A DNA stretch of 50,980 bases from Candidatus Berkelbacteria bacterium (GTDB lineage: Bacteria > Patescibacteriota > UBA1384 > XYA2-FULL-43-10 > CAINNR01). The position numbers and the translations under genes were made by a program. The notes beneath the pieces were generated by a model, which was given only the letters and a program-made list of their open reading frames with translations, did no database searches and was not told where the DNA came from. This document shows, piece by piece, positions 1-50,980 of this stretch (positions are counted from its first letter, which is position 1; each line of letters starts with the position of its first letter). The DNA lies in assembly GCA_026397235.1 (NCBI GenBank), contig JAPLVG010000016.1:1-50980 (forward strand), given 5' to 3'.

Positions 1-41
1 CCGAGACACACACCTCCAAGGTGTATGTAGGTTGAGTTTGT

Positions 42-105
42 CATTTTGAGTGAAGCGAAGAATCTAGATACAGATCCTTCATTTTATTCAGGATGACAAA
101 TAAAT
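42..105. repeat. Interspersed palindromic repeat (GTCATTTTGAGTGAAGCGAAGAATC...GATCCTTC...AGGATGACA)
   Basis: Inverted arms TTGTCAT...ATGACAAA; related TCATTGCGAG/CGCAATGACA copies near 6348, 19385, 26200 and 29990. Confidence 0.6.
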
Positions 106-123
106 ATCGAGGGGGTAATTCCT

Positions 124-351
124 TTGGATTATACTTGGGAATATGACGGATTTCCTTGGTTTGGTAAAAGGGTCGTTGTGATTCTGACGACACGGAAACT
201 GGATCCGGAGGAAATCATTCATTTTGCTTATCAGATCGGTGCGTTTTTGAGTGAAGACGATAATGAGGATGATCTTTTCTTCGTCAAAATGCCGGACGAA
301 TTTGATTCGGAAGCCTTGACTGAGGACGAGGTCTATAGCCTCTGGGAATAA
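124..351 (+). CDS. Small acidic hypothetical protein (75 aa), TTG start
   Basis: ORF followed by a strong GC hairpin (about 357-378); the antisense ORF 88-408 is less plausible. Confidence 0.5.
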   Translation: MDYTWEYDGFPWFGKRVVVILTTRKLDPEEIIHFAYQIGAFLSEDDNEDDLFFVKMPDEFDSEALTEDEVYSLWE

Positions 352-356
352 TCGGT

Positions 357-378
357 TGGGCGGCCGGAACGGCCGCCC
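357..378. terminator. GC-rich hairpin GGGCGGCC-ggaac-GGCCGCCC
   Basis: Perfect inverted repeat just after the 124-351 ORF. Confidence 0.55.
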
Positions 379-433
379 ACATTTATCTCTTGATTTTTTG
401 AAAAGCATTTGTTACAATTGGTAAAGATCATCA

Positions 434-478
434 AGCGGAAGTTAGTACACGGATCTTTTACACGGACTGGCACGGATG
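434..478. repeat. ACACGGA-phased intergenic repeat (copy 1)
   Basis: CGGAAGTTAGTACACGGATCTTTTACACGGACTGGCACGGAT; similar to copies at 862 and 27981. Confidence 0.55.
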
Positions 479-554
479 ACTTCATTCGTACTTTAGTTAA
501 ATTAGCCCACAGGGTCACTTATCAGTAGATAATTTCGTAGGAGATAGTCTGAAA

Positions 555-860
555 ATGGCAGAGAAGAAAATTGAAAGTAAAATTTTGAAGAAAGTTACAG
601 CATCGCCTAAGTCCGGTGATCTTTTAGCAAAATATCAAACAAGTGCCAATGACACCGGCTCAACTGAGGTTCAAGTCATTGTCTTAACCAAAAAAATTGC
701 TGAGTTGACCAAGCATTTGAAAGAACACAAACATGATTACGACTCTCGTGTTGGACTTTTGAAAATGGTTGGAAAGCGCCGAAGACTTTTAAATTATTTC
801 AAGAAAACCAACCAAGAAGGTTACGGTAATTTGATTGTCGATTTAAAGTTGAGAAAGTAA
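555..860 (+). CDS. rpsO: 30S ribosomal protein S15
   Basis: TGSTEVQVIVLTKKIAELTKHLKEHKHDYDSRVGLLKMVGKRRRLLNYF is a typical S15 core. Confidence 0.97.
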   Translation: MAEKKIESKILKKVTASPKSGDLLAKYQTSANDTGSTEVQVIVLTKKIAELTKHLKEHKHDYDSRVGLLKMVGKRRRLLNYFKKTNQEGYGNLIVDLKLRK

Positions 861-861
861 A

Positions 862-910
862 CGGAAGTAAGCCCACAGATCGTTGACACAGATTTAGACA
901 CAGATAATAC
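862..910. repeat. ACACAGA-phased intergenic repeat (copy 2)
   Basis: CGGAAGTAAGCCCACAGATCGTTGACACAGATTTAGACACAGATAA. Confidence 0.65.
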
Positions 911-1036
911 ATTAAAAAATTAATAAGTAATACAAGAGAGATCGTCGAGATAAGAGGTGAGGATATCGTTTAAATTTTGAGCGATGCCCTTGTTTCTTAA
1001 AGAACTCATCTCTCGACCCTCTCAGAAGGGATTTTT

Positions 1037-3178
1037 ATGGTAGTTAAGAAGCTGGGACTCGTCGAGAAAACTTACTCGGTCGATTTTTGTGGCCGAGAAT
1101 TGAAGTTGGAAACCGGAAAATTAGCGTTGTTGGCCCAAGGATCAATTAAAGCCACTTGCGACGGTACGGTAGTTTTGGCAACTGCGGTTGTTTCTGATGA
1201 AACTAGAGAAGGCGTTGATTTTTTTCCGCTTTTGGTTGATTACGAGGAAAGATTGTATGCCGCTGGTAAAATTTCCGGTTCCCGTTTTATCAAACGTGAA
1301 GGCCGACCTTCGGACGCGGCGATTTTGGCCTGTCGGATGATTGATCGTCCGATTCGCCCACTATTTCCAAAGAATTTTAGAAACGATGTTCAAGTTATCA
1401 TCACAGTTTTGTCCTATGATGGCGAAAACGATCCGGATATCATGGGTATGATTGCCGCTTCTGCCGCACTTTCGCAAACAAAAGCGCCCTTTAATGGTCC
1501 GATCGGCGCAATCAAAATTGGTTTGGTTGATGGAAAGCTGGTAGCAAATCCAACAATCGATCAAATTGAGGCATCCGACTTAAATCTAACAATTGCTGCA
1601 ACCAAAGACAAAGTTATGATGATTGAGGCTGAAGCATCTGAAGTGCCGGAGGAAAAAATTATCGAGGCAATCGAGCTGGCCAAGAAATCAATTCTGCCAC
1701 TGATTGAAATTCAAGAAAAAATCAAAGCAGATCACGCAGAAGAGGAGTCTGGTGTTGAGCTGGTTGACGATCAGGCAATTCACGGTGAGGTTTCAAAAAT
1801 TGTTGGTGATAAACTGCGTGATGCGGTTCGCGAGCTAGATAAAATGAAGCGCGAGGAAAATCTTAAGGGTTTTGAGGAAGAAGTGTTAAAAACTCTTGAG
1901 GGAAATTACAAGCAAGTTGAATTGAAAAATGCTTTCACTAAGTTAGTCGAGAAGGAAATCCGTTCTGCAATTCTTGATGACGAACACAGACCCGATGGTC
2001 GAGGTATTGAAGAAGTTCGGCCAATCGACATTGAAATTGGTGTTCTTCCGCGCGTTCATGGTTCCGGCTTATTCACTCGCGGCCAAACTCAAGCGCTAAC
2101 AGTTGCAACACTGGCTTCTCCGGGAATGGAACAGTTTATCGACACAATGGAGCTAGAAACCACTAAACGATTTATGCATCATTACAACTTCCCGCCATTT
2201 TCGACCGGCGAGGTTTCACCAATGCGCGGTGTTTCCCGTCGAGCAGTTGGTCACGGATATTTGGCAGAAAAAGCCTTGCTGCGAATGATTCCATCAACTG
2301 AAGAGTTCCCATATACTATCAGACTGGTGACTGAAATTTTAGCATCCAACGGCTCATCTTCAATGGCGGCAACTTGCGGCGCAACTTTGGCGCTAATGGA
2401 TGCCGGCGTGCCAATTAAAAAAGCGGTGGCCGGAATTGCCATGGGCCTGGTTACTGACAAAAAAGATGACAAGAAATTCAAAGTTCTTACTGATCTTCAG
2501 GGATTGGAAGACTTTGCTGGGGACATGGACTTTAAAATCGCAGGAACTCGCGACGGAATTACGGCAATTCAAATGGACACCAAAATTGCTGGTTTGAATG
2601 ACGCAATTATCGAGCAGACTTTCAAACAGGCTAAAGTTGGCCGAATGGAAATTTTGGATGCTATGGAAGAAATTATCTCTAAGCCAAATGAACTTTCACC
2701 ACTTGCTCCAGTTATCAAAGCCATTCATATCAGTCCAGAGAAAATTGGTGAACTTATCGGGCCGGGTGGTAAGAATATTCGCAAAATCATTGAGGATTGT
2801 GGTGGCAAAGAGGTGACATCAATCGACATTGAAGATGACGGCACAGTCATGATTGGTTCAACCGACTCAGAAATGGGCAAAAAAGCCATATCAATAGTCG
2901 AATCAATGACTCGTGAAATCGAAATCGGTGAAATTATCGAAGGCAAAGTTATCGAAATCAAGCGAGATAGAATGACTGGCAAACAGGTTGGCGCTATTAT
3001 CGAAATTACTCCGCGCCAAGACGGCATGGTCCATATTTCGCAGATTGCCAATGAGCGCGTTGAAGACATTGAAAAATACATGAAACCTGGCGATGTTGTT
3101 AAAGCCAAGGTTGTCGATGTCGACAGAGAAAAAGGTCGCGTTGCACTCTCGACCAAAGATTTCTTGCCGAAATCATAA
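1037..3178 (+). CDS. pnp: Polyribonucleotide nucleotidyltransferase (PNPase)
   Basis: Two RNase PH-like domains plus C-terminal KH (IGPGGKNIRKI) and S1 domains. Confidence 0.97.
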   Translation: MVVKKLGLVEKTYSVDFCGRELKLETGKLALLAQGSIKATCDGTVVLATAVVSDETREGVDFFPLLVDYEERLYAAGKISGSRFIKREGRPSDAAILACRMIDRPIRPLFPKNFRNDVQVIITVLSYDGENDPDIMGMIAASAALSQTKAPFNGPIGAIKIGLVDGKLVANPTIDQIEASDLNLTIAATKDKVMMIEAEASEVPEEKIIEAIELAKKSILPLIEIQEKIKADHAEEESGVELVDDQAIHGEVSKIVGDKLRDAVRELDKMKREENLKGFEEEVLKTLEGNYKQVELKNAFTKLVEKEIRSAILDDEHRPDGRGIEEVRPIDIEIGVLPRVHGSGLFTRGQTQALTVATLASPGMEQFIDTMELETTKRFMHHYNFPPFSTGEVSPMRGVSRRAVGHGYLAEKALLRMIPSTEEFPYTIRLVTEILASNGSSSMAATCGATLALMDAGVPIKKAVAGIAMGLVTDKKDDKKFKVLTDLQGLEDFAGDMDFKIAGTRDGITAIQMDTKIAGLNDAIIEQTFKQAKVGRMEILDAMEEIISKPNELSPLAPVIKAIHISPEKIGELIGPGGKNIRKIIEDCGGKEVTSIDIEDDGTVMIGSTDSEMGKKAISIVESMTREIEIGEIIEGKVIEIKRDRMTGKQVGAIIEITPRQDGMVHISQIANERVEDIEKYMKPGDVVKAKVVDVDREKGRVALSTKDFLPKS

Positions 3179-3182
3179 TATT

Positions 3183-3228
3183 GAAGAAACCACACAGATA
3201 ATTACACAGAATAAGCATAGAAAAAACC
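3183..3228. repeat. ACACAGA-phased intergenic repeat (copy 3)
   Basis: GAAGAAACCACACAGATAATTACACAGAATAAGCATAGAAAAAA. Confidence 0.6.
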
Positions 3229-3353
3229 GTTGGCGATAATATCAAAGGTGGTTTTTTGAATAAGCAAAGCTTTTAACGCCTTGTGTCCGCTTCGCGGAAC
3301 TATTGGATCTTGTTATAAAAAAATCGGCGAAGATACGTCCGCCGAACAGCTGT

Positions 3354-3572
3354 TTACCATATGTGCCACATCATCCTCTCGAAGAAGCTCGGCGTATGGC
3401 CGAAGAACGTGCAGCAGATGGCATATGCAGCCAGTATTGCCGCGGAAACGCCGATGGCAATCAGGACAATATTCCTTTTCGCCCGAGATTCACGTTCTTG
3501 CTGCGCTTGGCTGTGTGCCGCGCATGGCATATAACCACATCCCTCACATGTATTTTTCCGAGTTTGCGCCAT
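3354..3572 (-). CDS. Small putative membrane protein with Cys motif (MAQTRKNTCEGCGYMPCAAH...)
   Basis: C-terminal hydrophobic helix (NIVLIAIGVSAAILAAYAICC); internal Met start preferred. Confidence 0.35.
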   Translation of the reverse strand: MAQTRKNTCEGCGYMPCAAHSQAQQERESRAKRNIVLIAIGVSAAILAAYAICCTFFGHTPSFFERMMWHIW

Positions 3573-3588
3573 CATTCTAGCAAAAGGC

Positions 3589-3617
3589 TTGACAAATGTA
3601 AATATGTATGCTAAACT
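3589..3617 (+). promoter_or_regulatory. Sigma70-type promoter TTGACA-17-TAAACT
   Basis: Near-consensus -35/-10 with 17-nt spacer upstream of the UDG gene. Confidence 0.55.
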
Positions 3618-3689
3618 TGAGTAAGAATCGTTAGGTTTGATCTCTTTACTTTCCATCTAAGGCAACCAGAGCTATTATTTTTTGCTTCC

Positions 3690-4340
3690 ATGGACCTAGA
3701 AAAAACAAAAGAACAACTCATTAATGTTGAGAAAGAGATTGCTAGCTGCCAACTTTGTCCTCTTTATAAGACAAGACGAAATATCGTCCCTGGTGAAGGA
3801 AATCCTCATGCCGAAATTATGTTTATAGGCGAGGCTCCAGGCGCAAGAGAAGATGAATGCGGCCGGCCGTTTTGCGGCCCAGCAGGCAAATTTCTCGACG
3901 TTCTACTCGATTCTATCGGTTTGCAACGCGCGGATGTTTATATCGCTAACACTTTGAAATGCCGTCCACCTGCAAATCGCGATCCATTACCGGAAGAGAA
4001 ATCGGCTTGCCGAAAGTACTTAGAAGAGCAAATTGCTATTATTAACCCGAAAATTGTGGTTACTCTAGGTCGGCACAGTACTGAAACTTATCTTCCTGAT
4101 CTCGGTGGTATTACAAAGTTGCGAGCGAAATTATATCACCGCCCACTGGGTCACCTTACGGAAGAAGCAAATGGAATCTTTTATTTTCCGCTTTATCACC
4201 CGGCAGCAGCTCTGCATAATGGTGCGATGCGTCAAACATTGTTAGACGATTTTGCCAAGTTGCCGGCAGCGATCAAAAAAGTTAAAGCTGAAATCGAAAA
4301 GAATAAGCGAAATTCTATCAAACAAGAAAAATTATTTTAA
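3690..4340 (+). CDS. Uracil-DNA glycosylase, family 4 (Fe-S type)
   Basis: CQLCPLYKTRRNIVPGEGNPHAEIMFIGEAPGAREDECGRPFCGPAGKFLD motif. Confidence 0.93.
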   Translation: MDLEKTKEQLINVEKEIASCQLCPLYKTRRNIVPGEGNPHAEIMFIGEAPGAREDECGRPFCGPAGKFLDVLLDSIGLQRADVYIANTLKCRPPANRDPLPEEKSACRKYLEEQIAIINPKIVVTLGRHSTETYLPDLGGITKLRAKLYHRPLGHLTEEANGIFYFPLYHPAAALHNGAMRQTLLDDFAKLPAAIKKVKAEIEKNKRNSIKQEKLF

Positions 4341-4351
4341 TAATAAAAGGT

Positions 4352-4436
4352 AGTGTATAACCACAAATCTACACCACAAATAATCACAGATGGATTCAAT
4401 TTGTGAAAATTTGTGACAAAAATCTGTGGCTAGCCA
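4352..4436. repeat. Palindromic CACAAAT/ATTTGTG intergenic repeat (diverged ACACAGA family)
   Basis: ACCACAAATCTACACCACAAATAATCACAGAT...AATTTGTGACAAAAATCTGTGGCTA. Confidence 0.5.
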
Positions 4437-4461
4437 CTACAATTGTTCTAAAAAGGAGAAA

Positions 4462-6270
4462 ATGATCACATCACAACGCACGCAGCGTCCACCACGTGGA
4501 CCGAAAAAGACTGACCTGTCCAAAACGTTTGGCAATTTAACGCCAAATGCCGGGGCAACAACGCAGCCACTACCAGGAACAACCGGAACTGGTTTCAAAA
4601 AACCGGCACTTCGAATTATCCCAATGGGTGGTTTGGAAGAGGTTGGTAAAAATATGACCGCCATCGAATATGGCAACGACATCATGATTATTGATGCCGG
4701 TTTGATGTTCCCAAATGAAGATATGCCGGGAATCGACTATGTTATTCCTGATGTTTCTTATTTGGCTGATAACAAGAGTAAAATTCGTGGTTTAGTCATC
4801 ACCCACGGGCATTTGGACCACACAGGTGCCATTCCTTATTTATATGAAAAACTAGGGAGCCCGATGATTTATTCGGCGCCAATGACAGTTGGACTAATTA
4901 AAAAACGGCTTGAAGAGTTTAGTATGGAGAATAAGGTCAAAATTTCAACCATTATTCCTGGCGAAGAGACTTTGCAACTTGGCTGTTTCCGAATCGAAAC
5001 TTTCCGCTTAAATCATAATATCCCTGATAGTTTTGGTCTTTCGATCACGACTCCGGAAGGAATTTTGGTTTACGCCACCGACTGGAAATTTGACCATACG
5101 CCGGCTGATGGCCGACCGACTGATTTCTCAAAGTTAGCACAACTTGGCGGGCAGGGCGTTTTAGCCTTATTTTCCGACTCAACGAACGCTGAAAAGCCTG
5201 GCCACACGACGTCGGAAAAAGAGATTGAGGATTCACTTTTTAAACTAGTGGAAAATGCTCGCGGCCGGGTGATTATGGCAACATTTTCTTCACTTATTTC
5301 CCGTATTCAACAAATTCTAAATGTTTCAAAAAGACTCAACCGCAAAGTAGCTTTTTCTGGCCGCTCGATGCTAGCTAACGTTGACGTTGCAGCTTCGATA
5401 GAAGCCTTGAAAATTCCACAAGACACTATGATTGATGTTGCTGACATTGGTAAATATCCTGACAATCGGGTTACTGTCGTTTGTACCGGTTCACAGGGTG
5501 AGGAGCGCTCAGCTCTGACCCGAATTGCCGCCGGCGAACATCGACAAATTAAAATTCAAAAAGGCGACACCGTTATTTTGTCATCATCTCCAATTCCGGG
5601 AAATGAACGCTCGGTTTCTGAAGTTATGGATAATTTGTATCGCGAGGGTGCAAGAGTCATCTACCAAAAAATGTTTGACGTTCACACCTCCGGTCACGCC
5701 TATCAGGAAGATTTAAAATTGATGATCGGTTTAATTAAACCAAAATTTTTCATCCCAATTCACGGTGAGCGCCATAAATTAATGGTTCACGCCGGTTTGG
5801 CTCAGGATGTTGGAATTTCGGAAGCTAACATTTTGGTATCCGACAATGGACAGATTATCGAATTTGAGGGCGGAAGGGGCTCAGTTACCAACAAACGAAT
5901 TCCGGCCTCATATGTTATGGTTGATGGACTCGGAGTTGGAGACGTTGGCAACATTGTCCTTCGCGACCGAAAAGCCATGGCTGAGGATGGAATCTTTGTT
6001 GTCATTGTTACTGTTAATCATGAAACTGGCCAAATTGTCACTTCGCCTGATATTATTTCTCGCGGTTTCATTTATATGCGGGAAAATGAAGACTTGGTTC
6101 ACAAAGCCAGGGCGGAAATTAAACGACTCTTTGCCAAACATGCCACAGTTCCGAAAGGTCGCAGTGATTGGGGATTAATCAAAACCAAAATCCGCGAAGA
6201 GCTCGGTGACTTTCTCTATAAGGAGACTGAAAGACGTCCTATGGTCATCCCTGTCGTGATAGAAGTATGA
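4462..6270 (+). CDS. rnj: Ribonuclease J (metallo-beta-lactamase RNase)
   Basis: VITHGHLDHTGAIPYL HxHxDH motif; AAGGAG SD upstream of ATG 4462. Confidence 0.95.
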   Translation: MITSQRTQRPPRGPKKTDLSKTFGNLTPNAGATTQPLPGTTGTGFKKPALRIIPMGGLEEVGKNMTAIEYGNDIMIIDAGLMFPNEDMPGIDYVIPDVSYLADNKSKIRGLVITHGHLDHTGAIPYLYEKLGSPMIYSAPMTVGLIKKRLEEFSMENKVKISTIIPGEETLQLGCFRIETFRLNHNIPDSFGLSITTPEGILVYATDWKFDHTPADGRPTDFSKLAQLGGQGVLALFSDSTNAEKPGHTTSEKEIEDSLFKLVENARGRVIMATFSSLISRIQQILNVSKRLNRKVAFSGRSMLANVDVAASIEALKIPQDTMIDVADIGKYPDNRVTVVCTGSQGEERSALTRIAAGEHRQIKIQKGDTVILSSSPIPGNERSVSEVMDNLYREGARVIYQKMFDVHTSGHAYQEDLKLMIGLIKPKFFIPIHGERHKLMVHAGLAQDVGISEANILVSDNGQIIEFEGGRGSVTNKRIPASYVMVDGLGVGDVGNIVLRDRKAMAEDGIFVVIVTVNHETGQIVTSPDIISRGFIYMRENEDLVHKARAEIKRLFAKHATVPKGRSDWGLIKTKIREELGDFLYKETERRPMVIPVVIEV

Positions 6271-6311
6271 GGCGGCCAATGGCCTGCCCCGCGTAGCTTT
6301 AGCGAAGTGGG

Positions 6312-6338
6312 GTTATTCCGGTAGTAATTGAGGTCTAA
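6312..6338 (+). pseudogene. Second diverged copy of RNase J C-terminal coding tail (VIPVVIEV-stop)
   Basis: GTT ATT CCG GTA GTA ATT GAG GTC TAA encodes the same 8 residues + stop as 6244-6270 but differs in every codon. Confidence 0.75.
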
Positions 6339-6347
6339 TTTTATTGT

Positions 6348-6427
6348 CATTGCGAGCCATTGAGTGGAGCGAAAGGCGCGGCAATCTCTAATGAAAAGAT
6401 TGCTTCACTATCGTTCGCAATGACAAA
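6348..6427. repeat. TCATTGCGAG...CGCAATGACA interspersed palindromic repeat
   Basis: TTGTCATTGCGA ... GGCAATCT ... AGATTGC ... TCGCAATGACAAAA inverted arms. Confidence 0.6.
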
Positions 6428-6447
6428 ACCAAAAAACCATAAAAAAG

Positions 6448-6475
6448 AGCGGTCGGGGCATGTTGCCCGGCCGCT
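6448..6475. terminator. Bidirectional hairpin terminator AGCGGTCGGG...CCCGGCCGCT
   Basis: Inverted repeat flanked by A-run and T-run. Confidence 0.65.
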
Positions 6476-6494
6476 TTTGTGTCCGCGGGGCCAG

Positions 6495-7112
6495 CTATGT
6501 TTCACTGACCCATATCTTGGTCTCTGTCCCCTCCTGATCGGTGGGCGTCCACACCGCGCCATCCATTGTAAGGCGGACAGGATTCCACTGGGGGTTTTTG
6601 TCCGTCTTCTGCATGACGATGGTGATCTGCCTAATGTCGTTGGCTTGACGCTTTGGATGGCAGACGAAAGTGACGAGCTTGTTATGCTGGTCGGTGATGT
6701 CTGGGGTTGTGCTGACCCATTCGTGATCAGCAGGGAGAAGCTGGTGCAGGCGTAGGAAATCCATTATCCATGTCTGGGCCGAAGCTTCCAGGTCGAGTGG
6801 AAGCAGCTTCCCAAAATGTTTGAGGCAGCCCGGCTCGATGCCCGGCGAGAGAATTGGATGACAGGGCCTGTGAAGACTCTCTCGGCGGATAGTCCCGATG
6901 GAGACTCCGCGTGGATAGCCGGGTAACATCGAAATCACGAAGTCGTCCGGAAGACACATGAAGCGGTGAATGGCGTTCTGGAGTGGTTCGAGTTCTGCCT
7001 TGTAGATGATCCAGAATTCCCCCTGGCGGTCAAGAATTGGGTCTCCTTGCCGGAGAGCGCAGCCATCTTCAGAAGCGACGTAACGGCCGGGCGGGTACAA
7101 TTTCCTCGACAT
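6495..7112 (-). CDS. Orphan hypothetical protein, relatively GC-rich
   Basis: Start at MSRKLYPPGRY preceded by GAGGAGG SD; downstream terminator. Confidence 0.6.
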   Translation of the reverse strand: MSRKLYPPGRYVASEDGCALRQGDPILDRQGEFWIIYKAELEPLQNAIHRFMCLPDDFVISMLPGYPRGVSIGTIRRESLHRPCHPILSPGIEPGCLKHFGKLLPLDLEASAQTWIMDFLRLHQLLPADHEWVSTTPDITDQHNKLVTFVCHPKRQANDIRQITIVMQKTDKNPQWNPVRLTMDGAVWTPTDQEGTETKIWVSET

Positions 7113-7276
7113 TTCAGGTTCCTCCTCAGGATTGCAACTGTTCGGGCTGTTCGGCACCCTATAGCTGATGATTCAGCAAATTAGATTTTAACAAATATCT
7201 TGCTTCTTGTCGAGATTATTTTGTGTTACAATAGTATCAAACTCAATAGGAGCCTAATTTCTCTGTTGGAGGGATC

Positions 7277-9493
7277 GTGGGAAGAAAACGAAAATATCCA
7301 AAACATAAACAAAAATCTCCACTATGGTGGCAGAAGGAAGATGAGTGGGGTAATTTTGTATTTGATTGGACACTAGGTCTTGGGCCCGATACTTGGCGGG
7401 AGATTTTTGCTGTTGGTTTAATGATTTTTGCCATTATTTCATTTATGGGAATCTTCGGCGCTGCTGGCGGGATGGGTGAGAAATTAAAAATTCTCGATTA
7501 CAAACTTTTTGGTACAATGGTCGGTTATTTGGTTCCGATCGCGCTCTTCTGGTTGGGTGCTATTATTCTCTTTCCGCCAAAAGGTGGGGTTAAGTTAGCC
7601 CGTTTTGTCGGAATCGTATTATTTTTTATCTTTTTTCCAGCACTGATTCATCTCTTTATCCCGGCAGCTGATGCCAAAACAGCCGCGCTAAATGGAGAAG
7701 GCGGAGGACTTTTTGGTTTTATGGTTTCTAAACCGCTCCGAGGATCATTGGGAATATTTCCGGCATTTATTGTTTTAATTGCCGTCGCCTTGGTCTCGGT
7801 TATGATTACCTTCAATTTATCCTTATCAAAAATCTTCGGACTTAAAACTGATGGCCGTCGTGATGACGAAGAAGCAGCGGTTCCAAGTGGTGTCAAAGTT
7901 CACCGCCAGGGACAAGAAGAAGAACTTAATCCAAAGCAACCGGGTTTTGCTGAGCGATTTCGTCGGTTTTTATCCCGCCGACCGAAAATTGAAGAAGTAC
8001 CGCGGGCTCCGGTAATCGAATCTGCTCCAAGGTCAGCAGTTAAGACCAATGCAGGCAGGGTTTGGGAGTTTCCAACTTACGACATCCTGCTTGAGTCAAA
8101 CGATGTGGCAAAATCTGGTGACATCGGAAAAAATGTTGAGACGATCAAGAAATGTTTTCAGAGTTTCGGTATTGAGGTCAAAATGCAGGATGTTAATGTC
8201 GGGCCGACAGTTACTCAATATACTTTACGGCCGAACGAGGGTGTTAAATTAAATCAAATTACTACTCGTGGCACTGATATTGCTCTAGCTCTGGCGGCAA
8301 AAAGTTTGCGTGTTGAGGCGCCGATTCCGGGTAAATCGGCTGTTGGTATTGAAGTACCGAATCTTGTTGCGGCAAAAGTTACACTGAAAGAAGTTATGGC
8401 ATCGCCACAATTTAAAGCTGAAAAAAGTAAGTTGGCAATCGCACTCGGTCGTGACGTTGCTGGCGCTCCGGTTGCTATCGACTTGGAAAAAATGCCGCAC
8501 TTGATGATCGCCGGCGCCACCGGTTCCGGTAAATCTATCTGCATTAATTCAATTATCACAAATTTTCTTTTTCACAATTCGCCCGAAGATCTAAAAATAA
8601 TTCTCATCGATCCGAAGCGGGTAGAATTGACTAATTATAATGGTATCCCTCATCTATATACGCCGGTGGTGACCGAGGTTGATAAAACTGTTTCGGCCTT
8701 AAAGTGGACAGTTTATGAAATGGAACGCAGGTATAAAATCTTTTCTGAGCAAGGGAAGCGGAATGTTGTTGCCTATAATGAATCACCCGGACCGGATGGG
8801 AAACTGCCCTATATTGTCGTTGTTATTGATGAGTTGGCTGATTTAATGGCGGTTTATGCTAATGAAGTTGAGGCGTCCATTGTCCGTATCGCTCAAATGG
8901 CCCGGGCTACCGGTATCCATCTCATTGTTGCCACCCAGCGGCCTTCTGTTGACGTTCTTACCGGCTTAATTAAAGCTAACATCACTTCGCGAATTGCCTT
9001 TGCCACCGCATCGCAAATTGATTCGCGAACGATTCTTGACATGGCTGGCGCTGAGAAGCTTTTGGGAAATGGCGATATGTTATTTATCGGCAACGGTCTC
9101 GCCAAGCCGCGGCGTATTCAGGGCTGTTTTGTTTCAGATAAAGAAATAAATGAATTAGTCAATTTCTTGAAAAAACAGGGTGAGGCGGAATACGATGAAA
9201 ATATCGTTTCTTTCCGGCCGGCAAAAGCCATTGGCGGTCGCGATGCCGGTGGTTCCATTGACGATGATTTATATGAAGAAGCCATTGCCGTTGTGACAAA
9301 TTCCGGTCAGGCCTCTGCATCGCTCTTGCAGCGTCGGTTACGCGTTGGCTATGCTAGAGCCGCACGGTTATTGGATATTATGGAACAAGAAGGCGTTGTC
9401 GGTCCATCCAATGGTGCCAAGCCGCGGGATATTCTTATCAGCACGGACCAATCGGCGGGCAATAATGATAATCAATTTCCACAGGGTTATTAG
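7277..9493 (+). CDS. ftsK: FtsK/SpoIIIE DNA translocase, GTG start
   Basis: N-terminal TM helices, Walker A GATGSGKSICIN, C-terminal gamma-type winged helix. Confidence 0.95.
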   Translation: MGRKRKYPKHKQKSPLWWQKEDEWGNFVFDWTLGLGPDTWREIFAVGLMIFAIISFMGIFGAAGGMGEKLKILDYKLFGTMVGYLVPIALFWLGAIILFPPKGGVKLARFVGIVLFFIFFPALIHLFIPAADAKTAALNGEGGGLFGFMVSKPLRGSLGIFPAFIVLIAVALVSVMITFNLSLSKIFGLKTDGRRDDEEAAVPSGVKVHRQGQEEELNPKQPGFAERFRRFLSRRPKIEEVPRAPVIESAPRSAVKTNAGRVWEFPTYDILLESNDVAKSGDIGKNVETIKKCFQSFGIEVKMQDVNVGPTVTQYTLRPNEGVKLNQITTRGTDIALALAAKSLRVEAPIPGKSAVGIEVPNLVAAKVTLKEVMASPQFKAEKSKLAIALGRDVAGAPVAIDLEKMPHLMIAGATGSGKSICINSIITNFLFHNSPEDLKIILIDPKRVELTNYNGIPHLYTPVVTEVDKTVSALKWTVYEMERRYKIFSEQGKRNVVAYNESPGPDGKLPYIVVVIDELADLMAVYANEVEASIVRIAQMARATGIHLIVATQRPSVDVLTGLIKANITSRIAFATASQIDSRTILDMAGAEKLLGNGDMLFIGNGLAKPRRIQGCFVSDKEINELVNFLKKQGEAEYDENIVSFRPAKAIGGRDAGGSIDDDLYEEAIAVVTNSGQASASLLQRRLRVGYARAARLLDIMEQEGVVGPSNGAKPRDILISTDQSAGNNDNQFPQGY

Positions 9494-9502
9494 ACTCATC
9501 AA

Positions 9503-9590
9503 ATGGAAGAAACTACACAGACAATTACACAGAATAAACACGGAATTTTTTCAGTGTATCTTCTGTGTCAAAAATCTGTGTGGTCAACTC
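9503..9590. repeat. ACACAGA-phased palindromic repeat (full hairpin)
   Basis: GAAACTACACAGACAATTACACAGAATAAACACGG...CTTCTGTGTCAAAAATCTGTGTGGTC. Confidence 0.65.
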
Positions 9591-9618
9591 CAATATTAAA
9601 TTTTTAACTCTGTTAAAA

Positions 9619-10314
9619 ATGGTTGCTGCCGGATTTAAGCTTCGAAAAATTAGAACAGTTCACACACTTGGTGAAAAACTCCGCCGTGCTCGAAAGAGGA
9701 AGGGAGTTGATTTAATTGAAGCTGAACTTTCAACAAAAGTTAGAGCAAAATATCTTGAGGCACTAGAAAATGAAGATTTTGATCTTTTGCCCAACGATAT
9801 TTATACAAAGGGATTTCTTACTACCTATGCTGAGTATCTTGGTCTTGAAAGTAAAAAAATTGTTAACCTTTGGGAACAACAAACTTTGTTAAAAAATAAG
9901 ACAGTTGATGATGATTTTCGGACGAATAAAACATTAAAAGAAAAAGCCTTTGTTATTACTCCTAGAATAATTGCCTTGTTCATTGGCGCAGTTTTTTGTT
10001 TATCTGCGGTAATTTATATTATCTTTCAAGTGATTAGTTTTGCTTCAGTCCCTAAATTAGCAATCGATTCTCCGAGCAAAGATATGGTTGTTGAAACAGA
10101 CCAGGTTTTAGTTTCCGGTAAAACCGATGCCGGAGTTAATTTGGCTGTCAATAAAGAACCAATTATCGTTGGTTCCGACGGACGATTCGGACAGTATATT
10201 GCCTTGCAAAACGGGATAAATACAATAGTCATTACAGCCACTAACAAGGCCAATAAAGAAGACAGCAAGGTTTTTGTTGTTGAGCGAAAGTCGAAGACGG
10301 CAGAAGCAAAATAG
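9619..10314 (+). CDS. RodZ-like helix-turn-helix / single-TM protein
   Basis: LGEKLRRARKRKGVDLIEAELSTKVRAKYLEALENEDFDLLP (HTH_25-type) plus TM helix. Confidence 0.8.
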   Translation: MVAAGFKLRKIRTVHTLGEKLRRARKRKGVDLIEAELSTKVRAKYLEALENEDFDLLPNDIYTKGFLTTYAEYLGLESKKIVNLWEQQTLLKNKTVDDDFRTNKTLKEKAFVITPRIIALFIGAVFCLSAVIYIIFQVISFASVPKLAIDSPSKDMVVETDQVLVSGKTDAGVNLAVNKEPIIVGSDGRFGQYIALQNGINTIVITATNKANKEDSKVFVVERKSKTAEAK

Positions 10315-10319
10315 ATTGA

Positions 10320-10408
10320 TGAAACCACACAGATATTTACACAGAAAAAGCACAGAAAAAACGGTTCTGTGTCCAGTCTGTGTCATAAATCTGTGTAGTT
10401 TCTGCCTA
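10320..10408. repeat. ACACAGA-phased palindromic repeat (full hairpin)
   Basis: GAAACCACACAGATATTTACACAGAAAAAGCACAGAA...TTCTGTGTCCAGTCTGTGTCATAAATCTGTGTAGTTTC. Confidence 0.7.
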
Positions 10409-10424
10409 ATAAACAAGGAGTATC

Positions 10425-11486
10425 ATGCCCAAAAAACTGAGTGATGAACAAAAGACTGAAAAAGAAGTCTCAAAAACAAAAACTGAAAAAGCAAATATTC
10501 GCAGTGCTAAAAATGCGGCACTTGATGTTGCTTTGGCTTCAATTGAAAAACAGTTTGGCAAGGGCTCGATTATGAAATATGGTGCCGACAGCAAAATGGA
10601 TGTCGATGTCATCTCAACTGGCTCATTTGCGCTAGATCTAGCGTTGGGTGTTGGCGGCCTGCCACGTGGCCGGGTAATTGAAATCTACGGTCCGGAAGCC
10701 TCCGGCAAAACCACCTTGGCAATTCACGTCGTTTCCGAGGCGCAAAAATTGGGCGGTTTGGCGGCCTTTATCGATGCAGAGCATGCCTTTGATCCTGAGT
10801 ATGCCAAGAGAATCGGCGTTAATTTGGATGACTTACTTATCTCACAACCGGATACCGGCGAACAAGCGCTGGAAATCTGCGAAACTCTTGTAAGGTCAAA
10901 CGCCGTTGATGTCATAGTCATTGATTCGGTGGCCGCACTTGTTCCACGAGCAGAAATTGAAGGTGAAATGGGTGAAGCTCAAATGGGACTCCAGGCGCGT
11001 TTAATGTCGCAAGCGCTGCGAAAACTGACCGGCGTTATTTCCAAATCAAAAACCATGGTTATCTTCATTAACCAAATTCGAATGAAAATCGGTGTGATGT
11101 TCGGCAATCCGGAAACGACAACCGGTGGAAATGCATTAAAATTCTATGCCTCTGTTCGATTGGAGATTCGTCGTAAAGCGACATTGAAAAGAGGCGAGGA
11201 AAATGTTGGTAATCATGTCGGTGTTAAAAAAAAAAAAAATAAAGTTGCGCCACCGTTCAAAACTGCCGAATTCGATATTATGTTCGGTCAAGGAATTGAT
11301 AAGGAAGGCGAAATTATCGACTTAGGTGTCGCTGATGATATTGTTGAAAAAGCTGGTGCCTGGCTTTCCTACAACGGTGAAAAAATCGGTCAAGGCAAAG
11401 AGGGCGCCAGAGCGTTTCTGAAGGAAAATCCAAAAATCACCGCTGAAATCAAAGCCAAAATTATCGAAAAATCTAAAGAAGAATAA
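10425..11486 (+). CDS. recA: Recombinase RecA
   Basis: [16 protein letters not shown] Walker [39 protein letters not shown]. Confidence 0.98.
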
Positions 11487-11507
11487 ATGCCTCCTGTAAT
11501 AAAAAAG

Positions 11508-11532
11508 AGAGACCTGCTGTCGGCGGGTCTCT
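11508..11532. terminator. Bidirectional terminator hairpin
   Basis: AGAGACCTGC...GCGGGTCTCT with flanking A/T runs. Confidence 0.55.
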
Positions 11533-11561
11533 TGCGGTTGGTTGATACTGTTAGTGCTGTT

Positions 11562-11909
11562 TCAAAGCTCAGCGCGATGACGTGCTTCTTCGCTCGTACC
11601 ATAACCGAGGGCGTCGGCCAGACCGGCTGCGATCAGTACGATCGCCTCATTAAGCGTTTCGTCGTCTTCTGGCAGATCCAAGCCGTCGACCATGGCCTTG
11701 GCGCAACTCTTCGTGAGGTCGTCGATCTCCTCAGGGTCGACGGCTGAGACATCCGGATTAGTAACATGTTCACGCAGGTTTAGCAGCGCCTGCAGCCTCA
11801 GTGCCGCATCTGCTAAGATGCCAGGGTGATCCACCGGATTACCACCCAGTGCCCTTACTAACTGGACAAAAATCGGCATAGCACCGCGAAAGTGGTCCAA
11901 GGCAATCAT
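11562..11909 (-). CDS. Orphan hypothetical protein (115 aa), GC-rich
   Basis: Coherent acidic/helical sequence; terminator immediately downstream. Confidence 0.55.
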   Translation of the reverse strand: MIALDHFRGAMPIFVQLVRALGGNPVDHPGILADAALRLQALLNLREHVTNPDVSAVDPEEIDDLTKSCAKAMVDGLDLPEDDETLNEAIVLIAAGLADALGYGTSEEARHRAEL

Positions 11910-11975
11910 CTCCCATAGTTAGACTGAATTGATAGTATCAACAATAAATACAAATGTAAACTGCTATTATTAACT

Positions 11976-12026
11976 CATGAAAAAGAAATTAAAAATCCTC
12001 GAATATGCGTTTTGGCTTTTGAAATT
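11976..12026 (+). pseudogene. Duplicated, diverged 5' fragment of recX
   Basis: MKKKLKILEYAFWLLKL vs recX MKKLKILEYAFYLLEL. Confidence 0.7.
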
Positions 12027-12065
12027 GTTCAACGATATTTTTCGATCAGGTGATATAATTTGTTT

Positions 12066-12692
12066 ATGTTAGTTTTTATTGACGATTCTGGTGATCCGGG
12101 GTTCAAAGTTGGCAAGGGGTCAAGCTGTGCTTTTGTAATTTGTTGCGTTATTTTTGATGATGAATTAGAAGCCGAAAAAACAGCTGTTTGTATTAAGGAG
12201 TTAAAGAGAGAATTGAAGAAAAATGATAAATATGAGTTTAAATTTAATAAAAGTTCAAAAGGATATCGCTTAAAATTTCTTTCTGCAATTAAGAAATTTA
12301 ACTTTCGAATCAGGGCGATCATTATGACAAAAGAAGTTATTTATAGTGATGAACTAAAGAATAATAAAACTTCATTTTATAACTACACAATAAAGACTGT
12401 CCTTAAACACAGTTCCGGTAAAATTAAAAATGCCAAAATTCGTCTTGATGGTCATGGCGACAGGGTATTTCGCCGGGAACTTTTAGCTTATTTACGCCGG
12501 AGTCTAAATGATGTTGATAAAAAGATGATAAAGAATTTACGATTTAGAGATTCAGGTCGAGATGTTTTGATACAACTTGCTGATATGGTTGCTGGGTCGA
12601 TTAATAGAACTTCACAAAAAGACAAAACAGATCAGAACGACTATTGGAATGTGATAAAAAGTAAAAGCGAAAATTTATGGAGATTTAAATAA
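12066..12692 (+). CDS. DUF3800-family protein
   Basis: N-terminal MLVFIDDSGDPGF and C-terminal RDVLIQLADMVAGSINR are typical of DUF3800. Confidence 0.75.
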   Translation: MLVFIDDSGDPGFKVGKGSSCAFVICCVIFDDELEAEKTAVCIKELKRELKKNDKYEFKFNKSSKGYRLKFLSAIKKFNFRIRAIIMTKEVIYSDELKNNKTSFYNYTIKTVLKHSSGKIKNAKIRLDGHGDRVFRRELLAYLRRSLNDVDKKMIKNLRFRDSGRDVLIQLADMVAGSINRTSQKDKTDQNDYWNVIKSKSENLWRFK

Positions 12693-12696
12693 AAAC

Positions 12697-12761
12697 GATC
12701 CACTTCCTAGCTCGGTTGTCCCGAGCACGCCACCATACGGTGACAGTTTGGAAAGTGGATC
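12697..12761. other. Putative structured RNA/terminator: closing stem with two internal hairpins
   Basis: GATCCACTT/AAGTGGATC outer stem; GCTCGG-ttgtc-CCGAGC and CACC-atac-GGTG inner hairpins. Confidence 0.5.
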
Positions 12762-12811
12762 TTTGTAACTTTAGTATAAATCTTTGAAAATTGTATGTCA
12801 ATGGGTCAATT

Positions 12812-13258
12812 ATGAAGAAACTAAAAATCCTGGAATATGCTTTTTATCTTTTAGAATTGCGTGATCGATCAATTGGTGAAATGGAGGAAAAGTTTCGCCG
12901 GAAGGAGTTTGATCCGAAGGAAATAGCCGAGACGATGAAATTTCTTATCGATAAAAATTTTTTGGATGATGAAAAGTTTGCAGCCAATTTTGTCCGATTC
13001 AAGAAGTCGATTAAACCAGTCGGCAAGTATTATCTCCAGCAAAAATTAGTAGCGAAAAAAATACCAAAGGAAATAATCGAAAAAACACTGGCGGAAAACA
13101 TTGACGAAGCATCAGAAATTGCCGAATTAGCTGATCGCTGGCTGACTAAAAACACCAAAGTTCCGAAAGAAAAAATCTACCAAAAACTCACGCGGCATTT
13201 ATTATCTCGCGGCTTTGAGTGGGAGAAAGTTCGCGAAGTAATTGCCGAGAAATTGTGA
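12812..13258 (+). CDS. recX: Regulatory protein RecX
   Basis: Three-helix repeats (SIGEMEEKFRRKEFDPKEIAETMKFLIDKNFLDDEKFAANFVRFK). Confidence 0.85.
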   Translation: MKKLKILEYAFYLLELRDRSIGEMEEKFRRKEFDPKEIAETMKFLIDKNFLDDEKFAANFVRFKKSIKPVGKYYLQQKLVAKKIPKEIIEKTLAENIDEASEIAELADRWLTKNTKVPKEKIYQKLTRHLLSRGFEWEKVREVIAEKL

Positions 13259-13390
13259 TAAAATAGTTAATGAAAAGCCCTCCTACGCTCAGGTTCGTCT
13301 CGAGGACTACGACCTCGCAGCCGAAACTTCGCTTCGGAAGGGCGCGACAAAATACTATTCAATTAAATTAATGAAGTCGCGGAGGGGCGT

Positions 13391-15736
13391 ATGGCAAAAA
13401 AAGTAAATCACAAACCGTTTGTTCTCTGGTTTAAGGATGTCGGCAAAGACGACACTGAAGTTGTCGGTGGCAAAGGGGCGAATCTAGGTGAACTAACTCG
13501 TGGTGGTTTTCCAGTGCCAAATGGTTTTATTGTTACGGTTGATGCTTACTATTATTTTCTAGAAAAAACAGGAATTGGTCCGGCAATTACCAAAGCGCTA
13601 AAAGGAATAAACCCTGAGGATTCGAAAAAACTCAATTCACTATCGAAAATCATCAAAAAACATATTCTCTCGGCAAAAATGCCGGCAGAAATAGCGCTGG
13701 AAGTTGAGAAAAATTATAAAGAATTGGGCGACGTTGAGGTGGCCGTGCGTTCATCAGCTACGGCTGAAGATGGGGCAGAGGATTCTTTTGCCGGTCAGCA
13801 AATGACCTTTTTGAATACCAAAGGGCCAGCTGATGTTGTTGAGGCGTTACAAAAATGTTACGCTTCGCTATTTGAAGCCAGAGCGATTTATTATCGAGCA
13901 ATCAACAACTATGACCAAATGAAAGTTGGTCTGGCTGTACCGGTCCAGATTATGGTTCAGTCAGAAAAATCTGGGATTATGTTTACTGTTGACCCGGTAA
14001 CAGGCGATACTAACAAAATTATTATTGAAGCTGGTTATGGTTTAGGCGAGGCTATCGTTTCTGGATCAGTAACGCCTGACCGCTACATTGTTGATAAAAC
14101 TACTGAGGCTGTCGTTGCCAAAGAGGTCAATAGCCAGCCCTGGAAGATTGTACGAGCAGCTGGAGGTGGTGATAAGCACGTAGCTGTACCAATGGCCGAC
14201 AGAAAAGATCAAAAGATTACTGATGCGCAAATAATAGAATTGGCCAAACTTGGGAAAAAGATAGAGGAACATTACAATTCACCGCAAGACACTGAATTTG
14301 CGATTTCAGCTGATAAAATTTATATGGTCCAATCACGGCCAATAACAGCATTAAATAAGTCATCCGTTGCCAGTGATCAGTTATCTGAGGGATCAAAAAC
14401 GGAAAACGGACAACCGACAACGGATAACGAGGTCTTACTCCATGGTGCCGCAGCATCATTGGGATCGGCAACCGGACCGGTAAAAATTATTCATAATCGC
14501 GATCAAAATGATTTAATTCAGGAAGGCGATATTTTAGTCACAGAAATGACGACGCCGGACTTTGTTCCGGCAATGAAACGGGCCAAAGGAATTATTACAG
14601 ATACTGGCGGCCGAACTTGTCATGCGGCAATCGTTTCTCGCGAATTGGGGATTCCATGTGTTGTTGGTACCGGGACAGCCACCTCGAAACTAAAAACCGG
14701 GCAAATTGTAACCGTTGATGGTGCCAAAGGATTGGTTTATAAAGGTGCAATTCAAAGCTCAAATATCAAAGCTCAAAATCCAAATGATGCAACCAATCTG
14801 GCCAGGGGAAGCCAAGTATTTGAAGAAGTTCCAATCACCGGAACTAAAGTTTATGTAAATTTGGCTGAGCCAGAAGTTGCGGTTGAGGTCGCCAAATTAC
14901 CAGTTGACGGCGTGGGTTTGCTCCGAGCGGAATTTATGATTGCCGGAATTGGTGAGCATCCAAAAGCTATGATTGCTGATGGGCGGGGAGAAGAGTTCAC
15001 AAACAAATTGGCTCAAGGAATTGGGCAAATTGCTGCTGCTTTTGCTCCGCGGCCAGTAATTTATCGGGCAACCGATTTTAAAACCAATGAATACAGAGGG
15101 CTCAAAGGCGGTGAAAAATATGAAGGCCAGGAAGATAACCCAATGATTGGTATGCGTGGAGCACTTCGATATATTACCAATCCAGACGTTTTTAACTTGG
15201 AACTTGCCGCCATCAAAATTGTTCGTAATAAAATGGATTTGACCAATTTACACGTTATGATTCCATTTGTTCGAACTGTTGATGAAATGCGTAAATGTAA
15301 AGATTTGCTCGAAACTGCCGGGTTGTATCGATCGCCAGACTTTAAGCTTTGGATGATGGTTGAAGTGCCGTCCAACATCATTCTTTTGGAAAAATTCTTA
15401 GCTTTGGGTCTTGATGGCATTTCGCTTGGGACGAATGACCTAACACAACTAACTCTTGGAGTCGATCGCGACAATCAAGAATTGGCAAAATCATTCGATG
15501 AGCGCGATGAAGCGATTTCTTTGTCGGTTGAATATGTAATCAAAACTTGTCGGGCGCACGGAGTTACAATTTCAGTTTGCGGCCAAGCGCCATCGATTTA
15601 TCCAGAATTTACCGAACTAATGGTTCGAAACGGCGCAACTTCGGTTTCAGTAACGCCGGACGTGGCAATCCAAACCCGAAAAATTATCGCTTCGGTTGAA
15701 AAGCGTTTATTGATGCAAAATATTATTGACCGCTAG
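13391..15736 (+). CDS. ppsA: Phosphoenolpyruvate synthase
   Basis: VVGGKGANLGELTRGGFPVPNGF; TDTGGRTCHAAIVSRELGIPCVVGTG; C-terminal TIM barrel. Confidence 0.96.
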   Translation: MAKKVNHKPFVLWFKDVGKDDTEVVGGKGANLGELTRGGFPVPNGFIVTVDAYYYFLEKTGIGPAITKALKGINPEDSKKLNSLSKIIKKHILSAKMPAEIALEVEKNYKELGDVEVAVRSSATAEDGAEDSFAGQQMTFLNTKGPADVVEALQKCYASLFEARAIYYRAINNYDQMKVGLAVPVQIMVQSEKSGIMFTVDPVTGDTNKIIIEAGYGLGEAIVSGSVTPDRYIVDKTTEAVVAKEVNSQPWKIVRAAGGGDKHVAVPMADRKDQKITDAQIIELAKLGKKIEEHYNSPQDTEFAISADKIYMVQSRPITALNKSSVASDQLSEGSKTENGQPTTDNEVLLHGAAASLGSATGPVKIIHNRDQNDLIQEGDILVTEMTTPDFVPAMKRAKGIITDTGGRTCHAAIVSRELGIPCVVGTGTATSKLKTGQIVTVDGAKGLVYKGAIQSSNIKAQNPNDATNLARGSQVFEEVPITGTKVYVNLAEPEVAVEVAKLPVDGVGLLRAEFMIAGIGEHPKAMIADGRGEEFTNKLAQGIGQIAAAFAPRPVIYRATDFKTNEYRGLKGGEKYEGQEDNPMIGMRGALRYITNPDVFNLELAAIKIVRNKMDLTNLHVMIPFVRTVDEMRKCKDLLETAGLYRSPDFKLWMMVEVPSNIILLEKFLALGLDGISLGTNDLTQLTLGVDRDNQELAKSFDERDEAISLSVEYVIKTCRAHGVTISVCGQAPSIYPEFTELMVRNGATSVSVTPDVAIQTRKIIASVEKRLLMQNIIDR

Positions 15737-15749
15737 AAAATAATATCGA

Positions 15750-15790
15750 AGAAACTACACAGACAATTACACAGAATAAACACAGAAAAA
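15750..15790. repeat. ACACAGA-phased intergenic repeat
   Basis: GAAGAAACTACACAGACAATTACACAGAATAAACACAGAAAAA. Confidence 0.65.
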
Positions 15791-15826
15791 TCCCCCTTTG
15801 CATGCGGATTTTTTAGTAGCAGTGAA

Positions 15827-16117
15827 TTAGTCGTTGATAAATAAGCTGTGAAGCAGAATAAAAAGCACCGTACATATGCTGACGATGATAGAAATGGTGA
15901 CAAAAACAGAGCGCTCTTTTTTTACCCAAACTGCCAGTATTCCGGTGACTAGGGCAATGATACTGGCTGGGAATGAAACTGCGCATGTCACATCCCACCA
16001 GTGATCATTGAAATTAAGCAGGCCAAATACCTTAACCAATAAAACCGAAACGATCATTGCGACCAGGAAAAAGGCATTTAACCCAACCGACCATTTACCT
16101 AGCGTAGTTTTTGGTAT
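15827..16117 (-). CDS. Small multi-TM membrane protein; probable ATA start
   Basis: In-frame extension PKTTLGKWSVGLNAFFLVA upstream of the listed ATG, next to an AAGGAGG SD; only ATA is available as start. Confidence 0.6.
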   Translation of the reverse strand: MPKTTLGKWSVGLNAFFLVAMIVSVLLVKVFGLLNFNDHWWDVTCAVSFPASIIALVTGILAVWVKKERSVFVTISIIVSICTVLFILLHSLFIND

Positions 16118-16196
16118 AGCTCCTCCTTGATTATATTATCTCAATTGTACTACTTTTTGGCGAAACGCTAAGCGTTTCAATCGCCACGCTAAATGT

Positions 16197-16216
16197 GGCG
16201 GGACAGTCAGGTCTGG
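16197..16216. repeat. GGCGGGACAGTCAGGTCTGG, imperfect direct repeat 1 flanking the methyltransferase gene
   Basis: 16/20 identity to 17034-17053, same orientation. Confidence 0.55.
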
Positions 16217-16230
16217 AATTTTTATGTTTT

Positions 16231-17007
16231 TTACTTGATGGCATAAAAGATCAATCCAATCGGATGATCTTTGTATTCAGAAAATCTAGGGCTTTCTTTT
16301 AACAACTGTTTTGTCAATTCGGGTTCAATAATTTTTTTGACAGAGAAACCAGCGACTGTGAGTTGATTAAAATAATCAGATAGCGGGCGCTGGTAATGGT
16401 CTATCTCAAACTCTTCTTCATATTGCTTTGAAAGCTCGGGGTTGGTTTTGCTGTCGGCGCCCATAATATATTTTGCATACCCGCGTCGAAAATAATTGCC
16501 TAATCCCTGCATTTTTTTTGATTTTTTGCCAACTTGTTCTTGGGCAAAAACAAACAAATCCCATGATGGATGGGTAACAGAAAAAATAAAAGTGCTGTTG
16601 TTTTTTAAAACCCGATAGGCCTCTTCAATCGGAGTTTTTATATTTTCAACTTCATTTAGCATCATATTGGAATAAACAACATCAACACTACCACTATCAA
16701 CCTTCCACCTTTTTGTCATGTCTTGCTCAAGGTAAGATATCCTTTTGTCGTCACATTTTTCTTTTGCATTTTCTAAATTGTGTCCAGAAATATCAGCCAT
16801 GAGTAATGATTTTGGACTGTGAGAAATAAATTTTGGCGCTAAATAGCCGTTACCACAACCAAGATCAATGATCACCTTTTTATCTAAAGAACCAATCAAA
16901 TCAAGCATTATTGGATCGAGTATTAATCTTTTGTAAATTTCACCCGTTTTGCCGGCTCTTTTATTCCAATATGTCGCAAACTTTCTGTCTTGATACAATG
17001 ATTTCAT
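16231..17007 (-). CDS. Class I SAM-dependent methyltransferase
   Basis: VIIDLGCGNGYLAPKF, SVDVVYSNMMLNEVEN motifs. Confidence 0.88.
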   Translation of the reverse strand: MKSLYQDRKFATYWNKRAGKTGEIYKRLILDPIMLDLIGSLDKKVIIDLGCGNGYLAPKFISHSPKSLLMADISGHNLENAKEKCDDKRISYLEQDMTKRWKVDSGSVDVVYSNMMLNEVENIKTPIEEAYRVLKNNSTFIFSVTHPSWDLFVFAQEQVGKKSKKMQGLGNYFRRGYAKYIMGADSKTNPELSKQYEEEFEIDHYQRPLSDYFNQLTVAGFSVKKIIEPELTKQLLKESPRFSEYKDHPIGLIFYAIK

Positions 17008-17033
17008 AAGTTTTTATTATCATTTATTAAATT

Positions 17034-17053
17034 GGCGGGACACGTGGGTCTGG
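17034..17053. repeat. GGCGGGACACGTGGGTCTGG, imperfect direct repeat 2 flanking the methyltransferase gene
   Basis: See 16197-16216. Confidence 0.55.
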
Positions 17054-17227
17054 CACATTATCAACCCCTTTGTCCCTTTCCATTGGCTAATTTTTACATT
17101 ACCAGATTTGCCCTCAAAATGGAATAAAGCTGGCAATTTGAGTGGGTTTGTGGTGTTGTATCATTTTAGTTTTGCAGATCCAAAAAATCCTGTTTTCGAA
17201 GATATCTTAATCAATAATCAAAAAAAG

Positions 17228-17254
17228 GTGCCCGAACCAGCTTGGTTCGGGCAC
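17228..17254. terminator. Hairpin terminator GTGCCCGAACC-agctt-GGTTCGGGCAC
   Basis: Perfect 11-bp stem with A-run on the distal side (T-run on minus strand). Confidence 0.7.
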
Positions 17255-17265
17255 AATGTCGCAAT

Positions 17266-18084
17266 CTATTCCTTCCGCGAGGCGAAGTCCAGCAACTGTT
17301 GGACTTCGGGGGTCAGCGGATACTCAGGCTCGTCGGGGGCCTCGAGAATGGAGCGCATCAGCGCGACTCCCTTGGCCGCCACTACCTCGGGGGCGGCATC
17401 CGAGGCGTCGAAGGGGCAAAAGACGCGGTACAACTGCCCCGTCTCCTCCCATTCGCGGAGGAGATACGGGAGGTTATTCCACCCGTACTCCAGGTCGAAT
17501 CCCCCCGAGCAAAAGCCTGGGTTGATCGAGCGGGCCGCACCTATGTACAGGCGGGCCACCTCCATCAACTCATCCAGATTTTCCGCGGGGCGAAGGTTGC
17601 TGGCCAGACGGCGTACGGACACGCCGATGCCCAACACTTCCCCCAGGTGCAATTTGACCCGTGTCTGGTCAAACTGGACCTGGGCCATCGCAAACGCCTT
17701 TCGGGCGTCCGCGAAGGCCATCAGCTCTTTCGCCGCCGGTGATGCAAGCCAGCCGGTAATGTCCTCTTGGGACATCGCCACCGCGGCATCGCCCCGCTTG
17801 GGGTCGAAGACGCGGACGACCGGAAGCTCCTCTTCCGGCTCATTTCCTATCTCCGGCGTGACGAGGCCGAGTGCCGCGACCAGCCGGAGCTGGTCCACCT
17901 TGTTACAAGCAGGCACGGCCCCAGTCAAGACTGGGGAGGTCAAATAGCTGTTGTCCCGTGACACCAGCTCCATGGCCTCCCGGATTTCCCAGGGCTCGAA
18001 ATCGCCCTGGATTACTAGCCCTCGCGAGGCGATCCTCGCGAGTTCGATTACTGTCAAGGTCTCCGTGCCCATGTACTTTTTCAT
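17266..18084 (-). CDS. Orphan hypothetical protein (272 aa), GC-rich
   Basis: SD AAGGAG upstream, terminator downstream; preferred over antisense ORF 17108-17947. Confidence 0.65.
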   Translation of the reverse strand: MKKYMGTETLTVIELARIASRGLVIQGDFEPWEIREAMELVSRDNSYLTSPVLTGAVPACNKVDQLRLVAALGLVTPEIGNEPEEELPVVRVFDPKRGDAAVAMSQEDITGWLASPAAKELMAFADARKAFAMAQVQFDQTRVKLHLGEVLGIGVSVRRLASNLRPAENLDELMEVARLYIGAARSINPGFCSGGFDLEYGWNNLPYLLREWEETGQLYRVFCPFDASDAAPEVVAAKGVALMRSILEAPDEPEYPLTPEVQQLLDFASRKE

Positions 18085-18093
18085 CTCTTCCGT

Positions 18094-18132
18094 CTCCTTT
18101 ATTAGGGAGAATTCGCTCCTTTAATAGGGAGC
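18094..18132 (-). promoter_or_regulatory. Tandem CTCCC-loop-GGAG hairpins spanning the SD of the 17266-18084 gene
   Basis: Minus strand: GCTCCCTATTAAAGGAGC GAATT CTCCCTAATAAAGGAG. Confidence 0.45.
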
Positions 18133-18620
18133 CTCTGAAAAGAACTAAAGTCCCGTTCAGCTTCCCGCTTGAAATTTTTTTAAGCAGAATGCTGAACAGG
18201 AGACACACAGAAGACATGAGAGAATTATCGCGAATTTAAGCAATTAAGTTCAGTTGTCGATCAGCAAGCGGCGTGAATCAGCGCCAGATCAGTATGCACC
18301 ACTTGAGATTAATCACTTGTATTGGTCTAAATTGTTAATGTGCTCGATCCTGACTCTTCACTGTATCAGAAAAAGCTTAAAAAGTCAAGTAGGTCGAGCT
18401 TAATTTACATAGAAAAATAGAACATTAAGCCGATTTAGAGAAAAGTCCCAAAGTAGTGAGCTTTTTAGCTTCATTCAAAAAGTTCCAGACCCAGGTGCGG
18501 TCTTTGAGGCAACCACCAAAACAAGCGAGTTTGCAACCAAAAAAGACCCCGAAAGGTCTTACCCTGTTTTACTCTCATTCTTACCCTTATTTGAGCGTAA
18601 AAAAAGTCCCAAACTTTATC

Positions 18621-18710
18621 TGGCGGAGAGAGTGGGATTTGAACCCACGGTACGGTTTCCCGCACACAGACTTTCCAGGTCTGCCTGTTAAACCACTCCA
18701 GCATCTCTCC
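18621..18710 (-). tRNA. tRNA-Ser(GGA), CCA encoded
   Basis: Class II tRNA: GGAGAGATGCTGGAGTGGTTTAACAGGCAGACCTGGAAAGTCTG...GGGTTCAAATCCCACTCTCTCCGCCA. Confidence 0.95.
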
Positions 18711-18843
18711 ACTAGCAAAATATTATCACATTTGAGCTCAGAAATCCAGGTAAGGTTTTTCTTCAAATAATTTTTTATTGGTAATTTCGTGATCCATTGG
18801 TAATTTAGTAGGGATCACAACATTTCCTGTTGCGATAAAAAAA

Positions 18844-18867
18844 GCCCGGCGCTGCTACGCGTCGGGC
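18844..18867. terminator. Hairpin terminator GCCCGGCGC...GCGTCGGGC
   Basis: Inverted repeat flanked by A-run. Confidence 0.55.
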
Positions 18868-18879
18868 AAAGTGATCGGA

Positions 18880-19281
18880 TCAGCGGAATGTCATTGCCGC
18901 TTGTTGCGGCTTGACCGATCTGGTTGGCGTCGGCGGTATCACCGGCGGAGTGATGATCGGTAGCGTGGTTTTGGCCCGTCGCTTGGCTCTGACGACGGCG
19001 CTGGGCCGGCGACCATTTTCGCGTCGCTCACTGCGAAGAAATTTTGCAGTGCATTCAACGTCGTCCGGGAAGGCAGATTTTCCCATTCTCCTGGCGCAAC
19101 TGCAAGCCTGTATTTTGGCTTGAGTTTCGGTTTCATCATTGTGTCCATCAACTATTGATGTTACCGATTGCTGGATCACTTGTTCGCCACCAGACTTCTT
19201 ATTCTCGGGAAATTCCGGGTGATAAACACGGTAGATGATCGCGAAGGTGATGGTCGGCTCTGACTTTTCCAGCGGAATCAC
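18880..19281 (-). CDS. Orphan small hypothetical protein
   Basis: ORF upstream of a terminator; Pro/Thr-rich C-terminus. Confidence 0.4.
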   Translation of the reverse strand: MIPLEKSEPTITFAIIYRVYHPEFPENKKSGGEQVIQQSVTSIVDGHNDETETQAKIQACSCARRMGKSAFPDDVECTAKFLRSERRENGRRPSAVVRAKRRAKTTLPIITPPVIPPTPTRSVKPQQAAMTFR

Positions 19282-19550
19282 ATCCTTTGGCGGAATTTAT
19301 ACTGTAAATAATAACACAAATGACATCATTTTGTCAAGTTGATGAAAAAATATCGGTGCGGTATAATTAAATCAATCAAACCCGCTGTCATCCTCGCCCC
19401 GTAATCTCAGGGGTAAACTCCGGCGGGCCGTTCGAGGCTCTGAGGAGCCCTCAAGCTCTCGAAGAGGATCCACTAAGGAATTACTATCAGTAGATTCCCG
19501 ACTGCTCGGGAATGACAAAAGAATTAATTTGAAAGGACAGAAGGAAAATC

Positions 19551-20105
19551 ATGGAAACGAAACAGGATTTACTAAAAGCTATGGCTGGGGAATCTTTGGC
19601 TCGCAACAAATATACTTATTTTGCTGAGCAGGCAGAAAAGGAGGGGTTAATTTGGATATCAAAAGTTTTTCTTGAGACGGCTGACAATGAACGAGCACAT
19701 GCACAAGAAGAATTTGAACAAATTAGTGAAGACACCGAAATGACCAATACTTATGGAATCGGTCCGCTAGCGAAAACTTTGGAAAATTTGCGTCACGCTG
19801 CTGAAGGCGAAAAGTTTGAATATACACAAATGTATCCCGGTTTTCAAAAAGTTGCCGAGGATGAAGGCGACGCCGCTGCGGCAAAATTATTCAAAGAAAT
19901 CAAAGAAGTTGAAGAAAAACATTGCGAGCGATATACAAAATTAGTTGATCTTTTGGAAGCTGGAAAACTTTATAAATCAGAGACTGAAATTGAGTGGAAA
20001 TGTTTGAATTGCGGTTACATTCACAAAGGCACCGAAGCCCCGGAAAATTGTCCGCTGTGCAAAAAACCACAGGGCTGGTATATGGGAATTGGGATTGTAC
20101 GATAA
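19551..20105 (+). CDS. rbr: Rubrerythrin
   Basis: Ferritin-like diiron domain plus C-terminal rubredoxin-like CLNCGYIHKG...CPLC. Confidence 0.93.
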   Translation: METKQDLLKAMAGESLARNKYTYFAEQAEKEGLIWISKVFLETADNERAHAQEEFEQISEDTEMTNTYGIGPLAKTLENLRHAAEGEKFEYTQMYPGFQKVAEDEGDAAAAKLFKEIKEVEEKHCERYTKLVDLLEAGKLYKSETEIEWKCLNCGYIHKGTEAPENCPLCKKPQGWYMGIGIVR

Positions 20106-20136
20106 TTTAAAATTTTTAATTTTCAATTTAAAATTA

Positions 20137-21090
20137 ATGACCGAAAAAATACTAGTCACTGATGCGCTAGATCCGGATCTCGACGGCACAGCTTGCATTG
20201 TTGCCTATAGTGAATTTTTGCGAGCGAAGGGCCAAAGTATCGAGACTCTAATTTTTGGTACTCCACAAGAGGAATCGGCTTTTGTTTTAGAAAAATTGGG
20301 TATCGAAATTCCAAACGGTGATGATCTAAATCTTGATTTTGATCAAATAATCCTCGTTGATACCAGCGGCGCTAGATGGTTGTCGAAAAAAATTGATCCA
20401 GCTAAAGTCTGCGAAGTAATTGACCACCGCGAAGTTGCTGACACCGGTGATTTCCCTAATGCCAAAATTCAGCTGGAAATGGTTGGTTCCTGTGCAACTT
20501 TAATTGCTGAAAAGTTTATAGCGGCAAAAATTGTTCCATCTGAAAAATCAGCCATCATTTTGTACGCTGCTATCATATCCAACACTATTAATTTTAAAAA
20601 TAAAGTAACGACCAAGCGGGATAAAAAAGCCGCCAAGTGGCTTGTTGATTTGTATGGAATTTCTGATGAAATAATTCATCAAATGTTTGAGTATAAATCG
20701 GACGTAAAATTATCAATCAAACAAATATTTCAAAGCCAAATTGGCTGCCACACATTTGTTGACAAAAAAGTTTCAACTTTTCAGCTGGAAATTATCGGTG
20801 TAAAAGAATTTATCACTAACAATCTGAATGAGATTAAAAAAGAATTAATATTGATTGCGGCCAATGAGGACTATTTTTGCACATTATTCACTTGTGTTGA
20901 TATTGAGCTAGGCAACAACACTTTTGTTGTGGCTGATAAGAAGTCAGAGGATGTTGTTGCTGGAGCTCTTGGGGTAGAATTTAAGAATGGAATTGCCCAC
21001 TATCCGCATGTTATAATGAGAAAAGAAATTTTACCGAAAATTAAGAACTATTTAGAAAATAGATCTCTCGACTCACTCGAGATGACATAA
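20137..21090 (+). CDS. DHH-family phosphoesterase (manganese-dependent pyrophosphatase-like)
   Basis: VTDALDPDLDGTACIVAY, VDTSGARW, EVIDHRE motifs. Confidence 0.75.
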   Translation: MTEKILVTDALDPDLDGTACIVAYSEFLRAKGQSIETLIFGTPQEESAFVLEKLGIEIPNGDDLNLDFDQIILVDTSGARWLSKKIDPAKVCEVIDHREVADTGDFPNAKIQLEMVGSCATLIAEKFIAAKIVPSEKSAIILYAAIISNTINFKNKVTTKRDKKAAKWLVDLYGISDEIIHQMFEYKSDVKLSIKQIFQSQIGCHTFVDKKVSTFQLEIIGVKEFITNNLNEIKKELILIAANEDYFCTLFTCVDIELGNNTFVVADKKSEDVVAGALGVEFKNGIAHYPHVIMRKEILPKIKNYLENRSLDSLEMT

Positions 21091-21107
21091 AAAAAAGGTA
21101 GGGGAAA

Positions 21108-22143
21108 ATGCGGAAATTAATTGGATTGGTCTCTATTGGCGCCATGATTTTATCAATGTGCGCTTTTTTGTTTGCATTACCGGAATCAGTTAGTGCGGTT
21201 GCTCCATCATACCCGGACCAGGGTTGCGTTAATGGTGTAAACAATTCCGGACTTTACATCTATGCCGACCGATCACAATCCAACGGTAGTTTTCACCCCG
21301 ACATTTAATTGGCTAAATGCCGTATCTGTCCGGATTAAAGGTACAAATCCAACTGGTACGCCGCGCGTTCAGGCGCAAATTTGGGATTGGCATTCAAATC
21401 CTCACCGATTGCTGGCGATGAATACGGTCGAGTTGGTGAATCGCACAAGCGAGTATTGGCAGCCTATCACTGAGTCTTCGCAAGATATGGATCCTGGCTT
21501 GCAATACGCACTGGTTTTGGTGCCAAAAGATGGAACACAAGTTTATTGGTCGGCAACTATAACTACCTCCTGCTATGCTCGTGGTTATGCAATGCACGAT
21601 GGTATACAGGATAATGGTATGATGTACGGTTTTTCAACTTATGGTTGGCTTGATCCAAACAATCCGAATAGTAATGGTCAACTTCCCGGTAGCAGTAGCG
21701 GAACGAGCGGAACTACTGGCAGTGCTGGCACGACGGGTAATACCGGTGCCGGAGCGCCGACTGCTGATCCGGCAGGAAATAATCCGACTGGGGTTGGATC
21801 ATCTAGTAGTACCGGTTCGGGAACATCTGGTAGCGGAAGTTCTCCATCAAATAGCTCAAATTCTCCGAGTGATAAAGATATTGCAGCACTTTTGGCTGAT
21901 TACAAAAATGGGTCTGGTGGTTTTGGCGATTTAGTAAGTGGATTGTTCTTCAGTCCAATAGTTACAATGATAATTCTGCCAATACTCTCGTTTTTGTTCT
22001 GGGCTGGCGTTATTATCTTAATTATTATTCTGATCGTTCGACACAATAAAAAGAAAAAATTAACCGTAGCAGTAGCACCAGCAGTGACTCCAGTATCACC
22101 AGTAAAACCGGAAGAAAAAAAATCTGAACCAGAGAAAAAATAA
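21108..22143 (+). pseudogene. Secreted Ser/Thr/Gly-linker, C-terminal TM surface protein, split by a frameshift near 21294
   Basis: Signal peptide in frame 1 (21108-21308); continuation TPTFNWLNAVSVRIKG in the second frame (21262-22143). Confidence 0.65.
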
Positions 22144-22216
22144 AATTGATCTATTTACCTTGACCGATAAAGATTTTTCGGCTATTTTAATTGTATCCTT
22201 GAAAGGGGAAATATAA

Positions 22217-22861
22217 GTGCAACACAAATCAGCCAAGTTTCCCCGTAGAGAACTGAGTTGTCCATGTCCATGTCGTTATTTTCAGATCCACCGCTCCACG
22301 AATTCAACTGTGCCTTTGGGATATTGCTGGAAAAGGCAGGTTGAGATTACTTTTTGCTCCGAACTATGCACAAATTGTCCAAGTTTCGTCTATGGGCTAT
22401 TCCAGAACAGCATGGTCAAATTGCCAGCGAATCGCTCCGTCATTGTTATGATATATAACAGCGATGGACGGGATAAGGATCTACCCAATCTCTTTACTTG
22501 GGAGATGTGGCAGAGTTTTGGGCAGAAAGTGGAGGCTTGGTACAGGGGTATCTCCGCAGTGAGTGAAAAGCATTCAAGGTCATATGCCGCCGAATTGTTG
22601 TCACTCCCTGCCTGCGATTTGGCGCTTGCCGATCACAAACTACCCCCAGCCAAACCAAAGGAGAATATCTATGGATATTTTCTTCGGGTTTGCCCGTCTC
22701 ATTATCGTCAAGCAAGTCGGGCGGAGCAGATGATAACTGAAACCTTTGAGGTTGCTCTTGATGATTTCATCAAGACACGGGAAACAGAGTTGCATTTGAA
22801 AAGCGTTATAGCTAAAGCTCAAGGCCTGCGCAGAGCTGGAAAAACTCCCGACGACTTGTAG
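22217..22861 (+). CDS. Orphan hypothetical protein, Cys-containing N-terminus, GTG start
   Basis: ORF with purine-rich SD region and downstream CCGACGACT...AGTTGTCGG-T6 terminator. Confidence 0.55.
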   Translation: MQHKSAKFPRRELSCPCPCRYFQIHRSTNSTVPLGYCWKRQVEITFCSELCTNCPSFVYGLFQNSMVKLPANRSVIVMIYNSDGRDKDLPNLFTWEMWQSFGQKVEAWYRGISAVSEKHSRSYAAELLSLPACDLALADHKLPPAKPKENIYGYFLRVCPSHYRQASRAEQMITETFEVALDDFIKTRETELHLKSVIAKAQGLRRAGKTPDDL

Positions 22862-22919
22862 CTGAGTTGTCGGTTTTTTATATAGGCAAATATGACTAAA
22901 ATATGCTAAATTAAGCAAT

Positions 22920-23344
22920 ATGAAGACTAAAAAACCAATTCTTTGCAGTGCATGTTTGTTGGGCGTAAATTGTCGTTATGACGGTAAAACAAAAACCAAC
23001 GACAAAGTTTTGGCGTTAGCAAAAACAGAAACACTGATTCCGGTTTGTCCGGAGCAACTTGGCGGACAGTCGACGCCACGGCCGGATGCGGAAATTGTCG
23101 GCAAAAAAGTTTTGGAATCAAACGGCAAAGACGTAACGTCAGAGTTTCAAAAAGGTGCAAAAGAAGTTTTGAAAATTGCTAAACTTTTAAATATCGAAAA
23201 AGCAATCCTAAAACAACGAAGCCCATCGTGCGGTTCAGGGCAAAATTTATGACGGCAGTTTCTCCCATCAAATAATTTCCGGCGATGGAATCACGACCAA
23301 GTTACTGCGAAAAAACGGCATCGAAATAATTTCGGAAGAGGAAT
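22920..23344 (+). pseudogene. DUF523-family protein, split by a +1 G near 23238
   Basis: ILCSACLLGVNCRYDGK...RSPSCGS then GKIYDGSFSHQIISGDGITTKLLRKNGIEIISEEEL in the shifted frame. Confidence 0.75.
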
Positions 23345-23345
23345 T

Positions 23346-23996
23346 ATGAGTGCGTACTTACTTGGAAATTTGATGTTTATTGTTGTCTGGGTTGTCCTAT
23401 TTTTGAAATTTCCAAAAACTAAAAAACTCCAGCTTTTTGGCAGTGTATTACTTTTACCGTTTGCAGTTCTTGATTTTTGGTTCCGGCCAAATTATTGGCA
23501 TCCGCCCCTACTAATTCATCAAATTGAGCCACTCTCACTCGAAACAGCAGTTTATTGCTTTGTTGCCGGTGGGATTGTGATTGTTGTTGGCAGTTGGATT
23601 TCAAAAACGAAAGACCAGTTCAAAATCAACTGGAAGAATCTGATATATTTTTTGGTGATTTCTTTTGGATTTTATGCGATTTTTCAAAGTTTTCTGGTAT
23701 CGAACGCAATGAATAATTTGAATTTCTCATTCTTGACTATTTGGTTGGTTTTATTGCTGACAAATCCGAAAGAAAATATCAAAAGTTTAATTCCAGCTGC
23801 GATTTTCGCCATTTTTACTATAGTTGCCATTAATTTTGCACTGATTTTTTATCCGAACTTTGTGGTGCAGTACTGGAATCTGCCAAAACTTTGGCGAACA
23901 TTTTTGTGGACACCAACGGAAGAAATATTTTTTGCCGGAATCTTGGCAGCACTTTGGTCGGTCTTACCAAAATATTTAACACATGAAAAAGCTTAA
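23346..23996 (+). CDS. Multi-TM membrane protein (possibly lycopene-cyclase-domain-like)
   Basis: Six or more hydrophobic helices, terminal WTPTEEIFFAGILAALWS motif. Confidence 0.6.
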   Translation: MSAYLLGNLMFIVVWVVLFLKFPKTKKLQLFGSVLLLPFAVLDFWFRPNYWHPPLLIHQIEPLSLETAVYCFVAGGIVIVVGSWISKTKDQFKINWKNLIYFLVISFGFYAIFQSFLVSNAMNNLNFSFLTIWLVLLLTNPKENIKSLIPAAIFAIFTIVAINFALIFYPNFVVQYWNLPKLWRTFLWTPTEEIFFAGILAALWSVLPKYLTHEKA

Positions 23997-24312
23997 ATTT
24001 GCTGAAAAATTGGTGCCGCTGATATTGTCTGGCGAGAAAACTTCGACTTGGCGGCTTTTTGATGATAAAGATTTATCTGTTGGCGATAAAGTAGAATTTA
24101 TCAATTCCGAAACTGGAGATAATTTTGCAGATGTGAAAATTATTAGCGTTGGTGAAAAAACTTTTGCCGATATTACCGAGGCTGATTTTGAAACTCACGA
24201 AACATATTCATCAAAAGACGAAATGTTAAAAACTTACCGCGGATATTACGGTGAGATAGTTGACAAAAACACGAAAGTAAAAATTATAAAATTCAAATTG
24301 ATCCAAAATTAA
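23983..24312 (+). CDS. ASCH-domain protein
   Basis: MKKLKFAEKLVPLILSGEKTSTWRLFDDKDLSVGDKVEFI. Confidence 0.8.
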   Translation: MKKLKFAEKLVPLILSGEKTSTWRLFDDKDLSVGDKVEFINSETGDNFADVKIISVGEKTFADITEADFETHETYSSKDEMLKTYRGYYGEIVDKNTKVKIIKFKLIQN

Positions 24313-24316
24313 TATC

Positions 24317-24345
24317 TTACTACCGTACTCTAGAGTATAGTAGTA
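24317..24345 (+). terminator. Hairpin terminator TTACTAC..TACTC/GAGTA..GTAGTAA + A-run
   Basis: Inverted repeat following the ASCH gene. Confidence 0.45.
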
Positions 24346-24380
24346 AAAAAATAATCAAAATATATTTGTGATATTTTTTG

Positions 24381-24409
24381 TTGACTTTTTGGCATAAATT
24401 GTCTATACT
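24381..24409 (+). promoter_or_regulatory. Sigma70-type promoter TTGACT-17-TATACT
   Basis: Upstream of the two small membrane-peptide genes. Confidence 0.6.
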
Positions 24410-24433
24410 CTTGGCAGGAAAGGTGAGAAACCC

Positions 24434-24628
24434 ATGGTCAATGATACTAGTCAAGTTCAGTGGCCGAAAACAAAGGCTGGTGTCGCGATTCTGATCATCT
24501 GCACTGTTGCCGGATTGGCATTGATCGCGTTTTTGCTGGCGGCTTGCGGTGCCTTTAGTCAAATCGGTCATGAGATTAACTCCCCGACCTGGCCGAACTG
24601 GCATCTGCCGGATTTGTGGGGTGGATAA
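24434..24628 (+). CDS. Small single-TM protein
   Basis: AGVAILIICTVAGLALIAFLLAACGAF. Confidence 0.6.
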   Translation: MVNDTSQVQWPKTKAGVAILIICTVAGLALIAFLLAACGAFSQIGHEINSPTWPNWHLPDLWGG

Positions 24629-24631
24629 GCA

Positions 24632-24766
24632 ATGAAACGCGAACGCCCAAAAGTCAGATGGTGGCTGGTTGTTGTAATTCTGCTGGCGGTATTGATCTAT
24701 CTCATCGGGATTTCTTCCTGTGGGGCGAAAATGCTCGATGGGATAATGGTTGCGGCCTGTGACTAA
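24632..24766 (+). CDS. 44-aa single-TM peptide MKRERPKVRWWLVVVILLAVLIYLIGISSCGAKMLDGIMVAACD
   Basis: Read from sequence (below the ORF-track length cut-off); 3 nt after the upstream gene; downstream GCCATTTTTTTT terminator. Confidence 0.6.
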   Translation: MKRERPKVRWWLVVVILLAVLIYLIGISSCGAKMLDGIMVAACD

Positions 24767-24833
24767 ATGGTTTGCCTGATTGGCGAGCCATTTTTTTTAA
24801 TTTTATTCATTGATGTGATATATTTAGTTCGCT

Positions 24834-25478
24834 ATGAAAACAATTGATGATCTTTTGCAATTAACGACAAAAATTTACGGCATCGGTGACGACCGTCTTT
24901 ACGATTTGACGGATTTATTTTATTATCAGCAAAAGTGGCTTTTGCGTTATATTGATGATAAAAAACATGGTCGAAGGGATTCGGCTAGCGGAAAATTAAT
25001 GGTTTCACTGGCTTGGTATTTTGCCATTATCAGTCGTTTTCGAATCGATTTGCAAAAATTGTTGGAAAAAAGGTATTCGTACAAATGCCCGTTTTGTCTT
25101 GAAATTCCCTGCGACTGCCAGAAATCGGTGAGAAAAAAATCACAAAAAACCGGTCGACCGGTTTCCGGAAATCCAACAAGTTTGGCGGGTTGGCAGAAAG
25201 TTATCGGAAAAATTTATCCTGCCGAGCTAATTGAATTTCGAAATTTGGAAATTTTGCGACAGCAAGATGTTTTTCATCAAACTTTCCGCCGTTTTCGCCA
25301 ATCATCGGGCAAAAGAAACTTGCACGAAATCGAAATTGCCAGCGCTGATTATTTTGTCGAGCTTTTAAAAATCGCCAACAATTTGCAGATTGACATTGCC
25401 AGCGAATATTTCCAATTTTTCTCCGCTGGCTGTTTCGTCTGCCACTCTACACCGTGCGAATGTTTTTACAGCGAATGA
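24834..25478 (+). CDS. Hypothetical protein with two CxxC-x4-CxC knuckles (possibly MazG-like helical fold)
   Basis: CPFCLEIPCDC and CFVCHSTPCEC separated by a helical region. Confidence 0.6.
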   Translation: MKTIDDLLQLTTKIYGIGDDRLYDLTDLFYYQQKWLLRYIDDKKHGRRDSASGKLMVSLAWYFAIISRFRIDLQKLLEKRYSYKCPFCLEIPCDCQKSVRKKSQKTGRPVSGNPTSLAGWQKVIGKIYPAELIEFRNLEILRQQDVFHQTFRRFRQSSGKRNLHEIEIASADYFVELLKIANNLQIDIASEYFQFFSAGCFVCHSTPCECFYSE

Positions 25479-25649
25479 ATCAATTATTGGAGTTCAAGCT
25501 TCGGCTTGTTTAAAAACAAACTAAAGTTTGCTCTCCGATTTTAAAATTGTTGTCAATAAATAATCAAATAGTTCTACTTTTTGCCCTGAATAGAGTCGAA
25601 GGGTATTTTTAAATTGATGAAAGCACTTTAACAAAGGAGTGGTGACGAA

Positions 25650-26126
25650 ATGCAAAAGGTTTCACTTGTTGGCAGTTTGTATCAGCTTGAATTGGAAGGC
25701 GATCGATATGATTTTGAGGATTCATTTGGTATCGGTTATATGGAACACACCAGTTACTATTTTCGCTGGAGAGGGAATGGCCGATTGACCAGATTTAGCG
25801 ACCAAGCAAGTTGGAAATTTGCTTTCAAAACGCCGGCGATAAATAAGTGGAGCAACTGGTCAGGTTTTTATCGCGTGTCGCTGGAGCGGAATGTTTTCAT
25901 TACCATTGACGGCGAATCACGGAAACCAGTAGATCACAACAAAATAATTGATCTGAAAAAAGTTGTTGATATGCTGGTTGAAGATATTTTCCGCCAGACG
26001 AGAAAATCACAGGAGCGAATTCCGCCGGTGTTCATTGATCCACTGGATATAAACGAACTGCGGAAACTTGGAGTTCTGCCGATGCCGGATGGACAATTCG
26101 CAATGGCGGAACTTACCAAAGAATGA
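25650..26126 (+). CDS. Orphan hypothetical protein (158 aa)
   Basis: AAAGGAGTGG SD; terminator at 26138-26159. Confidence 0.6.
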   Translation: MQKVSLVGSLYQLELEGDRYDFEDSFGIGYMEHTSYYFRWRGNGRLTRFSDQASWKFAFKTPAINKWSNWSGFYRVSLERNVFITIDGESRKPVDHNKIIDLKKVVDMLVEDIFRQTRKSQERIPPVFIDPLDINELRKLGVLPMPDGQFAMAELTKE

Positions 26127-26137
26127 ACCAAACCTCA

Positions 26138-26159
26138 GGGATGGAAAAACTTCCATCCC
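26138..26159 (+). terminator. Hairpin terminator GGGATGGAA-aaac-TTCCATCCC + T-run
   Basis: Perfect 9-bp stem followed by ATTTTTATT. Confidence 0.8.
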
Positions 26160-26244
26160 ATTTTTATTGTGTTATATTAAAGTTAGAATCCATTAGATAA
26201 GTTTGCCACGGCAGGAAGCCTCGCAATGACAAAACCAAAAAATT

Positions 26245-27972
26245 ATGAACGAAGTTGAGGAAATAAAGAATAAAATTGATATCGTTGATTTGGTCGGCGG
26301 TTATTTAACGTTGAAAAAAGCCGGTGTTAATTACAAAGGACTCTGTCCGTTTCACAATGAAAAAACGCCGTCATTTATGGTTTCGGCTGAGCGGCAATCA
26401 TTTAAATGTTTCGGTTGCGGTAAAGGTGGTGATGTTTTTACTTTCATTGAAGAAATTGAGGGCATGGATTTCTATGATTCACTAAAACTTTTAGCAGGCA
26501 AAGCTGGAGTCGAATTAAAACAAAAAAGCGGGTTAAAATACGCCGGCAGGGAAGTTGCGCCAACTGAAAAATCAAAGATTTACGATATTAACGATTTAGC
26601 TGCTAAACTTTATCACAAACTGCTGATTGATCACCCAAAAGCGCAGTATGCGCGTAAATACCTCCGGGATCGTGGTATTTCAGAAAAAACAATACTGGAC
26701 TGGAGAATCGGTTATGCGCCAAAAACTTGGGATCTTTTAATTAAATTCTTGGCGGCTAAAGGTTTTAATGAAAAAGATATTTTTAAAGCTGGTTTGTTAG
26801 TTCTGGGTGAAAAGGGAAAATATTGGGACCGCTTTCGCGGTCGAATAATGTTTCCAATTTCCAATATCTCCGGTCAAGTTGTAGCATTTACCGGCCGAGT
26901 TTTGGAAGATGATCCCAAGGCGGCAAAATATGTCAATTCTGCCGAGTCACCAATTTATATCAAAGGCAAAACTATTTATGCATTGGATCGGGCGCGAATC
27001 GACATCCGGGCGCAGAATTGCGCTTTGCTGGTTGAGGGTCAAATGGACGCACTGGCTTGTCATCAAGCCGGTTTCAAAAATGTCGTTGCCGTTTCCGGTA
27101 CAGCGCTGACACAGGACCAACTAAAAATTCTTGCCCGCTACAGTCCAAATATTGTTTTTTCGTTCGACTCTGACACCGCCGGGAAAACTGCACTAAAACG
27201 GGCAATCACCATGGCAATGCAAAATGACATTAACGCCAAAGTTTTGTCATTGCCTGGTTTTAAAGATCCAGATGAAGCGATAAAATCTGACGTGAAGAAT
27301 TTCGAAGTTGCTATCAAATCTGCCAAGCCAGCACTGGAACACTGGATTGACTCATTGGTTTTAGAATTGGGAATAACTGATGTCGCGGCTAAAAAAACAA
27401 TATCAAAAGAGATTTTGCCAGTGATTAAAATTATCTCAAACGATATTGAAAAAGAGCACTATAGTAAATATCTGGCGAAAAAGTTGGCAATGTCGGAAAC
27501 AGCAATTATTGGGCAGCTAGATAAAACAAAAGGAAATATTGAAGAATCAAGGAATCAAGGAATTGATAGATCCAAGTTAACCTACGAACAACGAGTCGCC
27601 GGTCTGGTCTGGCAAGAAAAAAAATTAGCTGACAAAATTCCAAAAAATTTCTTTGATCTAAATTTTCAGGACGAGGCTGCTGAGACATTTTTCGAATCGA
27701 TTAAATCTAATATTGATTACCAAAAGCTTCCGGTTGAGGTTAAATCCAAACTCGATCTGTACGCTTTTGAAGCAACAAAGGAGCTGGATTTAGACGAAGA
27801 AGATATTATCAATAAAGAATTTGATTCATTGCTCCGAACATATGTCGATAAAAAACGGGAGCTTGTTAAGATTGATTTTGCTCAACAGATTGCCGCCGCT
27901 GAAGCCGCCGGTGACCGGGAGAAAATTAAAGAGTTGATGCGTGAGCTTCAAAGTGCTATAGTAGATAAGTAA
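26245..27972 (+). CDS. dnaG: DNA primase
   Basis: CPFHNEKTPSFMVSAERQSFKCFGCGKGGDVFTFI zinc domain; TOPRIM VEGQMDALACHQAG. Confidence 0.96.
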   Translation: MNEVEEIKNKIDIVDLVGGYLTLKKAGVNYKGLCPFHNEKTPSFMVSAERQSFKCFGCGKGGDVFTFIEEIEGMDFYDSLKLLAGKAGVELKQKSGLKYAGREVAPTEKSKIYDINDLAAKLYHKLLIDHPKAQYARKYLRDRGISEKTILDWRIGYAPKTWDLLIKFLAAKGFNEKDIFKAGLLVLGEKGKYWDRFRGRIMFPISNISGQVVAFTGRVLEDDPKAAKYVNSAESPIYIKGKTIYALDRARIDIRAQNCALLVEGQMDALACHQAGFKNVVAVSGTALTQDQLKILARYSPNIVFSFDSDTAGKTALKRAITMAMQNDINAKVLSLPGFKDPDEAIKSDVKNFEVAIKSAKPALEHWIDSLVLELGITDVAAKKTISKEILPVIKIISNDIEKEHYSKYLAKKLAMSETAIIGQLDKTKGNIEESRNQGIDRSKLTYEQRVAGLVWQEKKLADKIPKNFFDLNFQDEAAETFFESIKSNIDYQKLPVEVKSKLDLYAFEATKELDLDEEDIINKEFDSLLRTYVDKKRELVKIDFAQQIAAAEAAGDREKIKELMRELQSAIVDK

Positions 27973-27980
27973 AATCATTA

Positions 27981-28063
27981 AGCGGAAGTAAGCCCACTGA
28001 TCTTTGACACAGATGGGACACAGATCTGTGAATTATCTGTGTAGTTGATCTGTGGACTTACCT
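27981..28063. repeat. ACACAGA-phased palindromic repeat (full hairpin)
   Basis: GCGGAAGTAAGCCCACTGATCTTTGACACAGAT...ATCTGTGTAGTTGATCTGTGGACTTAC. Confidence 0.7.
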
Positions 28064-28075
28064 CAAAATAAATCA

Positions 28076-29185
28076 ATGGCCAAAAAGGTAATAAAATATA
28101 TCAAAGAGGAACCGTTGCCTTTTGCTCCGGAAGTTAATCGCTTGATTGATAAGGGTAAGGCTCACGGTTTTGTTATGATAAATGAACTCTTGCAGGTTTT
28201 TCCAGAGGCGGAAAATGACGTTGGCACTTTGGATGAGGTTTTTGATTACCTAATTGAACATGGTATTGATATTCAGGAAGAGCAAAAAACCTCGATTTTA
28301 GGTACTATTATCGAAAAAAATCGTGGTGAAGGCGATATTCTGGAAGGGCTAGAATCAATCTCTGATGATTCTGTCCGAATGTATTTGCGCGAAATTGGTA
28401 GAATTCCGCTTTTAAAAACTGAAGATGAAGTTCGTCTAGCGAAACGAATTGAAAAGGGTGATCAGTTAGCAAAACGCCGACTGGCTGAAGCTAATTTGCG
28501 GCTTGTAGTTTCTATCGCTAAAAAATATATTGGTCGAGGATTGTCGCTCTTGGACGCTATCCAAGAAGGAAATACCGGTTTGATGCGAGCGGTAGAAAAA
28601 TTTGATTATAAAAAAGGTTATAAATTTTCAACTTATGCCACCTGGTGGATTCGTCAGGCAATTACTCGCGCCATTGCCGATCAAGCCAGAACTATCCGGA
28701 TTCCGGTTCATATGATTGAAACAATTAATAAATTAATTCGTGTTCAGCGCCAGTTAGTTCAAGACTTAGGTCGCGAACCGCTACCGGAAGAAATTGCCCA
28801 TGAATTGGGAATTGAAGTTGATAAAGTCGAACATATTATCAAAATCTCACAGGAAACAGTTTCGCTTGAATCGCCGGTTGGCGAAGAATCAGACTCAAAA
28901 CTTGGCGATTTTATCGAAGACGACAAAAATCTCTCTCCTGAGGAAAATGCCATTTATCAACTTTTGAAAGGTGATGTTAACCGCTTTTTGGAAGTACTTT
29001 CTCCGCGCGAACAGAAAGTTTTGAAGATGCGTTTTGGCTTGGAAACTGGTCGGACTCATACATTGGAAGAAGTTGGAAAAGAGTTCGGTGTTACTCGCGA
29101 ACGGATCCGGCAAATCGAAGCTAAGTCATTACAAAAACTAAAGAAATCCGAATCTTCTGAAAATCTGCATAATTATCTCAAGTAA
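28076..29185 (+). CDS. rpoD: RNA polymerase sigma factor RpoD (sigma70)
   Basis: Regions 2-4: [62 protein letters not shown]. Confidence 0.97.
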
Positions 29186-29195
29186 CGAAAGTGAT

Positions 29196-29287
29196 CAGCG
29201 AGTTTTTGTAAATTTCTAGGCGCTTTTTTCCTGCTCCTGTCGGATGCGGAAAGCGCTTGCGACCGTCGAAATTTAAAAAACTCGCTG
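29196..29287. other. Long nested stem-loop downstream of rpoD
   Basis: CAGCGAGTTTTTGTAAATTTC / GAAATTTAAAAAACTCGCTG outer stem; GCGCTTT..TCC / GGAAAGCGC inner stem. Confidence 0.6.
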
Positions 29288-29369
29288 GTTTTATAACCAT
29301 AAAAAAAGGCGCGCCGGCAAAGGCGCGTTTTGGGTGTGTTGATAACCCAAGTCCATCAGTTATAATCGA

Positions 29370-29549
29370 CTAATGGTTTGAGTAAAGCCAGTTACGAGCC
29401 CAGCTTCGAATCTGCCGGTCCCGATCAATCAGCAACTGCCCGAGAGGTGAATCATTGGCAAATCCATGATCACCACTACCGACGGACTTTGTCAGGTCGC
29501 TGTCCAGCCAGAGTGCCAGAAGGATGAGTTGCCTGGCAAGCCATTTCAT
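29370..29549 (-). CDS. 59-aa orphan protein MKWLARQLILLALWLDSDLTKSVGSGDHGFANDSPLGQLLIDRDRQIRSWARNWLYSNH
   Basis: ORF read manually; GCGCGCC-GGCGCG terminator at about 29305-29330. Confidence 0.5.
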   Translation of the reverse strand: MKWLARQLILLALWLDSDLTKSVGSGDHGFANDSPLGQLLIDRDRQIRSWARNWLYSNH

Positions 29550-29616
29550 TTCCGATTGCCTCCAGTATTTACGCGGTTTGACAATATACTATTATATAAA
29601 CTGTTTTTGGTCAAGA

Positions 29617-29658
29617 TTTCCGACCGATTTTGATCGATCGGTCACAATCGGTCGGAAA
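29617..29658. repeat. 42-bp near-perfect palindrome (GATCGGTC family, site A)
   Basis: TTTCCGACCGATT tTGATCGATCGGTCAc AATCGGTCGGAAA. Confidence 0.75.
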
Positions 29659-29695
29659 ATTGGTTTTGTTGATAAATACTTAAGTTGTTGACAGA

Positions 29696-29714
29696 ATAAC
29701 TGGTCATCAGTTAT
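29696..29714. promoter_or_regulatory. Operator-like palindrome ATAACTG-GTCAT-CAGTTAT in the AbrB promoter
   Basis: 7-bp perfect arms just after TTGACA. Confidence 0.45.
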
Positions 29715-29747
29715 AGTTATTTTACTGATCATATAATTCATACAAGT

Positions 29748-29975
29748 ATGTTAGACAAAGAATTTTTTGGATCGACGACAATTGGCGAACGCGGACAAGT
29801 TGTTATCCCAATTGAAGCAAGAAAAGCGCTTAATGTAGAAAAAGGAGAAAAGCTTTTAGTTTTTGGTGTTCACAAAGATACAATTGTTATTACCAAGCTT
29901 TCCTCTTTCAAAAAGATGTCAGCTGAAATGGCAAAACGTCAAAAAGATATTGAAGGAATGCTGGAAAAATTATAA
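29748..29975 (+). CDS. AbrB/MazE/SpoVT-family DNA-binding protein
   Basis: STTIGERGQVVIPIEARKALNVEKGEKLLVFG. Confidence 0.9.
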   Translation: MLDKEFFGSTTIGERGQVVIPIEARKALNVEKGEKLLVFGVHKDTIVITKLSSFKKMSAEMAKRQKDIEGMLEKL

Positions 29976-30042
29976 TCAATCCATTGTATTAAGATTGCCG
30001 CGAGCCAAAAAACATCGGCTCTCGCAATGACGAACCAAAAAT

Positions 30043-31848
30043 ATGCTAAAACTGTTTAAATATCTTAAACCTTATTGGTTACTAATCACTGCACTGGTGA
30101 TTTTGGTTTTTGCTATGGTGGCGTTGAATTTGCAACTGCCGGATTACATGGCAAAAATCATTAATGAAGGAATTGTAAATCAAAATACCTCATCGGTTTA
30201 TCACAACGGTTTAATAATGCTCTTGTTGGCCCTTGGAGCTGCGGCTTGCACTGTCGTCGTTGGTTTTTTAGCGGCGCGAATTGGCACCGGTTTTGCTCGG
30301 GATGTTCGGAATAAAATATTTGCCCAAGTTGAAAGTTTTTCCTTGGTTGAATTTAACAAATTTTCAACTGCGTCGTTAATCACTCGTTCTACAAATGATG
30401 TGCAGCAAATTCAGATGGTCTTGGTTTTGATGTTGAGATTGGTTTTAATGGCACCGATTACAGCAGTTTGGGCTGTCTATAAAGCTTATGCCTTGGCACC
30501 ATCACTTTCCTGGATTATCGCCTTAGCGGTAGTCGCTCTGCTTGGTGTCATTACCACAATGTTCACTGTCGCCTTACCAAAATTCAAAATTCTACAAAAA
30601 TTAGTGGATAAATTAAATTTAGTGACGCGGGAAAATTTGACCGGTTTGCGAGTGATTCGGGCCTTTAATAACGAAAAATTGGAGCAGGGAAAATTCGAAC
30701 AAGCCAATGTTGAATTGACTGCTGCCAATCTTTTTGTCAACCGCTTGATGGTTGTTATGCAACCGGTAATGATGGTGGTTTTCAATTTAACGGCAATTAC
30801 AATCGTTTGGGTTGGCGCTAAGCTTATCGGCAACGGCAGTTTAGAAGTCGGCAATATGATCGCTTTCATGCAATACGCAATGCAAGTTATAATGTCATTC
30901 CTAATGATTTCAATCATCTTTATTATGGTGCCGCGGGCCTCAGTTTCCGCCGGCCGAGTTTCTGAAGTAATCGAAACCGAACCGGTAATTAAAAATCCAA
31001 AGAGTCTTGAGGATATTAGCGGTAAAAAGGGCGGAGTTGTTGAATTTAAAAATGTCAGCTTCCAATACCCGACTGCCGACACGCCGGTGCTTTGTGATAT
31101 TAATTTTACTGCCAATTCTGGCGAAACCACAGCCTTTATCGGCTCGACTGGATCGGGAAAATCAACTTTGATCAATTTAATCCCGCGATTTTATGATGTC
31201 TCAGAAGGTAAAGTTTTGATTGATGGTGTTGATGTTCGCCAAATGAAATTAGAGGATTTATACTCAAAGATCGGATATGTCCCGCAGAAACCAGTGCTGT
31301 TTTCTGGAACCGTAGAATCAAATATTAAATATGGCGCGCCAAATTCATCCGAAACAGATGTGAAAAAAGTGGCAGAAATTTCTCAGGCCGAGGAATTTAT
31401 CAAAAATTTGCCGGAAAAATATCAAAATGAAATCGCTCAAGGTGGTGCTAATGTTTCCGGCGGCCAAAAACAGCGATTATCAATTGCCAGAGCACTGGCA
31501 CGGAAGCCGGAAATTTATATTTTCGATGACAGTTTTTCGGCGCTTGATTTCAAAACTGACGCGGCATTACGCAAAGCTTTGAAGTCGGAAACAAAAAATA
31601 AAACCGTTTTAATCGTTGCCCAGAGAATTGCTACAATTTTGTCGGCGGAAAAAATTATTGTTTTGGAGGAAGGTAAAATTGCTGGTGTTGGGAATCACTC
31701 TGAACTGATGAAGTTTTGCGATGTTTACAGAGAAATCGCGTTATCACAATTATCTGAAGAAGAATTGGCTAAATATCAAATCGATGTTGATGCCGAAAAA
31801 GCTAAAATTGAGCGCCATGAAAGTTTGGTGGCGAAAGGCGGGATATGA
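30043..31848 (+). CDS. ABC transporter, fused permease/ATPase (heterodimer subunit 1)
   Basis: GSTGSGKSTLINLIPRF; VSGGQKQRLSIARALARKPEIYIFDD. Confidence 0.93.
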   Translation: MLKLFKYLKPYWLLITALVILVFAMVALNLQLPDYMAKIINEGIVNQNTSSVYHNGLIMLLLALGAAACTVVVGFLAARIGTGFARDVRNKIFAQVESFSLVEFNKFSTASLITRSTNDVQQIQMVLVLMLRLVLMAPITAVWAVYKAYALAPSLSWIIALAVVALLGVITTMFTVALPKFKILQKLVDKLNLVTRENLTGLRVIRAFNNEKLEQGKFEQANVELTAANLFVNRLMVVMQPVMMVVFNLTAITIVWVGAKLIGNGSLEVGNMIAFMQYAMQVIMSFLMISIIFIMVPRASVSAGRVSEVIETEPVIKNPKSLEDISGKKGGVVEFKNVSFQYPTADTPVLCDINFTANSGETTAFIGSTGSGKSTLINLIPRFYDVSEGKVLIDGVDVRQMKLEDLYSKIGYVPQKPVLFSGTVESNIKYGAPNSSETDVKKVAEISQAEEFIKNLPEKYQNEIAQGGANVSGGQKQRLSIARALARKPEIYIFDDSFSALDFKTDAALRKALKSETKNKTVLIVAQRIATILSAEKIIVLEEGKIAGVGNHSELMKFCDVYREIALSQLSEEELAKYQIDVDAEKAKIERHESLVAKGGI

Positions 31849-33878
31849 GCGAAACACTAAAACCACAATCAGTTTCTGACCATCGAAGCCAGTCGAGGCC
31901 GGCGATGCTGGTTGGCCCTGGCGCCGCTGGACGGGCTGGAATGGGTTTGGTTGAAAAACCAAAGGATTTTTGGGCAACAATGAAAAAGCTTGTCAGTTAT
32001 TTGCGACCTTTTGGGCTGGCGATAATTTTAGTTTTCACTTTCGCTATTGCTTCAACGATTTTTGCTATTATGAGTCCGAAAATTTTGGGCAACATGACCA
32101 ATCAGGTCGTGTCGGATTATATCAACATTAAAGCTTATGATAGCGTGACTGCCAATATTCCCAAAGGAACAATAATTCCGGTTGGCACAACATTGAATCA
32201 ACTGCTATCGACTCTGCCACCATCAATGGTCTCTAAACTGCCAGCCAATAAAATTGATCGGATTAGAAACTTGGATATCACCGTTCGGCCATCAATTAAT
32301 TTTGATAAACTGCGCAGTTTTGCCATCAAATTGCTGATACTTTACATTTTGTCGGCGCTATTTTCCTTTATACAAGGCTGGATTATGACCTCGGTTTCGC
32401 AAAAAGTAACATATAAATTGCGTCGGGATATTTCAGAGAAAATTAATCGCTTGCCACTGCGTTATTTTGATCGCCGAACTTTTGGCGAGGTATTATCTCG
32501 TGTCACCAATGACGTGGATACAGTTAGCCAAACATTAAATCAGAGTTTAAGCCAGATTGTTACTTCGGCTACACTGATCATTGGAATTCTCATTATGATG
32601 CTGACAATAAGCTGGCAAATGACGCTGGTTTCAATTGTCCTTTTACCGCTAAGTTTTATTTTGATTGGTGCTATCATCAAAAAATCGCAGCACTTTTTTA
32701 AAGAACAGCAGGACCAGTTGGGTTCACTCAACGGTCATGTTGAAGAAATGTACGCTGGTCACAACGTCATGCGGGTTTTTAATGGTGAAGAGCGATCGGT
32801 TGCCAAATTCAAGCAAATCAACTCGAGACTTTATGGTTCAGCTTGGAAATCGCAGTTTCTTTCCGGCTTAATGATGCCGATAATGACGTTTATTGGTAAC
32901 CTAAGTTTTGTCGGTGTTTCGGTCGTTGGCGGTTGGCTGGCAATAAAAGGCCGGATTCAAATCGGTGATATTCAAGCCTTTATCCAATATGTTAATCAAT
33001 TCAATCAGCCAGTGGTTCAAACTGCTAATGTTGCCAATGTTATGCAATCAACAGCCGCTGCGGCTGAGCGAGTTTTTGAATTTTTAGCCGAAGAAGAGGA
33101 ATCTGTTGATGCCAAAGATGCTATCCAATTGAAAAAAGTTTCTGGTAGTGTTGAGTTTGAAAAAGTAGTATTTGGATACGATCCAGAAAAAGAGATCATT
33201 CACAATTTCTCCGCCAGTATTAAACCAGGACAAAAAATTGCCATTGTTGGGCCAACCGGTGCCGGGAAAACAACGATGGTTAATTTACTAATGCGTTTTT
33301 ATGAAACTAATAAAGGTTCTATTAAAATTGATGGCATTGACAGCAAAAAGATGTGCCGGGCGGATGTTCGAAGATTATTTGGTATGGTTTTGCAGGACAC
33401 CTGGCTATTTAACGGCACAATCCAAGAAAACATTGCCTATGCCAAGCCGGAGGCGACCGATGTCGAAGTAACCGCTGCTGCTAAAGCGGCACATGCTGAT
33501 CACTTTATTCATGCGCTGCCGGAGGGCTACAAGTTGCAATTAAATGAAGAAGCCGACAACATTTCACAGGGTGAAAAACAGCTCTTGACTATCGCTCGAG
33601 CAATGTTGGCAAAAACTCCAATGTTAATTTTGGATGAAGCAACATCATCCGTCGACACCAGAACAGAGCTTCTTATTCAGAAGGCGATGGAGAACTTAAT
33701 GAAAGGCAAAACTAGTTTTGTTATCGCTCACCGACTTTCGACCATCCGCGAAGCAGATTTAATTTTGGTCATGCGCGATGGAAATATTGTCGAGCAGGGG
33801 ACTCACAAAGAACTTTTGAAAAAGAACGGTTTCTACGCTTCGCTTTACAACGCCCAGTTTGTAGTTTCCGGCAGCTAA
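31845..33878 (+). CDS. ABC transporter, fused permease/ATPase (heterodimer subunit 2)
   Basis: GPTGAGKTTMVNLLMRF; ISQGEKQLLTIARAMLAKTPMLILDEATSSVD; 4-nt overlap with upstream gene. Confidence 0.93.
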   Translation: MSETLKPQSVSDHRSQSRPAMLVGPGAAGRAGMGLVEKPKDFWATMKKLVSYLRPFGLAIILVFTFAIASTIFAIMSPKILGNMTNQVVSDYINIKAYDSVTANIPKGTIIPVGTTLNQLLSTLPPSMVSKLPANKIDRIRNLDITVRPSINFDKLRSFAIKLLILYILSALFSFIQGWIMTSVSQKVTYKLRRDISEKINRLPLRYFDRRTFGEVLSRVTNDVDTVSQTLNQSLSQIVTSATLIIGILIMMLTISWQMTLVSIVLLPLSFILIGAIIKKSQHFFKEQQDQLGSLNGHVEEMYAGHNVMRVFNGEERSVAKFKQINSRLYGSAWKSQFLSGLMMPIMTFIGNLSFVGVSVVGGWLAIKGRIQIGDIQAFIQYVNQFNQPVVQTANVANVMQSTAAAAERVFEFLAEEEESVDAKDAIQLKKVSGSVEFEKVVFGYDPEKEIIHNFSASIKPGQKIAIVGPTGAGKTTMVNLLMRFYETNKGSIKIDGIDSKKMCRADVRRLFGMVLQDTWLFNGTIQENIAYAKPEATDVEVTAAAKAAHADHFIHALPEGYKLQLNEEADNISQGEKQLLTIARAMLAKTPMLILDEATSSVDTRTELLIQKAMENLMKGKTSFVIAHRLSTIREADLILVMRDGNIVEQGTHKELLKKNGFYASLYNAQFVVSGS

Positions 33879-33906
33879 TTAATCTTTTTTGTCGGCAAAA
33901 TTTGAT

Positions 33907-33956
33907 CTAAAAAATTACTGATTTTGACCGATCGGTACAAATCAGTAATTTTTTAG
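33907..33956. repeat. 50-bp palindrome with ACCGATCGGT core (site B), also a plausible terminator
   Basis: CTAAAAAATTACTGATTT-tgACCGATCGGTac-AAATCAGTAATTTTTTAG, 18-bp perfect arms. Confidence 0.8.
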
Positions 33957-34024
33957 GTTGTATTTTGAATATTTCGATAACTATGATATTATCTATCCTA
34001 GATATAGGAAGGGGTATCTCTATA

Positions 34025-34291
34025 ATGCCAGGCACTTGGTTTATTCAGACTATGACGCCGAAGCAAGCAGAGCAGATGATACCGGGGTTGGCGGCTTGTT
34101 GCCGTGGTTTGGCGCGGCGCTATTATGCAGCTGGTTTGCCGACGACGCCAATAGCGACGACGCCTGCAGCTGTCCGGCGTGCGATGGAAGATGCCGGAAT
34201 CATCTCGCGACCAATGTCATGGTGGCGGCGTATCATTGCCTGGGTAGCCCGATGGGTTGCCCGTTTTTTTATCCAAAAATTCTGCCGATGA
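34025..34291 (+). CDS. Small hypothetical protein with Trp/Arg-rich amphipathic C-terminus
   Basis: MPGTWFIQTMTPKQAEQMIPGLAACC...RPMSWWRRIIAWVARWVARFFIQKFCR. Confidence 0.5.
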   Translation: MPGTWFIQTMTPKQAEQMIPGLAACCRGLARRYYAAGLPTTPIATTPAAVRRAMEDAGIISRPMSWWRRIIAWVARWVARFFIQKFCR

Positions 34292-34958
34292 AATAGCCGG
34301 CAAGTGCGGCGGTCATGCCGATTGTAGCAAGTTGAAGAGCGCTTTTAACGGGGGAGCCGATGGTCATTTTTGCTTTGTAGAAGCCGACAGCCAAAAGAAC
34401 AACAACTGATATTCCAAGTGAAATCCAAATTGCTGTGTGAATTGGCGCGAAGAAAAATGGTGTCAGCGGAACAAAAGATCCGACAAGGGCGGAGAAACCA
34501 ACAACAAAACTCGAAGTATAAATTTCCTTTTGTTTGATCTCTTTTAGTTCCAGCTCTTCCTTCATCATTTGGTCGACCCAAAGGCTGTCGGAGGAAATTA
34601 TATGCTTGACTATGTCTTCTAATAATTGGCCATCAAAGCCTTTTTTTCGGTAAACATCGCGGATTTCTTGTTCTTCTTTTTTCGGCAGAGTTTTTAATTC
34701 GCGGTGTTCACGTTCGAGTTCCGAATAATAATGATCGCGTTCGGCCATCATTGAGGTTAGTGCCACCGCCGCCATGGAAATGCTTTCGGCAAAAGTTGCC
34801 GCCAGACCACCAGCGATAACAATTTTTGGATCATTTGACGCCGCAGCGACACCAAGTATCACACCCAAAACGTTTACTAACCCGTCTTGTCCACCCAAAA
34901 TCATGTCCGACAATCTGTTGCCGGTAGATTTTCTTGAAAGTTCCCCTGAGTGAACCAT
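34269..34958 (-). CDS. VIT1/CCC1-family transporter
   Basis: DMILGGQDGLVNVLGVILGVAAAS...AESISMAAVALTSMMAERDHYYSELERE. Confidence 0.88.
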   Translation of the reverse strand: MVHSGELSRKSTGNRLSDMILGGQDGLVNVLGVILGVAAASNDPKIVIAGGLAATFAESISMAAVALTSMMAERDHYYSELEREHRELKTLPKKEEQEIRDVYRKKGFDGQLLEDIVKHIISSDSLWVDQMMKEELELKEIKQKEIYTSSFVVGFSALVGSFVPLTPFFFAPIHTAIWISLGISVVVLLAVGFYKAKMTIGSPVKSALQLATIGMTAALAGYFIGRIFG

Positions 34959-35028
34959 TTTTCCTCCTGATATATTTTTTTGCTAATGGTGATTGGCGTA
35001 GTTTTGCTATAAGAGTAAAACTTTCATT

Positions 35029-36003
35029 TTATTGGACAACATTTTGTACTGCACCAGAAGTGGTAGAACTGCCAGAAGACCCTTGAACACCGGGATTGCC
35101 ACCTTTAATGACAACACCAGCAGTACCGCCGGAACTGCCAGTAACAGACTGTGCTGATGATGATGTGCCACCAGCGACAGTATTTACAATTACATTACTC
35201 GAAACCCCGGTACTTTGGCCGACGACCACCCAGCCCGAACTGGTGTAGTTTTCTACGACTGTGCCGTTACTTTGCTGTATTGTCCATTTTTTCTGACCAC
35301 TATCACTGGTAACTGAACTTGGGCCGGTGCCAGGAGCGTATTCAATCTTTAGTTTGCCGCTATCTTGAGTAATTTTTGCCTCACCGCTATCTATCAACAC
35401 ACCATTAATGCCTTCGCCAGTTGTTCCGGCGGCATAAACACGGGTATTTTTTTCATTACTTGGGTCAATGGTTCCATCGGGATCGCGCCACGCACCAACG
35501 ATGTCGTTTTCAAATTCTTTAACATCAGTGTCCTGTTGTTTTTTTAGAATTGCAGATTTTGTTTTACTTACCGCCTCTTCCTGGGCTTTTACTATTTGAT
35601 TTTTTACCGTTTCCGATTTTGTTTCCTGACGAATTGTCGACAGAGTTTTTTGCCTTTCCAATTCACGACTGACAACCATATTGATAGTATCGGCCGAAAT
35701 ATTTTTCGTCTTAATGATATTCGTTTCCTTGTCTTTTAGTTGCAGATATCTATCAGCCATAGTGGAAACGCCACTGTCATCACTTGATTGGCTGGCAGTT
35801 TGAATATTGGCAACGCGCTCCGTAGCGTAGTTATCAAGAGTTTTGACTTTTGACTCGGATTTCCATGTGAGTAAATTTAGATTGATCCACTCTTTGGCGT
35901 AAGTCAACTGAGTTGGCAATTTGCTTTGACCATTAGCTGCCAACGCCGATGTCGCTAAAAATATCACTAGGCTTGCAACCAAAATCAGCAATGTTTTTTT
36001 CAT
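35029..36003 (-). CDS. Secreted protein, DUF5667-like helical domain with Ser/Gly-rich tail
   Basis: Signal peptide MKKTLLILVASLVIFLATSALA; LTYAKEWINLNLLTWKSESKVKTLDNYATERVANI. Confidence 0.6.
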   Translation of the reverse strand: MKKTLLILVASLVIFLATSALAANGQSKLPTQLTYAKEWINLNLLTWKSESKVKTLDNYATERVANIQTASQSSDDSGVSTMADRYLQLKDKETNIIKTKNISADTINMVVSRELERQKTLSTIRQETKSETVKNQIVKAQEEAVSKTKSAILKKQQDTDVKEFENDIVGAWRDPDGTIDPSNEKNTRVYAAGTTGEGINGVLIDSGEAKITQDSGKLKIEYAPGTGPSSVTSDSGQKKWTIQQSNGTVVENYTSSGWVVVGQSTGVSSNVIVNTVAGGTSSSAQSVTGSSGGTAGVVIKGGNPGVQGSSGSSTTSGAVQNVVQ

Positions 36004-36021
36004 ATTTCTCCTTAAAAATTA

Positions 36022-36723
36022 TTAGGAAACAGTAATTTGGATGATAAAAACCAAATCATCTTTAAAATAAATATTTAAATCATAAATTCCTGGTGAAACA
36101 TTATCCAAAGAAGTTCCGCTGCCGATATCACGGCCGGAAAATGACAATTGCTGTTCGTTTTTTGATGAACGGGAAATTTCGCCACTGCTCGAATTAATAA
36201 TTTGGTAATAAAATTCGCCGATAGTTGTTGATTTAACGCCGATAAAGTCCATTTCAAGTGCGTCAGTTTGGACAAAATTAGTGGTAACGGTTTCAGGATT
36301 ACTTGGACCGGGGCCACTGCCAGGTTTTATTTTAGAGATTACAACCTTAGTGAAATATTTTGAATAATCCGGCGGAATTATACAGGTGCCGATTTTGCAA
36401 TAAAGTCCATCGGCACAATCTTTATAAGTAATACAAGCATCGTTGACTTTTCCTTCAGTACATTTGGAGTTGACACAGTAACTCGTTTTGCAGTCAGCCT
36501 GGTCGGAACAGGCTGATCCTCTTGCACCGGACGAGCAGGTTTTGCTGATGCATTTTAGATTAGTTTCACATCTTCTATCAGACGAGCAACTTCCGCCCTC
36601 GGCTGATTTTTTCAAAAAGAAATACCAATCACCAATGATTGCCGCTGCAATTACGACAATAATCAAAATAATCCAAATATTCTTTCCGCCGTTCTTTTTT
36701 CCTAATTCCATTTCTTCAGGCAT
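36022..36723 (-). CDS. Single-TM surface protein with Cys-rich repeats
   Basis: TM helix then GSCSSDRRCETNLKCISKTCSSG...CTEGKVNDACITYKDCADGLYCKIGTC. Confidence 0.7.
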   Translation of the reverse strand: MPEEMELGKKNGGKNIWIILIIVVIAAAIIGDWYFFLKKSAEGGSCSSDRRCETNLKCISKTCSSGARGSACSDQADCKTSYCVNSKCTEGKVNDACITYKDCADGLYCKIGTCIIPPDYSKYFTKVVISKIKPGSGPGPSNPETVTTNFVQTDALEMDFIGVKSTTIGEFYYQIINSSSGEISRSSKNEQQLSFSGRDIGSGTSLDNVSPGIYDLNIYFKDDLVFIIQITVS

Positions 36724-36864
36724 AATCTCTCCCTTTTTACTACTAAATTAATTATACATTGAAATTAGGAGAATCAAAAATCGAGCGAAGTTTATTAGTG
36801 TGATATAATAAATCTAAGAAAAATTGCTGGTCGTTTTTAGTAAATAATATTTCTGGGGGTAAAA

Positions 36865-38682
36865 ATGTTTTGCACCAAATGTGGAGAGAAACTAAAGGAA
36901 GGGGAGAAGTTTTGTTCTAAGTGTGGACATCCTGGCCATGGATCCGAAGAGAAATCAGAGGAAGCGAAAAAGGAGGAACCAGCGCCTCCGAAAGCCGCAG
37001 TACCAGCTGCGCCAGCAAGAAAAAAAAATCCTTGCCTAACTTGTGCCGGACTGTTTTTAATTTTTATTTTAGCGCCGATAATCTTATATTTGGGTTTTGG
37101 CTCCAAATCATCAACCAGTTCCTCAGCGGTTTTTGTTTGGGTAGCTATTACGGCTGTGACAGTATTCCTTCTGTACCTGATCTATGAATTTATTAAAGCG
37201 ATTGTCAAGAAACAGGTCGCTGGTGCAATTGCGATGGGAGTCGCAATTTTATTGATTCTTGGTGCCGGCACTATCATTTACTATTATCAAAAAGACAAAG
37301 AAGCTTCCAGTTATGGCAACATGCAAGATGCATTCACATCGGCATTGGCAGCTGAGTATTTGGGCGATGATATCGTCGCCGGAAAATCAACTGCCGATTT
37401 TGCCGGTGTCAAAACTCAGACTGCTGCGGCGACAGATTCGCTATCAAAAGTTTCGCCGCCTTCTGGTTTCAGCGACTATTACAATGCTATTTATGACTGG
37501 TCAAAAAAATTAAATGATGCCGCCGCCAGTAAAAAAGCTTGGAAAACCAGGCCGGAGGCACCGACAACTTTCGCATCGCAAGTATCCGGTTATCAGGCAA
37601 AAGACGCTTTTCAGACCTCGCTTGATCGGATTGTATCAACAAAAGATTATGGTGACTTAGCGATTGCCAAAGGCGATAAAGATTCAATGCGCTATATCGG
37701 GGCTGAACTTCAGGCTGAGGATATCGCGCTTGGTGATATCTCCACCGCTTATGTTGTATCAGTTGATCGCCTAGCGGAAATTATTGTTACACCAGCCGAG
37801 GCAAAAAATTCGCTCCGATTTCCACTTGGCCGCTGTGGAGATTTCGCTCCTTGCCACGGCAATGTCAAAAAGAAATTGCCGCCGACTTGGCAATCGGCGC
37901 ATCGGTATTCTGTTGGCGATGGTGATGCTCGGACTGCATGGAACAATGCTTGGGATGATATGCTAAAAACTATTTCTATCGATAACGGTTACAATACTGG
38001 CGGTGCTGGAATTACCCAAGGCTCTGACCCGAAAGCAGTCTCGCCAATGGAGCAAGCGTTTAATGATGAATGTGCGGCAAAAGGTGGGAAAACCGGCGGA
38101 GCTAGCGGCGTTAAAGATCGCTTGCCGACAACATTGTCAGCCGGCTGGAATTGCAATTATCCAAATGGCTCTCAAACTTGCTGGGATTATCTGACAACCT
38201 CCGGCCAACGCTTTATGGGTGGAAACAATGGTTGTCCGGAACAGGGACTTTTGCCGAAACCATATACGGCGCCAACTTGGATACCAAACTTTGGTGGTGG
38301 GGGAAATAATGGTGGCGGGGGAACAATCACACCAACTTGGAATGGCAATTATCATGTTACCTATTCAACCATGAGCTGTAATCTCGGCACCTCACTCGGG
38401 TACGGTTCAATGTTTAATGCCGCTGGTTTCTCTGACACAGTCGTTGTTAGTGGCAATAAAGTAAAAAATTTTGATGGCACAACTTCGCAAATTGATTCTG
38501 CTGGCAATGCAACCTTTGTTTATAGTATGAATTACGGTGGCGTTGGCGGCATAAAATTCACCGCAATTTACCATTTTTCCGGCTCCTCAGTTTCCGGCAA
38601 AATTTCAATGGTGGTTAACGCCTACACTGAAGGTGGCACTGGCACCGTTACTTGTTCGGAAACATTTTCCGGTTCGAAATAA
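36865..38682 (+). CDS. Zinc-ribbon, TM, large C-terminal domain membrane protein
   Basis: MFCTKCGEKLKEGEKFCSKCGHPG + hydrophobic helices. Confidence 0.75.
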   Translation: MFCTKCGEKLKEGEKFCSKCGHPGHGSEEKSEEAKKEEPAPPKAAVPAAPARKKNPCLTCAGLFLIFILAPIILYLGFGSKSSTSSSAVFVWVAITAVTVFLLYLIYEFIKAIVKKQVAGAIAMGVAILLILGAGTIIYYYQKDKEASSYGNMQDAFTSALAAEYLGDDIVAGKSTADFAGVKTQTAAATDSLSKVSPPSGFSDYYNAIYDWSKKLNDAAASKKAWKTRPEAPTTFASQVSGYQAKDAFQTSLDRIVSTKDYGDLAIAKGDKDSMRYIGAELQAEDIALGDISTAYVVSVDRLAEIIVTPAEAKNSLRFPLGRCGDFAPCHGNVKKKLPPTWQSAHRYSVGDGDARTAWNNAWDDMLKTISIDNGYNTGGAGITQGSDPKAVSPMEQAFNDECAAKGGKTGGASGVKDRLPTTLSAGWNCNYPNGSQTCWDYLTTSGQRFMGGNNGCPEQGLLPKPYTAPTWIPNFGGGGNNGGGGTITPTWNGNYHVTYSTMSCNLGTSLGYGSMFNAAGFSDTVVVSGNKVKNFDGTTSQIDSAGNATFVYSMNYGGVGGIKFTAIYHFSGSSVSGKISMVVNAYTEGGTGTVTCSETFSGSK

Positions 38683-38699
38683 TTAACTGAAGGGGATAT

Positions 38700-40051
38700 A
38701 TGAAAATCATCAAAATCTTAGGACTGTTCATCGTTGTTGTATCTTTGTTTTTCCCATCAATCAAACCAGCCAAGGCCGACGGTGGAATTTATGTTCCGCC
38801 TGACTATTACGGTTACGAAACCAGCCAGCAGGCGTTTATCTACTTCGCTGGACAAACCGAAACCTTAGTCATTTCCGCTGGTTTTCGCGGCAATGCCAAG
38901 GATTTTTCTTGGGTCATACCATTGCCGGCAAAACCGGAAATTGACAAAGCTTCGCCACAACTTTTTAAAACTTTGGCAGAAATAACTAGACCAACAATTG
39001 GAAATTTGAGTACCAGTAGCGGTTTTGGTTTTAGCCGGCCGAATTCCGCTCGCCAAATTCCGCTCAAATGCCGGTCGAGATAATTTCGGAAAAAACCGTT
39101 GATATGTACAATACCGCAGTCCTCAAGGCCAGCGACGAAAAATCGCTTTCCACTTGGCTCGCCGACCACGGTTACAATTATCCGGCGGGGCAGGATGCGG
39201 CGCTAAAAAGTTATGTTGACAGTGGCTGGTATTTTGCCGTTGCCAGAATTCAGCCGAGCTTGGTCAATGATCCGAGTACCGGAAGAGCAATGGCCCACGG
39301 CGATTTAACGCCGCTAAAATTCACTTTTAAAACCGATAAGATAATTTATCCGATGAAACTAACCGGCGTTGTGCTTCGATCTATTTTGCCAACCGACGTT
39401 GCCGATTCGCCGACCGATTTACCGGTCGGCGCGCAACCGGAAATAGTTTCGACCAGTATGCCGCTGACTTTGTACGTGATTTCGGCCGGTAAAGTCGAAG
39501 AAAGTTCGCTTACCGAAAATTATGCTAATTGGTTGCTAAAAAATAATCTGGACGAAATTAATACCGGTCTTTCCGGAACACAAATCACCGGCGATAAACT
39601 CTTTCTAACCAGACTGTCAGCAACTTTTGTCCCGGACAAAATCACCGGTGATTTGACCATCACATCCGCATCAAACAACAGCATTATTCCGGCTCCGGTT
39701 AATAAAACCGCTGACTTTTGGTTGACCAATGCTCTTATCTTTGTCGTGACAATATTAATGTTAGTTTTACTGCTGCCCGGCTCAATTTTTATCGTTTCTG
39801 TCGTACTGCAACGTTTTGTTAGAAATAAAACGGTTTTCATCATCGCCAGTATTTATCAAATTTTATATTGTCTGTTAGCGATTCTTCTCTGGATGCTGTT
39901 TATTTCCGCCAGTGGCGGTAGCGAGTCATTTCTGTCCGAGAGCGGCCCGCTCGGCGTAACGGCTGGCATGGTATTAGTGCTGACAGCGGCGATTTTCTTT
40001 ATCATCAAAATGTTAAGACACTACAAAAAAACCTTTTCTCCGCCGGCCTAA
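38700..40051 (+). pseudogene. DUF2330-like membrane-anchored surface protein, split by a frameshift at about 39010-39070
   Basis: Signal peptide ADGGIYVPPDYYGYETSQQAFIYFAG in frame 1; VEIISEKTVDMYNTAVLKASDEKSLSTWLADHGY in the second frame. Confidence 0.7.
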
Positions 40052-40138
40052 CTTTTTGCATTTTGACAAAGATATCATTAAGTTTTAAGATAAAAGGGTA
40101 GCAGCATTATTGATTTAATAGCGATAAAGGGAGGGAAG

Positions 40139-42374
40139 ATGATGCAATTACGAAAGTGGGCAAAGAAAGTTGTCGTTTTCTCTTGCGCACTATCGATGGT
40201 TTTTTATTCATTGTTTATTGCTCTACCGCCACAGTTTGCTGAAGCCGGCACTCCGCCGACCGCTGCCATCACTTATTCAACCGATGGCGGTTCAACTTGG
40301 GCTTCGACTGCCAGCGTCAAAAACGGTACGACTTTGAGGGTAATCCACTTTTTCTGAAGATATGTCTGACACGACGGTTACTCAGGTTGCAATTGATAGT
40401 GATTTGCGTTCGGCTGTCGATATGACAAAAGGGGTCGACAAACAACATTACTATTATGACTTTACGGTTCCGGCTGGCAATGTTGCAACGGCAACAGTTT
40501 CGCTTTCAGTTGGTATCGATGACGATGACGGCGATGTCATTAACTCTACCCCAACTTCAGGGGCCACCTTTTCTGTCGATAACGCCGCGCCGACAGCTGC
40601 TGTTACTTACTCCAAAGATGCTGGTTCAACTTGGGCGTCATCAATCTCTGTTAAAAATTCAGACACTCTCATTATCAAAGCGACTTTTAATGAACCAATG
40701 GTTGTTGATCCAGCGACAAAAATCGCTCTTGATCATGCCGTTTTGTCGGCAACTGATATGACGAAAGATGACTCTACTCATTATACCTATACCCTCGATG
40801 TTGGGGCATCAGAAACTCATCTTGATACAATAGCGGTCTCTCTTTCGGTCGGCACTGATCTGGCTGGTAATATTATTACAGCCACTCCGACTTCCGGAGT
40901 ATCATTTAAGATTGACAACGAAGCCCCAACTTTTACCATCCAGTATTATTCCAATTCCGGACTCTCAACTTCACTGGGCAACAATCCTTATCTAAAAGTC
41001 GGGACATACTATATAAAAATTACCTCCGACGAGCCACTGGCGGCCACTCCAACAGTTGAAAGCAATACCGGAGGGGTTCTAAATCAAGTTGTTGATGGAG
41101 CAACCGCAGCCGTTTCTGGTAATGATTATAAATATACTCGCACAATAATCCATGACGATGCCGGCATTGGAGATAGTATGGAAAGCTTAACGCTCAACGG
41201 GACTGACTTGGCTGGCAATGCCGCAACACTAGTTCCTCCGACTAACTATCTTGCCAAAAGTGCTTATATCGATACGGTTTCTCCGGCAGTCGATGCTGCG
41301 GCAATCACCTCACCAAACGGCGGCGAACATTGGGCCGGCGACTCAGTTCACAATATTACCTGGGATCCAACTAAAATTACGGACCAAAATCTGCCTGAGT
41401 TATCGATCGCTTTGGACTATTGGGATGGAACTGATACTGGCACATGGAGATCAATTTCTGGCGATATGGCTAATACCGGCAGTTATAGCTGGACACTTCC
41501 TTCGTTATTTGATAGATCAGATGTTACTATCTGGTTGCAAGTCACAGATAAAGCAGAAAACCATACCAATGCTTTCAGCGGCGGCGGCATTATCAACTTT
41601 ACCATCGATTCCACTCCTCCGATGGCTCCTCAGGTTCCTGATTTTGTGGACGACAGCGGCTATAGAAACATTGCTGATAAAGCGGCAGGTATTGATGCTG
41701 TTGTTAATTTTATGCCTCTTCCCCTTGGCGCTGCCGTCGGCGATACATTGGAGCTTTTGCTAGATGGTGTTTCTTTCCCAATTCCTCAAACACATGTTCT
41801 CACCAGCGAAGATCTTGCTGATCCGGATAATCCATATTATTTATTTACTATTCCATCTGCTGCCTGGGGTGATATTGGAGATGGAACCAAAACCATTACA
41901 GCCAATACTACCGACATGGCTGGAAATGTTGGAGTTGGTTTTGCAGGCATAACTTTTATTTTGGATACTGGCGCTCCGACCGTTGATGCTGGCGCAAATA
42001 GAATAATGTATGCCAACCAGACAATTACTCAGAATGGCACAGTCTCTGGTGCTACCGGAATCGCTTGGTCTGGCAACAGTGCTGTTGGTTTTGGTTCGAC
42101 CGCGGCGGTCAGCACAATTTCTTGTGCCACTGCCGGAACTTATACTCTGACATTGACCGGATCGGATACCGCCGGCAATTCTGCTTCGGATACCATGACT
42201 TTGACAGTTTATAAAAATGGCGATATTAATAATGACGGGTCAATCAACAACGACGATTTTACCTTGTTGATGTACAACTGGGGTGCGCCAACCAACACTA
42301 TGGCCGACTACAATTCAAGCGGTGCGGTTGACAATGACGATTTCACAATTATGATGTATTGGTGGAACGCTTAA
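40139..42374 (+). pseudogene. Secreted Ig-like repeat protein with C-terminal dockerin-like module; frameshift at about 40345
   Basis: Signal peptide; PTAAITYSTDGGSTWASTASVKNGTTL repeat homologous to PTAAVTYSKDAGSTWASSISVKNSDTL; GDINNDGSINNDDFTLLMYNWG...ADYNSSGAVDNDDFTIMMYWW. Confidence 0.75.
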
Positions 42375-42406
42375 AAAATTTAAAATTATAAAATAGGAGG
42401 AGACAA

Positions 42407-43453
42407 ATGAAAAGAATAACAGCAATAATAACGTCGGCTTTGTTGGTAGCAGCAACAGTCTTCTGCTTAAATATTTCACCGGCAAATGCGGCAGCGACTG
42501 CTACAATTTCCGCATCACCAGGAAGCGGCGCAAAAACCACCGGCGTCAGTTTTAATGTTACAATTTCGGTCAATGGCGGCGGGCAAAACTTTACCTCTTT
42601 CGGTGCCAGTGTGGCAACAACAAATTTAACGATTGTCTCTTTGACCAAGGGGTCAAGCGTGGAAAAATGGACGACCGAACCAAGCACCGGCTCGCTGAAT
42701 TTTTTTGGCGCCGTTTCCGGATCGAAAGGCAGCGTCACAGCCTACACACTAAAAGTAAAGGGTAAAAAAGCCGGCAAAGCTTATATCTCAATCAGCGGCG
42801 GTTCGGTTAAATCAACCGACGGCTATTCGGTGACTGATATTTTCTCTTCATCAAGTGGTGGTAGTTATACCATCGCTGATGCACCGGCTGCACCCGCGGC
42901 TACCACTCCGGCAGTCGTTGCGCCAGCTTCACCGGTTCTGCCGGATACGGAAGCGGATTTAGCCAATAGTTGGGGACAATATTCAGTTGATCCAATTCTT
43001 ATGGTTAGTGTCGGCACTGACACAACTGCAGCATTAGATAGCACCGGTAATTTGACCGGAGTGAAATTTAGCGGTAGTGCAACACCGGGCGCTTTAATTT
43101 CGGCCTATATTTTCAGCAGCAAACTGGTTAAATCAGCCACTGCCGATGCCAACGGTTTGTGGTCGATTGTTCTTACGGAAGGATTAGCCGACGGTTCTCA
43201 CACTGCCTATTTTGTCAGCACGAAAGATGGCGTCAATACCAGAATTTCTAAAAAATTAGCTTTTACAGTAGATGCAACCAACAAAACCGCCACAGAAGTA
43301 GCAAGCACAGCGGCGACTGAAACATCGGCAGCAACTAATGTTTCTCATTGGTATTCCAATCCTTGGTTGTGGACCGGAGTTGGTCTGATCTTAATTGTTT
43401 TGATTTTGGTTTGGTATTTTTACTGGAAAAAACATCGAAAATCAGCTCAATAA
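42407..43453 (+). CDS. Cohesin-like domain, Ig-like domain and C-terminal TM anchor
   Basis: ISASPGSGAKTTGVSFNVTISVNGGGQNFTSFGASVATTNLTIVSLTKGSSVEKWT...; WLWTGVGLILIVLILVWYFYWKKHRKSAQ. Confidence 0.7.
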   Translation: MKRITAIITSALLVAATVFCLNISPANAAATATISASPGSGAKTTGVSFNVTISVNGGGQNFTSFGASVATTNLTIVSLTKGSSVEKWTTEPSTGSLNFFGAVSGSKGSVTAYTLKVKGKKAGKAYISISGGSVKSTDGYSVTDIFSSSSGGSYTIADAPAAPAATTPAVVAPASPVLPDTEADLANSWGQYSVDPILMVSVGTDTTAALDSTGNLTGVKFSGSATPGALISAYIFSSKLVKSATADANGLWSIVLTEGLADGSHTAYFVSTKDGVNTRISKKLAFTVDATNKTATEVASTAATETSAATNVSHWYSNPWLWTGVGLILIVLILVWYFYWKKHRKSAQ

Positions 43454-43494
43454 ATAGATAGATAAAAATCTCGGTTTTTGTGCTAGGAGGAAAG

Positions 43495-44022
43495 TTGTTT
43501 TGTTCTAAGTGTGGGGCGAAAATTGGCAAAGATGAGAAATTCTGCCAAAAATGTGGCCAGATGGTTGGGGACGGCGAGGAGAAAGATAAAAAAATAGCCG
43601 AACCGGCTCAAAAGCCGATGCCAATCCAACCAGCTGCGGTTCAGCCGGCGCCGAAACCGAAACAAAACGCCTGTGTTTCTTGTTTTGTTGGTCTTATAAT
43701 AATTATTATTTTTATTGTCGCCATTGCCTCGTTTTCAGATTATTTCAAAAAATATAATACTAATTCCGACACGAAATCAACGGATTCTAAATCAACAACC
43801 ACAACGCCAAAATCCGACTCCAGCTCCGGACAAACAACAACTCCTTTGACTCAAACGACAAAACAGTTGTACTATTCAATTGGCTGTTCCGGCTGTCAAA
43901 GTTCCGCCTGTCAACGCAGCTACAATTATGCCGGCTGGGATTCCGGAACCTGGCAGTATTACAAAAATACCTGCAGCTCTTGCCATTGCACCGATCTCAA
44001 AAGCCAATCGGTTTGGAGATAA
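43495..44022 (+). CDS. Zinc-ribbon, TM, Cys-rich C-terminal protein, TTG start
   Basis: LFCSKCGAKIGKDEKFCQKCGQMVG; AGGAGG SD before TTG; CSGCQSSACQRSYNY...CSSCHC. Confidence 0.7.
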   Translation: MFCSKCGAKIGKDEKFCQKCGQMVGDGEEKDKKIAEPAQKPMPIQPAAVQPAPKPKQNACVSCFVGLIIIIIFIVAIASFSDYFKKYNTNSDTKSTDSKSTTTTPKSDSSSGQTTTPLTQTTKQLYYSIGCSGCQSSACQRSYNYAGWDSGTWQYYKNTCSSCHCTDLKSQSVWR

Positions 44023-44054
44023 AACTGATTGAAAATATGATCTATAGTGCGACC

Positions 44055-44579
44055 CTATTTTTTCGTTAGAACAATTGTACCGCTGGCAGATTCGCCGCCA
44101 CCGGAACCGCTGTAGTTGACATTTATTGTCGTTCCGCTGATCGCCCCGGTATATGTCCCGATGACTGTAGCGCTTTGGCCGCCACTGGTCCCTGTTCCTG
44201 ACAGATTGCCGCTGACATTGCCGTTGGCATCAACTGTTCCGGTTACGGTTAGAACAATTTTGATGCTATATGCTCCGGTATAATTGGCGGTACCGGTGAT
44301 TGTGCCGTTTAAAATGTTCACATTAGCAGCGGTAATTCCTTTGTTGGCATTGGAAGTGCCGGAGTAACTGCCGTCAAATTGTGCCAGCGGATTAACTGGA
44401 GTCGTAACGGCCGGTGTTATGGTTTTTGGTTTCGATCGGTAAATCACGACTGTAACAATCGCGGCGATAGCAATTAGACCAATAATTACTAAAATAATTC
44501 CTAACTTGTTCTTCGACCAAAATGATCCCTCTTCAATTTTTTTTTCTCCGCCAGAGGCGGACTCCACTTCGTTTCGCAT
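44055..44579 (-). CDS. Single-TM surface protein with Gly/Thr-rich beta domain
   Basis: LGIILVIIGLIAIAAIVTVVIY then FDGSYSGTSNANKGITAANVNILNGTITG. Confidence 0.7.
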   Translation of the reverse strand: MRNEVESASGGEKKIEEGSFWSKNKLGIILVIIGLIAIAAIVTVVIYRSKPKTITPAVTTPVNPLAQFDGSYSGTSNANKGITAANVNILNGTITGTANYTGAYSIKIVLTVTGTVDANGNVSGNLSGTGTSGGQSATVIGTYTGAISGTTINVNYSGSGGGESASGTIVLTKK

Positions 44580-44710
44580 AATTCCTCCTTGGTTAATTTA
44601 ATAATATTATAGCAAAAAACCGAATTATCCTGTTCCATTTACATTCAACTGGTTTTTTGCTAAGATTTTTCTGTATTCCCCGGTAGCTCAATGGCAGAGC
44701 AATTCGCTGT

Positions 44711-45252
44711 GGCACCTTAAAATTCCTTCATAAATATGAGACAATCTGCTTAATGGAGAAAAGAAAATATCGAGATCGAGCAGAGGAAAACAAAAAAGCC
44801 GTCGCCAAAAGAAGAAAAATGATTAAAGCAATGACGGTTAAGTACAAAGGTGGTAAGTGTTGCGTTTGTGGATACCATAAATGCAGCGCGGCTTTGTATT
44901 TCCACCACATTGATGATAGTGACAAAAGCTTTGGTTTATCCCTTAGGGGTTTGACCCGGTCATGGGCAAGAACAAAGGCCGAAGCTGATAAATGTGTATT
45001 AGTTTGTGCAAATTGTCATCATGAAATTCATGAAGGAACAACGCAGCTTCCAACAGAAACGTTGGTTGAAAAATCTCGGGATAACGGTGAAGGCTAAGTC
45101 GTAAGATATGCTAATACCGTGGGAACCCAGCACCACTTTTACGTTAGGTTAATGTAAAAGTGGTGCTGGGGCGCCGTAGAGACTAGATACCGAGACTCCT
45201 GTAAAATGGAGATGATATAGTCCACGCTGCTATGAAAATAGTGGATTAAGTG
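44711..45252 (+). other. Group I intron in the anticodon loop (between U35 and U36)
   Basis: IGS GCAGC (45043-45047) pairs with exon GCUGU (G.U at splice site); P3 TCTCGG/CCGAGA; AGAGACTAGA...ATATAGTCC P7 core; terminal G at 45252. Confidence 0.88.
44753..45097 (+). CDS. HNH endonuclease encoded in the group I intron
   Basis: CCVCGYHKCSAALYFHHIDDSDKSF...KCVLVCANCHHEIHEG. Confidence 0.9.
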   Translation: MEKRKYRDRAEENKKAVAKRRKMIKAMTVKYKGGKCCVCGYHKCSAALYFHHIDDSDKSFGLSLRGLTRSWARTKAEADKCVLVCANCHHEIHEGTTQLPTETLVEKSRDNGEG

Positions 45253-45302
45253 TAACGAAAAGGTTGTCCGTTCGAATCGGACCCGGGGAGCCATAAAAAA
45301 TA

Positions 45303-45320
45303 GATCATCGCAAGATGGTC
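45303..45320 (+). terminator. Hairpin terminator GATCATC-gcaa-GATGGTC + T5
   Basis: Directly after the tRNA CCA end. Confidence 0.65.
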
Positions 45321-45378
45321 TTTTTCTTATTGATTATTTTTGTAAATTTGCTAGTATATTCGCAAGAGGTCTAAACAG

Positions 45379-45846
45379 ATGAACGAGACAACACTTTGTT
45401 ATTTGATCCGCAATGGTGTGCAAGGTCTGGAAGTTTGTCTTGCGGAGAAGAAACTGCGATACGTCAAAGGCAAGCTAAATGCCGCTGGCGGCCATGTTGA
45501 AAAAGGTGAAGATCCGGCAGCTTGTGCCGCTCGCGAGCTTTTTGAAGAACAAGATGTTGTTGTCGAACCGGGAAAGCTTTGTCTCCAAGCCACAATCTAC
45601 TTCATTTTTCCTGGCAAAGAGCATGTTGACCTAAAGTGCCACGTCTTTGTAGCTCGCGGTTGGGAAGGTTGCCCAAAAGAAACCTCGTCAATGGGAGCTC
45701 CTGAATGGTATCCGGTTGACAATCTCCCAGTTGATCAGTTGCCAGGAGCCGACGCTGATTGGCTACCAACCGTTATCGTCGGCGAGGAATTCATCGAACG
45801 GACTTATCGTTTCGACAAGGATTTCAAACCTCTTCAATCGGCATAG
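45379..45846 (+). CDS. NUDIX hydrolase
   Basis: Nudix box GGHVEKGEDPAACAARELFEEQDV. Confidence 0.88.
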   Translation: MNETTLCYLIRNGVQGLEVCLAEKKLRYVKGKLNAAGGHVEKGEDPAACAARELFEEQDVVVEPGKLCLQATIYFIFPGKEHVDLKCHVFVARGWEGCPKETSSMGAPEWYPVDNLPVDQLPGADADWLPTVIVGEEFIERTYRFDKDFKPLQSA

Positions 45847-45865
45847 ACCACCTGTAGTGATCTTG

Positions 45866-45886
45866 GACCAATCTGTGCGATTGGTC
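45866..45886 (+). terminator. Hairpin terminator GACCAATC-tgtgc-GATTGGTC + T-run
   Basis: Perfect 8-bp stem then ATTTTTTT. Confidence 0.8.
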
Positions 45887-45923
45887 ATTTTTTTAATATC
45901 AACCATGTGGTAAAATATAACAA

Positions 45924-46802
45924 ATGGAAACTGTTATTGAAGTCAAAGATTTGAAGAAGCATTTTGCGGCGGTTAGGGCCGTTGACGGGATTTCTTTTGA
46001 AATTAAAAAGGGTGAGATTTTTGGTTTTTTGGGTCCAAATGGGGCAGGTAAAACGACAACAATACGAATGATAATGGATTTTATCCGCCCAACTTCCGGT
46101 GAAATTAAAATTGCCGGGCTTGATGCGACAAAAGATAGCGTTGAATTAAAAAGAAAGATCGGCTATCTCTCAGATACGGCCAGATTTTATAACCACTGGA
46201 ATGTCAAAAAGCACTTGGATTTTCAGCAGGGAATGCGGGGAAAATCAAAAAATCTTGACGACCTGATTAAATTATTTAGATTGACATCAAAACAAAATTT
46301 CGCAAATTTATCATCTGGCAACAAGCGAAAACTTTCAATTATCTTGGCGCTAATGAACAACCCGGAAATTTTAATCCTTGATGAACCAACATCATCACTT
46401 GATCCGATTTTGCAAAATGCATTTCTAAACTATCTTGATAATTTTGCCAAAAACGGCGGCACGGTTTTTATGTCATCTCATAATTTATCCGAAGTTGAGA
46501 AGGTTTGTGATCGAGTCGGCATTATTAAAGACGGCAAAATGGTGGCAGTTGAAAGAATTTCGGAAATGAAGTTGATGAAAATGTATGATGTTCGTTTTCA
46601 TGCCGAAAAAATTGATCCTAAAATTTTTGCTGCTGAAAATATTGAAATCATTAGCCACACTGACGGTCTAACAATGTTGAAAGTCAAGGGCGACATTAAT
46701 CCAGTGATGGAAAAATTAGCAAAAATTAAAGTTAAAGATTTGGAAATCACTCACGTTAGTTTGGAAGATATTTTTATGGAGTTTTACCAGAGAAATAAAT
46801 GA
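45924..46802 (+). CDS. ABC transporter ATP-binding protein (ABC-2 type)
   Basis: GPNGAGKTTTIRMIMDF; LSSGNKRKLSIILALMNNPEILILDEPTSSLDP. Confidence 0.93.
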   Translation: METVIEVKDLKKHFAAVRAVDGISFEIKKGEIFGFLGPNGAGKTTTIRMIMDFIRPTSGEIKIAGLDATKDSVELKRKIGYLSDTARFYNHWNVKKHLDFQQGMRGKSKNLDDLIKLFRLTSKQNFANLSSGNKRKLSIILALMNNPEILILDEPTSSLDPILQNAFLNYLDNFAKNGGTVFMSSHNLSEVEKVCDRVGIIKDGKMVAVERISEMKLMKMYDVRFHAEKIDPKIFAAENIEIISHTDGLTMLKVKGDINPVMEKLAKIKVKDLEITHVSLEDIFMEFYQRNK

Positions 46803-46925
46803 GGAATAAGTTGTTAGGCGTAGAGGTGAGTATTGGTAAAGTTTAGGTCGAAGTCTTTGGGATAAATAACTTGAACTTAGACTACGACTATACTAACATC
46901 CAACCCTTTCAACTTATAACAAATT

Positions 46926-47729
46926 ATGTTTAGAATTACTTGGGAGACAATGAAAGAGCGAAAGTGGCCGATGCTAATTTATTCTATGTCGTCAATTTTG
47001 TTATTGCTTTTGTACGTTGCGCTTTATCCCAGTATGGCGAGCCAATCACAACAATTGGCTGAAGTGATGAAATCGATGCCGGAAGCGTTGATGAAAGCTC
47101 TTGGTTCATCGGCGGCACAATTAACGAATTTTTCACTTGAGGCGCTTTTGGCCAGCAAACAATTTTCGGTAGTTTTTCAGGCGTTAGCGGCAATTTTTGC
47201 CATTTCGATCGCGGCCAACGATCTTGCTGGCGAGATAGAAACCGGAACGATTGAATTTTTACTTTCGCAGCCGATTTCCAGAACAAAACTTTATTTCTCG
47301 CGGTTTTTTTCTGGCTCATTACTATTGATCATTTTTTGTATCCTTTCAACTGTGACCGTAATTCCGATAGCAAAGCTTTTCCATGTTGATTATTCAGCTG
47401 TGGTTTATTGGCGGCTGTTGTTCGTGTCAGTATTATATTCTTTAGCGATTTATTCCTTCTCTTATGTGCTTTCAGCAATCTTTTCGGTCAAGGGCCGCGT
47501 TACTGGTATCGCCGGTGGAATTATCACTTTAATGTACGTTGTCTTTATTATCTCGTCATTAAAAGAAAGTTTAGACAAACTAAAATATCTGTCATTTTTC
47601 CACTATTTTTCCGCCGACGTACTCTATACCGGCGTCGACAAACTCGGCGTTTGGATTTTCATCGCCATCATCATCATTTGTACAACAGCAGGTGCCCTGG
47701 TTTTCAATCAACGCGATATTTCAACATAA
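46926..47729 (+). CDS. ABC-2 type transporter permease
   Basis: Multiple TM helices; AANDLAGEIETGTIEFLLSQPISRTKLYFSRF. Confidence 0.85.
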   Translation: MFRITWETMKERKWPMLIYSMSSILLLLLYVALYPSMASQSQQLAEVMKSMPEALMKALGSSAAQLTNFSLEALLASKQFSVVFQALAAIFAISIAANDLAGEIETGTIEFLLSQPISRTKLYFSRFFSGSLLLIIFCILSTVTVIPIAKLFHVDYSAVVYWRLLFVSVLYSLAIYSFSYVLSAIFSVKGRVTGIAGGIITLMYVVFIISSLKESLDKLKYLSFFHYFSADVLYTGVDKLGVWIFIAIIIICTTAGALVFNQRDIST

Positions 47730-47817
47730 ATCATTTTGCTAATGCGGGGAAAATTATTTAACACCTCGTTTTTTTTATTGTTTTTAATTATCGACCATCA
47801 TCAGTTTTTACTATCCC

Positions 47818-47851
47818 GACCGATATTAACCGATCGGTCACAATCAGTCGG
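47818..47851. repeat. 34-bp palindromic repeat, site C
   Basis: GACCGATATTAACCGATCGGTCACAATCAGTCGG, identical to site D. Confidence 0.9.
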
Positions 47852-47854
47852 AGA

Positions 47855-48391
47855 TCAGAAGAGTTTCTTGATATGGTCGTCAACATTACTTTTATCGACA
47901 ATGAAATACGAGACATATTCACGGATGCCGAGCTCGTCAACCACCAAATCAATTTCATCTGCTTTGTTGAAGCGACAAACCCACAAACTTTTTTGCAGTT
48001 TCTTGTAGCCGATTCGTCGCAAAGTTCGGCAAAATTGATGTCTCCTTTTGCAATGCTCTTCTGGAATGTCGTAGGAAATAATTCTAATTTTACCGTCCGA
48101 TTCGCTGTTTTTGGGATTTTCCAAATTCTTGATTTTGCCTCTCGTCGTCAGGCGGACAGAGTAAGATCCGTCAATTTTCTTTAGTTCGATGTAGCCTCGC
48201 TTGTCCATACTTCTCAAATTGTCGATTAATTGATCGGCGAGAAATCCATGGCCGTCGATATTTTTGTGATCAATGAATGATCCGAGTAATGCCTCAGGAA
48301 TTCGGGCGATTATGCTGAGAATAGTCCAAGTGATTTCACCCGAAACTTGGCCGATTTTATTCAGAGTTTCTTTTCCCGTCTCTTTTTTCAT
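47855..48391 (-). CDS. Winged-helix + Cas2-like (PaaX C-terminal-like) protein
   Basis: GKIRIISYDIPEEHCKRRHQFCRTLRRIGYKKLQKSLWVCRFNKADEIDLVVDELGIREYVSYFIVD; start at MKKETGKETL. Confidence 0.75.
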   Translation of the reverse strand: MKKETGKETLNKIGQVSGEITWTILSIIARIPEALLGSFIDHKNIDGHGFLADQLIDNLRSMDKRGYIELKKIDGSYSVRLTTRGKIKNLENPKNSESDGKIRIISYDIPEEHCKRRHQFCRTLRRIGYKKLQKSLWVCRFNKADEIDLVVDELGIREYVSYFIVDKSNVDDHIKKLF

Positions 48392-48414
48392 TACAATTAT
48401 TATATCAAACTTCA

Positions 48415-48448
48415 GACCGATATTAACCGATCGGTCACAATCAGTCGG
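48415..48448. repeat. 34-bp palindromic repeat, site D (upstream of the Cas2-like gene)
   Basis: Identical to 47818-47851, 23 nt from the predicted start codon. Confidence 0.9.
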
Positions 48449-48529
48449 GGATTGGTGCCGATGATCGGTGGAAAAAGCGCTGAACATAATAAATAGCATT
48501 AAAAATAGGAAAAATTGTTGTAGCACTTG

Positions 48530-48587
<58 letters not shown>

Positions 48588-48651
48588 TGGAATTAGAAAC
48601 TAGAATTAATTAATCCTTGGATTTAGTCCAAGATAAAATTTGGAGGTATTT

Positions 48652-49230
48652 ATGCCAGGTGGAGTAGAAGGATCACCACAGGAGCTTTATAATGAGCGTG
48701 GACAAGTGAAAGATCCAGAAATTGCACAAGAAATGGCCAAAGTTGAGAAACCATTTCGCGAAAAAAAAGTTTTAGGGATTTTCAAGCCCTCCAATAAACG
48801 GATAAAAGAAGGGGAACAACGGGCTGAAAATTTGGGCAAGGACTTGCGAATTGAAAAAGAAGATAAAAATGGTTTGGGCAGCGCTCAGCATAAACAAAAT
48901 GGTCAAGAAAATTTAGCGGCCACTGAACAGGGAGAATTAATTGATGACATTATTCCAATATCTGTGAGTTGTGAAAACCGAACTAATGTACGAGATCCTG
49001 AGTGCATGAATAACCCTGAATTGATCAGATACAGTCTTGAAAGACATGCCAAACAGAGACTGGGTGAAAGCTGGAAAGAAAAAGTAAAAAGCTTCAATAT
49101 CCATTTGACAGTCGAGGATAATTTAGCTCGTAATGGAAATGTTTTTATCTATTCTGATCAAGTTATAATGAAAGATGGGACAGTGGTTGAACTAGGTGTG
49201 GGTCGTACACCAGATTTATCTTTTTTCTGA
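48652..49230 (+). CDS. Hypothetical protein
   Basis: TTTGGAGG SD 6 nt upstream of ATG (MPGGVEGSPQELYNERGQ); terminator downstream. Confidence 0.7.
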   Translation: MPGGVEGSPQELYNERGQVKDPEIAQEMAKVEKPFREKKVLGIFKPSNKRIKEGEQRAENLGKDLRIEKEDKNGLGSAQHKQNGQENLAATEQGELIDDIIPISVSCENRTNVRDPECMNNPELIRYSLERHAKQRLGESWKEKVKSFNIHLTVEDNLARNGNVFIYSDQVIMKDGTVVELGVGRTPDLSFF

Positions 49231-49248
49231 AAATAAGGCGATTTGCTA

Positions 49249-49276
49249 AAAAAAACCAGCTTCGGCTGGTTTTTTT
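49249..49276. terminator. Bidirectional terminator AAAAAACCAGC-TTCG-GCTGGTTTTTT
   Basis: TTCG tetraloop hairpin with A/T flanks. Confidence 0.85.
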
Positions 49277-49326
49277 GGTAGAGGCAATATTTATCAGTCG
49301 GTGGGATATTTTGCTATACTTAATTT

Positions 49327-50085
49327 ATGCGATATTCTCATCCACTACAAAAAAGCAGTAAGCATCACATTTTAAAGCACCATTTTACCAGTGGCGCTAT
49401 TAGCTGGGCTTGGATTTTGGCAGCATTTTTAGTTGTAGGTTTTGTTTTTAGTTTTTCTAGTTTAAGCTGGAATCAGATTCTGGGCGGATTTGTCGTCAGC
49501 CTAATTCGCACCAGTATTTCCTATATTATAGCCGCAACACTTGCTATCATTATCGCTCTGGCTATGACTTCGAGTCGTTGGTTAGAAGGATTATTGTTGC
49601 CGGTTTTTGATGTCCTGCAGAGTTTTCCAAGCTTTGCCTTATTCCCAGTTTTAGTTGTAGCACTACGAAATTCTCCAGAGTTCATTATCATCATCGTTTT
49701 AACTATAACCATGATCTGGCCGATACTCTTCTCAATTATTGGTGGAATAAAAAATCGCCGCCAAGATTTTGAAGAAGCGGCAACTATTTTTGGCGCTCGT
49801 GGTTCGAAACGCTTAGTCCATTTCGTGTTTCCCGAGCTCATGCCGTCAATTGTAACCGGCTCAATTGTTGGATGGGGTGAAGGCTGGGAATTCATTATCG
49901 GTGCCGAACTTTTGGTTAAAACTAACATCGGCATAGGATCATATCTTGGATTTTTAGGACAGAATCAAAAAAATGTTGCTTTGGCGTTTGGAATTATTAT
50001 TTTGCTAATGCTTTTGTTTGTTATTAATAAATTAATTTGGTTGCCGCTACTCACGCGAGCTACCAATTATAGTTCGGAGTCATAA
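49327..50085 (+). CDS. ABC transporter permease (nitrate/sulfonate/taurine type)
   Basis: EEAATIFGARGSKRLVHFVFPELMPSIVTGSIVGWGEGWEFIIGAELL EAA-loop. Confidence 0.88.
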   Translation: MRYSHPLQKSSKHHILKHHFTSGAISWAWILAAFLVVGFVFSFSSLSWNQILGGFVVSLIRTSISYIIAATLAIIIALAMTSSRWLEGLLLPVFDVLQSFPSFALFPVLVVALRNSPEFIIIIVLTITMIWPILFSIIGGIKNRRQDFEEAATIFGARGSKRLVHFVFPELMPSIVTGSIVGWGEGWEFIIGAELLVKTNIGIGSYLGFLGQNQKNVALAFGIIILLMLLFVINKLIWLPLLTRATNYSSES

Positions 50086-50816
50086 TGACTGATGGCCAAA
50101 TAATACAATTAAAAAATATTTCGCAGAATTTCGAAATAGATAGCAAAAAACAAATTGTTTTGAAAGATATTAGTTTTGAAATTAAAAAAGGCGAGTTTGT
50201 TTGCATTGTCGGGCCATCTGGTTGCGGCAAATCGACACTTCTGCGGATAGTCGCCAAGCTAATCAATCCAACAGCGGGGGCGGTAAGAGTTAACACTGAT
50301 AAATTAGCCATGGTTTTTCAAAATTTCGCCTTATTCCCTTGGTTAACCGTTGAAGAAAATATAGCTTTTGGATTAAATATGTCAGGAGCTAAAGAATCAG
50401 AAGCAAAAAAAATAGTTAGAGAGCAAATTACCGCTATGGGCCTGTCCGGCGTTGAGAAAAAACATCCAAAGGAACTATCCGGTGGTATGAAGCAACGGGT
50501 TGGAATCGCTAGAGCCTTGGCGATTAATCCGGAAATTTTACTTTTGGATGAACCTTTTTCGGCGCTAGATATCTTTACGGCAAAAAAATTGCGTGCGGAA
50601 TTATTATCCATCTGGAAAGAAAGAAATTTGACAGTCTTGATGGTGTCACACTTGGTTGAAGAAGCAGTGGAGTTAGCTGATCGGGTAATAATTATGTCGG
50701 CAAATCCGGGAAAAGTAAAAGAGGCAAAAAATGTCGGATTGTCTCGTCCAAGAAGTGTGCGATCTGAGCAATTTTATCATCTAGTTGATGAAATTGAAAA
50801 GCTGATTCATTCATAA
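50085..50816 (+). CDS. ABC transporter ATP-binding protein (nitrate/sulfonate/taurine type)
   Basis: GPSGCGKSTLLRIVAKL; LSGGMKQRVGIARALAINPEILLLDEPFSALD. Confidence 0.92.
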   Translation: MTDGQIIQLKNISQNFEIDSKKQIVLKDISFEIKKGEFVCIVGPSGCGKSTLLRIVAKLINPTAGAVRVNTDKLAMVFQNFALFPWLTVEENIAFGLNMSGAKESEAKKIVREQITAMGLSGVEKKHPKELSGGMKQRVGIARALAINPEILLLDEPFSALDIFTAKKLRAELLSIWKERNLTVLMVSHLVEEAVELADRVIIMSANPGKVKEAKNVGLSRPRSVRSEQFYHLVDEIEKLIHS

Positions 50817-50820
50817 TTAC

Positions 50821-50937
50821 GACTTACGCGATGGAGTCCAAGCTTTAGCTTGTTATCCAACACGCCATTCGACATTGCTCATGGTCTGAGTGAAATCGAA
50901 CGACTAAAGCGTGGTCTCCGTGGATTTTGCGTAAGTC
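50821..50937. repeat. MITE-like element with GACTTACGC...GCGTAAGTC terminal inverted repeats
   Basis: 9-bp perfect TIRs, internal inverted GGAG/CTCC and GCTTTAG/CTAAAGC. Confidence 0.55.
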
Positions 50938-50980
50938 ATATATAATATAATCTTTAATCAAAAAATGCCCGGGTCGCGGG

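Follow-up and report, generated by a model that had tools for sequence, protein, structure and literature searches.

In the analysed window, a stretch of 50,980 nucleotides from a Candidatus Berkelbacteria bacterium, a tRNA-Asn(GUU) gene on the forward strand is interrupted in its anticodon loop by an intron that carries an endonuclease gene. The 5′ exon (44677-44710) runs to U35 and ends in ...GCTGT, the intron (44711-45252, 542 nt) ends in ...AAGTG with G45252 as its last base, and the 3′ exon (45253-45293, including the CCA end) starts from U36 with TAACG. When the segments 44677-44710 and 45253-45293 were joined, ARAGORN called the resulting 75-nt cloverleaf as tRNA-Asn(gtt), bearing out what had been proposed in an earlier reading made from the letters alone (hereafter the sequence-only reading). 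The splice-site features expected of a group I intron are all in place: the exon sequence GCTGT (44706-44710, the 5′ strand of P1) faces the guide sequence GCAGC with a U.G pair at the 5′ splice site, and the intron terminates in G45252. The Rfam model Intron_gpI (RF00028) matched positions 44988-45244 with 53.6 bits (E=3.9e-12), above its gathering score of 50, so that the covariance-model search proposed in the sequence-only reading gave a positive outcome. The Thr(UGU) label that ARAGORN assigned to the locus when introns were allowed was rejected, since it arises from a misplaced splice site.

The boundaries were independently located by empty sites in close relatives. The tRNA-Asn gene is uninterrupted in the genus-mate G001 and the family-mate G002, and the BLAST pieces that end at 44710 and resume at 45253 in the window lie adjacent in both genomes, breaking exactly at the ends of the intron; the insertion between U35 and U36, the exon-final U, and the intron-final G are thus agreed upon by the sequence and the empty sites alike. 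A survey of intronless alleles in relatives, which had been suggested beforehand, was carried out on 55 genomes of the window's class: the intron-bearing pattern was found in 11, the intronless pattern in 29, both in none, and neither in 15, probably because the patterns were exact. The distribution is therefore sporadic, with 11 of the 55 class genomes carrying the intron and an empty site in the nearest kin.

The ribozyme core lies in the 3′ half of the intron. The 3′ strand of P1, which is the internal guide sequence GCAGC (45043-45047), falls within codons read as T-Q-L-P, and is followed by the P2 hairpin CCAAC/GTTGG (45050-45065, strands 45050-45054 and 45061-45065) and the P3 5′ strand TCTCGG (45074-45079), which pairs with CCGAGA (45190-45195). 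P4 (ACGGTG 45084-45089 with TACCGT 45115-45120), P5 (GGC 45092-45094 with GCT 45110-45112), and P5a occupy 45084-45120, whereas P6 (GG/CC, 45121-45175) is extended by the P6a hairpin at 45126-45170. P2, P4-P5, and P6 were taken from the minimum free energy fold. P7 (GACTA 45181-45185 with TAGTC 45218-45222), placed by the Rfam alignment, encloses P8 (45196-45199/45208-45211) together with the 3′ strand of P3, and the P9 hairpin CTGCTAT/ATAGTGG (45227-45244) was drawn by eye from the Rfam alignment and the sequence. The energy-based fold pairs the P9 region differently because P7 forms a pseudoknot; the helix it forms between 45218-45225 and 45241-45248 was not adopted, being incompatible with the conserved P7, which the program is unable to draw. 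The guide, P2, P3, and P7 were all found where the sequence-only reading had placed them, and its hairpin extending P6 was correct in position but not in length, being 21 bp with a 3-nt loop and not 17 bp.

The 210-nt core folded alone gave P2, P3, P4, P5, P6/P6a, and P8; against shuffled sequences, its z-score was -7.0. In 11 introns of the same core type, all 66 of 66 P3 pairs were kept, with compensatory changes at four of the six positions, and both P7 strands were invariant. When whole 3′ P3 strands were dealt out among the sequences, the real pairing was never equalled in 2000 trials, a result to be read as a guide and not as a probability because the 11 sequences share ancestry. The fold, the P3 covariation, and the Rfam alignment together show the conserved P3-P8 and P4-P6 core with P7, and its motifs resemble those of tRNA introns by eye. 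With the model score, the covariation, the empty sites, and the homologues in agreement, the earlier assignment of the window element to the group I introns, with the tRNA-Asn(GUU) anticodon loop as its site, is confirmed on comparative sequence grounds.

The open reading frame within the intron (44753-45097, forward strand, including the stop codon at 45095-45097) encodes a predicted HNH endonuclease of 114 amino acids. The window protein matched an HNH entry in PHROGs with E=3.8e-27, the Pfam HNH model matched 17 of the 21 family members, and a search of NCBIfam returned no match. As to the beta-beta-alpha metal fold, the AlphaFold model of the window protein (pLDDT 82.6) has viral HNH models as its best matches. 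The invariant residues C36, C39, H51, H52, C85, C88, and H89 are all intact in the window frame, and dN/dS, where computable with or between relatives, was 0.07-0.17, at near-saturated synonymous sites; judged by these ratios, the HNH is under purifying selection. The HNH genes of three homologues (L056, L153, and L109) are frameshifted, and some copies are therefore not active.

The position of the frame relative to the ribozyme is revealed by comparison of intron lengths. The distance from the guide to the 5′ splice site has a median of 8 nt in 67 short introns versus 323 nt in 24 introns longer than 480 nt, with core lengths being similar in the two sets (medians of 221 nt and 235 nt, respectively); the HNH frame therefore starts in the P1 loop, as had been claimed. 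This HNH is typical of the tRNA-Asn introns longer than 480 nt and absent from most of the short ones. Towards its 3′ end, the frame shares sequence with the guide, with P2, with the 5′ strands of P3 and P4, and with the beginning of P5. The sequence-only reading had run the end of the frame through P2 and the 5′ strand of P3; both overlaps hold, although the list was incomplete, as P4 (5′ strand) and P5 (GGC) are overlapped as well. The residues QLP are present in 21 of 24 intronic HNHs versus none of seven freestanding relatives with residues at that place, which suggests that the guide RNA constrains the protein sequence.

The draft genome (925 kb in 28 contigs, 99.7% complete) yielded 45 tRNA-model matches, an inventory of Rfam matches with ARAGORN run on each region, and the ARAGORN anticodons of these 45 include no other tRNA-Asn. 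The pattern of the intronless tRNA-Asn allele likewise found no match in this genome. A second intact tRNA-Asn, which would have spoken against the intron, was thus looked for in the draft and not found, and the intron claim survives. tRNA-Phe is also missing from the anticodons of the 45 matches because it, too, is split: a second tRNA group I intron lies on contig 15 at 13253-13493, in the region of about 13230-13525 (L001 1480-1772), its host read by hand as tRNA-Phe(GAA) divided at about U33/G34. Introns like this one were seen in G001 (L080) and G003 (L067), and the Ile(GAU) label given to it by ARAGORN was rejected as a splice-site misplacement. On the same contig (L001 605-780), a tRNA-Cys-like gene is interrupted in its anticodon loop by an intact tRNA-Cys(GCA); in G001 (L080), the outer gene is continuous. 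Contig 1 carries five Intron_gpI matches in tandem on one strand at about 11.4-15.6 kb (L010), which are probably introns of an rRNA gene.

A scan of a genome collection, in which the 3′ end of the intron had to be followed by a tRNA 3′ half beginning U36-A-A, retrieved at least 118 stretches. At least 107 loci, the window and its class relatives included, were assigned by a script pairing the acceptor and anticodon stems to tRNA-Asn with an intron at U35|U36, five of them after the splice site had been re-placed at CTGT; as the search pattern had been fitted to this one site, the count is no measure of tRNA-Asn against other isotypes. The lineages among the matches listed comprise CPR, Omnitrophota, Cyanobacteriota, Nitrospirota, Elusimicrobiota, Pseudomonadota, Acidobacteriota, Bacteroidota, and others, and IMG/VR viral contigs also carry tRNA-Asn introns. 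Most of the introns surveyed are short and ORF-less. The view that tRNA-Asn is an unusual host does not stand against at least 107 same-site loci, 11 of 55 class genomes, and the phage contigs. Two Pacearchaeota MAGs (L088 and L094) have tRNA-Asn group I introns in tRNAs that start with G1. In three loci (L125, titled Massilia; L128, titled Thiobacillus; and L172), the tRNA reads Thr(UGU) with the same intron pattern. Two viral contigs (L248 and L252) have introns in a tRNA of anticodon UUU (Lys), and in L252 a related HNH lies immediately downstream of that tRNA.

Relatives of the HNH were detected by tblastn in 337 phage records, all with below 60% identity, and the surroundings of the HNH in 24 of these records were inspected as a sample. 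An intact tRNA-Asn(GUU) adjoins the HNH gene in nine of the 11 loci scoring at least 83 bits (Lak-C1, Kaldavass, CR3, XbC2, RCIP0023, phiKp_21, LAh_6, 4_4572, and PC-Liy1) versus two of the 13 lower-scoring ones (VCPH and S-H38), with a Fisher p of 0.003 for a cut at 83 bits picked after the data had been seen. As several of these phages are closely related, the Asn-adjacent HNHs represent approximately six or seven independent lineages. The other lower-scoring HNHs adjoin Ile, Tyr, Ala, Arg, Pro, or Cys tRNAs, or none. A further arrangement is found in L129, L156, and the viral contig L244, in which a freestanding HNH gene lies just upstream of a tRNA-Asn with an ORF-less intron. The HNH gene of L104 likewise stands free and adjoins a tRNA-Asn with an ORF-less intron. 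These four loci are possibly intermediates between the freestanding and intronic states. When viral contigs were searched with a protein pattern based on one HNH alone, no confirmed relative emerged.

The HNH tree, built on 106 columns, intersperses sequences from Omnitrophota and CPR with those of viral contigs and an archaeal MAG and is weakly resolved, 34 of its 59 inner branches being open; only supported groups were used. Two of these, the viral contig L250 with the Omnitrophica locus L126 and G035 with a Pacearchaeota MAG, cross lineages and are consistent with horizontal movement. Since the same HNH family stands free beside tRNA-Asn in phages and lies within introns of the same gene, it has the appearance of a homing endonuclease family directed at tRNA-Asn, with freestanding and intronic members.

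The observations as a whole are very probably best explained by a self-splicing tRNA-Asn group I intron with a homing HNH. In the folded pre-tRNA, the guide GCAGC would hold the 5′ splice site in P1 for attack by an external guanosine; according to group I chemistry, the freed U35 would then attack after the terminal G and restore the anticodon loop. Unspliced RNA would be translated into the 114-amino-acid protein, which would most likely cleave a tRNA-Asn gene lacking the intron, close to where the intron inserts, and repair of the cut allele would copy the intron in, amounting to homing. It is further envisaged that the HNH invaded a tRNA-Asn intron at the P1 loop, its frame running through the guide into the core, with the direction of this step being inferred. 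Counted against this explanation are the short P5 and P6, a P10 helix that is at best weak in the window (the CAAC 5′ of the guide is unpaired with the 3′-exon UAACG), the lack of a clear ribosome-binding site before the frame, the failure of the Pfam HNH model to match the window protein alone, the weak Foldseek hits against the PDB, the top ones of which are HNH proteins but, all having E > 0.05, are too weak to be relied on, and the frameshifted HNH genes of the three homologues. In a broader reading, to which we lean with some reserve, the HNHs would form a two-state homing endonuclease family specific for the tRNA-Asn gene, freestanding in phages and beside some bacterial intron-bearing tRNA-Asn genes, and intronic in the P1 loop, where the frame doubles as the guide and the C-terminus of the protein would therefore be RNA-constrained; the intron itself would be present in numerous bacterial phyla and might also occur in archaea.

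One alternative would have an intron that still splices and an HNH that has lost its homing function, having become a decaying passenger or a maturase confined to helping splicing. This is improbable in our judgement: the frameshifted frames of three relatives and the predominance of short, ORF-less introns would fit a cycle of gain, decay, and loss, yet the window frame is intact, keeps all seven invariant cysteines and histidines, and belongs to a family with low dN/dS wherever this was computable. In a second alternative, the proximity of phage HNHs to tRNA-Asn would be incidental, and the intronic HNH would recognise something else. HNHs of many kinds are indeed scattered in phage tRNA arrays, which are so dense that some tRNA is always close; the lower-scoring relatives adjoin various tRNAs or none, and the 24 loci are a sample with several closely related phages. 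The concentration of tRNA-Asn beside the best-scoring HNHs over some six or seven lineages, and the presence of the same family inside bacterial tRNA-Asn introns, nevertheless make such a coincidence rather unlikely. It is scarcely credible that the tRNA gene here is non-functional or an assembly artefact, with Asn decoding supplied by another tRNA. A second copy could sit in a gap of the 28-contig draft, but the locus lies in the interior of a 73-kb contig, its exons form a perfect tRNA, no further tRNA-Asn was found in a genome 99.7% complete, and many independent genomes share the arrangement.

If the self-splicing reading with a homing HNH holds, an essential and apparently single-copy tRNA would depend on predicted ribozyme splicing in these cells, and the split gene is of a type that standard tRNA finders miss or mislabel. 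With at least 107 introns at the same site and phage cousins of the HNH beside tRNA-Asn, the intron and its HNH have the look of a mobile element that targets tRNA-Asn. A single endonuclease family whose phage members stand free beside the presumed target and whose bacterial members are intronic offers a natural system in which the entry of homing endonuclease genes into introns, and the movement of introns between phages and hosts, could be tested.

The window element appears to be a mobile tRNA group I intron, a kind already known. No description of bacterial tRNA-Asn group I introns, or of an HNH tied to tRNA-Asn, was found in the open-access literature, subscription papers and preprints lying outside the search. 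The introns of Azoarcus tRNA-Ile(CAU), cyanobacterial tRNA-Leu(UAA), and Agrobacterium tRNA-Arg(CCU) are, like the present one, small and located in the anticodon loop with a U.G pair at the 5′ splice site, and share with it a P7 core of the AGAGACTA...ATAGTCC type, but the isotype and the insertion site (U35|U36 of tRNA-Asn) differ. To our knowledge, these classical introns are without an ORF. The cyanobacterial tRNA-fMet introns are also tRNA group I introns whose ORF encodes an endonuclease for their own tRNA gene, I-Ssp6803I; this enzyme is of the PD-(D/E)XK type and not an HNH, and its host is of another isotype. Its specificity for the tRNA-fMet anticodon region is attributed to Bonocora and Shub (2001) in the passage of PMC3984707 that cites them. 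Elsewhere, bacterial group I introns are recorded in tRNA-fMet and Ile2 (tRNAscan-SE 2.0, PMC8450103), in the Leu, fMet, Arg, Gly, and Lys tRNAs of cyanobacteria (PMC5733544), and in some tRNAs of circularised CPR genomes, without detail being given (PMC8172020). The rRNA group I introns of CPR, equally widespread and mobile in the same bacterial group, differ in host and in enzyme, as they encode LAGLIDADG endonucleases (PMC11270868, the main text of which mentions neither tRNA nor HNH). All 39 archaeal group I introns of a 2018 survey were in rRNA (PMC6125680), unlike those in the tRNA-Asn genes of the two Pacearchaeota MAGs. Endonuclease frames that extend from a loop into the ribozyme core have been reviewed in PMC3984707; the window frame differs in that its overlap includes the guide, read as T-Q-L-P. 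Finally, the freestanding HNHs of phage tRNA arrays (PHROGs 2255 and 3106) are clear homologues of the intron protein and adjoin tRNA-Asn, but lie outside any intron in the phage records inspected, and it is the apparent specificity for tRNA-Asn, common to the intronic and the freestanding phage HNHs, that constitutes the unexpected element of this system.
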